Part shown: positions 1 through 64,000 of the stretch, one piece after another | Layout of the letters: each line of letters opens with the position of its first letter | Position numbering within the stretch: the first letter of the stretch is position 1 | From: Arsenicicoccus piscis | GTDB lineage: Bacteria > Actinomycetota > Actinomycetes > Actinomycetales > Dermatophilaceae | DNA: 64,000 nt | Direction: 5' to 3' | Assembly (NCBI RefSeq): GCF_022568835.1 | Contig: NZ_JAKZHV010000006.1 | Coordinates: 124,001-188,000 of the forward strand | Translations under genes and position numbers: made by a program | The notes under the pieces: model-generated | The model's database searches: none | Told to the model about the DNA's origin: nothing | Seen by the model: only the letters and a program-made list of their open reading frames with translations

Positions 1-208
1 CGGCGGGCGACTCGTCGCCAACACTGTGACGCTCGAGTCGGAGGCGGTGCTGGTCGACCTGTTCCGCCGGCTCGGCGGCACGCTCACGCGGTTGGAGGTG
101 TCGACCGCCGACGCGGTCGGCTCGTTCGCCGCCTGGCGCCCCGCGCGGCCGGTCACCCAGTGGTCCTGGGTCGCGCCGGATCCCGTTGTGACGCAGGACG
201 ACCCGTGA
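1..208 (+). CDS. cobL: Precorrin-6Y C5,15-methyltransferase, C-terminal fragment
   Basis: This is the 3' end of a gene that begins before the window; the reading frame is open from base 2 to the TGA at 206-208. The peptide GGRLVANTVTLESEAVL followed by RPARPVTQW near the end matches the C-terminus of the CbiT (decarboxylating C15 methyltransferase) half of CobL, a cobalamin ring enzyme. It lies 13 bp before cobM on the same strand, which fits a cobalamin operon. Only about 68 residues are visible, so the assignment rests on these tail motifs and on the neighbours. Confidence 0.75.
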   Translation, partial: GGRLVANTVTLESEAVLVDLFRRLGGTLTRLEVSTADAVGSFAAWRPARPVTQWSWVAPDPVVTQDDP

Positions 209-221
209 CCCAGGAGGACTC

Positions 222-1007
222 GTGACCGTCTACTTCATCGGTGCCGGCCCGGGGGCGCCCGACCTGATCACGCTGCGCGGTGCGCGGATCATCGAGCGAG
301 CCCCGGTGTGTCTCTACGCCGGCGCGCTGGTGCCCGACGAGCTGCTCGAGCTGTGCCCGCCCGGGGCGCGGCTGGTCGACACCGCCCACCTCGACCTCGA
401 CCAGATCCTCGACGAGCTGGTGGCCGCGGACCGGCGCGGTGACGACGTCGCTCGGCTGCAGTCCGGTGACCTGTCCGTCTTCTCCGCCGTGGCCGAGCAG
501 GTGCGCCGGCTCGAGGCGGCGGGGGTGGCCTACGAGATGGTGCCTGGGGTGCCGGCGTTCGCGGCCGCCGCGGCGGCGCTGGGCCGCGAGCTGACCGTCC
601 CGACGGTCGGTCAGTCGGTCGTCCTCACCCGGGTCGCCCGCAACGCGACGGCGATGCCGCCCGGGGAGACGCTCGCGGCGTTCGGCCGGACGCGGGCGCT
701 GCTCGTGCTCCACCTGGCGACGCACCTCGCCGACGGGGTGGTCGCCGAGCTGGTCCCGCACTACGGCGCCGACTGCCCGGCGGCGGTGGTCGCCCTGGCG
801 TCACGCCCCGACGAGGTCGTCGTCCGGTGCACGCTTGGTGAGCTCGGTGACCAGGTGCGCGCCCACGGCATCCGACGCACCGCGGTCCTGCTCGTCGGCC
901 AGGTGCTCGCCGCGAGCGAGTTCGCGGACTCCCACCTGTACTCCCCGGCCCGTGATCGGCACGACTGTGCCCTGCCACAGCCGGTGGCGGCCGATCGCAC
1001 ACCGTGA
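222..1007 (+). CDS. cobM: Precorrin-4 C11-methyltransferase
   Basis: This enzyme methylates C11 of precorrin-4 with S-adenosylmethionine in corrin ring synthesis. The 261-residue protein is full length for the family. It opens with the SAM-binding strand and loop VYFIGAGPGAPDLITLRG and later carries LQSGDLSVFSA and YEMVPGVPAF, all typical of the CobM/CbiF tetrapyrrole methylase fold. The GTG start is preceded by a strong GGAGG at about 211. It follows the cobL end by 13 bp, and cbiD and cobK lie nearby, so the region is a cobalamin biosynthesis cluster in which the genes are not all on one strand. Confidence 0.93.
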   Translation: MTVYFIGAGPGAPDLITLRGARIIERAPVCLYAGALVPDELLELCPPGARLVDTAHLDLDQILDELVAADRRGDDVARLQSGDLSVFSAVAEQVRRLEAAGVAYEMVPGVPAFAAAAAALGRELTVPTVGQSVVLTRVARNATAMPPGETLAAFGRTRALLVLHLATHLADGVVAELVPHYGADCPAAVVALASRPDEVVVRCTLGELGDQVRAHGIRRTAVLLVGQVLAASEFADSHLYSPARDRHDCALPQPVAADRTP

Positions 1008-1145
1008 GCGCGCACAGTGCACGTCCGGTCGACATCCAGCCGCGAGGTGGGACGGGCGGCAGCGCCGTGCTTCACTGGATGGAGGTGACCGGCGCTGGAG
1101 CGCGTGACATGTGAGCTGGCTCGGGGGCCAGGAAGGGGTTCGCCG

Positions 1146-2213
1146 ATGCAGGACGGGCGTTCCGAGGGGAGCAGACCGAACGACGGCGCGGCACGCGAGG
1201 CCTACCGCGGTCACGACTACGCCGCGGCGGCCGACCTGGCCGCCCGCATCGCGCAGGACGCTCTCGAGCGTCGCGACCTGGACGTGTGGTGGGACAACGC
1301 CGTCCTCTCGATCCACGCGCTCGCGGCCTGCGGACGGTTCGACCTGGCTCGGGACCGGGCGCTGGCCCTGACCCGGCACCCCGACGGACAGGCTCCGTTG
1401 CGGCGGGCCGAGGGGTGGACCCTGGCCTCGCAGAACGCCCGGCACGAGGGCGTGGCGCAGGCCCGCCGTGCGGTCGGCTACGCCGAGACCGCGCTGTCGC
1501 TGCTGCGCGAGCTCGACCTCGTGGCGTCCCCGGAGCTGCGGGGGCGGGCCTATGTCCGGGAGGCCGAGGCGCTGATCGCCTTCATCGGCGCCGCGGTCGG
1601 CTGCGAGGACCTGGAGCTGGCCGAGGTCGAGGTGCCACGCCTGCGTGAGATCTTCGACGAGCTGCCGATCGGACAGCCGGCCGCCCTCGCCGCCTGGGTG
1701 CTCGGCACCATGGACTACGCCGCCGGACGCCTCAGCCAGGGCGAGGCCTTCCACTCGGTCTGCGAGCAGCTGCTGGACCCGCGAGCCGACCTGCGCACCT
1801 GGGGGCGCTTCCACAAGGCGGCCGCGTTCGCACGCCTGGACGCCGGGCTCACCGAGGACGTGGGCCGCCACCTCGCGACCGCCCGTCCCATCCTGCGCTT
1901 CGTCGGCAACAACGAGGACGTCGCCGAGCTGGCCATCGGCGAGGCGCGGTTCCGGATCCGCACCGGCGACCTGCGCGGCGCCCTCGACCTGCTCGCCGAG
2001 GCGTCCGAGGCCGTCGCCGACGCGCCGCCGCGCTACCGCGCCGACATCGAGCGCTGGCGCAGCACCACGCTGGAGCAGCTCGGCGACCTGCTCGGTGCGG
2101 CCGAGGCCGGCCGGGCCGCCGCCCAGCTCTACCGGCTCGCCGGCCACGACTCGCGCGCCGACGACGCTCTCGCGAACGCCACCCAGCTCGTGCGGCTCGC
2201 CACCGCTCCCTAG
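1146..2213 (+). CDS. TPR-like helical repeat protein of unknown role
   Basis: The 355-residue protein is rich in Ala, Leu, Arg and Glu and looks all-helical. Repeated units such as AAADLAARIAQDALERRDLD, ARRAVGYAETALSLLRELD and GDLLGAAEAGRAAAQLYRLAG resemble tetratricopeptide repeats. I chose the ATG at 1146 because AGGAAGGGG lies about 8 bases upstream; an in-frame GTG at 1104 is also possible. It sits between cobM and cbiD and ends 15 bp before the convergent cbiD stop. I see no signal peptide, DNA-binding motif or catalytic motif, so a scaffold or regulatory role is only a guess. Confidence 0.6.
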   Translation: MQDGRSEGSRPNDGAAREAYRGHDYAAAADLAARIAQDALERRDLDVWWDNAVLSIHALAACGRFDLARDRALALTRHPDGQAPLRRAEGWTLASQNARHEGVAQARRAVGYAETALSLLRELDLVASPELRGRAYVREAEALIAFIGAAVGCEDLELAEVEVPRLREIFDELPIGQPAALAAWVLGTMDYAAGRLSQGEAFHSVCEQLLDPRADLRTWGRFHKAAAFARLDAGLTEDVGRHLATARPILRFVGNNEDVAELAIGEARFRIRTGDLRGALDLLAEASEAVADAPPRYRADIERWRSTTLEQLGDLLGAAEAGRAAAQLYRLAGHDSRADDALANATQLVRLATAP

Positions 2214-2228
2214 CGTCGCTCTCGAGCG

Positions 2229-3401
2229 TCAGCTCCGGGGGCCTGCGGGTGCGCAGCGCCCGACGATCATCCCGGCGCGATCGATGCACACCACGTCGAC
2301 CACGACCGGAGCGCCGTCGAGGACCCGCAGCGCCTGCTCGCGCGCCGTCTCGGCGACCGCGTCCCCCAGGGGCACGCCCGCGGCCTGGGACAGCTGGAGC
2401 GCCTCGAGCCCCGTGTTGACCCCGGCGAGCTGAGCCACGAGATCGCTTGGTGCGCCGCAGGACTCGGCTAGCCGGGTGAGGTGCGCCGGATCGACCTGCG
2501 ATCGACCGGAGTGCAGGTCGAGGTGACCTGCGGCCAGCTTCGAGAGCTTGGCGAAGCCGCCCGCGATCGTCAGCCTCGGCCGCGGGTGGGTGCGCAGGTG
2601 CTTGAGCACGGCCCCCACGAAGTCGCCCATGTCGAGCAGGCCCTGCTCCGGCAGTCCGTAAAGCTCGGTCACCACGCGCTCCGACGTCGAGCCGGTGCAG
2701 CCGGCGACGTGCTCGATGCCGAGCGCCTCCGCGACGTCGATGCCGCGCCGGATCGAGTCGATCCAGGCCGAGCACGAGTAGGGGACCACGATGCCCGTGG
2801 TGCCGAGGATCGACAGCCCGCCGAGGATGCCGAGCCGGGGGTTCCACGTGTGCCGCGCCATCTCCTCGCCCTGGTCCACCGAGATCTCCACCACGGCGTC
2901 CACCTGCGGGCCGTGGTCCCAGGCCAGCGCCTCGGCGCGACCGGCAGCAGATGCCTCCGCCTCGCGCAGCGTGTGCCGGATCATCTGTCGCGGCACGGGA
3001 TTGATCGCCGGCTCACCGACCTCCAGCGGTAGACCGGGCAGCGTCACCGTGCCGACGCCGTGCCCCGCGACGAATCGCGTGCCGCTGCCCGCAGGGCCGC
3101 GTCGCACACGCACCCGCACGACGGCCAGGTGGGTCACGTCGGGGTCGTCACCGGCGTCCTTGGTGACGGCCGCCTCGGCCCAGTCGTCGCCGACCCGCTC
3201 GTCGGTCAGCGCAAAGGTGGGCCGCTGACCGCGGGGGAGGGTGATGTCTACCGGATCGGGGAAGCTGCCGGTCAGCAGCGCCTCCCAGGCCGCCCGGGCG
3301 GCCGCCGTCGCGCAGGCACCCGTGGTCCAGCCAGGCCGCAGACCGGTGCTGTCGATCTGACCGGCGCGGCCACCGCGGGGCGCGTGCGCGTGCTCGCTCA
3401 C
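2229..3401 (-). CDS. cbiD: Cobalt-precorrin-5B C1-methyltransferase
   Basis: CbiD methylates C1 of the corrin ring. The 390-residue protein has the family's opening LRPGWTTGACATAAARAA, then TLPRGQ, INPVPRQMI, PRLGILGGLSILGTTGIV and the late LTIAGGFAKLSKLAAGHLDLHS. The reading frame stays open upstream to 4127, but that part is antisense to cobK and has no CbiD-like content, so I place the start at the GTG at 3401. This is typical CbiD length. It is divergent from cobK with about 50 bp between the starts. CbiD usually marks the anaerobic-type branch, while cobM/cobL/cobK names are shared between branches. Confidence 0.93.
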   Translation of the reverse strand: MSEHAHAPRGGRAGQIDSTGLRPGWTTGACATAAARAAWEALLTGSFPDPVDITLPRGQRPTFALTDERVGDDWAEAAVTKDAGDDPDVTHLAVVRVRVRRGPAGSGTRFVAGHGVGTVTLPGLPLEVGEPAINPVPRQMIRHTLREAEASAAGRAEALAWDHGPQVDAVVEISVDQGEEMARHTWNPRLGILGGLSILGTTGIVVPYSCSAWIDSIRRGIDVAEALGIEHVAGCTGSTSERVVTELYGLPEQGLLDMGDFVGAVLKHLRTHPRPRLTIAGGFAKLSKLAAGHLDLHSGRSQVDPAHLTRLAESCGAPSDLVAQLAGVNTGLEALQLSQAAGVPLGDAVAETAREQALRVLDGAPVVVDVVCIDRAGMIVGRCAPAGPRS

Positions 3402-3452
3402 CTGGGCATTCTCGCACCCCGGCAGAGCACGTCGGTCAGGCAGAATGCCTGC

Positions 3453-4256
3453 ATGCCGCCTGATCCTCGCCCCACGGTGCTCGTGCTCGGGGGCACGGGG
3501 GAGGGTCGGGTGCTGGCGCAGCTGCTCGCGCAGGAGCCCGCCCTGCGGGTGGTCAGCTCGCTCGCCGGGCGCACCGAGAGGCCCGGCGTGCTGCCGGGGA
3601 CGGTGCGGGTCGGGGGCTTCGGTGGTGTGGCGGGGCTGGCCGACTACCTGCGGGCCGAGCAGGTGGCGGCCGTCGTGGACGCCACGCATCCCTTCGCCGA
3701 GACGATGAGCGACCATGCGGCACAGGCGTGCTCGCAGACCGGCGTCCCGCTCGTCGTCGTGCAGCGCCCACCGTGGGTCGCGGGGCCGGGTGACCGATGG
3801 ACGAGCGTGGCGACGGTCGCGGAGGCGGCGGTGTCTCTCTCCGGGATCGGCACCCGCGCCCTGCTGACGATCGGCCGACAGGGGGTCGGGGCCTTTGCTG
3901 AGGTCCGGGACGTCTGGTTCCTGGTGCGGTCCATCGATCCACCGACGACGCTGCCACCGGACGCCGAGCTGCTGCTCGACCGCGGGCCGTTCACCCTGGA
4001 TGACGAGCGAGGACTGTTGCAGCGCAACGACATCGACGTCGTCGTGACCAAGAACAGCGGGGGAGCCGCCACCGGGGCCAAGCTCGTGGCGGCCCGCGAG
4101 CTCGGCATCCCGGTCGTCGTCGTGCAACGACCTGCGCTGCCGCCCGGCGTGCCCATCGTCGCCACCGCGGCCGAGGCGGTCGACTGGCTGCGGCGCCGCC
4201 TGCTGGACCCTCGCATTCGGTGCAACCAGAGGACGGTGACAGAATTGCGGCCATGA
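3453..4256 (+). CDS. cobK: Precorrin-6A reductase
   Basis: CobK/CbiJ reduces the precorrin-6 macrocycle with NADPH. The 267-residue protein begins [18 protein letters not shown], the family's nucleotide-binding start, and later shows [21 protein letters not shown] and [25 protein letters not shown] in parts, all standard CobK signatures. The ATG at 3453 gives the normal length; the open frame further upstream overlaps cbiD and is not CobK-like. The TGA overlaps the ATG of hemQ (ATGA at 4253-4256), so the two genes are probably translationally coupled, linking the cobalamin and heme genes. Confidence 0.9.
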
Positions 4257-4969
4257 GTCTCAAGCCGAAGTCGAACCGTCCCAGCCCGAGCCAGGTCCGC
4301 GAGATCAACGACGCGATCCGCTACACGGTCTGGTCGGTCTTCAAGGTGAGCGAGCGGCTGCCGCAGGACCGGGCGGCGATCACGGCATCCACCCAGGAGT
4401 TCTTCGACGGGCTGGCCGACACCGGCGTGACGGTGCGGGGGATCTACGACCTCGCGGCGCTGCGCGCGGACGCCGACCTGATGGTGTGGTGGCACGCCGA
4501 GCGCGTGGAGGACGTCCAGGCGGCCTACTCCGCCTTCCGGCAGACCGAGCTCGGTCAGCACCTCGAGCCGGTCTGGAGCCAGACGGCGCTGCACCGGCCG
4601 GCCGAGTTCAACAAGAGCCACATCCCGGCCTTCATGGCCGACGAGGTGTCGCGCGCCTACGTGTGCGTCTACCCCTTCATCCGCAGCTACGACTGGTACC
4701 TGCTGCCGGACGACGAGCGCCGCTCGCTGCTGGTCGAGCACGGTCAGATGGCGCGGGACTACCCGGACGTGCGGGCCAACACGGTCTCCTCGTTCGCGCT
4801 CGGCGACTACGAGTGGATCCTGGCGTTCGAGGCCGACGACCTGGCCCGCATCGTCGACCTGATGCGGCACCTGCGCGGCTCGCGGGCCCGCCTGCACGTG
4901 CGCGAGGAGGTCCCGTTCTACACCGGGCCCAAGGTCGAGATCGACGCGCTGGTCGCCTCGCTGCCGTAG
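4253..4969 (+). CDS. hemQ: Coproheme decarboxylase (chlorite dismutase family)
   Basis: HemQ/ChdC converts coproheme III to heme b with peroxide in the coproporphyrin-dependent heme pathway of Actinobacteria and Firmicutes. The 238-residue protein has the actinobacterial core. Tyr140 in VYPFIRS aligns with the catalytic tyrosine (Tyr147 of the Listeria enzyme), His163 in VEHG with the proximal heme ligand, and His123 in KSHIPAF with the distal base found in actinobacterial members. The spacing of 23 residues between Tyr140 and His163 is as expected for actinobacterial proteins. The start overlaps the cobK stop by 4 bases. The residue matches come from remembered family alignments. Confidence 0.93.
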
Positions 4970-4982
4970 CCGGGCTCCGGCG

Positions 4983-5444
4983 TCACTGCGCGGTGGGGCG
5001 CAGCGTCAGAGACACCGAGTTGATGCAGTAGCGCTGGTCGGTCGGGGTGTCGTAGCCCTCGCCCTCGAACACGTGCCCGAGGTGGGAGCCGCAGGACGCG
5101 CAGCGCACCTCGGTGCGCACCATCCCGAACGACCGGTCGCTGAGCAGCTCGACGTTGTCGCCCTCGGACGGGGCGTAGAACGAGGGCCAGCCGCAGTGCG
5201 AGTGGAACTTCTCGGTGCTGGTGAACAGCTCGGCGCCACACGCCCGGCAGCTGTAGACCCCTTCGGTCTCGGTGTCGGTGTACTCACCGGTGCCGGCGCG
5301 CTCGGTGCCGCCCTCGCGCAGGACGTGATACTCCATGGGTGACAGCTGCTCGCGCCACTCCTGCTCGGAGCGCTGCGTGGGGTAGGCCGAGTCGGCGGAG
5401 GCGTCGGAGGGCTTCGCGGACCGGGAGAACGGGTTGCTGACCAT
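4983..5444 (-). CDS. msrB: Peptide-methionine (R)-S-oxide reductase
   Basis: MsrB repairs methionine-R-sulfoxide in oxidised proteins. The 153-residue protein carries two zinc-binding CxxC pairs, Cys66/Cys69 (SCRAC) and Cys115/Cys118 (CASC), the HSHCGWPSF motif and the catalytic Cys140 in RYCINSVSL. The start is the ATG at 5444, giving MVSNPFSRSAKP; the open frame extends far upstream but that part is antisense to ligD-pol. It is convergent with hemQ (13 bp gap) and divergent from the polymerase gene. No signal peptide is seen, so it is probably cytosolic. Confidence 0.93.
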   Translation of the reverse strand: MVSNPFSRSAKPSDASADSAYPTQRSEQEWREQLSPMEYHVLREGGTERAGTGEYTDTETEGVYSCRACGAELFTSTEKFHSHCGWPSFYAPSEGDNVELLSDRSFGMVRTEVRCASCGSHLGHVFEGEGYDTPTDQRYCINSVSLTLRPTAQ

Positions 5445-5507
5445 GACCCGTTCAACGAACCGGGAGGCGTGAACCTTCCCGGCGGGGCCGAGCCCTACGA
5501 TCGAGCC

Positions 5508-6545
5508 ATGGTGACCAAGCCGGTGCTCCTCGACGTCCCCGTCCCTGCGCAGATCGACGCCTCCGGATCCCGAGAGGTCAAGATCTCCAGCCCGGACCGG
5601 GTGCTGTGGCCGGACGACGGCATCACCAAGCTCGAGCTCGCGCAGTACGTCGCGGCGGTGGGCGACCGCTTCCTCGCGGCCGTGGGCGACCGACCGGTCA
5701 CCCTGCAGCGCTTCCCCGAGGGGATCGCGGGGGAGGAGTTCTACTCGAAGAACCCGCCGCGGGGTGTGCCGGCCTACGCGAGGTCCGTGACGGTCACCTA
5801 CCCCTCCGGTCGCCGGCACCCGCAGCTGGTCATCGACGAGATCGCCACCGCCGTGTGGGCGGTGCAGATGAACACCATCACCTTCCACCCGTGGCCGGTG
5901 CGCACCGCGAACCTCGACAACCCCGACGAGCTGCGCATCGACCTGGACCCGCAGCCCGGGCGGGCGTTCGCCGACGTCGTCGAGGCGGCCCACGCCCTGC
6001 GCGAGGTGATGACCGAGGCCGGCCTGCACCCCTACGTCAAGACCTCGGGCAACCGCGGGGTGCACGTGTTTGCGCGGATCGAGCCGGACCACGAGTTCCT
6101 CGACGTGCGGCACGGCGTGATCGCGATCGCCCGCGAGCTCGAGCGGCGGCTGCCCGACCTGGTCACGACGGCGTGGTGGAAGGAGCAGCGCGGCGAGCGC
6201 ATCTTCGTCGACTTCAACCAGGCCTGTCGCGACCGCACCCTCGCCTCGGCCTACTCGCCGCGGCCGCTGCCCGGGGCACCGGTCTCGATGCCGGTGACCT
6301 GGGAGCAGCTAGGCGACATCAGCCCTGGCGACTTCACCGTGCGCACCGTCCCTGACCTGGTGGCCGACACGCCCGACCCCTGGGCCGAGATGGCCACCCC
6401 GGGTCAGGTGGGGCCGCTGCAGCCGGCGCTGGAGTGGTGGGACCGGGACGTCGCCGACGGCCTGGGCGAGCTCAACTTCCCGCCGGACTACCCGAAGATG
6501 CCCGGCGAGCCGAGACGGGTTCAACCGTCTCGTGCGAAGCACTGA
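5508..6545 (+). CDS. LigD-type polymerase/primase, tail replaced by element
   Basis: This is a stand-alone LigD polymerase domain, an archaeo-eukaryotic primase-type enzyme that fills gaps in non-homologous end joining. The start is the ATG at 5508 (MVTKPVLLDVP). Visible motifs are VLWPDDGITKLELAQYY-like YV segment, the metal-binding RIDLDPQPG (DxD) and TSGNRGVHVF. An integrated element enters after codon MPGEP at 6512; the present last ten residues, RRVQPSRAKH, come from the element. The host's own tail, PRVQPSRKNAQNWETDG onward, is at 17992-18066. The current protein (345 residues) is about 15 residues shorter than the original, and the catalytic core is intact, so function may survive. The ATP-dependent ligase gene is now 11.5 kb away at 18097. 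Confidence 0.9.
   Translation: MVTKPVLLDVPVPAQIDASGSREVKISSPDRVLWPDDGITKLELAQYVAAVGDRFLAAVGDRPVTLQRFPEGIAGEEFYSKNPPRGVPAYARSVTVTYPSGRRHPQLVIDEIATAVWAVQMNTITFHPWPVRTANLDNPDELRIDLDPQPGRAFADVVEAAHALREVMTEAGLHPYVKTSGNRGVHVFARIEPDHEFLDVRHGVIAIARELERRLPDLVTTAWWKEQRGERIFVDFNQACRDRTLASAYSPRPLPGAPVSMPVTWEQLGDISPGDFTVRTVPDLVADTPDPWAEMATPGQVGPLQPALEWWDRDVADGLGELNFPPDYPKMPGEPRRVQPSRAKH
6491..6512 (+). repeat. attL: left 22-bp attachment core
   Basis: These 22 bases are identical to 17970-17991, in the same orientation, and no longer identity continues on either side. They encode PKMPGEP of the polymerase. One copy lies next to the integrase gene and the other at the junction with the displaced gene tail, which is the pattern left by site-specific recombination. 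Confidence 0.85.
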
Positions 6546-6577
6546 CCTGCAAGAACGTGAGTCGATCGCGCAGTGGC

Positions 6578-6598
6578 GAGTATGCACAATGCATGCTC
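6578..6598. promoter_or_regulatory. Palindrome and -10 box upstream of integrase
   Basis: A 21-bp imperfect palindrome (GAGTATGCA, CAA, TGCATGCTC; 8 of 9 pairs match) lies 19 bases before the integrase ATG. GATAAT at 6603-6608 resembles a -10 box and would start transcription at or next to the ATG at 6617, so the integrase mRNA may be leaderless. The palindrome covers the -35 position and could be an operator or an integrase arm site. Confidence 0.4.
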
Positions 6599-6616
6599 AC
6601 CAGATAATCTAAGGGC

Positions 6617-7510
6617 ATGGCCGAAGATTTGCAAGCGCTCGGAGCCAGCTTCGCGCGGTCCCTCAAGGCAGAGGGCCGCAGCGAGCGGACACGGCTGCTC
6701 TATGGCCAGTCGATCCGGCTCTACGCAAAGTGGCTGGCCGCTCAGGGTCATCCAGCGGACCTCGACCACCTGAACCGGGACCTGATCCGGGGGTGGCTGG
6801 GCGCGCTGCTCGACGTCAACCAGCCGGGCACCGTGAAGACCCGCTACCGAGGACTGTTCAGGTTCTGCGGCTGGCTCGCCGCCGAGGGGGAGATCCAGGC
6901 CAATCCCATGATCGGGATGACCCCGCCACAGCCCGAGGCCAAGCCCGTCCCGGTCCTGACCGACGACGACCTCTCGGCGCTGCTGCGAGCATGTCGGGGG
7001 CCCGACTTCGTCGACGTGCGCGACGAGGCCCTGTTCCGCGTGATGCTTGACTGCGGCATCCGAGTCTCGGAGGCCAGCTCGCTCACCGTCGACGACGTCA
7101 GGCTCGATGACGAGATGGCCTTCGTGCGCGGCAAGGGCAGCCGCGTGCGACCCATCTACTTCTCGGCTCGCACCGTCCAAGCGCTGGACCGCTACCTGCG
7201 CAAGCGACGAGCTCACCGATGGGCGCACCTGGCGACGCTGTTCCTCTCGCAGCGCGGCGGCATGTCACCGGACGGCGTGCGAGACAGGCTCGACGTGAGG
7301 GCGAAGCAGGCCGGTCTGGGCCACATGCACCCCCACCAGTTCCGGCACACGTTCGCGCACGACTTCCTGTTCAACGGCGGGCAGGAGCGAGACCTGAAGC
7401 GGCTCGCGGGATGGCGCTCCGACGTGATGCTCGAGCGGTACGGCGCCAGCGCTGCAGACGCTCGCGCACGAGCGGCCACCCAACGGATGAAGCGAGGAGA
7501 CAGGGTTTGA
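6617..7510 (+). CDS. int: Tyrosine recombinase (integrase) of the element
   Basis: This XerC/D-like integrase of 297 residues should catalyse integration and excision at the 22-bp core. An N-terminal SAM-like core-binding domain covers roughly residues 5-90 and the catalytic domain residues 110-290. The catalytic set is complete: Arg149 (CGIRVSE), Lys173 (RGKGSR), His240 and Arg243 (HQFRHTF), Trp266 (AGWRS) in the second His/Trp position, and Tyr275 (LERYGAS). It lies 71 bp inside the left end, reading inward. The only ribosome-site-like bases, AAGGG, are too close to the ATG, so leaderless translation is likely. The following gene overlaps its stop by 4 bases. Confidence 0.93.
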   Translation: MAEDLQALGASFARSLKAEGRSERTRLLYGQSIRLYAKWLAAQGHPADLDHLNRDLIRGWLGALLDVNQPGTVKTRYRGLFRFCGWLAAEGEIQANPMIGMTPPQPEAKPVPVLTDDDLSALLRACRGPDFVDVRDEALFRVMLDCGIRVSEASSLTVDDVRLDDEMAFVRGKGSRVRPIYFSARTVQALDRYLRKRRAHRWAHLATLFLSQRGGMSPDGVRDRLDVRAKQAGLGHMHPHQFRHTFAHDFLFNGGQERDLKRLAGWRSDVMLERYGASAADARARAATQRMKRGDRV

Positions 7511-8049
7511 ACGTGGACGAGCACGAGGACGAGCGCGAGGCATTCAACAGCATGGTGCGCCAGGAACTCACGCTAATGAAAGCACTTCCCGCCGAGCACC
7601 GAAAGAAGGTCCTCCTGCTCAGGGCTTGGTGCCGCGCATGCAACACGCCCCTCTACGAGGTCTGGCAGTCGCCCACCCTCGCCAAGCAGGGAGTGATGAT
7701 CCTGCGTACCCGCCCGACCGACCTCGAGACCTCTCCACCACTGCCGGACGTATCGCACTTGCCCACGGCCAAGGAGCGAGGCCAAGCCATCGCCCATGCT
7801 CGCGCCGGTGTGGAACACCCCCGCCAGGGCCCCCACGCCTTTGTCACGATGATGGTCAAACCCACTGATCGGCAACGTGACTCGTATGTCCGAAGCACCT
7901 GCAAGTGCCGCCAAGACAGCCGCAGGATGGGTTACCTCTACGACGCGCTGAAGAAGCGGAAGCGGCCAGGCAGACCAGTCGACATCAACATCCCACGGTC
8001 GCGCCGACACTCGACCATCGCTGCACCCTATGACCCAAGCATGGAGTGA
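7507..8049 (+). CDS. Unknown protein with paired cysteines, coupled to integrase
   Basis: This 180-residue protein probably starts at the TTG at 7507, which overlaps the integrase stop (TTGA) and has GAGGAG about 8 bases upstream; a GTG at 7513 is an alternative. It has a cysteine pair in WCRACNTPLYEVW (roughly residues 41-44) and another in STCKCRQDSRRMG (about residues 133-135), which could form one zinc site. The C-terminus is basic (KKRKRPGRPV, RSRRHS). Coupling to int suggests a role in recombination, for example directionality, but it does not look like the short helix-turn-helix excisionases usually found beside AICE integrases. I do not recognise the family. Confidence 0.65.
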   Translation: MNVDEHEDEREAFNSMVRQELTLMKALPAEHRKKVLLLRAWCRACNTPLYEVWQSPTLAKQGVMILRTRPTDLETSPPLPDVSHLPTAKERGQAIAHARAGVEHPRQGPHAFVTMMVKPTDRQRDSYVRSTCKCRQDSRRMGYLYDALKKRKRPGRPVDINIPRSRRHSTIAAPYDPSME

Positions 8050-8184
8050 CCGTGTGCTAACGTTGCGCCTCAAGCCATGAGCACTCCGCACATGGTCGAG
8101 TCGCCGGCTGTGGGCTGAGCCCCCAGAACGTTCGCGCATCTCGATGGCATGCGAACCAGTACCCCGAGGGGGATCTGGTTTACC

Positions 8185-8475
8185 GTGTCCATTCCATCAT
8201 CCGAACGTCACCTCACAGCCACGCTGGCCGCGCATGAGTCGTGGGCCAAGACCGACGACAGGTCCGCCCGCACCGCCCCAGCGCGACGAGCCTTCGACGA
8301 ACGCTTCCTCGCCCAGGCGGACGGCGACCCCATCCGAGCCGAGCACCTACGTCGAGCGCACTTCACTCGTCTCGCCCTGAAGTCAGCCCAGGCCCGGCGC
8401 AAGGCACGAGAACTCAACGCCGCCGCCGAGGCCGCAGAGGCCGAGCTTCATGCGACCGGCGGCGACCCCCGGTGA
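8185..8475 (+). CDS. AICE-type conserved protein with AHESWA motif
   Basis: This 96-residue, Ala/Arg-rich helical protein contains AHESWAKTDDRSARTAPARRA and LALKSAQARRKARELNAA in parts. That pattern recurs in small proteins of Streptomyces integrative elements and prophages, with no known function. The GTG at 8185 puts AHESWA near residue 16, as in relatives that I remember; an upstream ATG at 8149 would add 12 residues. It is the first of five genes (8185-9653) each overlapping the next by 4 bases, so it probably heads an operon. The 135 bp before it, 8050-8184, contain no gene that I can support and may hold the promoter. Confidence 0.6.
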   Translation: MSIPSSERHLTATLAAHESWAKTDDRSARTAPARRAFDERFLAQADGDPIRAEHLRRAHFTRLALKSAQARRKARELNAAAEAAEAELHATGGDPR

Positions 8476-8759
8476 GCCAGACGACAACGGGCCGGCCCCC
8501 TGGGGAAGGTACGCCGGCCCGTCACGATGCTGAGGGCCAGGGTAGCAACCCGACCGTTCCGGCGCTCACGCCACGACAGGCCGCAGCCGCGATCGATGGC
8601 GCCTACTGCGTGGTGGTGAAGGTGGACGGCAACCACCTACGCCGGCGCCTGTTCTTCGGGCTGCCGGCCGCGGAACGCGCGGTCGAGCGGGCCCGGGAGC
8701 GTGGCGCCGACGCCGAGCTGATCCTGTGCGAGCTGCACGCCGTGGGGGTGGTCGCATGA
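8472..8759 (+). CDS. Small AICE-type conserved protein
   Basis: The GTG at 8472 overlaps the upstream stop (GTGA). The 95-residue protein has a disordered, Pro/Gly/Thr-rich first 35 residues and then a compact segment, AYCVVVKVDGNHLRRRLFFG followed by LPAAERAVERARERGADAELILCELHAV. That alpha/beta pattern is familiar from small hypothetical proteins of actinobacterial integrative elements, where its role is unknown. Its position in the overlapping cassette suggests co-expression with its neighbours. Confidence 0.6.
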   Translation: MSQTTTGRPPGEGTPARHDAEGQGSNPTVPALTPRQAAAAIDGAYCVVVKVDGNHLRRRLFFGLPAAERAVERARERGADAELILCELHAVGVVA

Positions 8760-9028
8760 CCTACCCCACGATCACGCCAGCCGACCTACCAGGCTGTCCG
8801 ATCGACCTGACCGCGATGGACGAGAACGCCACCCACGCCTGGCACCACGCGTGGACCCTGGGCTACCTGTTCGGCCACGCGGCCGGATACGGCGCCGGCT
8901 GGCAGGCATCCGACGACAGCGCCGAGCGACTGCACCGGGCCGCGTTCGAGGCCGTGCAAGCGGCCGCTCGACAGCCGGCGCACGACGAGCTAGCGCGGCG
9001 CCGCTCCCGGTTCGGGGGTGCCGCATGA
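8756..9028 (+). CDS. Small unknown element protein
   Basis: The ATG at 8756 overlaps the upstream stop (ATGA). The 90-residue protein contains WHHAWTLGYLFGHAAGYGAGW, a Gly/His/aromatic-rich stretch at about residues 25-45 that might be a hydrophobic hairpin, followed by an acidic-to-basic helix ending ARRRSRFGG. I recognise no family. It belongs to the 8185-9653 cassette. Confidence 0.55.
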   Translation: MTYPTITPADLPGCPIDLTAMDENATHAWHHAWTLGYLFGHAAGYGAGWQASDDSAERLHRAAFEAVQAAARQPAHDELARRRSRFGGAA

Positions 9029-9252
9029 CGTGGAACCTCACCGACCACGGCAGGCGGTACGTGCTGCTGCGGGCCCGGAACGCGCCACCGGGCGACGCCC
9101 GACGCGTCCTGACCGACGCCGGCGTGCCGGCCATGTGGTCAGCGCCAGGAAAGGGATGGCTGGTCCGTCGCGACCGGCTGGCAGACCTGCTCGCCCTGGC
9201 TCAGCGCCACGACGTCAAGGTCGTCGACTGGACCGGCCGGGAGGTCGCATGA
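9025..9252 (+). CDS. Small unknown element protein
   Basis: The ATG at 9025 overlaps the upstream stop by 4 bases. The 75-residue protein reads as a small alpha/beta fold: NLTDHGRRYVLLRARNAPP, then VLTDAGVPAMWSAPGKGWLVRRDRL in parts, and a final helix and strand DLLALAQRHDVKVVDWTG. It has the size of an excisionase but not the usual MerR-like helix-turn-helix signature. The family is not recognised. Confidence 0.55.
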   Translation: MTWNLTDHGRRYVLLRARNAPPGDARRVLTDAGVPAMWSAPGKGWLVRRDRLADLLALAQRHDVKVVDWTGREVA

Positions 9253-9653
9253 CCGCCCGACCAGCGGAGACCGCCGCGTGGGCGCGCCACCAGCAAGTCA
9301 TGTGGGAGGAACGCGCGGGAGACCGCAACCTGCCCCTGTGGCTGCGCGTCGCGTCCCTGGCGATGGGCAAGCACGACGACCACGGGCACGCCCACTTCAG
9401 GCGGGGACAGGTCGCGCTAGTCCTGGCGACCGTACCCCCGAGCGGCGGCGAGATCGCCCCGTTAGACCGGCGCCAGGTGCACCGCGCGATCTTCAAGGCG
9501 GTCGAGTACGGGTGGCTCGCACCAGGGTCTAACACCCAGTGCCTACGCGTCCCCGACGGGATCGTCGGCGGGTGGCCCGGCAGCGGCCGCGCAGGCTGTC
9601 CCGTCACCAAACGTCGTCACTCAGAGACGACAAAACGCGGTCAGGCGGCCTGA
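9249..9653 (+). CDS. Winged-helix-like small protein, end of cassette
   Basis: This 134-residue protein overlaps the previous stop by 4 bases. WLRVASLAMGKHDDHGHAHF followed by LDRRQVHRAIFKAVEYGWL (about residues 75-93) looks like a winged-helix region, so DNA binding is plausible. The tail CPVTKRRHSETTKRGQAA is basic. The 3' end of the gene overlaps the first of three 17-bp repeats (9616-9632), so the protein could bind the site its own gene carries; that is inference. Proteins with this pattern occur in other actinobacterial integrative elements without assigned function. Confidence 0.6.
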   Translation: MTARPAETAAWARHQQVMWEERAGDRNLPLWLRVASLAMGKHDDHGHAHFRRGQVALVLATVPPSGGEIAPLDRRQVHRAIFKAVEYGWLAPGSNTQCLRVPDGIVGGWPGSGRAGCPVTKRRHSETTKRGQAA

Positions 9654-9698
9654 TTGTCATCCCTCAGTGACGACATTCGGTGTCACTCAGAGATGACA
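9616..9698. repeat. Three 17-bp repeats, possible operator or iterons
   Basis: The consensus GTCACTSAGRGAYGACA occurs at 9616-9632 (+), 9655-9671 (-, two differences from the third copy) and 9682-9698 (+). Each copy is itself a near palindrome, with GTC at one end and GAC at the other. They lie between the stop of one operon and the start of the next (9802), where an operator or replication iterons would be expected. The stretch 9654-9801 has no gene that I can support. Confidence 0.6.
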
Positions 9699-9801
9699 TA
9701 CGAGCCCCTGACCTGCGCAAACGCGGCGGCCCTCTATGAGTCTGCTCTAGAGCCGTCTCCACCCAACCGCACCAGCACACCCAACCGAAAGGACCACACA
9801 C

Positions 9802-10026
9802 GTGCCAGCAATCTCCCCGCAGCAGGCGCTGACCCTGCTCAACGCGCACCCCACCATCACCGCCCAGGCCTTCGCGGACCTCGGCACCTACGTGGCCGAC
9901 GCGCTCACCACGACCGGGGCCATGCCCGCCGACCTGCACGACCGAACCGCCACCATCGCTGCGGGGTTCGTCGAAGCCCAAGCCCTGAAGTGGGCGAGCA
10001 CGCAGCTGCACGGCCGGCTGCCATGA
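9802..10026 (+). CDS. Small helical element protein
   Basis: The GTG at 9802 has AAAGGA nine bases upstream. The 74-residue protein is mostly helical (ISPQQALTLLNAHPTITAQA, then LHDRTATIAAGFVEAQALKWA). I recognise no family. It starts a second series of overlapping genes (9802-10627) behind the 17-bp repeats and may be under their control. Confidence 0.55.
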   Translation: MPAISPQQALTLLNAHPTITAQAFADLGTYVADALTTTGAMPADLHDRTATIAAGFVEAQALKWASTQLHGRLP

Positions 10027-10274
10027 CCGGCCCCGCCGCGACGGGCTGCGAGCTCACCACCATCACCGCCCTCGGGGTGACGGTCACCATCGGCTACGAC
10101 GACGACACCGAGCTCGACGTGGTCGGCCGGCGCCGCAGAACCGGGGAACCACTCGTGTGGGTGTGCCCCGAATGCCCCCACCCGGGATGCCCCCACGAGG
10201 AAGCCGCCCGCCTCACCTGGCGCGCCTACCGCCAGCTCAACCACCCCCGACACACCGTCGAGAGGACCGCATGA
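10023..10274 (+). CDS. Small protein with CxxC/CxxH cluster
   Basis: The ATG at 10023 overlaps the upstream stop (ATGA). The 83-residue protein has a beta-rich first half (TTITALGVTVTIGYDDDTEL) and then VWVCPECPHPGCPHEEA near residue 50, with three cysteines and two histidines that could bind one zinc ion. The last part, RLTWRAYRQLNHPRHT, is basic. A small nucleic-acid-binding role is possible but not shown. Confidence 0.55.
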   Translation: MTGPAATGCELTTITALGVTVTIGYDDDTELDVVGRRRRTGEPLVWVCPECPHPGCPHEEAARLTWRAYRQLNHPRHTVERTA

Positions 10275-10627
10275 TGCCCCCCACCCCGTACCTCGACCCG
10301 GCCCGCGTCACCGACCGGCACGACATGCTCGCTGAGGTCCTACGCGCCCAGGCACGCCAGGGCGACACCGCGTCGATCGCCCGCCTGGCCGAGCTCGACG
10401 CACCGCCCGCACCAGGCCCCCACGGCGGCCCACTGTGGGACCGCGAGCAGGGACGCGAGCACATGGCCGACAAGGTGCGCGCTCACGCCCAGCACGAACG
10501 CCGTCAAGACGAGCTCACCGAGCAGCGCCGACAGAACCGCGACGCCGCCAACGCCGCCGAGCAGCTGCTACCGGCGAAGGAACGAGCCGCCCGAGAAGCC
10601 GCCCGACGCGGCTGGACCAAGGAGTAG
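10271..10627 (+). CDS. Charged coiled-coil element protein
   Basis: The ATG at 10271 overlaps the upstream stop by 4 bases; a second ATG follows directly. The 118-residue protein is very rich in Arg, Glu, Ala and Gln, and from about residue 60 to the end forms one long charged helix (ADKVRAHAQHERRQDELTEQ and onward), likely a coiled coil. No family is recognised. AAGGAG inside its last codons serves as ribosome site for the next gene at 10635. Confidence 0.5.
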   Translation: MMPPTPYLDPARVTDRHDMLAEVLRAQARQGDTASIARLAELDAPPAPGPHGGPLWDREQGREHMADKVRAHAQHERRQDELTEQRRQNRDAANAAEQLLPAKERAAREAARRGWTKE

Positions 10628-10634
10628 ACCGACC

Positions 10635-11612
10635 ATGACCACTGCCAGCACCACCATGCCGCTGCCCACCGTGCCCAGCCTGGCGCTGCGTGGCGCGCCA
10701 CCCGAGACCCGTGTCCTCGCCGGCATCACCAGCGGCCCCCTCGCGCTGCTGCTCGACGCCGACGAGGACACCCGCCGCGCCCGGGCCGCGCTCGTCAACG
10801 CCGGCGACGCACTGAACCGCGCCGACCCCAACAGCAACCGCCTCGAGACCGAGGTGCAACGACTGCTCACCCTCAACGACGAGGGCAACCTCACCACCAC
10901 CGACCTCGACGAAGCAGCCCACACCGTCGTCATCGCCCGAGACGCGCTCAGCACCCGCGACAACCTCGAGCAGCTGCTCGCCCACCGATTGCAAGGCACG
11001 TTCACCAGCGCCGCGCAACAGGTCACCGCCAACGCCTACAGCAGCCTCACCACCCAGCTGCACGCAGTCGTGGACCGCTACCAGGCGCTGAACGTCAGCC
11101 GCTACCGCGACGCCGAGGACGCACTCACCGCCGGCGACGGCGATGCCTGGCGCGAGTCCACCGGCCTCGCCGGCAAGTACGGCCAGCTGCGAGAAGCCCA
11201 AGCGCTGCTCGACGCGCTGCACACCACCCCGCAGTGGGACTCAGGCACGTGGTGCCTCGTCGGCCGCATCGCCGGCGCCACCAAGGTCTGGGACCAGGTC
11301 GGGCCCTGGGTCGCCGCAGTCAAGGGCGCGCACGTCGCCCGCCAGGTGGACGGCATGACCGTCACCGGACCCGGCACCAACCCACCGTGGCCCGACCCGC
11401 GGCACGGAAGCCACCGACAGTGGCTGACATGGCTCGCGGACAACCCGGCCGCCACACCGTGGATCCCCAGCCCACGACAGCGCAACACCGAAGCCGAGAC
11501 CATCGCCGCAGCAGCCGTCGACTGGCGCGACAAGACGCACCCCCGCGTCGAACCACCAATCAGCGCCGGCACCCGCGCCCTGCTCGACCGCGCCAACCGC
11601 AACCTCATGTAA
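10635..11612 (+). CDS. Unknown 325-residue element protein
   Basis: The ATG at 10635 follows AAGGAG by 10 bases. The protein is helical, with many Thr, Asn and Asp residues and heptad-like stretches (NRLETEVQRLLTLNDEGNL, YRDAEDALTAGDGDAWRES). After about residue 185 comes a Trp-rich part with WDSGTWCLVGRIAGATKVWD and WPDPRHGSHRQWLTWLADN. It has no transmembrane segment or ATPase motif. It is one of the largest element genes without a recognised function. The 166 bp after it, 11613-11778, hold no gene that I can support but contain GC-rich stem-loops and the pair ACGGTC/GACCGT. Confidence 0.6.
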   Translation: MTTASTTMPLPTVPSLALRGAPPETRVLAGITSGPLALLLDADEDTRRARAALVNAGDALNRADPNSNRLETEVQRLLTLNDEGNLTTTDLDEAAHTVVIARDALSTRDNLEQLLAHRLQGTFTSAAQQVTANAYSSLTTQLHAVVDRYQALNVSRYRDAEDALTAGDGDAWRESTGLAGKYGQLREAQALLDALHTTPQWDSGTWCLVGRIAGATKVWDQVGPWVAAVKGAHVARQVDGMTVTGPGTNPPWPDPRHGSHRQWLTWLADNPAATPWIPSPRQRNTEAETIAAAAVDWRDKTHPRVEPPISAGTRALLDRANRNLM

Positions 11613-11778
11613 CCCACCAGCACCAAGGACCCGCCACGCTCAGCACCCCCGGGGGGGCCACCCCCTCCTTGGGGGCCTGGCCCTCGTCCGGGACGTTCTG
11701 TGAGAAATGCTCCGTACGGTCTGGCGCGTCTCGCTGTGCTGAACCAACCTGACCGTCTGTGACCCCCCAGGAGAGCCA

Positions 11779-12396
11779 ATGTCAGCCCCGAAGCACCCGA
11801 GCGTGAGGCGCCGCCGCAACGCCGTTGACCCCCTCAGGGCACTCCCGAGCACTGGGAGGGCAGGGGAGCCGCCCCCGTGGCCGTTGCAGCCGTCTGCGGC
11901 CCTGATCGGACGCCTGGACTATCTCGAGGACCGCGTCAGCGCCCTGAACAGCGAGATAGCCGACGCCCGGACGGGCCGGGAGAAGGGCACGGCACAACGA
12001 CGGCTCAACGAAGCCACCCAAGGGCTCGCTGTGGCCCGCGTCGAGCTCGAGCAGACCTGTGCCACGGAGACCGAGCTCTGGGAGACGCTGTGGCGCACCC
12101 CGCAAGCGTCCATGTGGGACGGGTCGGCCGCGTTTACCCGGGAGGTCGCCACGTTCGTGCGCTGGCAGGTACGCGCCGAGCAAGGAGACCTCAAAGCCGC
12201 AGGGGAGGCCCGGCAACGCTCCGACCGGCTAGGGCTCACCCCGCTAGCGCTCATGCGGCTGCGGGCCGAGGTCGAGCGCGCCGAGGACGCCGAAGCACGC
12301 GGCCAGCGCCGGCGAACCAGCCGCACCCCCACCGATGCCGCCCCGGCCCGTCCCGACCCCCGGCAGGTCCTCAGACTGACACCCAACGGTCGATAG
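11779..12396 (+). CDS. Small-terminase-like protein (P27 type)
   Basis: The ATG at 11779 follows GGAGAG. The 205-residue protein has a basic, disordered start, a coiled-coil middle (LDYLEDRVSALNSEIADART), then TELWETLWRTPQASMWDG and VATFVRWQVRAEQGDLKA, and finally RSDRLGLTPLALMRLRAEVE. This order (WxxLWRTPQA, then DRLGLTPLALxRLR) is what I know from P27-like phage small terminase subunits, which recognise DNA for packaging. No large terminase, portal or capsid gene is present in the element. It could be a recruited DNA-binding protein, or let the element be packaged by a helper phage; neither is shown. Confidence 0.5.
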   Translation: MSAPKHPSVRRRRNAVDPLRALPSTGRAGEPPPWPLQPSAALIGRLDYLEDRVSALNSEIADARTGREKGTAQRRLNEATQGLAVARVELEQTCATETELWETLWRTPQASMWDGSAAFTREVATFVRWQVRAEQGDLKAAGEARQRSDRLGLTPLALMRLRAEVERAEDAEARGQRRRTSRTPTDAAPARPDPRQVLRLTPNGR

Positions 12397-12494
12397 CCCG
12401 GCCCGGCGAATCCGTTGTGCGGGAACCTCATCAAACACGCCGACTGCAAGCACCTCGCAGTGGCAGTCATGGGGCGCATAGCAGGATGCGGCTC

Positions 12495-13205
12495 ATGACG
12501 ACCGACCAGTGGGACCTCATCTTGCAAGGGATTAGCCTTGCGGCGGCGATCGCGGCGGCCGGCTTCGCGTTCTGGAGCAGTCGCACGAGCCACAAGCAGC
12601 TTGGTCAGGTCAGGGCCGATGCCGAGAAGCGCGATCGGCAGTCCCGTGAAGCGCAGGCTCGTCGCATCTTCTGGGACTGGCAGCCCATTGAGTGGACGAA
12701 CTCGATGACAGGTGTCGCTGTGGGTGAGGTCAGTGATGTCTTCGTCTGCAACGAGAGCGACGAACCCGTCGTGTCCGTGGTGGCGGTGGTCTGGGACAGC
12801 ACGACTACGCAGTTCCGCTTCGAGCGCGTAGGGATTCTGCGTCCTGGCAACAGGCAAGGCGTCATGCGGGCGCGCTACGAAGGGGCCGCCATGCCGAAGA
12901 TCCCGCCGGGGCCACCGAACGAGTTCTCTTACGACGCGCGCGGGTACCTCGAGTGTGCGGCTGTATTCCGTGACGCGGTCGGCACGTGGTGGATCCGGTA
13001 CCCCGACATGACCCTCTCAGAGTGGTCGGGGCCGCAAGACTCGTACACGTCTATCGAGGACGCTGTCAGCGCACTGCTCACGCCGTGGCTCACCGACCAC
13101 ACGTCCACTTCGGTCACGGCCCCCTATCACTCCCAGCTGCGCGCCTTCCTCGACTTCATCGCCGGCGACGACCCGAAAGGCAAGACTGACTTAGGAGAGA
13201 ACTAG
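12495..13205 (+). CDS. Single-pass membrane protein, likely element cargo
   Basis: This 236-residue protein has one N-terminal transmembrane helix (about residues 10-28, LILQGISLAAAIAAAGFAFW), then a short charged helix (QVRADAEKRDRQSREAQARR) and a soluble domain of some 175 residues rich in Trp, Tyr and Val. The ATG at 12495 has AGGA at the right distance; an ATG at 12486 would add three residues. The base composition looks less GC-rich than the flanking genes. It is followed directly by the 54-bp palindrome and so ends the rightward block, a place where cargo often sits. No family is recognised, and a defence or exclusion role is speculation. The 98 bp before it contain only a short inverted repeat (GACTGC/GCAGTC). 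Confidence 0.55.
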   Translation: MTTDQWDLILQGISLAAAIAAAGFAFWSSRTSHKQLGQVRADAEKRDRQSREAQARRIFWDWQPIEWTNSMTGVAVGEVSDVFVCNESDEPVVSVVAVVWDSTTTQFRFERVGILRPGNRQGVMRARYEGAAMPKIPPGPPNEFSYDARGYLECAAVFRDAVGTWWIRYPDMTLSEWSGPQDSYTSIEDAVSALLTPWLTDHTSTSVTAPYHSQLRAFLDFIAGDDPKGKTDLGEN

Positions 13206-13220
13206 CCCGCGGTCGACTCC

Positions 13221-13274
13221 CCAGCAGGGACCGGGCCCCCGGCGTGCGCACGCCGGGGGCCCGGTCCCTGCTGG
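13221..13274. terminator. 54-bp perfect palindrome, bidirectional terminator
   Basis: Bases 13221-13247 and 13248-13274 are exact reverse complements. The palindrome lies between two convergent genes and touches the stop codon of the leftward one (13275-13277). As RNA it folds into a very GC-rich hairpin of about 25 bp, without a long U tract. A bidirectional terminator between the two blocks of the element is the simplest reading. Confidence 0.75.
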
Positions 13275-14060
13275 TCAGGCCGTGCGTGCCGCGCGTCGCA
13301 GCAGACGCGCCGGGTCCCGGGTCAGGTCCTCGAGGACGCGGCCGACCTGCTCGACGTCGTCGAGCTCGAGGACGTGCTCGTCGGCGTCGGGGTCGATCAC
13401 CAGCACGGTCAGCGGGCCAGCCTGCCACTGCCGGCCGTTGCTGCTGCGGTGCTCGCGCAGCACGCGCGCCAGCAGGTCGCCAGCGCCCAGGTCAGGCCCC
13501 AGCACGCGGGCCGACCAGCCACCTGCCGGGTCAGCAACCACGTCGACCTCGCACGCCCACCCCTCGCCGAGCGGCATCACGGCCGGCGCCGTCACGCCGT
13601 CGACCAGGTGAACGACCCGGCCGGGAGCGGAAGCAGACCCCGTGGCCTCGACGGCGTCGATCACTGCCAGCACGTCAGCGAGCGCGGCCGCGACAGCCTC
13701 GACCGTGGCCCGCCCGCGCGTGTCCGCGCGCGTCTCCACATCGACCCCGTCACCCAAGGGCGCCTCAGGACGCCAGCAGCCGGCCTCGTCGAGCCTCCAC
13801 GACTGAAACAGCGACACCGTCCACGACGGCCCCTCGTGCGCGTCCCACCAGGCCATAACCAGCCCTTCGCACGGCCACACCTCCACCCGACCGGCCCACG
13901 GCAGCGCCGGCAGCGGGTGAGCCGACAGCAGGTCCTCACCCGACCAGTGCCGCGCCTGAGCGCACGTGGGCGAGTGCGGTTCGAACGTGACCACCGGGAC
14001 GCCAGCCCAAGGCTGGCCCGACCCGGCAGACGGTGCGGAAACGGTGCTCGTGATGCTCAT
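13275..14060 (-). CDS. Unknown acidic element protein
   Basis: This 261-residue protein is acidic and Val/Asp/Trp-rich. It has a disordered start and a probable alpha/beta body with segments such as WTVSLFQSWRLDEAGCWRP, VEAVAAALADVLAVIDAVEA and LTVLVIDPDADEHVLELDD, ending in the basic LTRDPARLLRRAARTA. I recognise no family or catalytic motif. It is the last gene of the leftward block, 196 bp after rep; that gap (14061-14256) holds no gene that I can support and has an A/T-richer patch around 14178-14205 that could carry its promoter or an origin. Confidence 0.55.
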   Translation of the reverse strand: MSITSTVSAPSAGSGQPWAGVPVVTFEPHSPTCAQARHWSGEDLLSAHPLPALPWAGRVEVWPCEGLVMAWWDAHEGPSWTVSLFQSWRLDEAGCWRPEAPLGDGVDVETRADTRGRATVEAVAAALADVLAVIDAVEATGSASAPGRVVHLVDGVTAPAVMPLGEGWACEVDVVADPAGGWSARVLGPDLGAGDLLARVLREHRSSNGRQWQAGPLTVLVIDPDADEHVLELDDVEQVGRVLEDLTRDPARLLRRAARTA

Positions 14061-14256
14061 GACTGATCCTCTCTACCTACCTGATCGCCCGGCTGGAAGC
14101 CCCAGCACGGGCGCCTTCACAGACCGCCTCGGAGGACGGGACACCGCACGGCACGGCTCACAGCACGCACCAGCGGGAACCTTTTGAGCCGCAACAGTTT
14201 TCAAACGGCCGGGGGCGGGGGCGCCCGAGGACGCCGGGTGAGGCGCCGCGACTGCT

Positions 14257-15450
14257 TCACGCTGCCCGAGCCTGCGCAGACGGTGGAACCTGCCACGACA
14301 GACCCCGACGCCTCAGCCACGCCTTGGCGCCCTCCACGCCCGCGACCTCGGCCACGTCGAGCAGCTGCCAGGCGACCGGCGCGACAGCCCGCCACGCGTC
14401 AGCGTCGAGCACCAGCACGTCCTCGCCCTCCACGGTCTGCTCGGCCACCTGCTCATCCGTCAGTTCCTCACCCAGACGCGCCCACTCCCGCAGCCCCCGC
14501 GACCACGTCAGCTGCCGCTTGCCCTTGCTCGCCTGCTCCCACTCATGCCACAGGTCCAACGCGTCAGCATCACCCGTGCGAGCGACCTCGTCGAGCAGCT
14601 GGAACGGCGACCGCCCACCCAACCGGCCGTCCTTGGACATCCCCGCCACCGTCTCCCACACCAGCGACTTGGTCAGATAGGCGCCCATCGCGTCTGCCGC
14701 CTCCGACGCCACCCGAACGTCAAGCCCCGGCCCACGCAGCGCCGAATAGCCCTGACGCTCAAGACCCTTCAACCAGCGCGGCCACAACGCCTCAGCCAAC
14801 CGGTCAGCGCACCCCTGCGTCACGTCAGCGTCCTCCAGCACCACCAGCACGTGGAAGTGCACATGCCAGCCCGCAGCGCCGTAGGTGACCTCTGTCGCCT
14901 TGACGAAACCCCGAACCCCCCACGCGGCCGCGATCGACTGCCAGCCACGCCCCGACGTCATCGACCGCCACGCCTTGGCCGTCGCCGCCCACGTGTCCTT
15001 CAACCGCTGGTTGCGGTGATGCCGCGCGGTCAACGTCACGAACATCACCGACTTGTCCTCCCGAGCAGCCGCCTCGAGCACCCCCGCCACGTCCTCCCGG
15101 CGCGCGTGCGCGATCTTCCCGGCACAGTGCGGGCACGCCCACACCGACCCGCACGACTGCACCCCCGAGAACCCGGCACGACCAGCACCGACACGCAGCC
15201 CCACGCTCGAACCGACCGGCGCCCGACCACACGCCCGGACCCGCCGCAACGTCGACAGGTCACCCAGCAGCCGGCGCCGCTCGTACCGCGTCGCACGATG
15301 CACCCGCCACCGGTCAGCGGAAGCAGTATTCGCAGTGTTACCAAGGCCCTTCGGGCCCTCGCCACGCCCGTGGACCTGCGGGCTCGCAAGCTCGCCCTTC
15401 GGCCCCCGCCGCGTCGTCGAGCCCTTCGGGCGGTTGGTGCCCGCGCTCAC
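14257..15450 (-). CDS. Rolling-circle replication initiator (RepSA-like, HUH)
   Basis: This protein of about 397 residues should nick the plus origin and start rolling-circle replication of the excised circle. It shows a Cys cluster (about Cys100, Cys106 and Cys109, CGSVWACPHC), FVTLTARH as motif 1, the metal-binding HUH motif GWHVHFHVLV at about residues 195-202, and AYLTKSLVWE at about 257-266, where Tyr258 is the likely nicking residue. RepSA-type proteins of Streptomyces AICEs share this order. I use the GTG at 15450, which overlaps the upstream stop (GTGA) like the other genes of this block; a GTG at 15459 is also open. The C-terminal 120 residues are helical. Confidence 0.82.
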   Translation of the reverse strand: MSAGTNRPKGSTTRRGPKGELASPQVHGRGEGPKGLGNTANTASADRWRVHRATRYERRRLLGDLSTLRRVRACGRAPVGSSVGLRVGAGRAGFSGVQSCGSVWACPHCAGKIAHARREDVAGVLEAAAREDKSVMFVTLTARHHRNQRLKDTWAATAKAWRSMTSGRGWQSIAAAWGVRGFVKATEVTYGAAGWHVHFHVLVVLEDADVTQGCADRLAEALWPRWLKGLERQGYSALRGPGLDVRVASEAADAMGAYLTKSLVWETVAGMSKDGRLGGRSPFQLLDEVARTGDADALDLWHEWEQASKGKRQLTWSRGLREWARLGEELTDEQVAEQTVEGEDVLVLDADAWRAVAPVAWQLLDVAEVAGVEGAKAWLRRRGLSWQVPPSAQARAA

Positions 15451-15767
15451 TGCTGCCACCGGTCCGAGTCGCGGATGACCTCACGAGCGGTGATCTCGCG
15501 CACCAGGTACGGCGCCGGTTCGGGCATCGCGACGTAGTGCACGGGCACGGCCGGGCCGTCCTGTGCGGCCCAGGGGGCGCCGTGAGCGCCGTTCACGTGC
15601 CCCGGGATGGTGCGGGGCGTCGCGACGGTCACGAACGCGCCCAGGGCGCCCACGATGAGCCCTGACAGGACCAGCCGGGCGGTGTGGTCGCTCGACCAGA
15701 CCGCGACCAGCAGCAGGACCGCGCCGACGCACACCAGGCCCAGGCCGGCCAGGCGCCCGGTACTCAT
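15447..15767 (-). CDS. Small two-TM protein, possible spread protein
   Basis: This 106-residue protein has two hydrophobic helices (residues 7-25, AGLGLVCVGAVLLLVAVW; 32-50, LVLSGLIVGALGAFVTVAT) and a short soluble tail. It lies between the translocase and rep genes with 4-base overlaps on both sides. Small membrane proteins at this position in AICEs and conjugative Streptomyces plasmids are often Spd proteins that help spread DNA along hyphae. This organism type may be non-mycelial, so the role here is open. Confidence 0.6.
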   Translation of the reverse strand: MSTGRLAGLGLVCVGAVLLLVAVWSSDHTARLVLSGLIVGALGAFVTVATPRTIPGHVNGAHGAPWAAQDGPAVPVHYVAMPEPAPYLVREITAREVIRDSDRWQQ

Positions 15768-17236
15768 GCCGCACCCCCGGCCGCGTCCTCGAGGTCGTCG
15801 ACCATCCGCAGCGCCGGGGCGTGCACCGACACGGGCAGCCCGAGCATGGCGTCAGCCGGCGACGACAAGCGGACCGCGGCCCGGTACTGCTCGTAGCTGG
15901 TCAGGTCCGCGCGGAACCGGCGCGTGCCGGCCCCCGGGAGCGTGACCACGCCGACGCCAGGGGACCAGTCGCCGCACTCCGACCCGAACCTTGCCGCGAC
16001 GTCGGGAGAGTGCAGCATCCGCAACGCCTCGGAGGAGTCCACCCGCAACGTGATCGCGGCCGAGAAGTTCGAGCGGGAATCGGTGTCGATCGACGCCGCT
16101 GACAGCCGCTGCCCAAGCACCAGGACTCGCACGCCGACCTTGGCGCCCTCAGCGACCAGCCGGCCCAGCTGAGAGTCGAACGCGGCCAGCAGCTTGGTCC
16201 CGCCTTGGTCCTTCACCGCACGCCGCGCGCCGGGCAGCTCTTCGACGACCACGACGAGCAACGGGTCGTCGACCGTGAACACGTCGATCTTGTCCGCTCC
16301 CGACGCGCGCAGCCGCCGAACCCGGTCGTCCATCACGTCGACCAGGTGCCCGAGCACGTCGACCGCGCCGCCCATGTCCGCGGTGCCGCACGCGATCAGG
16401 CCAGGGAAGCGGCCCAGGTCCTGCCACGGGCCCAGCAGCAGCCCGGACGGGTCGACACCGACCACGGCGACGTCCTCACGGCCCGCCAGCGAGCCCAGCA
16501 GCGCGTAGGACAGCACCGACTTTCCCGACCTCGTCGAGCCCTGAACGGCCATGTGCGTGGGGGTGCGCCAGTCATGGCACACCGGTGAACCGTCCTCTCC
16601 GCGACCGACCACGGGCGCCACGACACCAACCGCGGCCGGCCAGGCACGGGCCGTGGCGAGGACGTCCACGAAGATGCACCGCAACGCGACCAGACCAGGG
16701 CCGGCCGGCACGTCGTGGACCGCGACAGCGCCCAGGTCAGCGCCGATCGCGTCAGCCTTCGCGCGGATATCGGCGCTCGAGAGCCCACGCGGGACACGGA
16801 TCGTCAGGACTGCATCGACCGGTGACGCGTCGACCCACACCTGAGCGGGCACCCAGTGCTCGACCTTGGAGCGGGCCCCGTCGTCAGCCTTGACCGTCCG
16901 GTAGGCCACCTCGCCCAGGTCCAGCGCCCGCGACAGCCCCGGCCAGGCAGCCCGGACCGCGCGGGCGATCCGACGAGCGCGCCACCACACCTCGAACGCG
17001 TGGCACTGGCGCGGCGCCACCATGCCGGCCACCTGCATCACCAGCCCGGGCAGTAGCCACACCAGCGTCAGCAGCACGACGGTCACGAGCTCACGGGTCA
17101 GCAACGCCACCAGTGCCGCGACACCTAGCACGACGGTCCACACCATGTGTCGGGCCGACCGCCTGGCCACCGACACGACAGCGGCCCCGCCCCGACGAAG
17201 GGAAGGGGCCGCTGCCAACGAGTTGAACGAGGTCAC
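15764..17236 (-). CDS. traSA: FtsK/SpoIIIE-family DNA translocase (TraSA-like)
   Basis: This 490-residue protein is the likely transfer motor of the element. Two N-terminal transmembrane helices (about residues 31-48 and 50-72) precede the motor domain with Walker A GSTRSGKS at 233-240 and a Walker B-like LLVVVVEELPG at 326-336. A C-terminal part contains ITLRVDSSEALRMLHSPD and WSPGVGVV, typical of this family. Related TraB/TraSA proteins move double-stranded DNA between mycelial cells without a relaxase. Its GTG start overlaps the upstream stop (GTGA), and its stop overlaps the next gene (ATGA). Confidence 0.87.
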   Translation of the reverse strand: MTSFNSLAAAPSLRRGGAAVVSVARRSARHMVWTVVLGVAALVALLTRELVTVVLLTLVWLLPGLVMQVAGMVAPRQCHAFEVWWRARRIARAVRAAWPGLSRALDLGEVAYRTVKADDGARSKVEHWVPAQVWVDASPVDAVLTIRVPRGLSSADIRAKADAIGADLGAVAVHDVPAGPGLVALRCIFVDVLATARAWPAAVGVVAPVVGRGEDGSPVCHDWRTPTHMAVQGSTRSGKSVLSYALLGSLAGREDVAVVGVDPSGLLLGPWQDLGRFPGLIACGTADMGGAVDVLGHLVDVMDDRVRRLRASGADKIDVFTVDDPLLVVVVEELPGARRAVKDQGGTKLLAAFDSQLGRLVAEGAKVGVRVLVLGQRLSAASIDTDSRSNFSAAITLRVDSSEALRMLHSPDVAARFGSECGDWSPGVGVVTLPGAGTRRFRADLTSYEQYRAAVRLSSPADAMLGLPVSVHAPALRMVDDLEDAAGGAA

Positions 17237-17613
17237 GCCGCGTCCTGCTTGCGCGACACCTGCTGCGCGCTGACCAGACCGTCAGCACGCCAGGACTCCA
17301 CCAGCCCGCCCGCACGGTTCACCCGCACGTCGCACGCCAGCTGCTCGAAGTGGATCACCTCGAACGCTGCCGGGGTGGGCTGCGTCGCCGCCGCGACCCG
17401 GACCCGGGCCACCACGGTGGACTGACGCCCGAAGCTCTCCGACAGGTAGGACACCTCCACGTTCCACAGCGGACGGCCCTGCTCGTCGACCTCCTGAGCG
17501 TCCGAGGACCGGCGACGGCCCGTAGCGGGGTCGTCCACCCACACGTTCACCTGGTCGACCACCCCGGTAGCGCGCAGCTGCTGACGAGACGAGTCAACGA
17601 AGAAAGTAGCCAT
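17233..17613 (-). CDS. AICE-type conserved protein, first of transfer operon
   Basis: This is the first gene of the leftward operon. The ATG at 17613 has AGGA nine bases upstream and is preferred over one at 17619. The 126-residue protein looks like one beta-rich domain: FFVDSSRQQLRATGVVDQVN, a variable loop with PATGRRRSSDAQEVDEQGRP, then VEVSYLSESF, STVVARVRVAAA and AFEVIHFEQLACDVRVN. A similar short beta protein precedes traSA/repSA in several Streptomyces elements. An OB-like or regulatory protein is possible; I cannot name the family. Confidence 0.55.
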   Translation of the reverse strand: MATFFVDSSRQQLRATGVVDQVNVWVDDPATGRRRSSDAQEVDEQGRPLWNVEVSYLSESFGRQSTVVARVRVAAATQPTPAAFEVIHFEQLACDVRVNRAGGLVESWRADGLVSAQQVSRKQDAA

Positions 17614-17820
17614 GACCATGCATCCTGATTCCGAGCGCCCTTGTGACAGAGACGATTACGCCAGGCCCCGCAGCGAGGGCGCCCTACCAGGCACCACGGG
17701 CCCCAGCGGGGAAATCAGGACGTGCTGAGCGGCGCAACGAGCGCCAAGGCGATGAGGGCCACCCCACCAGATGGGTACACTGTGACCACGGTTCCGCTCC
17801 CTTCGTGAGCGTCGAGCCCA

Positions 17821-17856
17821 GGCCCCTGGCAGGTGTTGCATGCACCTACAGGGGCC
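17821..17856. repeat. Stem-loop at the right end of the element
   Basis: GGCCCCTG at 17821-17828 pairs with CAGGGGCC at 17849-17856, and inside it AGGTG pairs with CACCT around TTGCATG. The hairpin lies 114 bp from attR in a stretch of 356 bp (17614-17969) where I find no credible gene. A shorter hairpin, GGCGC-AACGA-GCGCC, is at 17731-17745. Such sites could be integrase arm sites, a replication origin or a terminator. Confidence 0.4.
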
Positions 17857-17969
17857 GACCTGTGTTTCGGGTCAACGGGGCGCATGATCTCGCCCGATAA
17901 CCCGGGCCACAGCGCTCACGATCCGCGCGCTCAATCAGGTCCGACGTACACCGCACACGAGGCAGACAC

Positions 17970-17991
17970 CCCGAAGATGCCCGGCGAGCCG
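17970..17991 (+). repeat. attR: right 22-bp attachment core
   Basis: This is identical to 6491-6512 in the same orientation. It is followed at 17992 by codons that continue the interrupted polymerase gene in frame, which fixes this copy as the host-side right junction. Confidence 0.85.
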
Positions 17992-18066
17992 CCGCGCGTG
18001 CAGCCCAGCCGCAAGAACGCGCAGAACTGGGAGACCGACGGCGTCACGCCCAAGCCCGCCGGCTGA
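17970..18066 (+). pseudogene. Displaced 3' end of the LigD-type polymerase gene
   Basis: Read in the polymerase frame, this piece encodes PKMPGEPPRVQPSRKNAQNW, then ETDGVTPKPAG and a TGA at 18064-18066. It has no start codon or ribosome site of its own. Joined to base 6512 it restores a complete C-terminus. It is the remnant left by insertion of the element and also marks where excision would rebuild the gene. Confidence 0.85.
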
Positions 18067-18096
18067 TCATCGGTCCGGAGCGCACGGGGAGCCCCG

Positions 18097-19170
18097 TCAC
18101 GCGCCGGTCAGCACCTCGGCGAGGTCGTAGTCGGGCGCGCGAGACACCTGGGCGAGCGAGCAGCTCATCGGGTCGCGGTCCGGCCGCCAGCGCAGGAAGG
18201 TCACGGCGTGCCGGAAGCGGGACTTCTCGAGCTGGTCGAACGCCACCTCCACGACCCGCTCGGGACGCAGCGGCACATAGCTGACGTCCTTGCTGGAGGA
18301 GAAGCGCGACCGGTCGGTCTCGGCCGCCACGACGGCACCGTCGTCGTCGCGCTGCACGAGCGGTGCCAGCTCGTCGATCAGCTCGAGGCGGCGCTTGGCG
18401 GTGAACGCGGCGATGCCGCCGACGTTGACGATCCGCCCGTCCGGGGTCACCAGCCCGAGCAGCAGCGAGCCGACGCCCTGCCCCGACTTGTGCACCCGGT
18501 AGCCCACGACGATCGCCTCGGCGGTGCGCTTGTGCTTGACCTTCAGCATGGTCCGCTTGCCCTGCTCGTAGGGCTGGTCCAGCGGCTTCGCGACCACCCC
18601 GTCCAGCCCCGCGCCCTCGAACTCCTCGAACCAGCGCCGCGCCTCGGCCACGTCGTCCGTCGTGCGGGTCAGGTGCACCGGCGCGTCGGGCGCGAGCCCC
18701 TGCAGCGCCGACTCCAGCCGGGCGCGGCGGGTGCGGAACGGCAGCCCGGTCAGGTCCTCGTCGCCGAGCGCCAGCAGGTCGAAGCACACCAGCTCGGCGG
18801 GCGTCTCGACGGCCAGTTTGCGGATCCGCGACTCGGCCGGGTGGATCCGCTGGGAGAGGGCGTCCCAGTCCAGCCGCTCGGCACCGGGCCGGCCCTGGCG
18901 CACCACGATCTCGCAGTCGACGGCGCAGCGCTGCGGCAGGTGCTCGCGCACGAGGTCGACCACCTCGGGGAAGTAGCGGGTGAGCGGCTTCTGACCGCGG
19001 CTCGCGAGCTCCACCTCGTCGCCGTCGCGCAGCACGATGCAGCGGAAGCCATCCCACTTCGGCTCGTAGACCACCCCGCCGGCGACGGAGTCCGGCTCGG
19101 GGACGGTGGGCACGGCCTTCGCGAGCATGGGCGCGACGGGCAGGGAGAGCGGCAGGTCCATGGCGCTCAT
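18097..19170 (-). CDS. ATP-dependent DNA ligase (LigC/LigD ligase type)
   Basis: This 357-residue ligase seals DNA ends using ATP, probably with the polymerase at 5508 in non-homologous end joining. Visible parts are the adenylation motif YEPKWDGFRC with Lys38, DCEIVVRQG, ELVCFDLLALGD, GLDGVVAKPLDQPYEQGKR and MLKVKHKRTAEAIVVGYRV in the nucleotidyltransferase domain, then an OB-fold with VGGIAAFTAKRR. The start is the ATG at 19170 (MSAMDLPL); an ATG at 19161 is possible. It converges on the polymerase remnant. No Ku gene is in the window. Organisms of this group often encode the polymerase and ligase separately. Confidence 0.88.
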   Translation of the reverse strand: MSAMDLPLSLPVAPMLAKAVPTVPEPDSVAGGVVYEPKWDGFRCIVLRDGDEVELASRGQKPLTRYFPEVVDLVREHLPQRCAVDCEIVVRQGRPGAERLDWDALSQRIHPAESRIRKLAVETPAELVCFDLLALGDEDLTGLPFRTRRARLESALQGLAPDAPVHLTRTTDDVAEARRWFEEFEGAGLDGVVAKPLDQPYEQGKRTMLKVKHKRTAEAIVVGYRVHKSGQGVGSLLLGLVTPDGRIVNVGGIAAFTAKRRLELIDELAPLVQRDDDGAVVAAETDRSRFSSSKDVSYVPLRPERVVEVAFDQLEKSRFRHAVTFLRWRPDRDPMSCSLAQVSRAPDYDLAEVLTGA

Positions 19171-19197
19171 TGTGCCCGTGGGTGCAAGGATGAGCGG

Positions 19198-20373
19198 GTG
19201 GGGCACACGAAGGTGAGCACGAAGGCGGTCGTCGCCGGCACGGTGTCGGGGGTCCTCGCCACGGGGGCGGCTGCGGGGTGGATGGGGGCCGCGGTCTACC
19301 TCGCGCGCAAGGTGGTCACGCCCGAGCGCGACCGGCCCGACGACACGGCGATCCTCGCGCTGACGGCCGACACGATCACGCTGGGCCGCACGGCCGAGAC
19401 GGTGGTGCGCGGGCGCTACGGGCTGTTCTTCGACGGGGGCGAGGGACACCTGCGGTTCGGCGAGATCCTTGCCGACGACCCGCAGGCCGGGTCGGTCGTG
19501 CGCGAGATGCACGGCGTCGACGCCGGCACCCCGCATCCCGGCACGGGGCGCTTCCACTCCTACTACTACAGCCTCGAGCCGTCGCTGTCGGTCGGCCTCG
19601 CGACCCACCACATCACCATCCCGAGCCAGGTCGGGCCGCTGCCCGCGTGGGTGGTGCCGGCGCCCGACGCAGACCTGCCCCGGCGCCGCTGGGCGATCCT
19701 CGTGCACGGTCGCGGGGCCGCGCGCGACGAGACCGTCCGAGCGATGCGGACCCTGCACGAGCGCGGTTTCACCTCGCTCGCGGCGACCTACCGCAACGAC
19801 CCGGACGCCCCCGCGAGCTCCGACGGGCGCTACGGCCTGGGGCTGTCGGAGTGGCAGGACGTGGACGCCGCGATCCATCACGCGCTGGCCGAGGGTGCCG
19901 AGCAGATCGTGCTCGTCGGGTGGTCGATGGGCGGCGCCATCGTGCTGCAGACGCTCGTGAACTCCGCTGTGGCAGAACGGATCTCGAAGGTTGTGCTCGA
20001 CGGCCCGGTGGTCGACTGGTCGGACGTGCTGTTCCACCACGCCCGCGAGATGAAGGTGCCGACCCCGCTCACCGCGCTCAGCCTGCGGCTGCTCGCGGCC
20101 CCGCCCGCGCGCCACCTCGTCGGGGTGCACTCGGCCATCGACCTGTCGTCCACGGACTTCGTGGCCCGCGCCGGCGAGATCCCGTGCCCGGTCCTGATCA
20201 TCCACTCCCTCGACGACGAGTTCGTGCCGAGCGGGCCGGGCCGCCGACTCGCGGCAGATCGTCCTGACCTGGTGACCTTCGTACCGTGGCGCGAGGCGCG
20301 GCACTGCAAGGAGTGGAACGTCGACCCGCAGCGCTGGTCTCGCGTCGTGGGTGAGTTTGTGGACCGGCCCTGA
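19198..20373 (+). CDS. Alpha/beta hydrolase, membrane-anchored
   Basis: This 391-residue protein starts at the GTG at 19198, with AGGA about ten bases upstream. One hydrophobic helix near the N-terminus (about residues 8-30, VVAGTVSGVLATGAAAGWMG) may anchor it. The hydrolase domain contains WAILVHGRGAARDET, the nucleophile elbow GWSMGG with Ser243, and IIHSLDDEFVPSGPG carrying the acid; a His near the end (REARHCKEW) completes a triad. The substrate cannot be told. It is divergent from the ligase with 27 bp between starts. Confidence 0.82.
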   Translation: MGHTKVSTKAVVAGTVSGVLATGAAAGWMGAAVYLARKVVTPERDRPDDTAILALTADTITLGRTAETVVRGRYGLFFDGGEGHLRFGEILADDPQAGSVVREMHGVDAGTPHPGTGRFHSYYYSLEPSLSVGLATHHITIPSQVGPLPAWVVPAPDADLPRRRWAILVHGRGAARDETVRAMRTLHERGFTSLAATYRNDPDAPASSDGRYGLGLSEWQDVDAAIHHALAEGAEQIVLVGWSMGGAIVLQTLVNSAVAERISKVVLDGPVVDWSDVLFHHAREMKVPTPLTALSLRLLAAPPARHLVGVHSAIDLSSTDFVARAGEIPCPVLIIHSLDDEFVPSGPGRRLAADRPDLVTFVPWREARHCKEWNVDPQRWSRVVGEFVDRP

Positions 20374-20403
20374 TTTGTGGGCCGGACCTGACAAGATGTG
20401 CCG

Positions 20404-21489
20404 ATGGGTAAGGATTCGAAGGCCAAGAAGAAGGCCAAGCGTGCCGACCAGGACCAGCAGGGCACGGGCGACGGCGCCGTCGTGAGCAAGGCCGAGGAGG
20501 CCGCGGCCAAGGTCCGCGCCCGGGTCAAGAGCGCCAAGAAGCTCGCCAAGGCCCGCAAGGCCGAGCGCGCCGCTGCCGAGGCCGCCCTCGCCGCGAGCTC
20601 GACGGTCGAGGACATCGCCAAACAGCTCGGCATCCCCGCCGCGCCCCCGCCGCCGTTCGAGGACCTCGGGTCCCAGCTGCGCGTCGAGCGCGGGTTCGTC
20701 CTCGCCGACCTCGACCCGCGCAGCACCCCGGGCTACTCCGGTGACAAGCGCAGCGCCGAGCTCGACCTCGAGGCCGGCCGCGCCGAGCTGTCCGACCTGC
20801 AGGAGCGGCTCTTCGCCAACGGCAAGGACGGCGAGGGCCCGTCGGTCCTGCTCATCGTGCAGGGCATGGACACCTCCGGCAAGGGCGGCATCATGCGCCA
20901 CGTCGTCGGCGCCACCGACCCCGGCGGCGTGAAGTACACCGCGTTCAAGGTGCCGACCGCCGAGGAGCGCGCCCACGACTTCCTCTGGCGCATCGAGCGT
21001 GCCCTGCCCGACCCCGGCCAGCTCGGCGTCTTCGACCGCTCGCAGTACGAAGACGTGCTCGTCGTGCGCGTCCACGACCTGGTGCCGCAGGCGGAGTGGA
21101 GCAAGCGGTATGCCCAGATCAACGCGTTCGAGCGCGCCGCCGCCCGCAAGGGCATCGTCGTCGTCAAGGTGCTCCTGCAGATCTCGTCCGACGAGCAGAG
21201 GGCCCGCCTCGGCGAGCGCCTCGACCGGCCCGACAAGTTCTACAAGTTCAACCCGGGTGACATCGACGAGCGGGCCCGCTGGTCCGACTACCAGGAGGCC
21301 TACCAGGCGGTGCTGGACAAGACCAGCACCAAGGGAGCGCCCTGGTACGTCGTCCCCGCGGACCGCAAGTGGTACGCCCGGCTCGCTGTCCAGCAGCTGC
21401 TCCTCGAGCACCTGCGCGACCTCGACCTGCAGTGGCCCGAGGCCACCTTCGACGTCGAGGTCGAGAAGGAGCGGCTCGCCGAGACCTGA
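20404..21489 (+). CDS. ppk2: Polyphosphate kinase 2 family protein
   Basis: PPK2 enzymes transfer phosphate between polyphosphate and nucleotides. After a long lysine/alanine-rich, probably disordered and coiled N-terminus (residues 1-65), the kinase core contains SVLLIVQGMDTSGKGG with Walker A at 154-162, FDRSQYEDVLVVRVH, the lid-like QISSDEQRARLGERLDRP, and DRKWYARLAV near the end. The start is the ATG at 20404. At 361 residues it is longer than single-domain PPK2 only because of the N-terminal extension. It ends in front of a strong terminator shared with glgX. Confidence 0.9.
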   Translation: MGKDSKAKKKAKRADQDQQGTGDGAVVSKAEEAAAKVRARVKSAKKLAKARKAERAAAEAALAASSTVEDIAKQLGIPAAPPPPFEDLGSQLRVERGFVLADLDPRSTPGYSGDKRSAELDLEAGRAELSDLQERLFANGKDGEGPSVLLIVQGMDTSGKGGIMRHVVGATDPGGVKYTAFKVPTAEERAHDFLWRIERALPDPGQLGVFDRSQYEDVLVVRVHDLVPQAEWSKRYAQINAFERAAARKGIVVVKVLLQISSDEQRARLGERLDRPDKFYKFNPGDIDERARWSDYQEAYQAVLDKTSTKGAPWYVVPADRKWYARLAVQQLLLEHLRDLDLQWPEATFDVEVEKERLAET

Positions 21490-21513
21490 CCGGTAGACCT
21501 CCCGCCGGCATGC

Positions 21514-21549
21514 GCGAAGGCCCCCACCTCACGAGGTGGGGGCCTTCGC
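21514..21549. terminator. Bidirectional terminator between ppk2 and glgX
   Basis: Seventeen-base arms at 21514-21530 and 21533-21549 are perfectly complementary around a two-base centre. It lies between two convergent genes. Confidence 0.85.
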
Positions 21550-21557
21550 ACACAGGC

Positions 21558-23969
<2,412 letters not shown>

Positions 23970-24232
23970 GGCGATACGAAGTCCTTGTCTGTGCGCGGCG
24001 GTCGGTGCGACCACCGGATGTGTCGCCCTCGCCACTGCGCCGCACGGTCAACCGCTCGGGGGCCGCGGCGCGTTGCGACCCCGCAAGTTTACCGGGTGGT
24101 TGGGGATGGGTTCGCCCGACGCGCTAGCGGGAGTGCTCGCGCAGGGCGCTCAGGTCACGGGTCCACAACGCCTGGGAAGGCCACTGGTGTCACACCAGCC
24201 CCAGGCGTCCCAGCGACCCTACCGTCTTGAGC

Positions 24233-25303
24233 ATGCCCACTCGCGCCGCGCTCCGCAGCCGGGTCGCTCGGATCCCCGGCGGCCTCTCCTGCTGGCGACT
24301 CGCGCGCCTGACCGTGCGGCTGTGCCTGCGACACCGGGTGACCGGGCTCGCCTCCGAGGCCGGCTTCTTCGCCCTGCTCTCGCTGCCACCGCTGGTCCTC
24401 GGCCTGTTCGCGGGGCTCGGCTACGTCGGGACCTTCATCGGCCCGGACCGGGTCGCCGAGGTCGTGCGGTCCATCGAGGTCTACGCGACGCGGTTCCTCT
24501 CCGACGACAGCATCAGCGCGGTGCTCGTGCCCACGGTCGACGAGGTGTTCCGCGGCGGGCGCGGCGACCTGGTCTCGCTCGGCTTCCTGCTGAGCCTGTG
24601 GTCCGGGTCGCGCGCGCTCAACGTCTTCGTCGACACGATCTCGATCATGTACGGCCAGAGCGGGGTTCGCGGCATCGTCCGGACCCGGGCGCTCAGCTTC
24701 ACGCTCTACACGCTCGCGGTGCTGCTCGGCGCGGTCGTCGTGCCGCTGGTCCTGCTCGGGCCCGAGCTGCTGGCCGCGGTGCTGCCGGCGCCGCTGATGC
24801 TGCTCGAGACGCTCTACTGGCCGACCGTGGGGCTCGCGGGCGTGGCGGCGCTGACCTCGCTGTTCCACATCGCCACCCCGCGGCGCAGCCCGTGGGCCCG
24901 CGACCTGCCGGGCGCCGCCCTCGCCGTCGCCCTCTGGCTGGCGAGCTCGTGGGTCGTGCGCACCGGCCTCGCCGCGTCCATCGGCGGCACCTCGATCTAC
25001 GGGCCGCTCGCGTCGCCCATCGTCCTGCTCATCTGGCTCTACACCCTTGCCATCGCCGTCCTCATCGGAGCTGCCATGAATGCCTCGGTCCGTCAGCTGT
25101 GGCCCGTCCCGGACCGCGCCAGCACCCGCGCCCGGATCGTCGAGCTCGTCCGCGACGAGCTCGATCGGCGCCGCAGCCCCTCGCCCTGGGGACCCGTCAT
25201 GGCGGGCCTCGTGACGCCGGTCGGAGGCGCCACGCGGACGGCCGGGGGATTGGACTCCACTCCCAGGCATCGGCTAGTGTCGGTGAGCACGCACAGCGGG
25301 TGA
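24233..25303 (+). CDS. YihY/BrkB family membrane protein
   Basis: This 356-residue integral membrane protein has about six transmembrane helices, including ASEAGFFALLSLPPLVLGLFAG in parts (residues 40-62), LGFLLSLWSGSRALNVFVD, LYTLAVLLGAVVVPLVLLG, and IVLLIWLYTLAIAVLIGAAMN near residue 285. The order, with SxSR-like WSGSRA and IYGPLASPIVLLIWLY, marks the YihY/BrkB family, once mis-annotated as ribonuclease BN. Its function is not settled. The ATG at 24233 is chosen; a TTG lies two codons upstream. Its last 55 codons carry a tRNA promoter. Confidence 0.88.
   Translation: MPTRAALRSRVARIPGGLSCWRLARLTVRLCLRHRVTGLASEAGFFALLSLPPLVLGLFAGLGYVGTFIGPDRVAEVVRSIEVYATRFLSDDSISAVLVPTVDEVFRGGRGDLVSLGFLLSLWSGSRALNVFVDTISIMYGQSGVRGIVRTRALSFTLYTLAVLLGAVVVPLVLLGPELLAAVLPAPLMLLETLYWPTVGLAGVAALTSLFHIATPRRSPWARDLPGAALAVALWLASSWVVRTGLAASIGGTSIYGPLASPIVLLIWLYTLAIAVLIGAAMNASVRQLWPVPDRASTRARIVELVRDELDRRRSPSPWGPVMAGLVTPVGGATRTAGGLDSTPRHRLVSVSTHSG
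25250..25280 (+). promoter_or_regulatory. Possible promoter of tRNA-Gly cluster 1
   Basis: TTGGAC at 25250-25255 and TAGTGT at 25275-25280, spaced by 19 bases, lie inside the 3' end of the yihY gene and about 60 bases before the tRNA. Confidence 0.35.
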
Positions 25304-25338
25304 GCGACCATGCCTGGTCGGTCACGCGAGGTGAGTAG

Positions 25339-25411
25339 GCGGACATAGCTCAGTTGGTAGAGCGCAACCTTGCCAAGGTTGAGGTCGCCGGTTCGAGCCC
25401 GGTTGTCCGCT
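25339..25411 (+). tRNA. tRNA-Gly(GCC), copy 1
   Basis: The 73-nt gene has complementary acceptor arms GCGGACA/TGTCCGC, the D-arm AGCTCAGTTGGTAGAGC, anticodon loop TTGCCAA (anticodon GCC) and T-arm GGTTCGAGCCC. CCA is encoded at 25412-25414. An identical 73-nt copy is at 29862. Confidence 0.95.
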
Positions 25412-25459
25412 CCAGAGGTCCTCGGATCTCTCGGGTCCCGCTGCGGCGGGTCTCGACCC

Positions 25460-25530
25460 GGTGGAGTGGCCGAGAGGCGAGGCAACGGCCTGCAAAGCCG
25501 TGTACACGGGTTCAAATCCCGTCTCCACCT
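25460..25530 (+). tRNA. tRNA-Cys(GCA)
   Basis: The 71-nt gene has acceptor arms GGTGGAG/CTCCACC, anticodon loop CTGCAAA (anticodon GCA) and T-arm GGGTTCAAATCCC. No CCA is encoded. It lies between the Gly and Val genes of the first cluster and has no counterpart in the second. Confidence 0.94.
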
Positions 25531-25555
25531 CGGGCCACCAGTTCGCCGGTGGCAC

Positions 25556-25627
25556 GGGCGATTGGCGCAGCGGTAGCGCGCTTCCTTGACACGGAAGAGG
25601 TCACTGGTTCAAACCCAGTATCGCCCA
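25556..25627 (+). tRNA. tRNA-Val(GAC), copy 1
   Basis: The 72-nt gene has acceptor arms GGGCGAT/ATCGCCC, anticodon loop TTGACAC (anticodon GAC) and T-arm TGGTTCAAACCCA. It is identical to the copy at 29977 but is followed by CGG rather than CCA. Confidence 0.95.
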
Positions 25628-25636
25628 CGGACCGAC

Positions 25637-25669
25637 GGCCCCCGTCAGCGCCCAGCGCCGCCGGGGGCC
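25637..25669 (+). terminator. Terminator after tRNA cluster 1
   Basis: GGCCCCCG at 25637-25644 pairs with CGGGGGCC at 25662-25669. It directly follows the tRNA-Val gene. The rest of 25670-25927 has no gene start that I can support. Confidence 0.6.
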
Positions 25670-25927
25670 TTCGACGTCCCATCTCGACGTGCTCGGTGGA
25701 TCAGTCGCCGCGGGGAAGCGCACTGAGCACCGCCCGGAGTTGGTACGGTTGGGCTCACGGAAGGTGACGTTTTCACCCTCTCTGCACCGGAACTTCGCCT
25801 GAGCAGCCCCTCAGATTGCTCGCAGCCATGACGGAGCGTAGCCCTGGACCTCTTCCCTGACGACGGTCGGCCACCGGCCGAGGACGACCCCGACCTGCGT
25901 CGGCGCGGCCGTAAGGCGTTCCTCGCG

Positions 25928-27502
25928 GTGGCCGGGGGAGCCGGCGCGGCGTCGCTGGCCGCGGTCCTGCTCGTCGCGGGGCTCTACCCGGGTCTGCGGT
26001 TCACCTCCGCGGCCCCGGTCTCGTCCAGCGCCTCGAGCCCGACGGCGAGCGCGAGCGCCCGCCCGGCCTTCACCGCTGCCAAGGACTCGCCGGCGCAGAC
26101 CGTCCTCACCCGGTTGCTGGCGCCCACACCAGGTGGTCTGCCTGACGGGTTCAGCCCGGCGTCGTCGATCTCGGGCACCGTCTCGCCGGCCGTGTCCCCG
26201 ACCTGCGACTCACCCGTCGCACCGGTGCTGTCGCGCTCGCGGTCGTTCGCCGCCGGGGGAGCGCCGGTCGGGTCGGGTCTGACCGTCACCGTCTCGGCCT
26301 ACAGCGCGGGCGCCGGTGCGCCGGCCATGGACGCCATGCGCACGGCGCGCAGCGAGTGCGTGCGCGGCGCCTCGGTGACCCAACGCACCGGCTCAGGGGC
26401 GGGCTCAGGGGTGCAGGCCCTCGACGCCGTCGAGCAGCGGGGCCGCGCCACGATCCGCTCGGTGCTGCTGCGACGAGGGGACGTGATCGTGTCCGTCACG
26501 GGCAGCGCGGTGGCCGTGCCCGACGGGCTGCCCGCGGACCTCGACGGGCGGCTCGCCGCGCTCCTGCAGGGCGTGTGCCTCAAGCAGGACGGCACGACCA
26601 CCGATTTCACCCGCTCGGTGCTGGCGGGCGTGCAGCGCTACACCGGCCTGCTGCAGGACCAGTCCGTGCCGCTGCCCACCTCGGCGGCCGCCTTGCCGGC
26701 GCTGGTCTCGCCGTCGGCGACGCCCGAGCTCCCGGAGCCGGTCAGCGCGACGCCCCCGCAGTTTCCCTTCTGGCCGACGCAGACCCCGGTGCCGGTCAAC
26801 CGGCCGACCGCCCCGGCCGCCCCGACGCCCTACCCGACGGCCACCGGGATCCAGGTGCCCATCGAGGACCCGGACGGTCCTGGGTGCGGCTGGGCGTTCA
26901 CCGGCATGCTCGCCCCGGCCTTCGACCCGAAGGCCGCCGCGGCGATCGAGCAGCAGCGCCGCACCGACGCCATCGCCGCGATGGGGGCCGACGTGGCGGC
27001 GTACCCGGCCAAGGCACAGGCCTACGCCCAGTCCTTCGCCCAGTTCGACGCCCAGGCCAAGGCCTACCTCGCGTACGTCGACGCCATGGGGCAGATCGAG
27101 TCCCAGTGGGCGGTGCAGCGCGCCCAGCAGCAGGCCTACGCGGACGCGCTCATTGCCTACCAGCAGGCCACCCAGGCCTACCAGCAGCAGCTGACCGAGC
27201 GCGCCGCGGCCCAGCAGCGCTTCGAGCAGGCCGTGCAGTGGTGCGCGCAGTACCCGCAGGGCTACCCGCCGCCCACCACCCCGGCGCCGCCGTCCCCGGA
27301 CACCGCGACCCCGACCGACCCCAACGCGCAGCCGACGCCGAACCCCACCGGCCCGACGGCGACGCCGGTCGCGCCGGTCGCGCCCCCGCCGAGCGGGGTG
27401 CCGGCCACCTGCCCGCCGCAGCCCGACCCGCTGCTGGCCCAACCTGCCCCCACGTCGCCGGCGTCACCCGCGCCGCCGCCCGACCCCAGGCCCACGCCGT
27501 GA
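25928..27502 (+). CDS. Secreted or membrane-anchored Pro/Ala/Gln-rich protein
   Basis: From the first usable GTG at 25928 the protein is 524 residues: a hydrophobic segment (GAGAASLAAVLLVAGLYPGL), a Ser/Ala/Thr-rich stalk, a folded part with three or four Cys, a Pro/Thr linker (WPTQTPVPVNRPTAPAAPTP), a long Gln/Ala coiled coil (residues 330-440) and a Pro/Thr-rich tail. The frame stays open for 32 codons upstream and encodes DPDLRRRGRKAFLAV just before the hydrophobic part, a typical positive-inside start, but contains no ATG, GTG or TTG. The true start may be unusual or lost by an indel. It overlaps the PBP gene (GTGA at 27499), which suggests a cell-envelope role. Confidence 0.65.
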   Translation: MAGGAGAASLAAVLLVAGLYPGLRFTSAAPVSSSASSPTASASARPAFTAAKDSPAQTVLTRLLAPTPGGLPDGFSPASSISGTVSPAVSPTCDSPVAPVLSRSRSFAAGGAPVGSGLTVTVSAYSAGAGAPAMDAMRTARSECVRGASVTQRTGSGAGSGVQALDAVEQRGRATIRSVLLRRGDVIVSVTGSAVAVPDGLPADLDGRLAALLQGVCLKQDGTTTDFTRSVLAGVQRYTGLLQDQSVPLPTSAAALPALVSPSATPELPEPVSATPPQFPFWPTQTPVPVNRPTAPAAPTPYPTATGIQVPIEDPDGPGCGWAFTGMLAPAFDPKAAAAIEQQRRTDAIAAMGADVAAYPAKAQAYAQSFAQFDAQAKAYLAYVDAMGQIESQWAVQRAQQQAYADALIAYQQATQAYQQQLTERAAAQQRFEQAVQWCAQYPQGYPPPTTPAPPSPDTATPTDPNAQPTPNPTGPTATPVAPVAPPPSGVPATCPPQPDPLLAQPAPTSPASPAPPPDPRPTP

Positions 27503-29759
27503 GCGCGTTCTCTGCGGGTCCTGAGCCGCCGGGCCGCCGCGCGCTGGTGGGACGGCTGGCGGCGGGTGGGGCGGTCGCCGGTCTGCTGATGGCCGCGGTG
27601 GCGGCGCCCGCGGTGATGACGGCCGGGGCGGCCTCCAACGCGGTGGTCGACTACTGGGACGGCCTGCCGACGACGCTGCCGTCCGAGCCGCCGCCGCAGC
27701 GGTCGACGATCCTCGCGGCCGACGGGTCGAAGATCGCCGAGTTCTTCCAGGAGAACCGCGTCCCGCTGCGCCTCGCCGAGGTCGCGCCCATCGCGCGCCG
27801 GGCCGTGGTCGCGGTCGAGGACGACCGGTTCTACAGCCACGGCCCCATCGACCTGCGCGGCACCCTGCGGGCGCTGGTCAACAACTCCGCCGGCGGTGGG
27901 CGGCAAGGCGGGTCGACGCTCACCCAGCAGTACGTCAAGAACCAGCTGCTCAACACCGCGACACGGGCGACGAGAAGGCGCGGGCCACCGAGGTGTCGTT
28001 GGCGCGCAAGGCGGCCGAGGCCCGCCTCGCGGCGGCGCTCGAGAAGACGATGACCAAGGACCAGATCCTCGAGGGCTACCTCAACATCGCCTACTACGGC
28101 GACGGTGCCTACGGCATCGGCACGGCGGCCCAGCACTACTTCTCGGTGCCGGCGTCGAAGCTGTCGCTGGAGCAGGCCGCCCTGCTGGCGGGGTTGGTGC
28201 AGAACCCGATCGGCTACGACCCGACGCTGCACCCGGAGGCCGCCCGGACGCGGCGCAACATCGTGCTCGCCCGGATGCGCGACACCGGGGTCATCACGGC
28301 GGCTCAGGCCTCCGCGGCACAGCGCACGCCGGTAACGCTCAAGCTGTCGGACCCGGCCAACGGGTGCACGGCCAGCCGCTACCCGTTCTACTGCCAGTGG
28401 ATCAAGGACACCCTGCTCACCGACCCGACGTTCGGCGTCAACGCGGCCGCCCGCAAGCGGTTCGTCGACCGCGGGGGACTGGTGATCAAGACGGCGATGC
28501 AGCCGAAGGTCATGGCGGCGACCCAGAAGGCCGTCGACGACGCGCTGGGGCGCGACAACCAGTTCGCGGCGGGCGTGGCGGTCGTGCAGCCGGGCACGGG
28601 CCACGTGCTCGGGTTCGCGCAGAACCGCACGTTCGGCGTGAAGCCGGGACAGACCAACGTCAACTACCCGACGATGCGGTCCTTCCAACCCGGCTCGACG
28701 TTCAAGCCGATCACCTACGCGACCGGCCTCGAGAACGGCTTCCCCGTCGAGGGCACGATCAACGCCCCCGCTCGGTTCTACCCGACGTCGATGAACGCGC
28801 CGCCCGCCGGCTACTACCGCAACCAGTCGTCCGTCGATGCCGGTGTGCTGACCGCAGGACAGGCGATCGCACGGTCGTCCAACACCTGGTTCCTCACCCT
28901 GGAGCAGGACGTGGGTGTGCCCAAGGTCGCCGCAATGGCCGACCGGCTGGGCTACGGGCTGAAGAGCAAGGTGGGGCCCCGGGACGGGTCGCTGACGCTG
29001 GGGGCCTACGACACGTCCCCGTTGCGGATGGCCGCGATCTACGCGTCGTTCGCGGCGCATGGCAGGGTGTGCGCCCCCATCGGCATCGTGTCGATCACCG
29101 ACGCGACCGGGGCGGCCGTCAAGGTGCCGTCGGCCGGCTGCCACCAGGAGGTCCGCGCGGGCATCGCCGACGCCGTCACTGCCGGCCTGGCCCAGACGAT
29201 CGACGGACCCGACCCCTACCGCACGGGCAAGAACCTCTCGCTCGGTCGGCCCGCGGCCGGCAAGACCGGCACCACCGACGGCAACTCGGCGGTGTGGTTC
29301 GCCGGCTTCACGCCGCAGCTCGCCACGGCGGTGTGGGTCGGGGATCCCCGCGGTGGTCAGGCGCACCCGGTGAATTCCCTACGGCTGTATGGCAATCGGA
29401 TCTCGTCGGTCTTCGGCTCGACGGCGGCTGGACCCATCTGGCGGGCCGCCATGCTGGCCATGCACGAGGGGGCTCCGGTGCAGCACTTCGCGCCCGTCGG
29501 GCCGGCCGAGCTGTCCGGCGCCACGTCGATCACCCCGGACGTGCGCGGGCTGACGGTGGACCAGGCGATCGGCGACCTGCAGCGGTCCGGCTTCACCGTG
29601 ACGATCGCACCCCAGACCGCAGCGGAGAGTGCGACGAGCAAGCCCGGCCAGGTCGCCTCCCAGACGCCCGCGCCGGGGACCGTCGTCGGGCTGCGCGGGA
29701 CGGCGCGTCTGGTGCTCACGGCCGGCTCGGACACCAGCAAGGTGGTCCCGGCTCCGTAG
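27499..29759 (+). pseudogene. Class A penicillin-binding protein, one frameshift
   Basis: The gene encodes a bifunctional glycosyltransferase/transpeptidase for peptidoglycan. Frame 1 (GTG at 27499) has a transmembrane helix, VAVEDDRFYSHG and GGSTLTQQYVKNQLLN of the GT51 domain. After about 27960 the homologous reading moves to another frame with SLARKAAEARLAAALEKTMT, EGYLNIAYYG, then the transpeptidase motifs PGSTFKPI (SxxK), SSN and KTGTTDG, and a C-terminal PASTA-like domain (DVRGLTVDQAIGDLQRSG). One base added in the accordant CACCGCGACA stretch (27955-27962) would restore KNQLLNTADTGDEKARATEV, a typical sequence. A sequencing error is as likely as a real mutation, since the rest is well conserved. 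Confidence 0.85.
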
Positions 29760-29805
29760 CCCCTGCGGCGTCCGGTTCTGCCGCTGGTTCTACGGGCTCG
29801 GCGTT

Positions 29806-29835
29806 TTGTGGAAGTCCCTTGGCGTGGGCTAGAGT
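29806..29835 (+). promoter_or_regulatory. Probable promoter of tRNA cluster 2
   Basis: TTGTGG at 29806-29811 and TAGAGT at 29830-29835 are spaced by 18 bases, 26 bases before tRNA-Gly. Confidence 0.5.
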
Positions 29836-29861
29836 TGGGTGTCGCGCGGGAGACCGTGCGC

Positions 29862-29934
29862 GCGGACATAGCTCAGTTGGTAGAGCGCAACCTTGCCAAG
29901 GTTGAGGTCGCCGGTTCGAGCCCGGTTGTCCGCT
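29862..29934 (+). tRNA. tRNA-Gly(GCC), copy 2
   Basis: This is identical over 73 nt to the gene at 25339, anticodon GCC. Here the discriminator base is followed by CAG, so CCA is not encoded. Confidence 0.95.
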
Positions 29935-29940
29935 CAGGTG

Positions 29941-29970
29941 AAAGGGGCGCGAGTTCGCTCGCGCCCCTTT
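29941..29970 (+). terminator. Terminator between tRNA-Gly and tRNA-Val
   Basis: Thirteen-base arms, AAAGGGGCGCGAG and CTCGCGCCCCTTT, enclose TTCG and are followed by a C-interrupted T run. It should separate transcription of the two tRNAs. Confidence 0.8.
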
Positions 29971-29976
29971 CTTCAC

Positions 29977-30048
29977 GGGCGATTGGCGCAGCGGTAGCGC
30001 GCTTCCTTGACACGGAAGAGGTCACTGGTTCAAACCCAGTATCGCCCA
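29977..30048 (+). tRNA. tRNA-Val(GAC), copy 2
   Basis: This is identical over 72 nt to the gene at 25556, anticodon GAC. CCA is encoded at 30049-30051. Confidence 0.95.
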
Positions 30049-30057
30049 CCACAAGAC

Positions 30058-30087
30058 ATCGGCCCCCACCATCTGGTGGGGGCCGAT
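30058..30087. terminator. Terminator after tRNA-Val copy 2
   Basis: Fourteen-base arms (30058-30071 and 30074-30087) are perfectly complementary around TC. The hairpin also faces the convergent sigma factor gene. Confidence 0.8.
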
Positions 30088-30112
30088 TGCGTTATGCTGC
30101 AAGCAATCTCGA

Positions 30113-31054
30113 CTAGGCGATGGCGGGCGACCGGGCGTGCTCGGACACGTTGCCCTCGCACGAGCAGTCGCCGTTGGGGCACTGCTCACCGACGGTCTCG
30201 GCGGCCTCACGCAGCCGGGCCAGGATCTGGCTGAGCAGTCGCGACACCTGCACCTGGCTCACGCCGAGCTCGTCGGCGATCTCCTGCTGGGTCTTCTCCT
30301 GGAAATAGCGCAGCTGGACGATCCGCCGCTGCCGGTCGGTGAGGCAGGTCAGCAGGCTGTGCACGGTGATCTGGTCGACGAGGCGGCTCAGGTCGTCCTC
30401 GGCGTCGGGGAGGATCTCACCGAGCGTGGCCGCGTCGGCGGCGGAGCCGAGCGGGGTCTCCAGGGACACCGGCTCGTAGCCCGTGGCGGCGCGCTCGATC
30501 TCGGCGATCGTCGTGACGGGCACACCGAGGGTGTCGGCCACCTCGTCGAGCGTGGGCTGGCGTCGCAGCGACTGCTCCAGCTCCTGTTGCACCTCGCGCA
30601 GGCGCGGGCGCAGCTCCTGCAGCCGGCGCGGCGGGCGGACCAGCCAGCACCGGTCGCGGAAGTGCTTGCGCAGCTCACCGGTGATCGTCGGGGCGGCGAA
30701 GTCCGCGAGGGTCGCGCCCTTGGAGGGGTCGAACCGCACGATCGCGAGGACGAGGCCCAGGCTGGCGACCTGCTCGAGGTCCTCACTCGGCTCGCCACGG
30801 AAGCGGTAGCGCGACGCGAGACCGCGCGCGAAGGGGAGGTAGGCGTTGACGACGCGCTGGTAGATCCGACCGCGCTCGTCGGCGGGCAGGTCGTGCACGC
30901 CGGTGAGGAGGAGCTCGGCCTCGCCGGGCCCGAACGGACCGTGGCTGGCCCGCGTGCGCGGCGCCTGGGTCGTGGTCTCGGGCTCCGTGCTGCCGGTGGG
31001 GGGTAGAGATGCCTCGGCGGGGGAAAGGGTAGGCGGGCGGTTGGTCTCTGGCAT
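30113..31054 (-). CDS. SigB/SigF-family sigma factor with cysteine tail
   Basis: This 313-residue group 3 sigma factor directs RNA polymerase to stress-type promoters. Region 2 shows YLPFARGLASRYRFRGEPSED and ITGELRKHFRDRCW, region 3 the middle helix bundle, and region 4 LTDRQRRIVQLRYFQEKTQQ with EIADELGVSQVQVSRLLSQI as DNA-binding helices. The ATG at 31054 follows GAGGAG. The last 28 residues carry CPNGDCSCEG, three cysteines not usual for the family; they could form a metal or redox site. No anti-sigma gene is adjacent. A SigB-type promoter lies 1 kb away in front of csbD. Confidence 0.87.
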   Translation of the reverse strand: MPETNRPPTLSPAEASLPPTGSTEPETTTQAPRTRASHGPFGPGEAELLLTGVHDLPADERGRIYQRVVNAYLPFARGLASRYRFRGEPSEDLEQVASLGLVLAIVRFDPSKGATLADFAAPTITGELRKHFRDRCWLVRPPRRLQELRPRLREVQQELEQSLRRQPTLDEVADTLGVPVTTIAEIERAATGYEPVSLETPLGSAADAATLGEILPDAEDDLSRLVDQITVHSLLTCLTDRQRRIVQLRYFQEKTQQEIADELGVSQVQVSRLLSQILARLREAAETVGEQCPNGDCSCEGNVSEHARSPAIA

Positions 31055-31205
31055 CGGAGCTCCTCGATCAATCGGGGAGTGAATCGGCCTGGTCTGGACC
31101 GGAGGGCCCGCACGATGCGAGGGGGCCCTGCTAGCCCAACCCTACTAGTCAGTTGGCCCGGCGCGGCAGCTTTGTCACAAAACGGTTTCGGTGCAGGCTG
31201 AGGCC

Positions 31206-32079
31206 ATGACTGCCTCCGACGACGTCCGGCTCTGGGTCGACGGAGAGCTGGTCCCGGCCACGGCCGGGAGCGTCAGCGCGCTCGACCACGGCAGCACGGT
31301 CGGTGACGGGGCGTTCGAGGTGGCCAAGATCGTCGACGGAGCGCCGTTCGCGCTCTCGCGCCACCACGCCCGGCTCGCCCGCTCGCTGGCCGGCCTCGGG
31401 CTCCCCGCCCGATCTCGACGCCCTCGACGCGGGGATCGCTGCGGTCCTCAGCCCGCAGGCGGGGCCGACGATCGAGTTCGGCCGCTTGCGCTACTGGGTC
31501 ACCGCCGGGCTGGGGCCGCTGGGCTCGGACCGGTTGCGCCTGCGTCCGCCGCATCCGACGATCGTCGTCGCCGCGAGCCCGGTAGACCGTCCGCCCGAGT
31601 CAGGCGCCCTCGTCACCGTCCCGTGGACCCGCAACGAGCGGTCCGCGACGGTCGGCCTCAAGACCCTGTCCTACGCCGACAACGTCCTCGCGCTGCGCGA
31701 GGCCACCAGCCAGGGCGCCATCGAGGCGGTCTTCGCCAACACCCGCGGCGAGCTGTGCGAGTGCACCGGGTCCAACATCTTCGTCGTGCCGTCGTCGACC
31801 GACGGGGTGATCGTCACGCCGCCGGCGGACTCGGGGCTGCTGCTCGGCATCACCCGTGAGCTCACCATCACCTGGTGCCGCGAGGCCGGGATCGAGGTGC
31901 GCGAGGAGGCGCTGCCGCTGCACGGTCTACAGGAGGTGGACGAGGTGTTCATCACCTCGACGACCAAGGACGTGCTGCCGATCCACCGCGTCGACGACCG
32001 CGAGCTGGTGGTTGGTCCGGTGTCGCGCCGGGCGCGTGAGATCTTCACCGAGCGTGCTCGCCAGGACCTCGATCCATGA
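31206..32079 (+). pseudogene. Aminotransferase class IV, one frameshift
   Basis: The gene encodes a PLP enzyme of the aminodeoxychorismate lyase/branched-chain aminotransferase fold. Frame 1 from the ATG at 31206 has VDGELVPATAGSVSALDHGS and TVGDGAFEVAKIVDGAPFAL, then at 31401-31411 (CTCCCCGCCC) homology moves by one base to DLDALDAGIAAVLSPQ, VGLKTLSYADNVLALREA with the PLP lysine, GELCECTGSNIFVV and EVFITSTTKDVLPI. Removing one base in the C-rich run gives one continuous protein of about 290 residues. It may be pabC (4-amino-4-deoxychorismate lyase) or a D-amino-acid/branched-chain enzyme; I cannot decide. Sequencing error is likely. Confidence 0.78.
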
Positions 32080-32099
32080 CCATTCTGCTAAGCAGCATG

Positions 32100-32123
32100 G
32101 TTGACCGGGGGTGTGGCAGGGTA
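32100..32123 (+). promoter_or_regulatory. SigB/SigF-type promoter before csbD
   Basis: GTTG at 32100-32103, a 15-base spacer and GGGTA at 32119-32123 match the SigB/SigF consensus GTTT-N14-16-GGGTA. It lies 54 bases before the csbD start. An imperfect hairpin (32079-32101, arms of 11 bases) just upstream probably ends the aminotransferase transcript. Confidence 0.65.
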
Positions 32124-32176
32124 GGGAAGCCACACCGGGATGGTGATCCAGCCAGCCCACAACCTGAAGGAGAACC

Positions 32177-32350
32177 ATGGGACTCGACGACAAGATCAAG
32201 AACGCCGCCCAGGACCTGCAGGGCAAGGCCAAGGAGGCCACCGGCAAGGCGACCGACAACGAGCGCCTCGAGGCCGAGGGCCGCACGGACCAGGCCGGCG
32301 CCGACCTCAAGCAGGCCGGCGAGAAGGCCAAGGACGCGTTCAAGAACTGA
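32177..32350 (+). CDS. CsbD-family stress protein
   Basis: This is a short gene of 57 codons plus stop, with AAGGAG in front of the ATG. The protein MGLDDKIKNAAQDLQGKAKE continues with ATGKATDNERLEAEGRTDQ and ends EKAKDAFKN, the full CsbD-like pattern: small, hydrophilic, helical. CsbD proteins are abundant general-stress proteins of unknown mechanism, in Bacillus under SigB. The SigB-type promoter found here supports the same control. Confidence 0.9.
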   Translation: MGLDDKIKNAAQDLQGKAKEATGKATDNERLEAEGRTDQAGADLKQAGEKAKDAFKN

Positions 32351-32391
32351 GGCCGTCCGGCGTCCGGGCGGCCTGACCCGCAAGGAGCTCC

Positions 32392-32856
32392 GTGCATCGC
32401 CCGGACGCGCACCCTCGAGGTGAGGCTCGCACCCGTCGCGAGCGCTGGCACGCCCAGCGCACCCGCTGGCGCACCGACCCACGCACGTCCCTGCTCTACC
32501 GGGGCGTGGTGGTGGTGCTCGGCTTCGTCGTCGTGGTGATCGGGCTGATCCTCGTCCCCTTCCCCGGACCGGGTTGGCTCATCGTGTTCTGCGGTGTGGC
32601 GATCTGGTCCGAGGTGTTTCCGTGGGCCGAGCGGCTGCGCGACCGCGGCTTCTTGCTGCTGCGCCGCTGGGAGGCCTGGGTCCTGACGTTGCCCGCCTTC
32701 TGGCGCTTCCTCGGTGGGGCGATGACGGCCCTCGGCATCGCGACGGGACTCGCGCTCTACGTGTGGTGGTCCGGCGTCCCGAACTGGCTGCCCGACGTCA
32801 TGGAGCACCGGGTCGAGGAGTTCTTCCGCAGGCACCTGCCGGCCAGGCCGGCCTGA
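32392..32856 (+). CDS. PGPGW-motif membrane protein (TIGR02611 type)
   Basis: This 154-residue protein has a basic start, a first transmembrane helix (about residues 38-60, VVVVLGFVVVVIGLILVPFPGPGW in parts), a second short hydrophobic hairpin, and a third helix (LGGAMTALGIATGLALYVWW). The PFPGPGW motif after helix 1 identifies the TIGR02611/putative transmembrane protein PGPGW family, of unknown function. The GTG at 32392 follows AAGGAG. It is 41 bp after csbD and probably shares its SigB-type promoter. Confidence 0.82.
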   Translation: MHRPDAHPRGEARTRRERWHAQRTRWRTDPRTSLLYRGVVVVLGFVVVVIGLILVPFPGPGWLIVFCGVAIWSEVFPWAERLRDRGFLLLRRWEAWVLTLPAFWRFLGGAMTALGIATGLALYVWWSGVPNWLPDVMEHRVEEFFRRHLPARPA

Positions 32857-32936
32857 ACTCGTCGGGCGGCGTGGCCGATTGGCATCCGGCGCCCCCGGGC
32901 CGGTACCCTTGCGGAGTTGCGCTCACCCGCAACGCT

Positions 32937-33010
32937 GGACGTGTAGCTCAGTTGGTTAGAGCGTTCGCTTCACACGCGAGAGGCCAGGGGTTCGAGTCCC
33001 TTCACGTCCA
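32937..33010 (+). tRNA. tRNA-Val(CAC)
   Basis: The 74-nt gene has acceptor arms GGACGTG/CACGTCC, D-arm AGCTCAGTTGGTTAGAGC, anticodon loop TTCACAC (anticodon CAC) and T-arm GGGGTTCGAGTCCC with one imperfect pair. CCA is encoded at 33011-33013. Confidence 0.94.
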
Positions 33011-33016
33011 CCAGCC

Positions 33017-33060
33017 AAGAGGCCCGAGATTCTGCGGAAAGGCAGAGTCTCGGGCTTCTT
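33017..33060 (+). terminator. Terminator after tRNA-Val(CAC)
   Basis: Arms at 33017-33029 and 33048-33060 pair over 13 bases with one G-U, and TCTGC/GCAGA pair inside. The arm ends in TTCTT. It separates the tRNA from the Abi locus. Confidence 0.75.
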
Positions 33061-33102
33061 CTATGTGGCCGTGCACCTGCCACAGGCGGGGATCGGGACA
33101 AG

Positions 33103-33247
33103 GTCTTGTGAGTTTGAGTCGATGGCTAGGCTGACGGTGGCGAGCCACGCTATGCGCCCGAAGGGACGTCAGCCTAGCCATCGAGCAAGACGAAACCCCG
33201 GCGATGTGGCTGGGCCAGGGATCGTTCCGGGGTCTTCGAGACGAAAC
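33103..33247 (+). ncRNA. Candidate structured RNA upstream of Abi gene
   Basis: A nested fold is visible. An 18-bp perfect stem is formed by 33119-33136 and 33167-33184. Outside it GTCTTG (33103-33108) pairs with CAAGAC (33186-33191), leaving a 10-nt bulge on the 5' side. Inside it are GTGG/CCAC (33137-33148) and CCC/GGG (33157-33165 area). Downstream, ACCCCGG (33195-33201) pairs with CCGGGGT (33227-33233), followed by GTCT-TCG-AGAC at 33232-33242. The 9-mer AGACGAAAC occurs twice, at 33188-33196 and 33239-33247. Rfam describes an abiF RNA motif next to abiF genes, and AbiF systems work with such an RNA; whether this one is homologous is untested. It could also be a leader or a terminator pair. 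Confidence 0.6.
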
Positions 33248-33268
33248 TATACCGAGGGAGTCGGGGTA

Positions 33269-33958
33269 TTGCCAGACCAACCTGACGAAGCGGTCGACTA
33301 TGAGCGCCTGGAGTGGCTCCTGACTGAGGAGCGGCTCGGTTCCTACTTCCGGGCCGCCAACGGGGAACGGGAGCCAGCATTTGCTCTCTACGAGTGGAAC
33401 ATCGAGGCCTCGGCCGCGGCCGTTTCCCTGTCCGCGATGGTTGAGGTCGTCCTCCGGAACGCTCTGGACCGGGAGATGGCCGTCCTCGGCGAGGCGAAGG
33501 GGTGGTCCGACTGGCTGGATGACGCTCCCTTGGACCATCGCGCTCGCAAGGACGTCAGGCAGGCCCGGGAGCGAGCCAGCCGAGGTCGACGAAGCGCCAC
33601 GCGCGGTCACGTCGTTGCCGAGCTGAACCTCGGCTTCTGGCGATTCCTCATGAGCAAGCGATACCTGACCAGTCTGTGGATCCCCGCCCTCGTCAAAGCA
33701 TTCCCCGGCGCTGAGGGGGATGCTCGCACCACGCAGCGTCTGCTGGAGGGGCACGTCGAGCAGATCAACTTCCTCAGGAACCGAGCTGCGCATCATGAAC
33801 CCATCCACCGACGGGATCTGCTGTCCGACCTCGACCGTGCCATGTACGTCGCGGGGTGCATCTACCCTGTGGCCGGCCGGTGGATCCGGAGCAGGGAGAC
33901 GTTGAGCAGCACCGTGGCGCAGCGACCCGAGACGCAGTCCCGAACAGAGGGCGCGTAG
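33269..33958 (+). CDS. Abi_2-family HEPN protein (AbiD/AbiF-like)
   Basis: The protein belongs to the abortive infection Abi_2 (AbiD/AbiF) family of HEPN-fold RNases used in phage defence and RNA toxin-antitoxin pairs. From the TTG at 33269, preceded by GAGGGAG, it is 229 residues. Signatures are FALYEWNIEASAAAVSLSAM and VEVVLRNALDREM, LNLGFWRFLMSKRYL, and LRNRAAHHEPI, where Arg170 and His175/His176 give the catalytic RxxxxH. A frame open to 33065 would add residues over the structured RNA and is not family-like. It stands alone between tRNA-Val and a MOSC gene. Base use is less GC-rich than in housekeeping neighbours, so recent acquisition is plausible. Confidence 0.85.
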   Translation: MPDQPDEAVDYERLEWLLTEERLGSYFRAANGEREPAFALYEWNIEASAAAVSLSAMVEVVLRNALDREMAVLGEAKGWSDWLDDAPLDHRARKDVRQARERASRGRRSATRGHVVAELNLGFWRFLMSKRYLTSLWIPALVKAFPGAEGDARTTQRLLEGHVEQINFLRNRAAHHEPIHRRDLLSDLDRAMYVAGCIYPVAGRWIRSRETLSSTVAQRPETQSRTEGA

Positions 33959-34070
33959 GGGTGCTAGCCCGGTATTGCGGGGTTTCGTCGGTGCTGGGTG
34001 GCCCGTGGAACTCGGCGACGAGGGAGTCCGTGAGGCGCGCGCCACGTCGAGTTTGCCGCCGAGGTGAGGC

Positions 34071-34448
34071 GTGCGCGACGCTGGTGCCATGGTCCCTCCT
34101 CAGGTGCTTCGGTACCGCCTCGAGCGCATCCAGGTCTTCCCCGTCAAGGACGCTCCTGGACGCCGGCTCAACCAGGGCACGGTCACGGCGTGCGGCGTCA
34201 TCGGCGACCGCCCCAAGAAGCGCGCGCTGCTGGTCACGAGCAGCGAAGACATGATGAATGACGAGCCCCGCAGCAACCTGGTGGTCGACGTGCCGAGCGA
34301 GACCCTCCGTCGCGCCACGGGCCACGAGATGCACATCGGTGACGTCGTCGTCCGCCTCGGACGCCAGCCGAGCGAGTGCCCCGGGCTCTACGCCGAGGTC
34401 GTCCGCACAGGGGACGTCCTCGTGGGCGACGTCGTCGTCATCGACTAG
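34071..34448 (+). CDS. Small MOSC-domain-like protein
   Basis: This 125-residue protein contains IQVFPVKDAPGRRLNQGTVT, CGVIGDRPKKRALLVTSSED, NLVVDVPSETLRR and RLGRQPSECPGLYAEVVRTG. The order (PVKG-like start, GDR, R-N-V, then the conserved CPG-Y) corresponds to a short version of the MOSC fold found in molybdenum-cofactor sulfurases and YiiM-like proteins. The cysteine in SECPGLY is at the position that binds sulfur or cofactor in relatives. I use the GTG at 34071 behind GAGGTGAGG; an ATG at 34089 is possible. The stretch 33959-34070 has nothing that I recognise. Confidence 0.62.
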   Translation: MRDAGAMVPPQVLRYRLERIQVFPVKDAPGRRLNQGTVTACGVIGDRPKKRALLVTSSEDMMNDEPRSNLVVDVPSETLRRATGHEMHIGDVVVRLGRQPSECPGLYAEVVRTGDVLVGDVVVID

Positions 34449-34523
34449 CGCGGCCGCACTTGTGGCGGCGTAGATTTGATCCGTCCGGTTGTCGTGCGGG
34501 TCTCAGGGGCAGGGTGAGGCGCC

Positions 34524-35048
34524 ATGAAGCTCAGCGTTGCGGGTGTGATCGTGAGCGCCTTTTTTACTGGCCGCCTGCTCCGGCGACGGTACGTCCCCGC
34601 AGGGCGCCGAAGGCGGGTCCGACCACAGCGTCACCACGGTCTACTCCACTCTTTCCGAGGCCTCGCGCGACTCCTCGCTCATCGTCCGGGGGACGGTCAC
34701 GGGTCCACCGCAGATGGTGCGCGCGGACGAGGACGGCGCTACGGGTGCGACGGTGCCGCTCTACGACGTCAGGGTTGAGAAGGTCCGCAAAGGAGCGGTC
34801 CAGACCGAGACGGTGAAGGTCCGGACCCTGGGCACGGATCCAGGGGCCGACTATCCCGTCCTCCAGCAGGGGCACACCTACGTCCTGTACCTCAGCCCCT
34901 TCATGTGGCACCCAGGCACGTCCACGGGCGAGTTCGTCATCACCGGCCAGCAGGCTCTGCCTATCAGCTCCACGGTGGGGACGCTCGACGCACCGGCTCC
35001 ATGGGGGAGCTGCAGGCCGCGGTGTCTGCAGCCGCAGCTGAGGGCTAG
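34524..35048 (+). pseudogene. Lipoprotein gene with two compensating frameshifts
   Basis: The ATG at 34524 starts MKLSVAGVIVSAF. After a run of six T (34560-34565) the sensible reading moves by one base and gives LLAACSGDGTSPQGAEGGSD, a perfect lipobox with its cysteine, then a small beta-rich domain (TVTGPPQMVRADEDGATGAT, YDVRVEKVRKGAVQTETVKV, YVLYLSPFMWHPG). At five G (35003-35007) the reading returns to the first frame and ends GELQAAVSAAAEG at a TAG (35046-35048). One T too many and one G too few explain both changes. Assembly error in homopolymers is likely; slippage-based switching is possible. The product would be a lipid-anchored exported protein of unknown role. Confidence 0.65.
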
Positions 35049-35130
35049 CCGGCGCGTCGGAAAGCTCGCTGCGGGCGCTCGCCCGCGTAATGCTGTCGGT
35101 TCCCGTGCGCGGGGGCGGATAGGCTGGTGA

Positions 35131-35151
35131 GTGGCTCGAAGAACGAGCCAC
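35131..35151 (+). promoter_or_regulatory. Hairpin in the thrS leader
   Basis: GTGGCTCG and CGAGCCAC form an 8-bp stem with an AAGAA loop, 25 bases before the GTG start. A -10-like TAGGCT at 35119-35124 would start the mRNA at the foot of the hairpin. No T-box features are present. Confidence 0.45.
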
Positions 35152-35176
35152 CTACCTGCAACCAAGGAGTCCCACC

Positions 35177-37222
35177 GTGCCAGCCGAGATTACCGTGTCC
35201 ATCGCCGGAAGCGAGCGATCGGTCGCGGCGGGCACTACCGCGGCCGACCTGTTCGGCGGCGACAAGCGCGTCGTCGTAGCCCGGGTGGACGGGGAGCTGA
35301 AGGACCTCACCTACGTGCTCGAGGACGGTCAGTCCGTAGAGCCGGTGGACATCGCCAGCGAGGACGGCCTCAACGTCCTGCGCCACTCCGCGGCCCACGT
35401 CGCCGCCCAGGCGGTGCAGCAGGTCAACCCGAGCGCCAAGCTGGGCATCGGGCCGCCCATCAAGGACGGGTTCTACTACGACTTCCAGGTCGACCAGCCG
35501 TTCACGCCCGAGGACCTGAAGCAGCTCGAAAAGGTGATGCAGCGCATCATCAACGAGGGTCAGACCTTCGAGCGGCGGGTCGTCAGCGACGAGGCCGCGA
35601 TGGTCGAGCTCGCCGACGAGCCGTTCAAGCTCGAGCTGATCGGGCTCAAGGGCGGCATGTCGCACGACGACGAGGAGGCCGGGGCCGGCGTCGAGGTCGG
35701 GGCCGGCGAGCTCACGATCTACGACAACGTCCGGCGCGACGGGTCGCGCGCCTGGGGTGACCTGTGCCGCGGGCCGCACCTGCCCAGCACCAAGCTGATC
35801 GGCAACGCCTTCTCGCTGATGCGCTCCTCTGCCGCCTACTGGCGTGGCGACCAGCGCAACCAGCAGCTGCAGCGCCTCTACGGCACGGCGTGGCCGTCCA
35901 AGGAGGAGATGCGGGCCTACCTCGACCGCCTGGCCGAGGCCGAGAAGCGCGACCACCGCAAGCTCGGGTCCGAGCTCGACCTCTACTCCTTCCCCGACGA
36001 GATCGGCTCCGGCCTGCCGGTGTTCCACCCCAAGGGCGGGATCATCAAGCGCGAGATGGAGGACTACGTCCGCCGTCGGCACATCGAGGAGGGCTTCCAG
36101 TACGTCGGGACGCCGCACATCGCCAAGGAGAACCTCTTCCACACCTCGGGGCACCTGCCCTACTACGCGGACACGATGTTCCCGCCGCTGCACGTCGACG
36201 AGGAGCGCAACGCCGAGGGTGAGGTCACCAAGCCGGGGCAGGACTACTACCTCAAGGCGATGAACTGCCCGATGCACAACCTGATCTACCGCTCGCGCGG
36301 TCGGTCCTACCGCGAGCTGCCGCTGCGGCTCTTCGAGTTCGGGCACGTCTACCGCTACGAGAAGTCCGGCGTCATCCACGGCCTCACGCGGGTGCGCGGC
36401 TTCGCCCAGGACGACTCGCACTCCTACGTCACCGAGGAGCAGGCGCCTGCCGAGATCAAGCACCTGCTCGACTTCATCCTCGGACTGCTGCGCGACTTCG
36501 GCCTGGACGACTTCTACCTCGAGCTGTCCACGCGCGAGACCGAGGGCGCCAAGGCGGGCAAGTTCATCGGCTCCGACGAGCAGTGGGAGACGGCGACGCG
36601 CGTCCTCGAGCAGGTGTGCCTGGAGTCCGGGCTCGAGCTCGTGCCCGACCCAGGCGGCGCCGCCTACTACGGCCCCAAGGTGTCGGTGCAGGCGCGTGAC
36701 GCGATCGGCCGCACCTGGCAGATGTCGACGATCCAGTACGACTTCAACCAGCCGGCCGGCTTCGGCCTGGAGTACCAGGCGGCGGACGGCACGCGCAAGC
36801 AGCCGGTGATGATCCACTCGGCCAAGTTCGGGTCGATCGAGCGGTTCATGGGCGTGCTCGTCGAGCACTACGCCGGTGCGTTCCCGGTGTGGCTCTCGCC
36901 GGTTCAGGTGCTCGCCATCCCGGTCGCCGACGAGTACGCCGACTACCTGAAGGAGATCGCAGACCGCATGCGGCGCAAGGGGATTCGGGCCGAGGTCGAC
37001 TACTCCGACGACCGTTTCCCCAAGAAGATCCGCACCGCCTCGAAGTCGAAGGTGCCCTTCGTGCTGATCGCCGGCGAGGAGGACAAGGCCGCGGGCGCGG
37101 TGTCCTTCCGCTACCGCGACGGCTCGCAGCGCAACGGCGTCCCGGTCGACCAGGCCATCGACGACATCGTGGCCGCGATCGAGTCTAAGGCTCAGGTCAC
37201 CACCGCACCCACCGCTCCGTAG
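35177..37222 (+). CDS. thrS: Threonyl-tRNA synthetase
   Basis: This essential enzyme charges tRNA-Thr. The 681-residue protein has the full domain set: TGS domain (1-65), the editing domain with [13 protein letters not shown] and CRGPHLPST, the class II core with [24 protein letters not shown] including the zinc ligand Cys364, motif 2 [15 protein letters not shown] with VRGFAQDD, motif 3 [14 protein letters not shown], and a C-terminal anticodon-binding domain. The GTG at 35177 follows AAGGAG. It converges on the AlkD-like gene with only 8 bp between stops. Confidence 0.97.
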
Positions 37223-37230
37223 ACCGTGCG

Positions 37231-37914
37231 CTACAGGTGCTTGAGCGCCTCGCGTCGGGAGAGCCCCGAGAGCTCGGGGTGCGCGCCCACGAAGGCGCGC
37301 ACCCACTCGGGCTCGACCCGCGCGTGGTCGCGCAGCGCCCAGCCGATCGCCTTGCGGATGAAGAAGTCCCGGTCCGCGAGGTTGGCCTCGATGACGTCGC
37401 TGAGCAGCGCCTGGTCGACGTCGTCACGCAGGCCGACCTGAGCGATGATCGCGGCGCGACGCACCCACGGGTCGTCGTCGGCTGCCCACTCCCGCAACCG
37501 AGTTCGCTCCACCTCCGGCTCGCGCACCAGCACGGATCGGACCAGGTGGGTGGCGATGTCGTCGACCACGTCCCACCACGCACCCGAGTGAATCATGCTG
37601 CGCCACAACGGCATCGAGTCGGAGTCGACCCAGCGGTCGTAGGGGCGGGCACGGGCGACGGCGATCGCGGCGTACCACTCCTTACGGAACTCCGCCTCGT
37701 GCCAAAGCCTTTCGATGGTCGACGACCACTCGGCGCGGGTGGCCAGCCGCAGGTCCGGGTCGCCGATGATCGGGCGCAGCGTCGTGCGCAGCTGCGGTGA
37801 GGTGAGTCCTCGGTAGGGCATCGCGGACTTCATGTAGCGCTGCTGGCCGGCTGCCCGCTCAGGGTCGGACCCGTGGGCCAGGGCTGCCCGGATCTGCTCG
37901 ACCAGGTCAGGCAT
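37231..37914 (-). CDS. AlkD-like DNA alkylation repair protein
   Basis: This 227-residue HEAT-repeat protein resembles AlkD glycosylases, which remove alkylated bases. Visible parts are QQRYMKSAMPYRGLTSPQLR, IERLWHEAEFRKEWYAAIAV, then SGAWWDVVDDIATHLV (the conserved W-D region that lines the DNA-binding cleft), DDDPWVRRAAIIAQVGL and DRDFFIRKAIGWALRDHARV. The ATG at 37914 overlaps the stop of the upstream ECF sigma gene by 8 bases, so the two are coupled and probably co-transcribed. Confidence 0.85.
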   Translation of the reverse strand: MPDLVEQIRAALAHGSDPERAAGQQRYMKSAMPYRGLTSPQLRTTLRPIIGDPDLRLATRAEWSSTIERLWHEAEFRKEWYAAIAVARARPYDRWVDSDSMPLWRSMIHSGAWWDVVDDIATHLVRSVLVREPEVERTRLREWAADDDPWVRRAAIIAQVGLRDDVDQALLSDVIEANLADRDFFIRKAIGWALRDHARVEPEWVRAFVGAHPELSGLSRREALKHL

Positions 37915-38794
37915 GCCCGCCGTCCTGCCGTCGTCGGACACTCGCGAGCACGTCCGCGTCGGCGCGGAAGTCGATGCGCGTCACCACGCCGTCCGCGATC
38001 GCGAAGTCGAAGACCACCCGCGCCGCGCCGCGGTAAAACCACGCCGCACCGGCGCGGTCGGCCACGAGCACCGGGAGCGCCGCGGCCGCTGCGCCGTTGA
38101 AGAAGGTGGCAACGGCCTCGCGGCCCTCGATGCGCTCGGGGGTCCCGGCGAGCACGGCCGCGGGGTCCGCCCCGATGACTGCGTCCGGCGCCAGCAGCTC
38201 GAGCAGGCGCCCGAAGTCGGCGCCCCGCGCCGCGGCCAGGAAGGCGTCGACGACCTCCCAGTCGGCGAGCTGGTCGCGAGGACGCGCGGCTCGCACCTTC
38301 GTGCGCGCCCGCGACGCGAGCTTGCGGGCGGCCGCCGGGCTGGTGTCGAGCATCGTTGCGATCGTGGCGAACTCGAAGCCGAAGGTGTCGTGCAGCACGA
38401 ATGCCACCCGCTCGCTCGGGGTGAGCTGGTCGAGCACCACCTGCAGTGCGACCCCGACGGTCTCGGCGAGCTCTACGCCGTGGGCGGGGTCAGCCGCGGC
38501 CGCAGAGGTGGGCACTGACGTACCGGCCCGCCCGGCATCCTGGCTCTCCAGGTGCTCGTCCGCGACGGGCGTGGGCGTGTGCGCCCGCAGCCGGTCCAGG
38601 CACAGCCGGGTCGTGACGGTGGTCAGCCAGGCGGGCAGGCTGTCGATCTCGGTGTCGGACCGGTCGAGACGCAGCCACGCCTGCTGCACGATGTCCTCGG
38701 CCTCTGCAGCGTCCCCGAGCACCCGGGTGGCGAGCCCCACGAGGCGAGGACGCTCCGCCTCGAACGCCGTCGTCTCCTGCGCGCTGCGCACCAT
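37907..38794 (-). CDS. ECF sigma factor with SnoaL-like C-terminal domain
   Basis: This 295-residue sigma factor has region 2 (RVLGDAAEAEDIVQQAWLRL, PAWLTTVTTRLCLDRLRAH), region 4 (LTPSERVAFVLHDTFGFEFA, TIATMLDTSPAAARKLASRA) and a NTF2/SnoaL-like extension of about 110 residues, as in ECF41 and relatives, where this extension controls activity without an anti-sigma factor. It is divergent from a second such gene cluster. GGAAGG precedes the ATG at 38794, and the start sits inside the palindrome ATGACGTCAT. The AlkD-like gene follows with an 8-base overlap. Confidence 0.85.
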   Translation of the reverse strand: MVRSAQETTAFEAERPRLVGLATRVLGDAAEAEDIVQQAWLRLDRSDTEIDSLPAWLTTVTTRLCLDRLRAHTPTPVADEHLESQDAGRAGTSVPTSAAAADPAHGVELAETVGVALQVVLDQLTPSERVAFVLHDTFGFEFATIATMLDTSPAAARKLASRARTKVRAARPRDQLADWEVVDAFLAAARGADFGRLLELLAPDAVIGADPAAVLAGTPERIEGREAVATFFNGAAAAALPVLVADRAGAAWFYRGAARVVFDFAIADGVVTRIDFRADADVLASVRRRQDGGHA

Positions 38795-38819
38795 GACGTC
38801 ATCCTTCCACCAGCTGGGC

Positions 38820-38846
38820 TGTCACACGCCCGGTGCGGGCGGTGTC
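38820..38846 (+). promoter_or_regulatory. ECF41-type promoter
   Basis: TGTCACA at 38820-38826, a 16-base spacer and TGTC at 38843-38846 fit the published ECF41 pattern TGTCACA-n16-CGTC with one difference. It lies 46 bases before the first gene of the downstream pair. Confidence 0.75.
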
Positions 38847-38892
38847 TACAGGGAGAAGGACAACGCAAGACACCACGACGAGAGGCGGCACC

Positions 38893-39477
38893 ATGCCCAG
38901 CACCAGCACCTTCCGGATCCCGAAGGCCGAGATCACCGGCCTCTACGGGATGGTTCTGCGACAGGTCTCCAAGCGGATGTTCGCGGGGGAGATCCCGGAC
39001 AGCATGTATGTCTACTTCCACAACCGACCGGTGCTCCGCGCGGTCACGTCGTTCTCGATGAAGGCGCAGCGGTGGCACACCCTCGACCGGCAGCTCGCGT
39101 CCTACGCGCAGGTGCTGACGGCCGGCGTGGTCGGGTGCAGCTGGTGCGTCGACTACGGCTACTACCTCGCGCAGCACGACGGGCTCGATCTTGCGAAGCT
39201 GCGCGAGGTCGGTCGGTGGCGCGAGTCGGCGGTGTTCACGCCGGTCGAGCGGGCGGTGCTGGAGTACGCCGACGCCATGACCCAGACCCCGCTGACGGTG
39301 ACCGACGAGATGGTCGCGGGGCTCGTGGAGTCCCTCGGTGCACCAGCCGTGGTGGAGCTGACCCAGGTGGTGGCGCTGGAGAACATGTATGCGCGCTTCA
39401 ACCACGCCGCGGGCGTGAGCAGCCAGGGCTTCTCGGACACCTGCGAGATCCCGCAGCCCGTAGCCTCGTCCTCGTGA
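38893..39477 (+). CDS. Carboxymuconolactone decarboxylase/AhpD-like protein
   Basis: This 194-residue protein is of the alkylhydroperoxidase-like CMD family. It contains the redox pair Cys82 and Cys85 in VGCSWCVDYG, followed by the family's VFTPVERAVLEYADAMTQTP and a later His in FNHAAGV. ECF41 sigma genes are typically next to a carboxymuconolactone decarboxylase, oxidoreductase or epimerase gene, and this is such a case: the sigma gene follows with a 4-base overlap and the ECF41-type promoter lies just upstream. It may act on peroxides or a small organic substrate. Confidence 0.87.
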   Translation: MPSTSTFRIPKAEITGLYGMVLRQVSKRMFAGEIPDSMYVYFHNRPVLRAVTSFSMKAQRWHTLDRQLASYAQVLTAGVVGCSWCVDYGYYLAQHDGLDLAKLREVGRWRESAVFTPVERAVLEYADAMTQTPLTVTDEMVAGLVESLGAPAVVELTQVVALENMYARFNHAAGVSSQGFSDTCEIPQPVASSS

Positions 39478-40367
39478 GCACCAGCGCCGAGCCGCGGGAC
39501 CCGACCGACCCCTACCTGGCGCACCGGAGCCTGCTGTTCACCGTGGCCTACGAGATGCTGGGGTCCGCGGCGGACGCCGAGGACGTGCTGCAGGAGGTCT
39601 GGCTCCGCTGGAAGCCCGTAGACCTCACCACCATCCGTGATCCGCGCGCCTACCTGGTGCAGGTCACGACTCGCTTGGCGCTCAACCAGATTCGCACCCT
39701 GGCGCGGCGCCGCGAGACCTACGTCGGACCGTGGCTGCCCGAGCCGCTGCTGACCGCACCCGACGTGGCGGAGGACGTCGCGCTGGCCGACAGCGTCTCG
39801 ACCGCGATGCTGCTCGTGCTCGAGACGCTCGGGCCGACCGAGCGCGCGGTGTTCGTGCTGCGGGAGGTCTTCGACCTGCCGTATGACGAGATCGCGACCG
39901 CCGTCGACAAGTCCCCGGCCGCCGTGCGCCAGATCGCCCACCGGGCGCGTGGCCACGTGCACGCCCGGCGGCCGCGCGGCGTTGTCGAGGGCGCGAGCCA
40001 GGAGCAGGTGATGGAGCGATTCGTCGCCGCCGTGGCCACCGGCGACCTCCAGGGGCTGATGGACGTCCTCGCCCCCGACGTCGTGCTGATCACCGACGGG
40101 GGAGGGGTCAAGAAGGCCGCCCTTCGGGCCATCCACGGCACCGAGAAGGTGCTGCGCTTCATCGCCGGCGTGGTGCCGCAGGACGCGACCGGTCGGGCCG
40201 CGGCCGTCGCCGTCAACGGCGGCCGGGGCCTGAGCTTCAGGTTCGCCGGCGAGCTGGACACGATCGTCACCGTGCGCCTGGACGAGGGGCGGGTCAGCGC
40301 TATCTACTGCGTCCGAAACCCGCACAAGCTGGGCCGCCTCACGACCGAGGTGCCGCTCGGCCGATGA
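39474..40367 (+). CDS. ECF41-family sigma factor (SigJ-like)
   Basis: This 297-residue sigma factor starts at the GTG at 39474, overlapping the upstream stop (GTGA). Region 2 (FTVAYEMLGSAADAEDVLQE, then VWLRWKPVD) and region 4 (LGPTERAVFVLREVFDLPYD, EIATAVDKSPAAVRQIAHRA) are followed by a SnoaL-like domain with the two ECF41 marks, DGGGVKK near residue 200 and NPHKL at the end (family: DGGGK and NPDKL). It probably activates its own operon from the promoter at 38820. Confidence 0.9.
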   Translation: MSTSAEPRDPTDPYLAHRSLLFTVAYEMLGSAADAEDVLQEVWLRWKPVDLTTIRDPRAYLVQVTTRLALNQIRTLARRRETYVGPWLPEPLLTAPDVAEDVALADSVSTAMLLVLETLGPTERAVFVLREVFDLPYDEIATAVDKSPAAVRQIAHRARGHVHARRPRGVVEGASQEQVMERFVAAVATGDLQGLMDVLAPDVVLITDGGGVKKAALRAIHGTEKVLRFIAGVVPQDATGRAAAVAVNGGRGLSFRFAGELDTIVTVRLDEGRVSAIYCVRNPHKLGRLTTEVPLGR

Positions 40368-40390
40368 GGTGAACCACATTCGTAAGGGCA

Positions 40391-40408
40391 TTGCAGATAT
40401 AAGTGCAA
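40391..40408. promoter_or_regulatory. Palindromic operator candidate of the PIN module
   Basis: TTGCA and TGCAA flank eight bases (GATATAAG) that include a -10-like TATAAG. It is 40 bases before the antitoxin ATG, where autoregulated toxin-antitoxin operons carry their operator. Confidence 0.5.
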
Positions 40409-40447
40409 CCCACGTAGGCTCGTGGGACCCGAACCGTTGGAGATGTC

Positions 40448-40870
40448 ATGTCCACTCCCGTCACCAACCGTCTTCTCACGACCGAGGAGGATGCTCGCCA
40501 GGCTGAGGGCGTCCTGCAGCAGATCGTGGGCCCCCAGGGTGTCCTGTCGGCTGGACATCACAATCACGAGATGACACCCCTGCCGCGTGAGATCGGCGTG
40601 CTTCTTCAGCAGGTGCTGCAGGCGGTGGCCCGAGGATCGACCGTGACTGTGACGGCCATCCCGGCCGAGGTCACTACGGTGACGGCAGCGGCCATGGTGG
40701 GCGTCTCTCGACCCACGCTCATGCGCATGATCCGGGACGGTGAGCTGCCGGCCCACAAGGTGGGGACGCACACGCGACTCGCGTCCGCCGACGTCACGGC
40801 ATTCATCGAAGCTCGCAGGGCGCGACAGCGGGCAGCGTTCGATGAGTTGCGCAGCATCCTCGACGACTAG
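40448..40870 (+). CDS. Antitoxin with excisionase-type helix-turn-helix
   Basis: This 140-residue protein ends in a MerR/excisionase-like DNA-binding domain: TVTAAAMVGVSRPTLMRMIR, DGELPAHKVGTHTRLASADV. The first 60 residues are helical and probably hold the toxin. The ATG at 40448 has GGAG upstream. The PIN protein gene follows 46 bp later, as in the HTH_17/PIN type II toxin-antitoxin modules of Actinobacteria, where the antitoxin binds both operator and toxin. Confidence 0.82.
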   Translation: MSTPVTNRLLTTEEDARQAEGVLQQIVGPQGVLSAGHHNHEMTPLPREIGVLLQQVLQAVARGSTVTVTAIPAEVTTVTAAAMVGVSRPTLMRMIRDGELPAHKVGTHTRLASADVTAFIEARRARQRAAFDELRSILDD

Positions 40871-40879
40871 TTGATTCAT

Positions 40880-40923
40880 CCGACATGGCCTCGATCAACT
40901 GTCTAGTGTCGAGGTCATGTCGG
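40880..40923 (+). promoter_or_regulatory. Hairpin covering the PIN toxin start codon
   Basis: Bases 40880-40894 and 40909-40923 form a 15-bp stem with a single G-U pair and a 14-base loop. The ATG at 40917-40919 and the GAGG just before it lie in the 3' arm, so both are hidden in the folded mRNA. The antitoxin stop is at 40868-40870, 9 bases before the stem, so a terminating ribosome could open it. Confidence 0.7.
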
Positions 40924-41516
40924 GGTTCGGGGTGGTGCGCGTCTTCGTCGACGCCAACGTTCTCTACTCCCGCACGCTCCGGGACTGGCTCTTCTTGATG
41001 GCCTTGGAGACGTCCCCTCCGCCCTATGGTGTGTACTGGTCCGAAGATGTGCTCGCCGAGGTCGTGCACAACCTGCGGAAGAGCTATCCGGACTGGGATG
41101 CAGCGCAAACCGGACGCATACGCCAACTCTTGATGAGAAGCTTCGAAGGCGGTCTGGTGGACGACTTCGTCGTCGACGGTTCCTTCACCGGATCGGATGC
41201 TGCCGACGCACACGTCCACGCTGCAGCTACCCGATGTCACGCTTCTTTTCTCCTAACCAGCAATGTCCGGGATTTCGATCCGGACAGCGAGGGCTTGCCG
41301 TACGAGGTGATCACTCCGGACGACTTCTTCGTCCTGGTGGACGACACTGTCCCCACCCTCGTCCGGGCAGTCACGGTGAGCCAGATGGACTATTGGGCAA
41401 AGAGGCGTCCTGAGGCGCGCTTGCCCCACTACTTGCGAAAGGCTGGTTGTGAGAACTTTGCAGAACGGGTCAGGAGGCATCAGGCCCGGATCGGCGGTCT
41501 ACCGCCTGGCTTGTGA
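40917..41516 (+). CDS. PIN-domain toxin (VapC-like RNase)
   Basis: This 199-residue protein begins VVRVFVDANVLYSRTLRDWL with the first acidic residue of a PIN nuclease (Asp in VDANV). WSEDVLAEVVHNLRKSYPDW supplies the conserved Glu, and SDAADAHVHAAATRCHASFL followed by LTSNVRDF gives the last acidic cluster. The fold is followed by a C-terminal extension of about 60 residues. Such PIN proteins cleave RNA and pair with the antitoxin just upstream. The hairpin over its start should keep its synthesis low or tied to antitoxin translation. Confidence 0.85.
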   Translation: MSGFGVVRVFVDANVLYSRTLRDWLFLMALETSPPPYGVYWSEDVLAEVVHNLRKSYPDWDAAQTGRIRQLLMRSFEGGLVDDFVVDGSFTGSDAADAHVHAAATRCHASFLLTSNVRDFDPDSEGLPYEVITPDDFFVLVDDTVPTLVRAVTVSQMDYWAKRRPEARLPHYLRKAGCENFAERVRRHQARIGGLPPGL

Positions 41517-41586
41517 GAGACCGGTGCCCTTCACGTGCTGGGTCCAAATGTTGGGGAGCGCGTTCAGGGTTCCCGGGTCGGCCCGC

Positions 41587-41922
41587 TCAGGCGGACCGGG
41601 GGGCGTACATGATCACGGCCACGCCGACAAGACAGATGAGGGCGCCCGCGACGTCGTAGCGGTCGGGCCGGAATCCGTCGACCACCATGCCCCACGCCAA
41701 CGAGCCCGCCACGAAGACACCGCCGTAGGCCGCGAGGATGCGCCCGAAGTTCGCGTCGGGCTGCAGGGTCGCCACGAAGCCGTAGAGCCCGAGTGCGATG
41801 ACCCCCGCGCCGGCCCAGAGCAGGCCGCGGTGCTCACGCACGCCCTGCCACACGAGCCACGCCCCGCCGATCTCGGCGAGGGCGGCCAGGACGAACAGCA
41901 CGAGGGACTTGACGATCGGCAT
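41587..41922 (-). CDS. UPF0060 (YnfA-like) membrane protein
   Basis: This 111-residue protein has four transmembrane helices ([77 protein letters not shown]). [11 protein letters not shown], the LQP motif and [13 protein letters not shown] are the hallmarks of the UPF0060/YnfA family, which is related to small multidrug transporters. The substrate is unknown. Confidence 0.92.
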
Positions 41923-41978
41923 GCGGACCAGTGTCTCAGCGTTCGACCCACGGCCGGGGAGGTCCTAGGGTCGGTGTC

Positions 41979-42419
41979 GTGAAGGGGCAGGTGCAGGCGA
42001 GCCTGGTCGCCCTGGCGCTGGTGGCCGTGGCGGCCGGTGTCGCGGTGGGGCGTTCCAGCGGTGTGTCGGCGGGGCTGGGTGTGGGCGCGGTCGCGCTGGC
42101 GCTCACCGGGGTCTACGGCTGGTGGTCGTTGCGCACGGGGCCACACGTGTCGTGGACCCAGGCCACTGAGCAGCTCGCCCAGGGCCGGGCCGTGGTGCTG
42201 TGGAAGCCTGGTTGTGTCTACTGCGAGCGGCTGCTCCGGGCGCTGGGCAGGAACGAGCGGGTGACCTGGGTCAACGTGTGGCAGGACGAGGACGCCAACG
42301 CGCGGGTGCGTTCGCTGAACGACGGCAACGAGCTCACCCCGACCGTGCTGGTCGGGGACCAGGTCCTGCGCAACCCCTCGGCGGGCGAGGTCGAGGCGAG
42401 GCTCAGCCGGCGTCGGTGA
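41979..42419 (+). CDS. Membrane-anchored glutaredoxin-like protein
   Basis: This 146-residue protein has two N-terminal hydrophobic helices (about residues 5-23 and 29-48) and then a thioredoxin fold with the active-site pair Cys79 and Cys82 in WKPGCVYCERLLRAL and a cis-proline region ELTPTVLVGDQVLRNPS. It resembles mycoredoxin-type glutaredoxins, which use mycothiol in Actinobacteria. The GTG at 41979 is the likely start. Its last 17 bases overlap the convergent VOC gene. Confidence 0.8.
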   Translation: MKGQVQASLVALALVAVAAGVAVGRSSGVSAGLGVGAVALALTGVYGWWSLRTGPHVSWTQATEQLAQGRAVVLWKPGCVYCERLLRALGRNERVTWVNVWQDEDANARVRSLNDGNELTPTVLVGDQVLRNPSAGEVEARLSRRR

Positions 42420-42768
42420 CGCACTCGTAGAGCCCCACCGTGTTGCCGTCGAGGTCGGTGAAGATCGCCCACCAGCTCGTCTCGCTGATCGGCGACTTGT
42501 CCATGACGACGGTGCCGCCCTGCTCGGTGACCTTGGCCAGTGTGTCCTCGATGGAGTCCACCTCGACGTAGGACCGCGGTTGGGTGAAGTCGTCGCTGCG
42601 CGGCGCGAGCCCGCCGCCGCTGATCTTGTTGGGGGCCTGCCACATCGGGTAGCCCTCGAAGCCGGGGATCTCGTTGATCTGCCAGCCGAACAGCGTGCTG
42701 TAGAACTGCTTGGCCCGGTCCGTGTCAGCGACCGGGATGTCGATGTGGGTGATGTCGCCGTGTGCCAT
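42403..42768 (-). CDS. VOC (glyoxalase-like) protein
   Basis: This 121-residue protein is a single vicinal-oxygen-chelate unit: ITHIDIPVADTDRAKQFYST, LFGWQINEIPGFEGYPMW, then the beta strands around VMDKSPISETSWWAIFTDLD and GNTVGLYE at the end. The ATG is at 42768. The substrate is not known. The 3' end overlaps the glutaredoxin-like gene by 17 bp. The stretch 42769-42925 has no gene that I can support. Confidence 0.83.
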   Translation of the reverse strand: MAHGDITHIDIPVADTDRAKQFYSTLFGWQINEIPGFEGYPMWQAPNKISGGGLAPRSDDFTQPRSYVEVDSIEDTLAKVTEQGGTVVMDKSPISETSWWAIFTDLDGNTVGLYECVTDAG

Positions 42769-42925
42769 GACTGCTCCTGCTCGCGTGTGCCGACGGTGCG
42801 CTCGGTCGAGCGGCACCCACCACGCTAGCGAAGGCTGGGGATGTGCGCATGAACGCGTGGGGTGCGCAGGGTCGGGAGGGCGGCGTCTCTCGGATTCGTG
42901 CGCGTCTCTCGCGAGGGTGCGCGGA

Positions 42926-43045
42926 TTACCGGGTAGGGCGGGTGGCCCGGTGCGGGATGGGGGACTCGGGGAACGCCTCGAGGTAGATCTCGCGCGCCCG
43001 GGCCAGCTGACCGTCTTCGAGGGGTGCGACCTGCACCTCGCTCAC
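42926..43045 (-). pseudogene. Short ORF after metY, possible acetyltransferase remnant
   Basis: A GTG at 43045 overlaps the metY stop (GTGA) and opens a 39-residue frame ending at a TAA (42926-42928). The peptide VSEVQVAPLEDGQLARAREI continues YLEAFPESPIPHRATRPTR, which looks like the first helix of a GNAT acetyltransferase. The rest of such a domain is not found in any frame downstream. A truncated gene or a small real ORF are both possible. Confidence 0.4.
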
Positions 43046-44370
43046 GAGCCGGCCGCAGCAGCCGCGGCGAACCCCTTGTCCAGGTCGACGAGGATGTCGT
43101 CGATGTGCTCGATGCCGACGGCGAGGCGCACCAGGCCGGGGGTGACGCCGGCGCCGAGCCGGTCCTCGTCGGAGCCCTGCGAGTGGGTGGTCGTGGCGGG
43201 GTGGATGACCAGCGACCGCACGTCACCGATGTTGGCTACGTGGCTGTGCAGCTCGCAGCCGTCGACGAACGCGCGACCGGCGTCCAGGCCGCCGACGATC
43301 TCGAACCCGAGCACGGCGCCCGAACCCTTCGGGAGGTACTTGTCGGCGAGCGCCTTGCCCGGCGACCCCTCCAGCGAGGCGTAGAACACCTCGCTCACCT
43401 GCGGGTGCTGGGCGAGGTAGGCGGCGACCTTGGCGGCGTTCTCGACGTGCCGCTCCATCCGCAGGCTGAGGGTCTCGAGGCCGAGCGCGATCAGGAACGC
43501 GTTGAACGGCGAGACGGCGGACCCGAGGTCGCGCAGGAGCTCTACCCGGGCCTTGAGGATGAACGACAGGTTCGCCCCGAACGCGGACCCGACCCCGAGA
43601 TCACGACCGAACACCAGCCCGTGATAGCTCTCCGACGGGGTGCTGAACTGGGGGAACTTCTCGGGGTCGGCGTAGAAGTCGAACGACCCGCCGTCGACCA
43701 GCGCACCCGCGATGGAGGTGCCGTGACCGCCGAGATACTTGGTCGCGGAGTAGATCACGACGTCGGCGCCGTGCTCGAGCGGACGCAGCAGGTAGGGCGT
43801 CGCCACCGTGTTGTCGACGAACAGCGGCACCCCGGCCTCGTGCGCGATCGCGGCCACCCCCTCGATGTCGAGGATCTGCTGGTCGGGGTTGGAGATCGTC
43901 TCGCCGAAGAGCAGCTTGGTGTTGGGCCGGATCGCGGCCTTCCACGCGTCGAGGTCGCCGGGCGCCACGAACGTCGTCTCGATCCCGAGCCGGGCCAGGG
44001 TCGAGGAGAGCAGGTTGAACGTCCCGCCGTAGAGCGCGGCGCTGGACACGACGTGGTCGCCGGCCTGGCAGACGTTGAGGATCGCGAAGGTCGTGGCCGC
44101 CTGCCCGCTCGCCAGCAGCAGCGCGCCGACGCCACCGTCGAGGGCGGCCAGGCGCTCCTCGACGGCCTGCTCGGTCGGGTTGCCGATGCGAGTGTAGATC
44201 GGCCCGAGGTCGCTCAGCGCGAAGCGATCCGCCGCGGTCTGGGCGTCCGCGAAGACGTAGGACGTCGTCTGGTAGATCGGGAGCGCTCGCGCCCCGGTCT
44301 GGGAGTCCGGTGCCTGCCCGGCGTGGATCTGCTTGGTCTCGAACGCCCAGGTGGACGAGTTGTCGCTCAT
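43042..44370 (-). CDS. metY: O-acetylhomoserine sulfhydrylase
   Basis: This PLP enzyme makes homocysteine from O-acetylhomoserine and sulfide. The 442-residue protein is full length. It shows FETKQIHAGQAPDSQTGARA, LPIYQTTSYVF, YTRIGNPT, LLLASGQAATTFAI, VDNTVATPYLLRPLEHGADV and YSATKYLGGHG with the PLP lysine, and the late SLVIHPATTTHSQ. The start is the ATG at 44370. The 170-base leader contains a 14-bp palindrome and several hairpins but no SAM riboswitch that I recognise. metX is not in the window. Confidence 0.94.
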   Translation of the reverse strand: MSDNSSTWAFETKQIHAGQAPDSQTGARALPIYQTTSYVFADAQTAADRFALSDLGPIYTRIGNPTEQAVEERLAALDGGVGALLLASGQAATTFAILNVCQAGDHVVSSAALYGGTFNLLSSTLARLGIETTFVAPGDLDAWKAAIRPNTKLLFGETISNPDQQILDIEGVAAIAHEAGVPLFVDNTVATPYLLRPLEHGADVVIYSATKYLGGHGTSIAGALVDGGSFDFYADPEKFPQFSTPSESYHGLVFGRDLGVGSAFGANLSFILKARVELLRDLGSAVSPFNAFLIALGLETLSLRMERHVENAAKVAAYLAQHPQVSEVFYASLEGSPGKALADKYLPKGSGAVLGFEIVGGLDAGRAFVDGCELHSHVANIGDVRSLVIHPATTTHSQGSDEDRLGAGVTPGLVRLAVGIEHIDDILVDLDKGFAAAAAAGS

Positions 44371-44478
44371 GGCAACGCCTTTCGGGTCAGGAGGTTCTCC
44401 TCGTGCGCGACCCCGCGGTGCGTCGCACCTCGTCACCATGCCCGCGGGCGCGCAGCGTGACCAGGGCGCGTTCGTCAT

Positions 44479-44492
44479 CTGAGACGTCTCAG
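44479..44492. promoter_or_regulatory. Perfect 14-bp palindrome between metY and GNAT gene
   Basis: CTGAGACGTCTCAG is fully palindromic and lies in the divergent promoter region, 109 bases before metY and 51 before the acetyltransferase. A TetR- or McbR-like repressor site is possible. Confidence 0.5.
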
Positions 44493-44542
44493 TTGGGTCT
44501 CTTCGGGTGCCGAGGGGCGGCCCCTCTGGTTCACTGACAGCC

Positions 44543-45031
44543 ATGAGCACCCCGGTCGATCTGCGACGGGCCAAGCCCCACGACGCCTTCGCCGTGGCTG
44601 CTCTGCACCTGCAGCTCGGCCGTGAGCTCGGCGAGGTCCCGGCCCCCGGGTTCCTCGATCGATGGGCCGACGCGTGGCTGCGCGACGTCGACCGACACCC
44701 CGCCTTCCTCGCCGAGATCGACAAGCGCCCGGTCGGTCTGGTCCAGCTGGTGGTGGTCGACGACCTGCCGACGCTCGCGGCACCCGCGGGAGGTCGGCAC
44801 GGGACGGTCACCACGTTCTACGTGTCGCCGACCTTTCGCCGCCAGGGGATCGCGAGTCGACTGCTGCGCGAGGTGCTGCGCTGGGCCGGCTCCGAGGGGC
44901 TGGACCGGCTGACCGGTGACCTGGCCGGGCTCGGGTCGGCGGCGCCCGGCATCGCCCGCCGCGCCGGTGCCCACCCGGTGGGGTCCACCGTCGTGGAGGC
45001 AGCGCTGACGGTGCCCTCGACGTTGTTCTGA
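44543..45031 (+). CDS. GNAT-family acetyltransferase
   Basis: This 162-residue protein has the GNAT order: RRAKPHDAFAVAALHLQLGR (first helix), KRPVGLVQLVVVDDLPTL (central strands), TVTTFYVSPTFRRQGIASRL with the acetyl-CoA loop R-R-Q-G-I-A, and the last helix GLGSAAPGIARRAGAHP. The acceptor is unknown. It is divergent from metY and converges on ackA with a 5-bp gap. Confidence 0.83.
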   Translation: MSTPVDLRRAKPHDAFAVAALHLQLGRELGEVPAPGFLDRWADAWLRDVDRHPAFLAEIDKRPVGLVQLVVVDDLPTLAAPAGGRHGTVTTFYVSPTFRRQGIASRLLREVLRWAGSEGLDRLTGDLAGLGSAAPGIARRAGAHPVGSTVVEAALTVPSTLF

Positions 45032-45036
45032 CAGGC

Positions 45037-46227
45037 CTACTGCGAGACGAGCTCGTAGGTCTGGCGGGCGATCTCGGCCTCCTCGTTGGTGGGGATCACC
45101 AGGACGCGGATCTTCGAGGCGGGGGTGGCGATGTCGCGGATCTCCTTGGAGCGCACCAGGTTTGCGTCCTCGTCGAGCTCGACGCCGAGGATGCCGAGGC
45201 CCGAGACGACCGGGCCGCGGACCTCGCTGGAGTTCTCGCCGATGCCGCCGGTGAAGACGATCGCGTCGACCCGGCCGAGCGCGACGGCGTAGGCGCCGAC
45301 GTACTTTCGCAGCCGGTACGTCACGACGTCGAGGGCGAGGCGGGCGTCGTCGTCACCGGCCGCGCGACGGCGGACGACCTCGCGGTTGTCGCTGGCGCCG
45401 GCGAGGCCGAGCAGGCCGCTGGCCTTGTTGAGCGCCTTGTCGATGTCGGCGAGCGAGAGCCCGGCGACGCGGTTGACGTGCATGGGGACGGCCGGGTCGA
45501 GGTCGCCGGAGCGGGTGCCCATCACCAGGCCCTCGAGCGGGGTCAGCCCCATCGACGTGTCGATGCTGCGCCCGCCCTGGACCGCCGACGCGCTGGCGCC
45601 GTTGCCGAGGTGCAGGACGATGACGTTGGTGTCGGCCGGGTCGGTGCCGAGGAACTCGGCGGCCTTGCGCGAGACGTAGGCGTGCGAGGTGCCGTGGAAG
45701 CCGTAGCGCCGCACCCGCAGCTCGGTGCGCCACTGCTTGGGCACGGCGTAGGTGTAGGCGTAGTCGGGCATGGTCTGGTGGAACGCGGTGTCGAAGACCG
45801 CCACCTGCGGCAGCGACGGGAACATCTCGCGGGCGACGGTGAGCCCCTCGATGTTGGCCGGGTTGTGCAGCGGGGCGAGCGGGGTCAGCTGCTCGAGGGT
45901 GGTCATCAGCGCGTCGTCGACCAGGGCGGGCGCCTGGAACTCCGCGCCGCCGTGCACCACCCGGTGGCCGACCCCGACCACGTCGGCGGTCGCGAGGCGG
46001 GGCCCGGTGCGGTCGAACATGGTCATCGCCTTGGCGAGCGCAGCCCGGTGGTCCGGGCAGTCGAAGCTCTCCTCGACCTCGCCGCTCGAGCCGCGGTGAT
46101 GGATCTTGGCGGTGCGTAGACCGATCGCCTCGACGAGTCCGCCGGCGAGGCTCTCGTGGGTGTCGGTGTCGATGAGCTGGTACTTCAGCGACGACGAGCC
46201 GGTGTTGAGCACGAGGATGGCGGGCAT
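45037..46227 (-). CDS. ackA: Acetate kinase
   Basis: AckA interconverts acetyl phosphate and acetate with ATP. The 396-residue protein is full length, with ILVLNTGSSSLKYQLI at the start, GVGHRVVHGG, VFDTAFHQTMPDYAYTYAVP, RRYGFHGTSHAYVS, HLGNGASASAV, GTRSGDLDPAVP and VFTGGIGENSSEVR. The ATG at 46227 lies 5 bp after the pta stop, so pta-ackA is an operon. Confidence 0.97.
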   Translation of the reverse strand: MPAILVLNTGSSSLKYQLIDTDTHESLAGGLVEAIGLRTAKIHHRGSSGEVEESFDCPDHRAALAKAMTMFDRTGPRLATADVVGVGHRVVHGGAEFQAPALVDDALMTTLEQLTPLAPLHNPANIEGLTVAREMFPSLPQVAVFDTAFHQTMPDYAYTYAVPKQWRTELRVRRYGFHGTSHAYVSRKAAEFLGTDPADTNVIVLHLGNGASASAVQGGRSIDTSMGLTPLEGLVMGTRSGDLDPAVPMHVNRVAGLSLADIDKALNKASGLLGLAGASDNREVVRRRAAGDDDARLALDVVTYRLRKYVGAYAVALGRVDAIVFTGGIGENSSEVRGPVVSGLGILGVELDEDANLVRSKEIRDIATPASKIRVLVIPTNEEAEIARQTYELVSQ

Positions 46228-46232
46228 GGTGT

Positions 46233-48335
46233 CTACTCCTGCGAGCTGGAGGGGCTGGTCTCGGTCGGCGTGCCGGCCTGCAGCGCCGTGATGGCTACCG
46301 TGTTGACGATGTCGCGCAACGTGGCGCCGCGGGACAGGTCGTTGACGGGCTTGCGCAGCCCCTGCAGCACCGGGCCGATGGCCACGGCCCCCGCGGTGCG
46401 CTGGACGGCCTTGTAGGTGTTGTTGCCGGTGTTGAGGTCGGGGAAGATCAGCACGCTCGCCCGGCCGGCCACGGCGCTGTCGGGCATCTTGGAGCGGGCG
46501 ACGCTCGGGTCGACCGCGGCGTCGAACTGGATCGGCCCCTCGACGAGCAGGTCGGGACGACGCTCGCGCACCAGGGCGGTGGCCTCGCGCACCTTGTCGA
46601 CGTCGGCGCCGGTGCCGGAGCCGCCGGTCGAGTAGGACAGCATCGCGATGCGCGGCTCGATGTCGAACGCCTCGGCCGTCGCTGCGGAGGAGATGGCGAT
46701 GTCGGCGAGCTGGGTCGCGTTGGGGTCGGGGTTGACCGCGCAGTCGCCGTAGACCGCGACGTGGTCCTTGAGGCACATGAGGAACGAGCTCGACACGACG
46801 CTCACGCCCGGCACGGTCTTGACGAACTCCAGCGCCGGGCGGATGGTGTGCGCCGTCGTGTTGACGGCCCCCGACACCATGCCGTCGGCGAGACCGAGCT
46901 GCACCATCATGGTGCCGAAGTATGACGGGTCGGTGACCCGGTCGCGGGCCTGCTCCAGGGTGACGCCCTTGTGGGCGCGGGCCGTGGCGTACTCCGCCGC
47001 GAACCGCTCGACGTAGCTCTCGTCGGTCGGGTCGATGATCTGCGCGTCGCCGAGGTCGACACCGATGACCTTCGCGCGGGCGCGCAGGTCGGCCTCCTTG
47101 CCGAGCAGGGTGATCCGGCAGACGCCGCGGCGCAGCAGGATCTCGGTCGCCCGCAGGATCCGGTCGTCCTCGCCCTCGGGCAGGACGATGTGCTTGCCGA
47201 GGGCGCGGGCGCGCGCGAGCAGCTGGTGCTCGAACATCAGCGGGGTGACGACCGAGTCGTGCGGGCCGGCGATCTCGGACAGCAGCGCGTCGACGTCGAC
47301 GTGGTCGTTGAACAGCCGCACGGCGGTCGCGATCTTGCGGTGCGCGCTCGGGGTCATCCGACCCCGGACACCCGCGACGGCGACGGCGGTGTCGTGAGTC
47401 CCGCTGTGCGTCACCATGATCGGCACCTGCGTGGAGAGACCCTCGATGAGTCGCATCACCTGGGGCGGCAGCTCGAAGCCGCCGTTGAGCATGATGCCCG
47501 CGATGGCGGGGAAGGCGGTGGAGCGGTGCGCCAGGAGCACCCCGAGCACGACGTCGGCGCGGTCGCCGGGCGTGATGACGAGCGACTGCTCGATCAGCCG
47601 GTCCAGGACGTTGGGCATGGTCATGGCGGCGGTGACGATGCCGAGGGCCTCGCGGTCGAGCAGGTCGGCGTCACCCGCGACCAGCCGGCCCTGGCAGGCT
47701 GCCATCAGGTCGGCGACGGTGGGGGAGGAGAGCGAGCGGTCGGCGGGGATGACGTAGGTCGGCAGGTCGGACGTGATCTCGTTGTCGGCCAGGGCGGCCC
47801 GGATGGCGTCGAGCTGGTCGGCGGGCGCCCGGTTGATCACCACCGCGAGGGGCGTCGCCACGTTGCTGCGCAGCTCCCACAGGGCCAGCTCGGTCATCGT
47901 GACGACGTCCTCGGTCGAGGGGCCGTCGGCGCCGACCACCAGCAGCACGGGGGAGCCGAGGTTGGCGGCGATGTGGGCATTGAACGCGAACTCGGTCGGG
48001 GACGCCACGTCGGTGAAGTCCGACCCGACGACCACCACCACGTCGCACCGCCGCTCGAGCTCGTGGAAGCGCTCGACGATGCGCGACAGGGCCGCGTCGG
48101 GGTCGTTGTGGACGTCGTCGTAGGTCACCCCCACGGCCTCCGCGGGCGTCAGGTCGGCCGAGGCCGACGCGAGCGCGGTGAGCAGCACGGTGTCCTGCTC
48201 GGGCGTGCTCGCGGTCACCGGCCGGTAGACCCCGACCTTGGCGTGGGAGCGGTTGAGGGCGTCCAGCAGGCCGAGTACCACGGCGGACTTGCCGGAGTGT
48301 CCTACGGGCGAGGCGACGTAGACCGAGGCATTCAC
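46233..48335 (-). CDS. pta: Phosphate acetyltransferase, long form
   Basis: Pta makes acetyl phosphate from acetyl-CoA. The 700-residue protein is the long type: an N-terminal BioD-like P-loop domain (YVASPVGHSGKSAVVLGLLD), a DRTGG middle domain (VVLGVLLAHRSTAFPAIAGI) and the catalytic domain from about residue 370 (KHIVLPEGEDDRILRATEIL, ATARAHKGVTLEQARD, DGMVSGAVNTTAHTIRPALE, LSYSTGGSGTGADVDKV, VLIFPDLNTGNNTYKAVQRT). It is followed directly by ackA. A frame on the opposite strand is long but is a composition artefact. Confidence 0.96.
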   Translation of the reverse strand: MNASVYVASPVGHSGKSAVVLGLLDALNRSHAKVGVYRPVTASTPEQDTVLLTALASASADLTPAEAVGVTYDDVHNDPDAALSRIVERFHELERRCDVVVVVGSDFTDVASPTEFAFNAHIAANLGSPVLLVVGADGPSTEDVVTMTELALWELRSNVATPLAVVINRAPADQLDAIRAALADNEITSDLPTYVIPADRSLSSPTVADLMAACQGRLVAGDADLLDREALGIVTAAMTMPNVLDRLIEQSLVITPGDRADVVLGVLLAHRSTAFPAIAGIMLNGGFELPPQVMRLIEGLSTQVPIMVTHSGTHDTAVAVAGVRGRMTPSAHRKIATAVRLFNDHVDVDALLSEIAGPHDSVVTPLMFEHQLLARARALGKHIVLPEGEDDRILRATEILLRRGVCRITLLGKEADLRARAKVIGVDLGDAQIIDPTDESYVERFAAEYATARAHKGVTLEQARDRVTDPSYFGTMMVQLGLADGMVSGAVNTTAHTIRPALEFVKTVPGVSVVSSSFLMCLKDHVAVYGDCAVNPDPNATQLADIAISSAATAEAFDIEPRIAMLSYSTGGSGTGADVDKVREATALVRERRPDLLVEGPIQFDAAVDPSVARSKMPDSAVAGRASVLIFPDLNTGNNTYKAVQRTAGAVAIGPVLQGLRKPVNDLSRGATLRDIVNTVAITALQAGTPTETSPSSSQE

Positions 48336-48365
48336 GAGAGGCAGCCTAGGGGGTCGACGCCGTCC

Positions 48366-48881
48366 CTACGCCGGCGGCTCCAGCAGGAAGACCGGGATGA
48401 GGCGATCGGTGTTCTTCTGGTAGTCGGCGTAGTCGGGGAACGCCGCCACGCAGCGCGGCCACCACTCGTCGCGCTCGGCCCCGTGGATCTCGCGGGCGAT
48501 CACCTTGCTGGTCGTGGTGCCGTCCTGCAGCAGCAGGTGGGGGTCGGCGACGACGTTGTGGTACCACTGCGGGTTGTCCGGGGCGCCACCCTTGGACGCC
48601 ACGGCCGCGTAGACCCCGTCGTGCTCCACGCGCATCAGCGGCACCCGCAGCACGCGACCCGAGCGCGCACCGCGCATGGTCAGCACCTCGACCGGACGAC
48701 CCTTGATCTCGGCGGCGTCCGTGGTGCCCGCCCGGTCGATGGCCTCCAGCTGCTGGGCCACCCAGCTGCTCGCGTTGGGGGCGGCGGGGGAGTCCAGCCC
48801 GGCCCAGGGGTCGGTGCCCTGGGTGTCGCTCTGCTGATCGCTGTGCTGGTTGCTCTGCTGATCGCTGTGCTGGTTGCTCAC
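48366..48881 (-). CDS. Deazaflavin-dependent nitroreductase-like protein
   Basis: This 171-residue protein is of the DUF385/DDN type (split beta-barrel binding F420). It contains PVEVLTMRGARSGRVLRVPL, MRVEHDGVYAAVASKGGAPDNPQWYHNVV in parts and ADPHLLLQDGTTTSKVIARE, ending with the basic and aromatic EWWPRCVAAFPDYADYQ. The GTG at 48881 follows GGAGG. The first 20 residues are a repeat of SNQHSDQQ units encoded by a 24-bp tandem repeat, which is not part of the fold. The reaction cannot be told. Confidence 0.85.
   Translation of the reverse strand: MSNQHSDQQSNQHSDQQSDTQGTDPWAGLDSPAAPNASSWVAQQLEAIDRAGTTDAAEIKGRPVEVLTMRGARSGRVLRVPLMRVEHDGVYAAVASKGGAPDNPQWYHNVVADPHLLLQDGTTTSKVIAREIHGAERDEWWPRCVAAFPDYADYQKNTDRLIPVFLLEPPA
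48828..48875. repeat. 24-bp tandem repeat, two perfect copies
   Basis: Units at 48828-48851 and 48852-48875 are identical and encode SNQHSDQQ twice at the N-terminus of the deazaflavin-dependent protein. The unit length keeps the reading frame when the copy number changes. Confidence 0.85.
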
Positions 48882-48988
48882 GATGCCTCCTTGGACGACG
48901 ACCTCGGGTGGTCAACCTATCTCGCGGATCGGCGTCTGGTGAAGGGCCGCCGGATGCCCGGGCGAGGTGGGGGTTCTACGATCAACCC

Positions 48989-49537
48989 ATGGCTGACGAC
49001 GTGGCGACCGAGCTGCCCGGCGACTTCGCGGGGGTGCCCGACGCGTTCGAGCGGCTCTGGACCCCGCACCGCGCGGTCTACATCGAGGGGGCGCGGCCGA
49101 GCGAGGACGCGGGGGAGGACTGCCCGTTCTGCGCCGCGCCGGGCAAGTCGGACGCCGACGGGCTGATCGTGCACCGCGGCGAGCTGTGCTTCGTGGTGCT
49201 GAACCTGTTTCCCTACAACCCCGGTCACCTGCTGGTCTGCCCCTACCGGCACGTGCCGCTCTACGTCGACCTCACCGACGAGGAGACGGCGGAGTTCACG
49301 GCGCTGACCAAGCAGGCGATCCGCGCGCTGGAGGCGGCGAGCGCGCCGATGGGCTTCAACCTCGGGATGAACCAGGGCGCGGTGGCCGGTGCCGGCGTGG
49401 CCGCGCACCTGCACCAGCACGTGGTGCCGCGCTGGGGTGGCGACATGAACTTCCTGCCGATCGTGGCGCAGACCAAGGCGTTGCCCTTCCTGCTCGAGGA
49501 CACGCGTCGTCGGGTGGTCGAGAGCTGGCCGACATGA
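48989..49537 (+). CDS. HIT-family protein (AP4A phosphorylase-like)
   Basis: This 182-residue protein ends its core with the histidine triad AAHLHQHVVPRWGGD. Upstream, CPFCAAPGKSDADGLIVHRG contains a CxxC that with later histidines may bind zinc, and VVLNLFPYNPGHLLVCPYRH is the standard HIT strand. The length and CxxC resemble the actinobacterial diadenosine tetraphosphate phosphorylase. In mycobacteria a relative sits upstream of pgsA, which fits this region. The stop overlaps the next gene (ATGA). Confidence 0.88.
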   Translation: MADDVATELPGDFAGVPDAFERLWTPHRAVYIEGARPSEDAGEDCPFCAAPGKSDADGLIVHRGELCFVVLNLFPYNPGHLLVCPYRHVPLYVDLTDEETAEFTALTKQAIRALEAASAPMGFNLGMNQGAVAGAGVAAHLHQHVVPRWGGDMNFLPIVAQTKALPFLLEDTRRRVVESWPT

Positions 49538-50145
49538 CCGGGCGGGCGGACTTCCGGGTGCATGACACCGAGCGGCTGCACCTGGTCGCCGTCGACCGCA
49601 GCCAGCTCGAGGCGGTCTACGCGATCCAGTCCGACCCGCACTCGTGGGACCACGACCCGGCCGCCCGGCACCGGGACCTCGCGCAGACCGGGGCCTGGGT
49701 GGACCGGGCCGCGCTGCGCTGGCTGCAGGGCGGGCTGTCCTACTGGGTGATCCAGGCGCGCCCGCTCCCGACGACCCAGGCCGCGACGACCGATCCGCTG
49801 CGCCCCGACCAGGGTGCGCTGCTCGGGCTCGGTGGCTGCCAGCGCCAGGTGACCGGCGCGTGGAACGTCTTCTACCGGCTGGCGCCGCACGCCCGCGGCC
49901 AGGGCTTCGCCGTGGAGATGGCCCGCGCCGCCATCGAGGCCGCGCGCACCCTCGACGACGACGCACCGGTCGTCGCCTGGGTGCACCAGCACAACGCCGC
50001 CTCCCGGCGGGCGGCCACCCGGCTCGGGCTGGTCGACCGGGGTCTGCACGTCGACCCCTCCGACGGCCAGGAGAAGATCGTGTTCAGCGACCATCCGTGG
50101 CCCTTCGGGCGCGCCGCGCGCGACCCGGACGTGGCCAGGATGTGA
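49534..50145 (+). CDS. GNAT-family acetyltransferase (RimJ-like)
   Basis: This 203-residue protein starts at the ATG at 49534 inside the HIT stop. FRVHDTERLHLVAVDRSQLE and AVYAIQSDPHSWDHDP form the first part, GLGGCQRQVTGAWNVFYRLA the central strands, PHARGQGFAVEMARAAIEAA the acetyl-CoA loop, and VVAWVHQHNAASRRAATRLG the last helix. This is the RimJ/RimL-type layout. The substrate is unknown. Confidence 0.8.
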   Translation: MTGRADFRVHDTERLHLVAVDRSQLEAVYAIQSDPHSWDHDPAARHRDLAQTGAWVDRAALRWLQGGLSYWVIQARPLPTTQAATTDPLRPDQGALLGLGGCQRQVTGAWNVFYRLAPHARGQGFAVEMARAAIEAARTLDDDAPVVAWVHQHNAASRRAATRLGLVDRGLHVDPSDGQEKIVFSDHPWPFGRAARDPDVARM

Positions 50146-50212
50146 CGCTGTCCTGGGGGTGCGAGCGGATGGGAGCGCCGGCAGCCGGATCGGAGCGGCA
50201 AGGGGGAGAAGG

Positions 50213-51504
50213 ATGCGCAACAGCGAGCTGGCCCAGGGCGTGATGCTCGCCCGGGTGCTCTACGGGGAGCGGGCGAGCACCTGGTGGGACGGGCGGGTGC
50301 GGGGCGACCTGCGGGCCCGGCTGCGGCTGGGCGAGGGACGCGCGGACCCCTACCCGCTCTACGAGCAGCTGCGGGCGAGGGGTCCGATGGTGGCGACCCG
50401 ACAGGGGAGCTGGCAGACCGTCGACCACCACGTGTGCCGCGAGGTGCTGCGCAGCCGGACGTTCGGGGTCGTCGGGGTCGAGGGCACGCCGCACCCGGAC
50501 GACCTGCCCGACGTGGACCTGTCGTTCCTGGGCAAGAACCCGCCCGACCACACCCGGCTGCGCCGGCTGGCCGCACCGGCGTTCAGCCCGCGGATGATGG
50601 GGCGCTACACCGGCCTCGTCGACCGCACGCTCGACCGGCTCGTCGAGAACGTCTGCGCCAGAGGCACTTTCGACCTGGTGGACGACCTGGCCGCGCCGCT
50701 GCCCATCATCGTGATCACCGAGATGCTCGGGGTGCCGCTGGAGGACCAGCGCACCTTCCAGCAGCACGGCGTCGCCCTCGGCAGCGCCCTCGACGGGCTG
50801 CACTCGCTGCGGCACGCCCGCGAAGTGATGGCGGCGGTGGCCATGCTGGAGACGATGTTCGAGGGGCTGTTCGCGCTGCGCGAGCGCGAGCCCGCCGACG
50901 ACCTGGTCTCCACCCTCGTCGCCGCGCGCGGTGACCGGATCCGGCCCGAGGAGCTTGCGCCGCTGTGCTCGCTGCTGCTGGTCGCAGGCTTCGAGACGAC
51001 GGTCAACCTGATCGGGAATGCCGCACTCGCCCTGCTCGCCCACCCCGACCAGTGGGACCTGCTGCGCGCCGACCCCGACCTCGCGGGGGCGTGCGTCGAG
51101 GAGACGCTGCGCTGGGACCCGCCGGTGCACGAGACCGGGCGAATTGCGTTCCAGGACCAGCAGATCGGCGGCGTGACGGTCCGCAAGGACCAGTGGGTGT
51201 TCACGCTCATCGGGGGTGCCAACCGCGACCCGGACGTGTTCCCCGACCCGGCGCGCTACGACATCACCCGCTACGCCGAGGGGGCGCAGTCAGGAGTCCG
51301 CTCGGCGGGAACCCCCGCGGGGAGCACCTGGCGTTCTCCGGAGGCATCCACTACTGCATCGGCGCGCCGCTGGCGCGGATGGAGGCCACCCGTGCCCTGC
51401 GGACCATCGCCGAGCGGCTGCCGACGCTGCACCGGGTCGGCCCGGTCACCCGGCGCCGGTCGGTCACCATCCGCGGGCCCCGGCACGTGCCCGTCGCCGT
51501 GTGA
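50213..51504 (+). pseudogene. Cytochrome P450 with a frameshift before the heme loop
   Basis: The ATG at 50213 follows a strong GGGGGAGAAGG. Frame 1 carries GRADPYPLYEQLRARGPMVA, the I-helix LLLVAGFETTVNLIGNAAL, EETLRWDPPVHETGR (ExxR), and VFPDPARYDITRYAEG. Between about 51270 and 51312 the homologous reading changes frame and continues NPRGEHLAFSGGIHYCIGAP with the heme-binding Cys near 51355, to a TGA at 51502-51504. One missing base explains it. With the base restored it would be a normal P450 of about 430 residues. As written the protein lacks the heme ligand. The substrate is unknown. Confidence 0.82.
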
Positions 51505-51513
51505 GGGCGGCTG

Positions 51514-52173
51514 TCAGAGACCGGGCTGGTGGTCGCTGAACACGCGGTTGACGTAGAGCGCCACCGGCTTGTCGCCGAGCTGGACGGCGGTCGCGCTGGC
51601 CGTGTCGAGCACGAACGCACGGGCGTCACCGCGGAAGCCGACGCCCGTCTGCAGCAGCAGCTGACCGAAGTGCGGGTGGGTGACGACCGCCACGACGTCG
51701 TCCTGGTCGTGGGTGTCCTGCAGCTCGCCGATCAGCGCGCCCGCGCGGGCCGGTGCGTCGCTCTCGCGCTCGAACGAGCCGTCCCACGGCTCGCCGTCGG
51801 TGAGCGTGTCGGGCAGCTGGACACCCGGGCAGGCCTCGCGCATCTCCTCGGGCGTCAGGCCGGGGAAGGCCTGCCGCGTCGAGGTCGACCCGTGGATCTG
51901 GTAGAGCCCGCCCACACCGCCGAGGTCGGCGCGCCCCACGACGGGCACCCCGAGGGTCTCGGCGAGCGCCGACGCGGTCTGCAGCGACTTGCGGGTCAGG
52001 GCGGAGTACAGGTGCGTGATGCCCGCGTCGGCGAGCCCTGCGGCGAGCGCCGCCACCTCGAGCTCGCCCTCCTCGCTGAGCGCCGGGTCGGGGGTGCGGC
52101 CCACCCGGGACCCGGTCTCGGCGAAGAGCCGGTTGTTCTCGGACTGGCCGTGGCGGATGACGATGAGCTCCAT
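51514..52173 (-). CDS. Histidine phosphatase (phosphoglycerate mutase-like)
   Basis: This 219-residue protein starts LIVIRHGQSENNR, with Arg7 and the phospho-accepting His8, then LSEEGELEVAALAAGLADAG, HLYSALTRKSLQTASALAET and the second histidine in VVTHPHFGQLLL. It is of the broad histidine phosphatase family rather than a true glycolytic mutase. The substrate is unknown. It converges on the P450 gene with a 9-bp gap. Confidence 0.88.
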   Translation of the reverse strand: MELIVIRHGQSENNRLFAETGSRVGRTPDPALSEEGELEVAALAAGLADAGITHLYSALTRKSLQTASALAETLGVPVVGRADLGGVGGLYQIHGSTSTRQAFPGLTPEEMREACPGVQLPDTLTDGEPWDGSFERESDAPARAGALIGELQDTHDQDDVVAVVTHPHFGQLLLQTGVGFRGDARAFVLDTASATAVQLGDKPVALYVNRVFSDHQPGL

Positions 52174-52246
52174 GGGTCAACCTTCCCAGGTGCGTCGGAC
52201 GCCCGCGCGGCGGGGTCGGTCTACGGAACAAGGCCTGGTGCGAGGT

Positions 52247-54361
52247 CTACGAGGAGGAGAGGTGGGCCTTCGCGAGGTGGGCCGGGAGCGGCTCGTAGCG
52301 GAGCAGCTCGCGGGTGAACGATCCGGTGCCGTGCGACACCGAGCGCAGGTCGATGGCGTAGCGGGTGAGCTCCTGCGCCGGCACCTCGGCGTGGACGACG
52401 GTGCGGCCGGCGCCGGCGGGCTCGGTGCCGATGACCCGGCCCCGGCGCGTGCTGAGGTCACCCATGACCGCGCCCACGTAGTCGTCGGCCACCGCGATGT
52501 CCACGGCCTCGACCGGCTCGAGCAAGGTGACGGTCGACTCGGACGTGGCCTCCTTGAGCGCGAGCGCGCCCGCGGTCTGGAAGGCCATGTCGGAGGAGTC
52601 CACCGAGTGCGCCTTGCCGTCGACGAGGGTCACCCGGATGTCGACCATCGGGTAGCCCGCGAGGGTGCCCTTCTCCATCTGGGCCCGCACGCCCTTCTCG
52701 ACCGAGGGGATGAACTGGCGCGGCACCGAGCCACCGACGACCTTGTCGACGAACTCGAAGCCGGCACCGCGCTCGAGCGGCTCGATCTCGACATGGCAGA
52801 CGGCGAACTGGCCGTGGCCGCCGGACTGCTTGACGTGCCGGCCCTGCACCCTGACCGGGGCGACGAACGTCTCGCGCATCGCGACCCGCAGCGGCTCGGC
52901 CTCGACCGAGACGCCGTAGCGGTCCTTCAGCCGGGCCAGCAGCACGTCGACATGTGCCTGGCCCATCGTCCAGAGCACGACCTGGTGGGTCTCGGCGTTG
53001 TGCTCCATCCGCATGGTGACGTCCTCGGCGACCACGCGCTGCAGCGCCGCGGCGAGCTTGTCCTCGTCGGCCTTGGCGACCGGGTGGATGGCGACCGGCA
53101 GGAGCGGGTCGGGCAGCAGCCACGGCTCCACCACGACGGGAGTCTCCTTGCTGGACAAGGTGTCTCCGGTCTCGGCGTGCGCCAGCTTGGCCACGGTGAC
53201 GATGTCTCCGGCCACCGCGACCTTCTTGGGGCGGTTGTCGTCGCCGAGGGGCGCGGACAGCGATCCCACGCGCTCGTCGGAGTCGTGGTCGGGGTGGCCC
53301 TCGACGTCCTTGCCGGCGAACGTCGAGGGGTGGCCCGAGACGTGCACGACGTCGTCGGGACGCAGCGTGCCGTTGAAGACCCGGACGACGGAGACACGTC
53401 CGACGTAGGGGTCGGTCGCGGTCTTGACGACCTCGGCCACGAGTGGGCCGGACGGGTCGCCGTTGAGCGCCTCGGTCGGCTCGCCGTCGAGCGTCGTGAC
53501 CGCCCGCAGCTCGTGCCGGTCGGGCGTCGGGAAGCACTCGGTGAACAGCTCGAACAGCTCGGTCAGGCCCGCACCGGTGTGCGCCGAGATCGGGATCACC
53601 GGGAAGAAGGTGCCGGCGGCGACGGCCTTCTTGAGGTCCCCGATGACGACGTCGAGCTCGACCTGCTCGCCCTCGAGGTAGCGGTCCAGCAGAGTGTCGT
53701 CCTCGGACTCGGTGATGATCGCCTCCATCAGGGCCCCGCGAGCGTCCTCGATCGTCCCGCGCTGCTCCGGGGTCGCCTCGACGACGGCGAGCTCGTCGCC
53801 GCTGGAGTCGTAGACGTTCTGGCTGAGCAGCGCGAGCGTCGCGACGATCGTGGACCCGTCCTCGCCCGCCACCGGCAGGTAGAGCGGCTGGCAGTCCCCG
53901 AACGCCTCGCGGCAGCGCTCGAGCGTGTCCTCGAACGCGGTCCGACCGTTCTCGAGCTTGGTGACCACGATGCCGCGGGGCATCCCCACGACCTCGCACT
54001 CCTGCCACAGCTGGGCGGTCGCTGCGTCGATGCCGTCGGCCGAGGACACCACGAACAGGGCGGCGTCGGCGGCGCGCAGGCCCGCCCGCAGCTCGCCGAG
54101 GAAGTCCGCGTAGCCCGGGGTGTCGATCAGGTTGACCGTCGTGTCGCCGACCTGGAGGGCGGCGACCTGCAACCCGATCGAGCGCTCGTCGCCGTCGTCC
54201 TTGGGGCGGTAGCCGGGCACGGCCGCGGCCACGAGGTGCTCGAACAGGGTGGTCTTGCCGGCTCCGGAGTGGCCCACGAGCACGACGTTGCGGATCTGCG
54301 CGGGCGAGGTCGGGGCCGGTGCGGCAGTGGACGCGGCCCCCTTGCGGTCGTTGGCACTCAT
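52247..54361 (-). CDS. EF-G-like translational GTPase (FusA2 type)
   Basis: This 704-residue protein has the five domains of EF-G. The GTPase motifs differ from the canonical factor: G1 is GHSGAGKTT (usually AHIDAGKTT), G3 is DTPGYADF (usually DTPGHVDF), and the G4 position reads TKLEN rather than NKMD. The switch I region with RGITI is not visible. Such EF-G-like proteins are widespread in Actinobacteria beside a true EF-G and have an uncertain role. The later parts (VAMRETFVAPVRVQGRHVKQ, SGGHGQFAVCHVEIEPLE, and VMGDLSTRRGRVIGTEPAG) match domains III-V. The ATG is at 54361. Confidence 0.9.
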   Translation of the reverse strand: MSANDRKGAASTAAPAPTSPAQIRNVVLVGHSGAGKTTLFEHLVAAAVPGYRPKDDGDERSIGLQVAALQVGDTTVNLIDTPGYADFLGELRAGLRAADAALFVVSSADGIDAATAQLWQECEVVGMPRGIVVTKLENGRTAFEDTLERCREAFGDCQPLYLPVAGEDGSTIVATLALLSQNVYDSSGDELAVVEATPEQRGTIEDARGALMEAIITESEDDTLLDRYLEGEQVELDVVIGDLKKAVAAGTFFPVIPISAHTGAGLTELFELFTECFPTPDRHELRAVTTLDGEPTEALNGDPSGPLVAEVVKTATDPYVGRVSVVRVFNGTLRPDDVVHVSGHPSTFAGKDVEGHPDHDSDERVGSLSAPLGDDNRPKKVAVAGDIVTVAKLAHAETGDTLSSKETPVVVEPWLLPDPLLPVAIHPVAKADEDKLAAALQRVVAEDVTMRMEHNAETHQVVLWTMGQAHVDVLLARLKDRYGVSVEAEPLRVAMRETFVAPVRVQGRHVKQSGGHGQFAVCHVEIEPLERGAGFEFVDKVVGGSVPRQFIPSVEKGVRAQMEKGTLAGYPMVDIRVTLVDGKAHSVDSSDMAFQTAGALALKEATSESTVTLLEPVEAVDIAVADDYVGAVMGDLSTRRGRVIGTEPAGAGRTVVHAEVPAQELTRYAIDLRSVSHGTGSFTRELLRYEPLPAHLAKAHLSSS

Positions 54362-54519
54362 AGGGTCAGCCAACACCCACCCCTTGCGGCTCACAACCGC
54401 GGCCCCCTGGTTGGCGCTGCTTGCCGGTGCCGACCTGGGGCTGCCTGCCCGTGCCGGCCTGGGGCTGCGCGGAGCGCCGTTCCGCGATCGGTGCTGGGTA
54501 TGGGTACCGTTGAGCCACC

Positions 54520-55128
54520 ATGCTGGACCGCTTCCGTGCCCTCGCCACCCGCGTCTTCACCCCCCTCGCCAAGCTGCTGCTGTCGTGGGGGGTCTCGCCG
54601 GACACCGTCACCGTGCTCGGCACCCTCGGCGTGTGCGTGGGTGCCCTCGGGTTCTACCCCAACCACCACTTCCTCGCCGGCACCCTGATCATCGCCGTGT
54701 TCGTCTTCTCGGACACGCTCGACGGGATCATGGCGCGCGCCGCGGGCAAGAGCTCGTCGTGGGGCGCCTTCCTGGACTCCACGCTCGACCGCATCGGCGA
54801 CGCCGCGATCTTCGGTGGTCTGCTCCTCTACTACGCCAAGGTCCAGAACCACCTGATGGTCAACCTCACCCTCGCCTGCCTCGTGCTCGGGATGCTCGTG
54901 TCCTACGCGCGGGCGCGCGCCGAGGGGCTCGGCATGACGGCCAACGTCGGCATCGCCGAGCGGGCGGACCGGTTGGTCGCTGTGCTCGTCGCCACCGGGC
55001 TCGTCGGCATGGGCGTCCCCGAGGTGCTGCTCACGGTCGTGCTCGCGGTGCTGGCCGTGGCGTCCCTTGTCACCGTCGTGCAGCGCATCGTCTTTGTGCG
55101 GCGACAGGCGCTCAGGCCCGCGGCGTGA
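54520..55128 (+). CDS. pgsA: Phosphatidylinositol phosphate synthase
   Basis: This 202-residue CDP-alcohol phosphotransferase has the full motif D-x2-D-G-x2-A-R-x8-G-x3-D-x3-D, seen in DTLDGIMAR and SSSWGAFLDSTLDR. About six transmembrane helices follow the family plan. In Actinobacteria the enzyme at this place joins CDP-diacylglycerol and inositol phosphate, the first lipid step toward phosphatidylinositol mannosides. Its stop overlaps the patA start (GTGA at 55125), and pimA follows, giving the conserved pgsA-patA-pimA order. Confidence 0.92.
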   Translation: MLDRFRALATRVFTPLAKLLLSWGVSPDTVTVLGTLGVCVGALGFYPNHHFLAGTLIIAVFVFSDTLDGIMARAAGKSSSWGAFLDSTLDRIGDAAIFGGLLLYYAKVQNHLMVNLTLACLVLGMLVSYARARAEGLGMTANVGIAERADRLVAVLVATGLVGMGVPEVLLTVVLAVLAVASLVTVVQRIVFVRRQALRPAA

Positions 55129-56021
55129 AGGACGCGCTGACCACCGCCGGCTTCCGCGCCGCCTGGCGGCTGGTGCGCCTGCTGCCGCCGCGCCTCGCCT
55201 ACGGCCTGTTCGACCTGGTCGCCGACCGGACCGTCGCTGCCGGCAGCAAGGACTCGCGCCAGCTGCGTGCGAACTACGCCCGGCTGCACCCGCAGCTCCC
55301 CGAGGCCGAGCTCGACGCCCTCGTGCGCGCCGGTTTGCGTTCCTACCTGCGCTACTGGTGCGACGCGTTCCGGCTGCCCGACCTGCGCCCCGAGCAGATC
55401 CGCGACAGCGTGCTGCCGCTCGGCGACGCCGGACCGCGCGCCGCCCTGGCGCAGGGGCGAGGCGTCGTCATGTTCCTCGGGCACCTGGGCAGCTGGGATC
55501 TTGCGGGCGCCTGGTCCACCCTCGAGCTGGCCCCGGTCACGACGGTCGCCGAGCGCCTGCGGCCGGAGGAGCTCTACGACGCGTTCGTGGGGTTCCGCGA
55601 GGCCCTCGGGATGCGGATCCTGCCGCTCACCGGTGGCGAGCCGCCCTTCGCCGAGCTGGTGCGGGTGCTGTCCGACGGCGGGTTCGTGCCGCTGCTCGCC
55701 GACCGCGACCTCACCAGCAGCGGCGTCACCGTCACGCTCGCCGGGCAGCAGGCGCAGGTCGCCGCCGGCCCGGCCGCGCTGGCCCTCGCGAGCGGCGCCG
55801 CGCTCTACCCGGTGTCCATCACGTACCGACCGCGGCTGGCGCCGGGAGGCACCGGCAGCGGCTACGACCTGGTCGTGGAGTGGCACGACGAGGTGGTGCC
55901 GGCCGACGGTGACGGGGTCGCCGACCTGACCCAGCGCTGCGTGGACGCCCTCGCGCCGACCCTGCTCGGGCGCACCGAGGAGTGGCACATGATGCAGCGC
56001 GTCTTCGTCGACCCGTCGTGA
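55125..56021 (+). CDS. patA: Phosphatidylinositol mannoside acyltransferase
   Basis: This 298-residue enzyme of the LpxL/HtrB-like acyltransferase superfamily acylates mannose of phosphatidylinositol mannosides at the cytosolic membrane face. The catalytic HxxxxD is seen in FLGHLGSWDLAGAW, and VPLLADRDLTSSGVTVTLAG is the typical downstream motif. The GTG at 55125 overlaps pgsA. The 13-bp gap to pimA supports an operon. Confidence 0.9.
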   Translation: MKDALTTAGFRAAWRLVRLLPPRLAYGLFDLVADRTVAAGSKDSRQLRANYARLHPQLPEAELDALVRAGLRSYLRYWCDAFRLPDLRPEQIRDSVLPLGDAGPRAALAQGRGVVMFLGHLGSWDLAGAWSTLELAPVTTVAERLRPEELYDAFVGFREALGMRILPLTGGEPPFAELVRVLSDGGFVPLLADRDLTSSGVTVTLAGQQAQVAAGPAALALASGAALYPVSITYRPRLAPGGTGSGYDLVVEWHDEVVPADGDGVADLTQRCVDALAPTLLGRTEEWHMMQRVFVDPS

Positions 56022-56034
56022 GCGGGAGGGCCCG

Positions 56035-57246
56035 ATGAGCCTGCGGGCGCTGCGGATCGGGATCGTGTGCCCCTACTCGTTCGACGTGCCGGGGGGAGTG
56101 CAGCTGCACGTGCGCGACCTGGCCGAGTGGCTGATCGACCAGGGGCACGACGTGAGCGTGCTGGCCCCCGCGTCGCCGGACACTCCGGTGCCGGACTACG
56201 TCGTGAGCACGGGGTCGGCGGTGCCGGTGCGCTACAACGGCTCGGTGGCTCGGCTCAGCTTCGGCGCCGTCGTCAATGCGCGCGTGATCCGTTGGCTGGA
56301 GAGCGATTTCGACGTCGTGCACCTGCACGAGCCGCTCACGCCCAGCATCTCGCTGCTGGCGCTGCGGGCCGCCACGTGCCCCGTCGTCGCGACCTTCCAC
56401 AGCGCGATGCAGCGCTCGCGGCCGCTGGAGGCGCTGAGCCCCGTCTTCCGCCCCTCGCTCGAGCGGGTGTCCGGTCGGATCGCGGTGTCGCCCGCCGCGC
56501 ACGAGACGGCTCGGTGGAACTCCGGCACCGACCCTGTGGTCATCCCGAACGGCGTGTTCGTCGACCGGATCGCCGCCGTCGGGCCCGACCCGCGCTGGGC
56601 CGGGACACCGTCGCGGCCGACGATCTCCTTCCTCGGGCGCATGCAGGAGCCGCGCAAGGGGCTGCCCGTGCTGCTGGACGCGCTCCCCGCCATCCTCGAG
56701 GCCTGCCCGCGGGCCCGCCTGCTGCTGGCCGGGCCCGGTGACGGCGCCGAGGTGCTCTCGGCGGTGGCTCCCGAGCACCGGCACGCGGTAGAGATCCTCG
56801 GGACCGTCTCGGACGAGGAGAAGGCCGGGCTGCTCGCCGGCTCCGACGTCTACGTCGCGCCGAACACCGGTGGAGAGAGCTTCGGGATCATCCTGGTCGA
56901 GGGGATGGCGGCCGGGGCGCCGGTCGTGGCGAGCGACCTCGAGGCCTTCGCCAGGGTGCTGGACGACGGCCGCGCGGGTCGGCTCTTCGCCTGCGGGGAC
57001 GCCGACGACCTGGCCCGGGTCGTGATCGGGCTGGTCGGTGACGCGTCGGCGCGCGAGGCGCTGCGGGCTGCGGGGCGGCGCCGTGCCCGCGAGTACGACT
57101 GGTCGGTCGTGGGGGAGCAGGTGCTGGCGGTCTATGAGACCGCGGTGCTCGCCGCCGCCCCGGTCGAGAGCGGGCCGCTGACGCTGCGGTTCGAGGCCTG
57201 GCGTGATCGGGTGCGTCGTCGGGTCCGGAGGGGGGCGGGTCGGTGA
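56035..57246 (+). CDS. pimA: Phosphatidylinositol mannosyltransferase
   Basis: PimA adds the first mannose from GDP-mannose to phosphatidylinositol. The 403-residue GT4 enzyme begins IGIVCPYSFDVPGGVQLHVR, the family start with the Gly-Gly loop, and has DVVHLHEPLTPSISLLAL, the donor-site ISFLGRMQEPRKGLPVLLDA and the EX7E motif in GGESFGIILVEGMAAGAPVV. The C-terminal 20 residues are strongly basic (DRVRRRVRRGAGR), useful for membrane association. It follows patA by 13 bp. Confidence 0.95.
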   Translation: MSLRALRIGIVCPYSFDVPGGVQLHVRDLAEWLIDQGHDVSVLAPASPDTPVPDYVVSTGSAVPVRYNGSVARLSFGAVVNARVIRWLESDFDVVHLHEPLTPSISLLALRAATCPVVATFHSAMQRSRPLEALSPVFRPSLERVSGRIAVSPAAHETARWNSGTDPVVIPNGVFVDRIAAVGPDPRWAGTPSRPTISFLGRMQEPRKGLPVLLDALPAILEACPRARLLLAGPGDGAEVLSAVAPEHRHAVEILGTVSDEEKAGLLAGSDVYVAPNTGGESFGIILVEGMAAGAPVVASDLEAFARVLDDGRAGRLFACGDADDLARVVIGLVGDASAREALRAAGRRRAREYDWSVVGEQVLAVYETAVLAAAPVESGPLTLRFEAWRDRVRRRVRRGAGR

Positions 57247-57860
57247 TGGGTGGCGTGGTTCTGGCTGACGTGGTGGGTGGCGCCTCCGCCGGCTCGCTGG
57301 TGCTGGCCGGTGACCTGGGCCTCCCGGACGTGCCGCTGCGCTACGTCGTGCTGGTCGTGGCGCTGGTGCTGCTGGCGTGGCGCCTGACCTACACCGCGGC
57401 CCGGCTGGACCGGCTGCACGCCCGCATCGAGGGGGCGCTCACCGCGCTGGACGCACAGCTGGTGCGCCGCGCCGAGTGCGCCCTGGAGCTGGCGGCCGCT
57501 GCGGTCGTCGACCCCGCGTCGTCGCTCATCCTCGCGTCGGCGGCCACCGACGCGCTCGCCGCCGAGGACGAGCACTCCGCCGGGCGGCTGGAGATCGAGA
57601 ACGTCCTCACCGAGACCATCGACGTCGCCCTGACGCCGGAGGTCGTGGCGGCCGTCCGCGCCGAGGGCGGGGCACCCGCCGAGCTGGTCGAGCGGTTGGC
57701 CGCGGCCGGTCTACGGGTGCAGCTGGCGTTGCGGATGCACGACGACGCCATCGCCGACTGCCTGCGGGTGCGACGCAAGCCGCTGGTGCGGCTGTTTCAC
57801 CTCGCCGGGCACACCGACCTGCCCCAGCCCGTCCCGCTCGACGCTCCGCAGCGGCTCTGA
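57243..57860 (+). CDS. LemA-like membrane protein downstream of pimA
   Basis: The GTG at 57243 overlaps the pimA stop; an ATG follows directly. The 205-residue protein has one N-terminal transmembrane helix (LRYVVLVVALVLLAWRLTY), then a helical domain starting LDRLHARIEGALTALDAQLV, resembling the LemA pattern in which helices follow a single anchor. The C-terminal part (DDAIADCLRVRRKPLVRLFH) is conserved-looking, but I do not know its role. Its position suggests a link with phosphatidylinositol mannoside synthesis, which is inference. Confidence 0.65.
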   Translation: MMGGVVLADVVGGASAGSLVLAGDLGLPDVPLRYVVLVVALVLLAWRLTYTAARLDRLHARIEGALTALDAQLVRRAECALELAAAAVVDPASSLILASAATDALAAEDEHSAGRLEIENVLTETIDVALTPEVVAAVRAEGGAPAELVERLAAAGLRVQLALRMHDDAIADCLRVRRKPLVRLFHLAGHTDLPQPVPLDAPQRL

Positions 57861-57913
57861 CGCGGGTGCTGGTGCAGCCCTGACGGCCCCGTCGGGTGGT
57901 GGACGGGTGACCG

Positions 57914-57978
57914 TTCGGACGGATTCACGCCTCGAAACCGGCGATTGGACCGTTCCAACCGCGATGAATCAGTCCGAA
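57914..57978 (+). ncRNA. Candidate three-way-junction RNA upstream of pdxS
   Basis: A 14-bp closing stem (57914-57927 with 57965-57978, one mismatch) encloses two hairpins: CGCC/GGCG (57928-57931 and 57940-57943) and TTGGA/TCCAA (57945-57949 and 57954-57958, loop CCGT). The compact fold lies in the 262-bp gap 57861-58122 between the pim genes and pdxS. I do not recognise a known riboswitch. It could be a leader element, a small RNA, or a complex terminator. Confidence 0.5.
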
Positions 57979-58122
57979 GCGCACGCCTGGCGGCAGCGCG
58001 GGGCCCCTGAGCGAGGGCCGAACGTGCGTGCTGAGGTGGTCTCGCGGAGCCGTAGCATGGGCAGGCACCGGGCCGCCCCAGCCGGCCAGCCCACCGATCG
58101 CCACAGAAGGTAGCCCCAGCGC

Positions 58123-59067
58123 ATGACCAGCGACACCAGCCAGCCCCGCGAGACCCCCGCGACGACGTCCCAGCAGCCCGCCGAGCGCGCCGTCGGCGGG
58201 GCGCGGGTCAAGCGCGGCATGGCCGAGATGCTCAAGGGCGGCGTCATCATGGACGTCGTCACGCCCGAGCAGGCCAAGATCGCCGAGGACGCCGGAGCGG
58301 TGGCCGTGATGGCGCTCGAGCGGGTGCCCGCCGACATCCGCGCGCAGGGCGGGGTGTCGCGGATGAGCGACCCCGACATGATCGACGGCATCATCGAGGC
58401 CGTCTCGATCCCGGTGATGGCCAAGGCCCGGATCGGCCACTTCGTCGAGGCCCAGGTGCTGCAGTCGCTCGGGGTGGACTACATCGACGAGTCCGAGGTG
58501 CTGACGCCGGCGGACTACGAGAACCACATCGACAAGTTCGCGTTCACCGTGCCGTTCGTGTGTGGCGCCACCAACCTCGGCGAGGCGCTGCGCCGGATCA
58601 CCGAGGGCGCCGCCATGATCCGGTCCAAGGGCGAGGCCGGCACCGGTGACGTCTCCAACGCGACCACGCACATGCGCCAGATCCGCCAGCAGATCCGCCG
58701 GCTCACCTCGCTCCCCGAGGACGAGCTCTACGTCGCGGCGAAGGAGCTGCAGGCTCCCTACGACCTGGTCTGCGAGGTCGCGCGCACCGGCAAGCTGCCG
58801 GTCGTGCTGTTCACCGCGGGTGGCATCGCGACCCCGGCGGACGCGGCGATGATGATGCAGCTCGGCGCCGAGGGCGTCTTCGTGGGTTCCGGGATCTTCA
58901 AGTCCGGCAACCCGGCCCAGCGGGCCGAGGCGATCGTCAAGGCCACCACGTTCTACGACGACCCGTCGGTGATCGCCGAGGTCTCCCGCGGCCTCGGTGA
59001 GGCGATGGTCGGCATCAACGTCGCCGACATCCCCGTCCCGCACCGGCTCGCCGAGCGCGGCTGGTAG
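58123..59067 (+). CDS. pdxS: Pyridoxal 5'-phosphate synthase, PdxS subunit
   Basis: PdxS makes PLP from ribose 5-phosphate, glyceraldehyde 3-phosphate and ammonia from PdxT. The 314-residue protein is full length after a 24-residue Ser/Thr/Pro-rich start: [60 protein letters not shown] with a catalytic lysine, [12 protein letters not shown] and the late [20 protein letters not shown]. Partner pdxT is at 62102 in opposite orientation, 3 kb away, which is not the usual order. Confidence 0.96.
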
Positions 59068-59094
59068 ACCCGGCCCACTCGAGGGGCCGTCGGC

Positions 59095-59442
59095 CTACTT
59101 CGTCTGGTTGGGGTGGCTCGTGTGCACCTGCTCCAGGTACACGGTCCTTCCGTCGACATAGAACCAGATCCGCGCCGTGCCCTTCGCTGCCGGCTTGTGC
59201 TGCCAGCGCTCGTGCGTCTTCCCGCCGCGCTGGATCGCGCCGAGCTCGCCCTTGAGACGATAGGTGGTTGTGGTTGTCGTCAGAGGGGTGCTTATCAGGA
59301 AGTCCCAGGTCTCCGTCATGGCGTTGCGGATGGTCGCGACGAGGTCACGCCAGCCGGTCAGTGCTTCGGCGGTAGCGAAACGGATCTCGTACTCGATCTT
59401 CTTCGGCGGGCGGGGGACCAGGTCTCCCTTCTTGGCGGGCAC
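59095..59442 (-). CDS. RelE-like/phage-derived Gp49-type toxin
   Basis: This 115-residue basic protein starts at the GTG at 59442, two bases after the stop of the upstream gene. The core IEYEIRFATAEALTGWRDLV, YRLKGELGAIQRGGKTHERW and IWFYVDGRTVYLEQVHTSHP follows the pattern of RelE-like cytotoxic proteins with the ending that contacts RNA (W-Y-V-D, then H-T-x-H-P). It forms a toxin-antitoxin pair with 59445-59705. The pair lies between pdxS and pdxT. Confidence 0.72.
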   Translation of the reverse strand: MPAKKGDLVPRPPKKIEYEIRFATAEALTGWRDLVATIRNAMTETWDFLISTPLTTTTTTYRLKGELGAIQRGGKTHERWQHKPAAKGTARIWFYVDGRTVYLEQVHTSHPNQTK

Positions 59443-59444
59443 GG

Positions 59445-59705
59445 TCAGGGACGCTCCACGACTCCTGCGGGATGGTCGTCGCCCAGCCACGCGACGTCGA
59501 CACGACCCAACCCTGCGGCGACGGCCGCTGCGGTCTCCTGCCAGGACGTCAGCTCGGCGATCGCGAGCTGCGGCTGTCCGGTCGAGAACGAGGCGCGTGC
59601 TGCATCGATGAGGTCAAGCGCGCAGGTCTGTCGGTCCGCGGGGGAGAGCGCCAGCATCCCCCTGATCGCCGAGTTCGTCGGGGGCGAGCAGGTGGCCGCT
59701 GCCAC
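59445..59705 (-). CDS. Probable antitoxin upstream of RelE-like toxin
   Basis: This 86-residue protein ends two bases before the toxin start. The segment LALSPADRQTCALDLIDAAR and ELTSWQETAAAVAAGLG are helical; a short acidic tail (DVAWLGDDHP) could fill the toxin groove. No clear DNA-binding motif is seen. The GTG at 59705 is used; an ATG at 59657 after AGGGGG is possible and would give 70 residues. Confidence 0.55.
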   Translation of the reverse strand: MAAATCSPPTNSAIRGMLALSPADRQTCALDLIDAARASFSTGQPQLAIAELTSWQETAAAVAAGLGRVDVAWLGDDHPAGVVERP

Positions 59706-59769
59706 GCTGGCGGGTGGCTTCGCCCAAAAGGTGCATCACGCTGAGTAGCCATCGGCTACGGTCGGTTCC

Positions 59770-60768
59770 ATGAGTCTTGCCCTCACCCGTGTGGCTGCCC
59801 TCGCCGACCGCTCGAGCGTCGCCGCGTGGTGCGACGAGCAGGGGGTGCCGGCGTTCGTGGCGACGGGGAGGTACGGCTGGGTGTTGCTCGACGTCCCGGT
59901 CCACGCCGACGGCCCGGCGGCCGGTCTGATCCCGACGACCGGGCCCGTCCGCGAGCTGCCCGAGCTGGTGCAGGCGCTCGCCGGGATCGGGCTGCGTGCC
60001 TACGGCTTCGCACCGGAGGGCATCGTGTCGTGCGTCAGCGGTGGGCCGCCGACCGTCGACACCAGTGGTGGTCCGGTGGACCCGGACGTGCCGCGGGCGC
60101 TCTACGCACCGCAGGCGCGGCTGCAGCCACCGTCGGCGCGCCAGGTCGTGGTCGCGCCCGACGTCGACGTCGACGTGGTGCGCCGGCTGGGGGTCGATGG
60201 GGCGGTCTACGCGGTGCGGCGGGGGACCAGCGTGCTGGCCGCCACGGAGGGCGACGCCCTGCCGCTCGCTGCCGAGCTGTCCCGCACGGCTCCGCGCGGT
60301 GTCGTCGCGCTCGCGACCGACGGGGAGCAGCTCGGCGCGATGGTCTTCGTGGACGGGTCGGCCGTCACGGCCCAGACCTGGAACGTCGACGGGGGACTGG
60401 CCGGCCTGGCTCGCCTCCCCGACGGAGTAGACCGTGCCCTCCTCGAGGACCTGCTCACCGCCCCGGACGCGGACCACGGCGTGCTGCTGCGCCTGGCCGG
60501 CCGGGACGAGGGCCCCGCCGCGGAGCAGGAGCTCACCGGGCTGCTGCACGCCCGGGGCAACCCCGAGCAGCTGCTCGGTCGGCTCTGCGGCACGCTGCGC
60601 CTGGCCGACCCCGACCTCGTCGTCGGCCACCTGTTCGACCGCCGCCTCGTGGAGCACGAGCGGGACGCCGTCGAGCACACCCGCTCTGCTGCCGGTCGCC
60701 TGTGGGGTCGGTTGCGCGGAGGCTCGCGGTCCGTGCCGCAGACCCACCCGGTGACCCACCGCTCCTGA
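59770..60768 (+). CDS. Unknown protein of actinobacterial type
   Basis: The ATG at 59770 starts a 332-residue soluble protein, rich in Ala, Val, Leu and Asp. Segments such as VAAWCDEQGVPAFVATGRYG, RGVVALATDGEQLGAMVFVD and LDRLCGTLR-like GRLCGTLRLADPDLVVGHLF suggest alpha/beta folding, ending with a basic tail. I see no signal peptide, transmembrane helix or catalytic motif and do not recognise the family. It lies between the toxin-antitoxin pair (divergent) and the antiporter. Confidence 0.6.
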   Translation: MSLALTRVAALADRSSVAAWCDEQGVPAFVATGRYGWVLLDVPVHADGPAAGLIPTTGPVRELPELVQALAGIGLRAYGFAPEGIVSCVSGGPPTVDTSGGPVDPDVPRALYAPQARLQPPSARQVVVAPDVDVDVVRRLGVDGAVYAVRRGTSVLAATEGDALPLAAELSRTAPRGVVALATDGEQLGAMVFVDGSAVTAQTWNVDGGLAGLARLPDGVDRALLEDLLTAPDADHGVLLRLAGRDEGPAAEQELTGLLHARGNPEQLLGRLCGTLRLADPDLVVGHLFDRRLVEHERDAVEHTRSAAGRLWGRLRGGSRSVPQTHPVTHRS

Positions 60769-60825
60769 TCCGAATCAGCCTCAGGAATCGTCGAACTGGC
60801 CCCCGGAGGCGCACCATGGGTCCTT

Positions 60826-62253
60826 GTGACTCCTGACCTGGTCTACCTGACCGCCGGCTTCGGCCTGCTCCTGGGGGCCTTCCTGCCCCGCTTCATCCGC
60901 GACCGAGCCATCTCCGCGCCGCTCGTCGTCGTGGCGGTGGGGGTGGCGGTCGGCTGGTTCATCCCCGGTGACGAGCCGATCGCCCCGGTGCTGCACGAGA
61001 CCATCGCGACCCACGTGAGCGAGCTGTGCGTCATCGTGGCGCTGATGGGCGTCGGGCTCGCGATCGACCGGCCGTTCAGCTGGCGGACCTGGCGGGTGAC
61101 CTGGCGGCTGCTGCTGGTCGCGATGCCGCTCTGCATCGCCGCCACCGCGCTGCTCGGCTGGTGGGTCATCGGGCTCACCCCGGCCGCTGCGCTGCTGCTC
61201 GGCGCCGCGCTCGCCCCGACGGACCCGGTGCTCGCCTCGGACATCCAGGTCGAGGGACCGTCGGTGCTCGACCCCGAGGACCCCACCTCGCCGACCGACC
61301 CCGACGAGGCCGACGACCACACCCGCGCGACCGAGCAGGCGGCCTACGAGGAGGAGGACGAGGTGCGTTTCGCGCTCACCTCGGAGGCGGGGCTCAACGA
61401 CTCGCTCGCGTTCCCGTTCGTCTACCTCGCGATCGGACTCGCGACCAAGGGCCCGCTGTCGGGCTGGGTCGGCACCTGGGTCGCGTGGGACCTCGTCGGC
61501 AAGCTGCTGATCGGGGTCGCCGTGGGCTGGCTCGCCGGCTGGGTGACCGGCAAGGTCGTCTTCCGCTCCCGGCTCGACCACCTGCGCCTGGCCGACGCGC
61601 GCGAGCCGCTGCTCGCCCTCGCGCTGGTCCTCGCGACCTACGGACTCACCGAGCTGGTCGGGGGCTACGGGTTCCTCGCGGTGTTCGTCGCCGCGGTCAC
61701 GCTGCGCCAGTCCGAGCGGACCCACGCCTACCACGGGCACCTGCACGACGCGATCGAGCACCTCGAGTCGATCCTGACGCTGCTCATCCTGATGCTGCTC
61801 GGGGCGTCGCTGTCGTCCGGTCAGCTCGCGCACCTCACCTGGGGCGGCGTGGTGGTGGCGTTGGCGCTGGTCCTCGTCGTGCGCCCGGTGACCGGCTGGG
61901 TGTCCCTGGCCCGGGTGCCCGAGTTGAGCCGGGGCGAGAGGCTGGCCACGGCCGCGTTCGGCGTGCGCGGGATCGGCACGGTCTACTACCTGGCCTACGC
62001 GACGTCCCAGGCCGAGTGGGCCGAGAAGGACCTGGTCTGGTCGACCGCGACGGTCGCCATCTTGCTCTCCGTCGTCGTCCACGGCGTCGCCGCGACCCCG
62101 GTCATGCGCCGGTTGGAGGAGAGCCGGGAGGCGAGGTCCGGGTCCGACGCACCTGCTCGACGAACAGTCGATGGACGCGTAGGTCGCCCGTCACCTCAGG
62201 ATGGAACGACGTCGCCAGCAGCGACCCCTGCCGGACCGCCACGGGGTGCGTGA
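60826..62253 (+). CDS. Cation:proton antiporter (CPA1-like)
   Basis: This 475-residue membrane protein has about 12 helices. [20 protein letters not shown] is the CPA1 motif with the APTDP sequence, and [20 protein letters not shown] contains the ion-binding ND of the family. A cytosolic acidic loop ([20 protein letters not shown]) lies between them. It probably exchanges sodium or potassium for protons. The GTG at 60826 is the start. The last 50 codons overlap the convergent pdxT gene by 152 bp; after the last helix the tail is low-complexity, so the overlap costs no fold. Confidence 0.87.
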
Positions 62254-62779
62254 GTCCGTCCGGCGTGCCGTCGGCGGCCGTGACCGAGGCCAGGACCTCG
62301 ACCTGCGGGCCCACCTGCTCGACCCACGGTGCCCGGATGAAGACGGCGCGCACCGGCTCGCCGTCGACCCCCTCCACGCGCAGGTCGGCCTCGAACGAGT
62401 CGACCTGGCGACCGAACGCGTTACGGCGCACCAGCACGTCCAGCCCGCCCAGCGTCTGCTGGGCGCGGTGAGCGTCCACGAGCCGGTCCGCGAGCAGGAT
62501 CAGCCCCGCGCAGGAGCCGTAGACCGGCATCCCGGCCGCGATCCGCTCCCGCAGCGGCTGCTGCAGGTCGAACGCGCGCACCAGCTTGTCCATCGTCGTC
62601 GACTCACCCCCCGGCAGGACGAGCGCATCGACCTCGGCCAGCTCGCTCGGCCGACGCACCGTCGACACCTCCGCCCCGCAGGCCTGCAGGGCGTGCACGT
62701 GCTCGCGCACGTCCCCCTGGACGGCGAGCACGCCGATGCGGGGAAGGGCCTCGGTGACGGGATCGATCGGCTGGGGCAC
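62102..62779 (-). CDS. pdxT: Pyridoxal 5'-phosphate synthase, PdxT glutaminase subunit
   Basis: PdxT supplies ammonia from glutamine to PdxS. The 225-residue protein shows [40 protein letters not shown], the nucleophile in [13 protein letters not shown], and the His/Glu pair in [13 protein letters not shown]. The GTG at 62779 is the start. It points toward pdxS and not along with it. In mycobacteria the order pdxS-tesB-pdxT-yebC is on one strand, so here pdxT seems inverted. Confidence 0.93.
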
Positions 62780-62934
62780 GAGGCGTCAGCATAGTCGCTG
62801 CGCCGCCGACGCTAGACTGGTCCGGATCCCGCGGCGGGCGCACCGACCACGGCGGCGCCCGGACGGGTGCCCGGAGCGTCGGCGCCCGAGCCCCGTGAGC
62901 GTCCCACCGAGCGTCAACGAGCAGGAGCACACGC

Positions 62935-63705
62935 ATGAGCGGCCACTCCAAATGGGCCACCACCAAGCACAAGAAGGCAGCCGTCGACGCCAAGCGCGGC
63001 AAGCTCTTCGCCAAGCTGATCAAGAACATCGAGGTCGCGTGCCGCAACGGCGGGGCCGACCCTGCCGGCAACCCCACGCTTTACGACGCGGTCCAGAAGG
63101 CCAAGAAGAACTCCGTCCCCAACGACAACATCGACCGCGCGCTCAAGCGTGGCTCGGGCGCCGAGGCGGGCGGGGCTGACTGGCAGACGATCATGTACGA
63201 GGGCTACGCGCCCAACGGTGTGGCCGTGCTCATCGAGTGCCTCACCGACAACCGCAACCGCGCCGCGACCGAGGTGCGCGTGGCGCTGTCGCGCAACGGC
63301 GGCAACCTCGCCGACCCCGGCTCGGTCGCCTACAACTTCTCCCGCAAGGGCGTCGTCGTGGTGCCGAAGACCCAGAAGGACGGCGAGACCACCGAGGACG
63401 CGCTGCTCGAGATCGTGCTCGACGCCGGCGCCGAGGAGGTCAACGACCTCGAGGACTCCTTCGAGATCGTCTCTGAGGCAACGGACTTCGTCGCCGTGCG
63501 CACCGCGATCCAGGACGCCGGCCTCGACTACGACTCGGCCGAGGCGCAGTTCGTGCCCAACCTCAAGGTCGAGCTGGACGCCGACGGCGCCCGCAAGATG
63601 TTCCGCGTCATCGACGCCCTCGAGGACAGCGACGACGTGCAGAACGTCTGGACCAACGGCGACGTCAGCGACGAGATCCTCGCCGAGCTCGACGACGAGG
63701 ACTGA
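62935..63705 (+). CDS. yebC: YebC/PmpR-family regulatory protein
   Basis: This 256-residue protein starts [20 protein letters not shown] and contains [16 protein letters not shown] [55 protein letters not shown] and NRAAATEVR-like [20 protein letters not shown]. This is the full YebC/TACO1 pattern; recent work links YebC to translation of proline stretches besides transcription. It precedes ruvC by 78 bp, the order common in Actinobacteria. Confidence 0.96.
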
Positions 63706-63783
63706 CCGGCGCGCCGCGCTCGGGACTGTCCGAGGGTCGGGCTACAGTGGCGAACAGGTGTTCGTAGGGTCAGGAGGTGGGCG

Positions 63784-64000
63784 GTGCGCGTCCTCGGCGT
63801 CGACCCCGGCCTCACCCGCTGCGGCCTCGGCGTGGTCGAGGGCACCCGCGGCGGCCGGCTGACCATGTTGGGTGTCGGCGTGGTGCGCACCCCCGTGGGT
63901 GACGCCACCCCCGAGCGCCTCTACGCGCTGCAGCAGGAGCTCGAGGTGTGGTTGGAGCGCTACCAGCCCGACGCGATCGCCGTCGAGCGGGTCTTCGCCC
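63784..64000 (+). CDS. ruvC: Holliday junction resolvase RuvC, N-terminal part
   Basis: The GTG at 63784 follows AGGAGGT. The visible 72 residues read VRVLGVDPGLTRCGLGVVEG, with the first catalytic Asp7, and later ALQQELEVWLERYQPDAIAV followed by ERVF, which holds the second acidic residue. The gene runs past the end of the window. It should be followed by ruvA and ruvB. Confidence 0.93.
   Translation, partial: MRVLGVDPGLTRCGLGVVEGTRGGRLTMLGVGVVRTPVGDATPERLYALQQELEVWLERYQPDAIAVERVFA

Follow-up and report, generated by a model that had tools for sequence, protein, structure and literature searches.

Does the HEPN gene near the middle of this Arsenicicoccus piscis window (the whole 64,000-nt stretch of contig NZ_JAKZHV010000006.1 analysed here) have an RNA partner, and if so, from which strand is that RNA read? 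The first-pass annotation had proposed an Abi_2 family gene preceded by a structured RNA. The proposal touches on a wider question, as AbiF and AbiFr are described as a type III pair ancestral to Cas13 (PMC12737573), and AbiF-type HEPN toxins with RNA partners have been put forward as Cas13 ancestors (PMC12737573, PMC12165695; PMC3710099 is cited alongside the latter).

The gene most likely begins at the TTG at 33269 (33269-33958, plus strand), judging from homology and from the Shine-Dalgarno sequence GAGGGAG at 33254-33260, and encodes 229 amino acids; the start assigned initially lay too far upstream. The HEPN RxxxxH motif was correctly recognised (RNRAAHH, R170 to H175) and is invariant in all 29 aligned sequences, our protein included. 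The assignment to Pfam Abi_2 was less secure, with 17.0 bits against a gathering score of 25.6, and for this reason we call the protein AbiF-like. Ten of the 29 aligned sequences match the Abi_2 profile at E 0.01, the best at 8.4e-9. Furthermore, the protein matched the PADLOC PD-T4-5 profile (E 3.6e-12, residues 7-187 on profile positions 3-212 of 309) and its predicted fold resembles that of AbiF; a search of the PDB by protein sequence gave no match up to E 1. It carries a single HEPN motif in its 229 residues, where CRISPR-Cas13 has two, and is predicted to be an RNase toxin. On reading through 31500-36000, no CRISPR array stood out. Protein-led searches found a relative in 38 of 296 genomes of the class and in 18 of 186 genomes of the family.

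The module is flanked by tRNA-Val(CAC) (32937-33013, plus strand) and lies downstream of a strong hairpin immediately after it, likely the tRNA terminator (33017-33058, plus strand); its other neighbour is an ORF matching MOSC below threshold. Given that three congeners without the abi gene (G001-G003) have 99, 118 and 172 nt between the tRNA and an ORF equated by eye with that neighbour, the module is an insertion. On the 3' side of the gene, GGGGTTTCGTC at 33979 (plus strand) repeats GACGAAACCCC (33189) in inverted orientation, and is perhaps an insertion scar or what is left of a second RNA copy.

The stems and repeats that first drew attention to the upstream region are present. The two arms of the inverted repeat (33119-33136 and 33167-33184) are exactly complementary over 18 bp and enclose a 30-nt loop, the outer GTCTTG/CAAGAC helix appears in the fold, and the duplicated element AGACGAAAC occurs at 33188 and 33239. 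The plus-strand fold of 33095-33275 beat all 200 shuffles (z -3.84), and the minus-strand fold of 33110-33239, a different stretch, gave z -6.62. The 18-bp stem itself, however, is not the conserved RNA for which it had been taken. It lies beyond the RNA 3' end, and among the loci searched, an inverted repeat of 18-24 nt in this position was confined to the window and four close relatives (L003, L004, L005 and L058); five loci (L006, L021, L022, L023 and L036) have a good RNA without the stem, and the left arm is missing in L006 and L002. Complementarity is perfect in each of the five repeats, even though the window departs from every other member at 7 of 18 pairs; in L005 (2834-2905) the loop is inverted relative to the other four. 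The left arm forms the 3' end and stop codon of a tyrosine-integrase-like ORF in L004 and L005 and, by eye, likewise ends an integrase-like ORF in L058. Because the pairing is perfect without wobble and the loop has been flipped, the repeat suggests a process at the DNA level, template switching for instance, or a barrier to transcription where genes converge; past the RNA 3' end, it would probably act as a local barrier towards the upstream gene.

Several other readings of this repeat were discarded. The right arm was considered as a variable guide placed 5' of the conserved hairpin, an idea undone by the occurrence of the repeat in only five loci, by the inverted L005 loop and by the RNA apparently reading the opposite way. 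TAGGCT in the left arm was tried as a plus-strand -10 box for the RNA or the gene; a matching -35 box is absent there, and, apart from the right-arm remnant in L002, TAGGCT was seen in repeat-bearing loci alone. Matches to Rfam miRNA models along the long stem (26 of 79 bits, far under threshold) were attributed to chance. Separately, L025 and L027 have near-identical inverted repeats with the shared arm CCATGATCATGAACACTA near the RNA genes, approximately 390 nt (L025) and 316 nt (L027) upstream of where the gene match begins.

What the upstream regions of the relatives have in common is a short hairpin adjoining the gene, not the long stem. In the window it corresponds to a predicted ncRNA of approximately 50 nt at 33186-33239 on the minus strand, its ends being estimates (model R2 matched 33238-33188 with 67.5 bits), with helices P1 (ACCCCGG/CCGGGGU), P2 (CGAU/AUCG) and P3 (UGGC/GCCA). 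The minus-strand consensus reads gaaga-CCCCGG-..-C(C/U)CU-variable hairpin-..-CCGGGG-T-rich and includes near-invariant unpaired residues. A scan of 65 loci by simple rules found the hairpin in 39 and not in 26; 36 were kept after L035, L037 and L066 had been dropped by eye (L037 later scored 29.1 bits), and L025, L027, L062 and L065, missed by the rule, were later matched by R2. Covariance models were built from 15 rows (R1) and 40 rows (R2). The RNA model scored below E 1e-4 in 40 of 68 sources, most of them in the training set (L065 and L070 denote a single place). Pairing holds for 95.4% of cells across the 40-row alignment, against at most 48.4% for slid control structures, and double-sided changes numbered 75 cells versus 26.9 +/- 3.4 after shuffling, with none of 500 shuffles as high. 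The HEPN gene is thus paired with a structured RNA that is conserved and covaries among homologues, as had been surmised, and no Rfam 15 family covers it. The window has one strong copy rather than the tandem repeats of type III toxin-antitoxin (TA) systems; two copies occur in L025, and in L029 one of the genes is flanked by two.

Searching 394 genomes of the class with the RNA model yielded 60 places in 40 genomes. An Abi_2 profile match was found in 23 of the 30 RNA loci retrieved (partial in L125, L127 and L131), on the opposite strand in all 23, and began 49-79 nt from the RNA 5' end in 21 of them and 31 and 105 nt from it in the remaining two. In genomes outside model training, an Abi_2 match lay beside the RNA in 8 of 13. 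Among the seven RNA loci without an Abi_2 profile match, L112, L130 and L133 still show weak traces of abi where the gene would be expected (tblastn E 0.009, 8e-4 and 0.004), and L111, L114, L118 and L123 have no abi trace beside the RNA; a remnant seen by eye beside the L111 RNA was withdrawn, as tblastn supported only the former three. Persistence of the RNA after gene loss may be antitoxin-like behaviour. The RNA lies opposite to the gene in 39 of the 40 sources that the model matched at E values under 1e-4; the exception, L062, has both on the same strand.

As the minus strand was chosen before model building, the strand bias of the models is partly built in. In the window, a predicted sigma-70-like promoter of the RNA, CTGGCA-18-TATAGT (33246-33275, minus strand), reads away from abi, and its -35 box, matching 4 of 6 positions, overlaps the abi start codon. 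It was the sole site in a promoter scan of 33010-33330, where 0.1 were expected; no T-rich terminator in the window passed the scan. Across the relatives, a minus-strand TANNNT lies 10-13 nt before P1 in 35 of 36 loci (6.4% in shuffled intervals of 9-13 nt); on the plus strand, TANNNT falls within this interval in 7 of 36, as often as after shuffling. The minus-strand box falls at one exact position in 27 of 36 loci, and no plus-strand position exceeds 3 of 36. Since the distance from RNA to gene varies, this -10 box goes with the RNA. Boxes at -35 with at least four of six matches occurred in 22 of 35 loci versus 17% after shuffling. Promoter scores likewise favoured the minus strand, both in 37 actinobacterial loci (7.76 versus 5.89 on the plus strand and 6.28 shuffled, p = 1.9e-6) and in 17 proteobacterial plasmid loci (8.41 versus 6.82 and 7.07, p = 0.0035); in 27 other loci, mostly without an RNA match, the minus strand was not favoured (6.74 versus 6.96, p = 0.46). 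The tail is richer in T on the minus strand (6.56 versus 3.72 of 14, p = 2.2e-7). Wobble counts (22 G-U versus 13 A-C) were not decisive and were set aside as a strand test. Promoter position and T-rich tail thus predict that the RNA is not a leader of the gene but is read from the opposite strand and is not co-directional in the manner of an abiF-type module.

We consider it probable that this AbiF-like HEPN toxin is accompanied by a conserved RNA of approximately 50 nt, predicted on the opposite strand, which acts as an antitoxin silencing the toxin until phage infection. Computed support comes from the covarying hairpin, the minus-strand box at a fixed distance, the co-occurrence with Abi_2, the AbiF-like predicted fold and the lack of an equally good gene-facing promoter. 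We infer that the RNA is transcribed and binds the HEPN protein, whose toxicity it would neutralise until phage infection upsets the balance. No promoter recognisable as belonging to abi lies close by, so that its expression is probably low and owed to read-through alone. Further repression would come from RNA polymerase at the RNA promoter and from base-pairing between the RNA and whatever abi mRNA read-through produces.

The divergent geometry would also suit an RNA acting mainly as a type I-like antisense repressor of abi mRNA without binding the protein, since an abi mRNA begun upstream would complement the whole RNA. We regard this as unlikely, because covariation and near-invariant unpaired residues would be superfluous for plain antisense pairing and the predicted fold resembles AbiF, whose structure was solved with its ncRNA bound. 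Type I antitoxins do oppose the direction of their toxin genes, as here; however, their targets are mostly small peptides, whereas the present RNA is structured and covarying and stands beside a predicted enzyme.

A co-directional leader of the abi mRNA, working as an attenuator-antitoxin, has a precedent in C. difficile, where RCd22 is described as co-directional and co-transcribed with abiF and as neutralising AbiF (PMC12373285). The true abiF RNAs in the three loci retrieved (L077-L079) are co-directional with an AbiF-like frame as well, the plus strand here folds stably, and the RNA of L062 scores on the strand of its gene. Nevertheless, by a simple rule a gene-facing -35/-10 pair precedes the gene in only 1 of 36 loci, and it is the minus strand that carries both the T-rich tail and the -10 box, whose spacing from the hairpin is fixed, making a leader quite improbable. 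It is very unlikely that the hairpin next to the toxin gene serves only as a terminator or insulator acting in both directions. The T-rich tail and G+C-rich stem would fit such a role, as would the neighbouring inverted repeat, which in L004 and L005 overlaps the stop codon ending an integrase-like ORF; yet neither a promoter-like box at a fixed distance nor conserved unpaired residues and co-occurrence with a single gene family would be expected of one.

How does the divergent RNA antitoxin that we favour relate to known systems? With AbiF and its ncRNA (RF03085; RCd22-AbiFCd; PbAbiF-AbiFr, PDB 8VZ6) the locus shares the HEPN motif, the AbiF-like fold and a hairpin RNA beside the gene. It differs in the predicted placement of the RNA on the opposite strand, under a promoter of its own that overlies the toxin start, and in a variable extra hairpin, P3. 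The Rfam abiF model, the check proposed by the first-pass annotation, matched neither the window nor the relatives' copies (gathering score 37 bits); as a positive control, it scored 41-46 bits elsewhere in genomes G000, G004, G006 and G342. One of these, at G000:C5:122555-122590 (L077, 41.3 bits), is a true abiF RNA in the same genome as the window; by eye, the ATG adjoining it is not in the AbiF-like frame. The Rfam consensus has GC-CUCU...AU-GC within P1, and GCCUCU occurs on the minus strand, likewise inside P1, in 14 of 40 copies, with AUCCCUG instead in 11, including the window's own copy, which lacks the core. From sequence, this likeness is a lead rather than membership. ToxIN-type type III systems also join an RNase toxin to an RNA, here a proposed antitoxin; in those, RNA repeats precede the gene of another toxin family (PMC12373285), whereas here a HEPN gene stands divergent to an RNA that is mostly single-copy. 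PD-T4-5, a plasmid-borne E. coli gene distantly related to AbiF/D, shares the PADLOC profile and is described as TA-like, giving abortive defence (PMC9519451); the available text of that source mentions no RNA partner, whereas a candidate RNA lies beside the relatives studied here. A divergent RNA for an AbiF-like family appeared in none of the titles and abstract openings among the literature matches listed, although an earlier description is possible.

Nor is the arrangement specific to actinobacteria. We collected 17 proteobacterial plasmid loci (5 from 54 records and 12 from 60 listed of 470 records), and R2 matched the minus strand in seven: L151 (55.8 bits), L143 (44.2), L137 (41.1), L135 (39.0), L136 (32.1), L142 (25.9) and, weakly, L134 (18.0, E 0.004), with no minus-strand match in the other 10. 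All eight plasmid proteins tested, including those of L136 and L143, match the PD-T4-5 profile. A strong minus-strand promoter and, by eye, a minus-strand terminator are present in L140 (E. coli pEC1066) and in L144 (Zymomonas, TTGACA-17-TATAAT), two loci that R2 does not match and that may carry a second RNA type. The mycobacterial loci L008-L015 lack the hairpin and look co-directional from plus-strand promoter score and, by eye, terminator; they carry a distant relative with promoter and terminator upstream, on contigs of plasmid-like appearance (seven of eight of 19-28 kb). A different conserved element, AAGCAGTCGAA..GGCCCCACTGGC-like with a CACCAGGT hairpin, was seen by eye upstream in L141, L149 and L050-L054, adjoining a separate Abi branch that includes viral contigs. 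A midpoint-rooted tree was drawn for 77 proteins. Of its rows, 47 carry the label divergent (42 from R2, 5 from the promoter), and every one of these fell in a single branch of 65 rows (support 95/88), together with 18 unlabelled rows and none of the 10 labelled co-directional. This fits, without proving, a single strand switch in AbiF evolution.

More tentatively, and with rather more doubt than conviction, the AbiF-like branch across Actinomycetota and Pseudomonadota, PD-T4-5-like genes included, may be governed by an unrecognised family of divergent RNA antitoxins that arose by one strand flip and act doubly, the RNA binding the toxin and also pairing with its mRNA or blocking it from a promoter over the start codon. 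PD-T4-5-like genes would then frequently be accompanied by an unannotated small RNA encoded opposite to them, which should be included or deleted for assays to be meaningful. With its own promoter and divergent orientation, the RNA would no longer depend on the toxin transcript, something that would be required of a guide-RNA gene as well. The probable RNA antitoxin of the window would itself provide the partner so far missing from a widespread group of genes with a likely role against phages.
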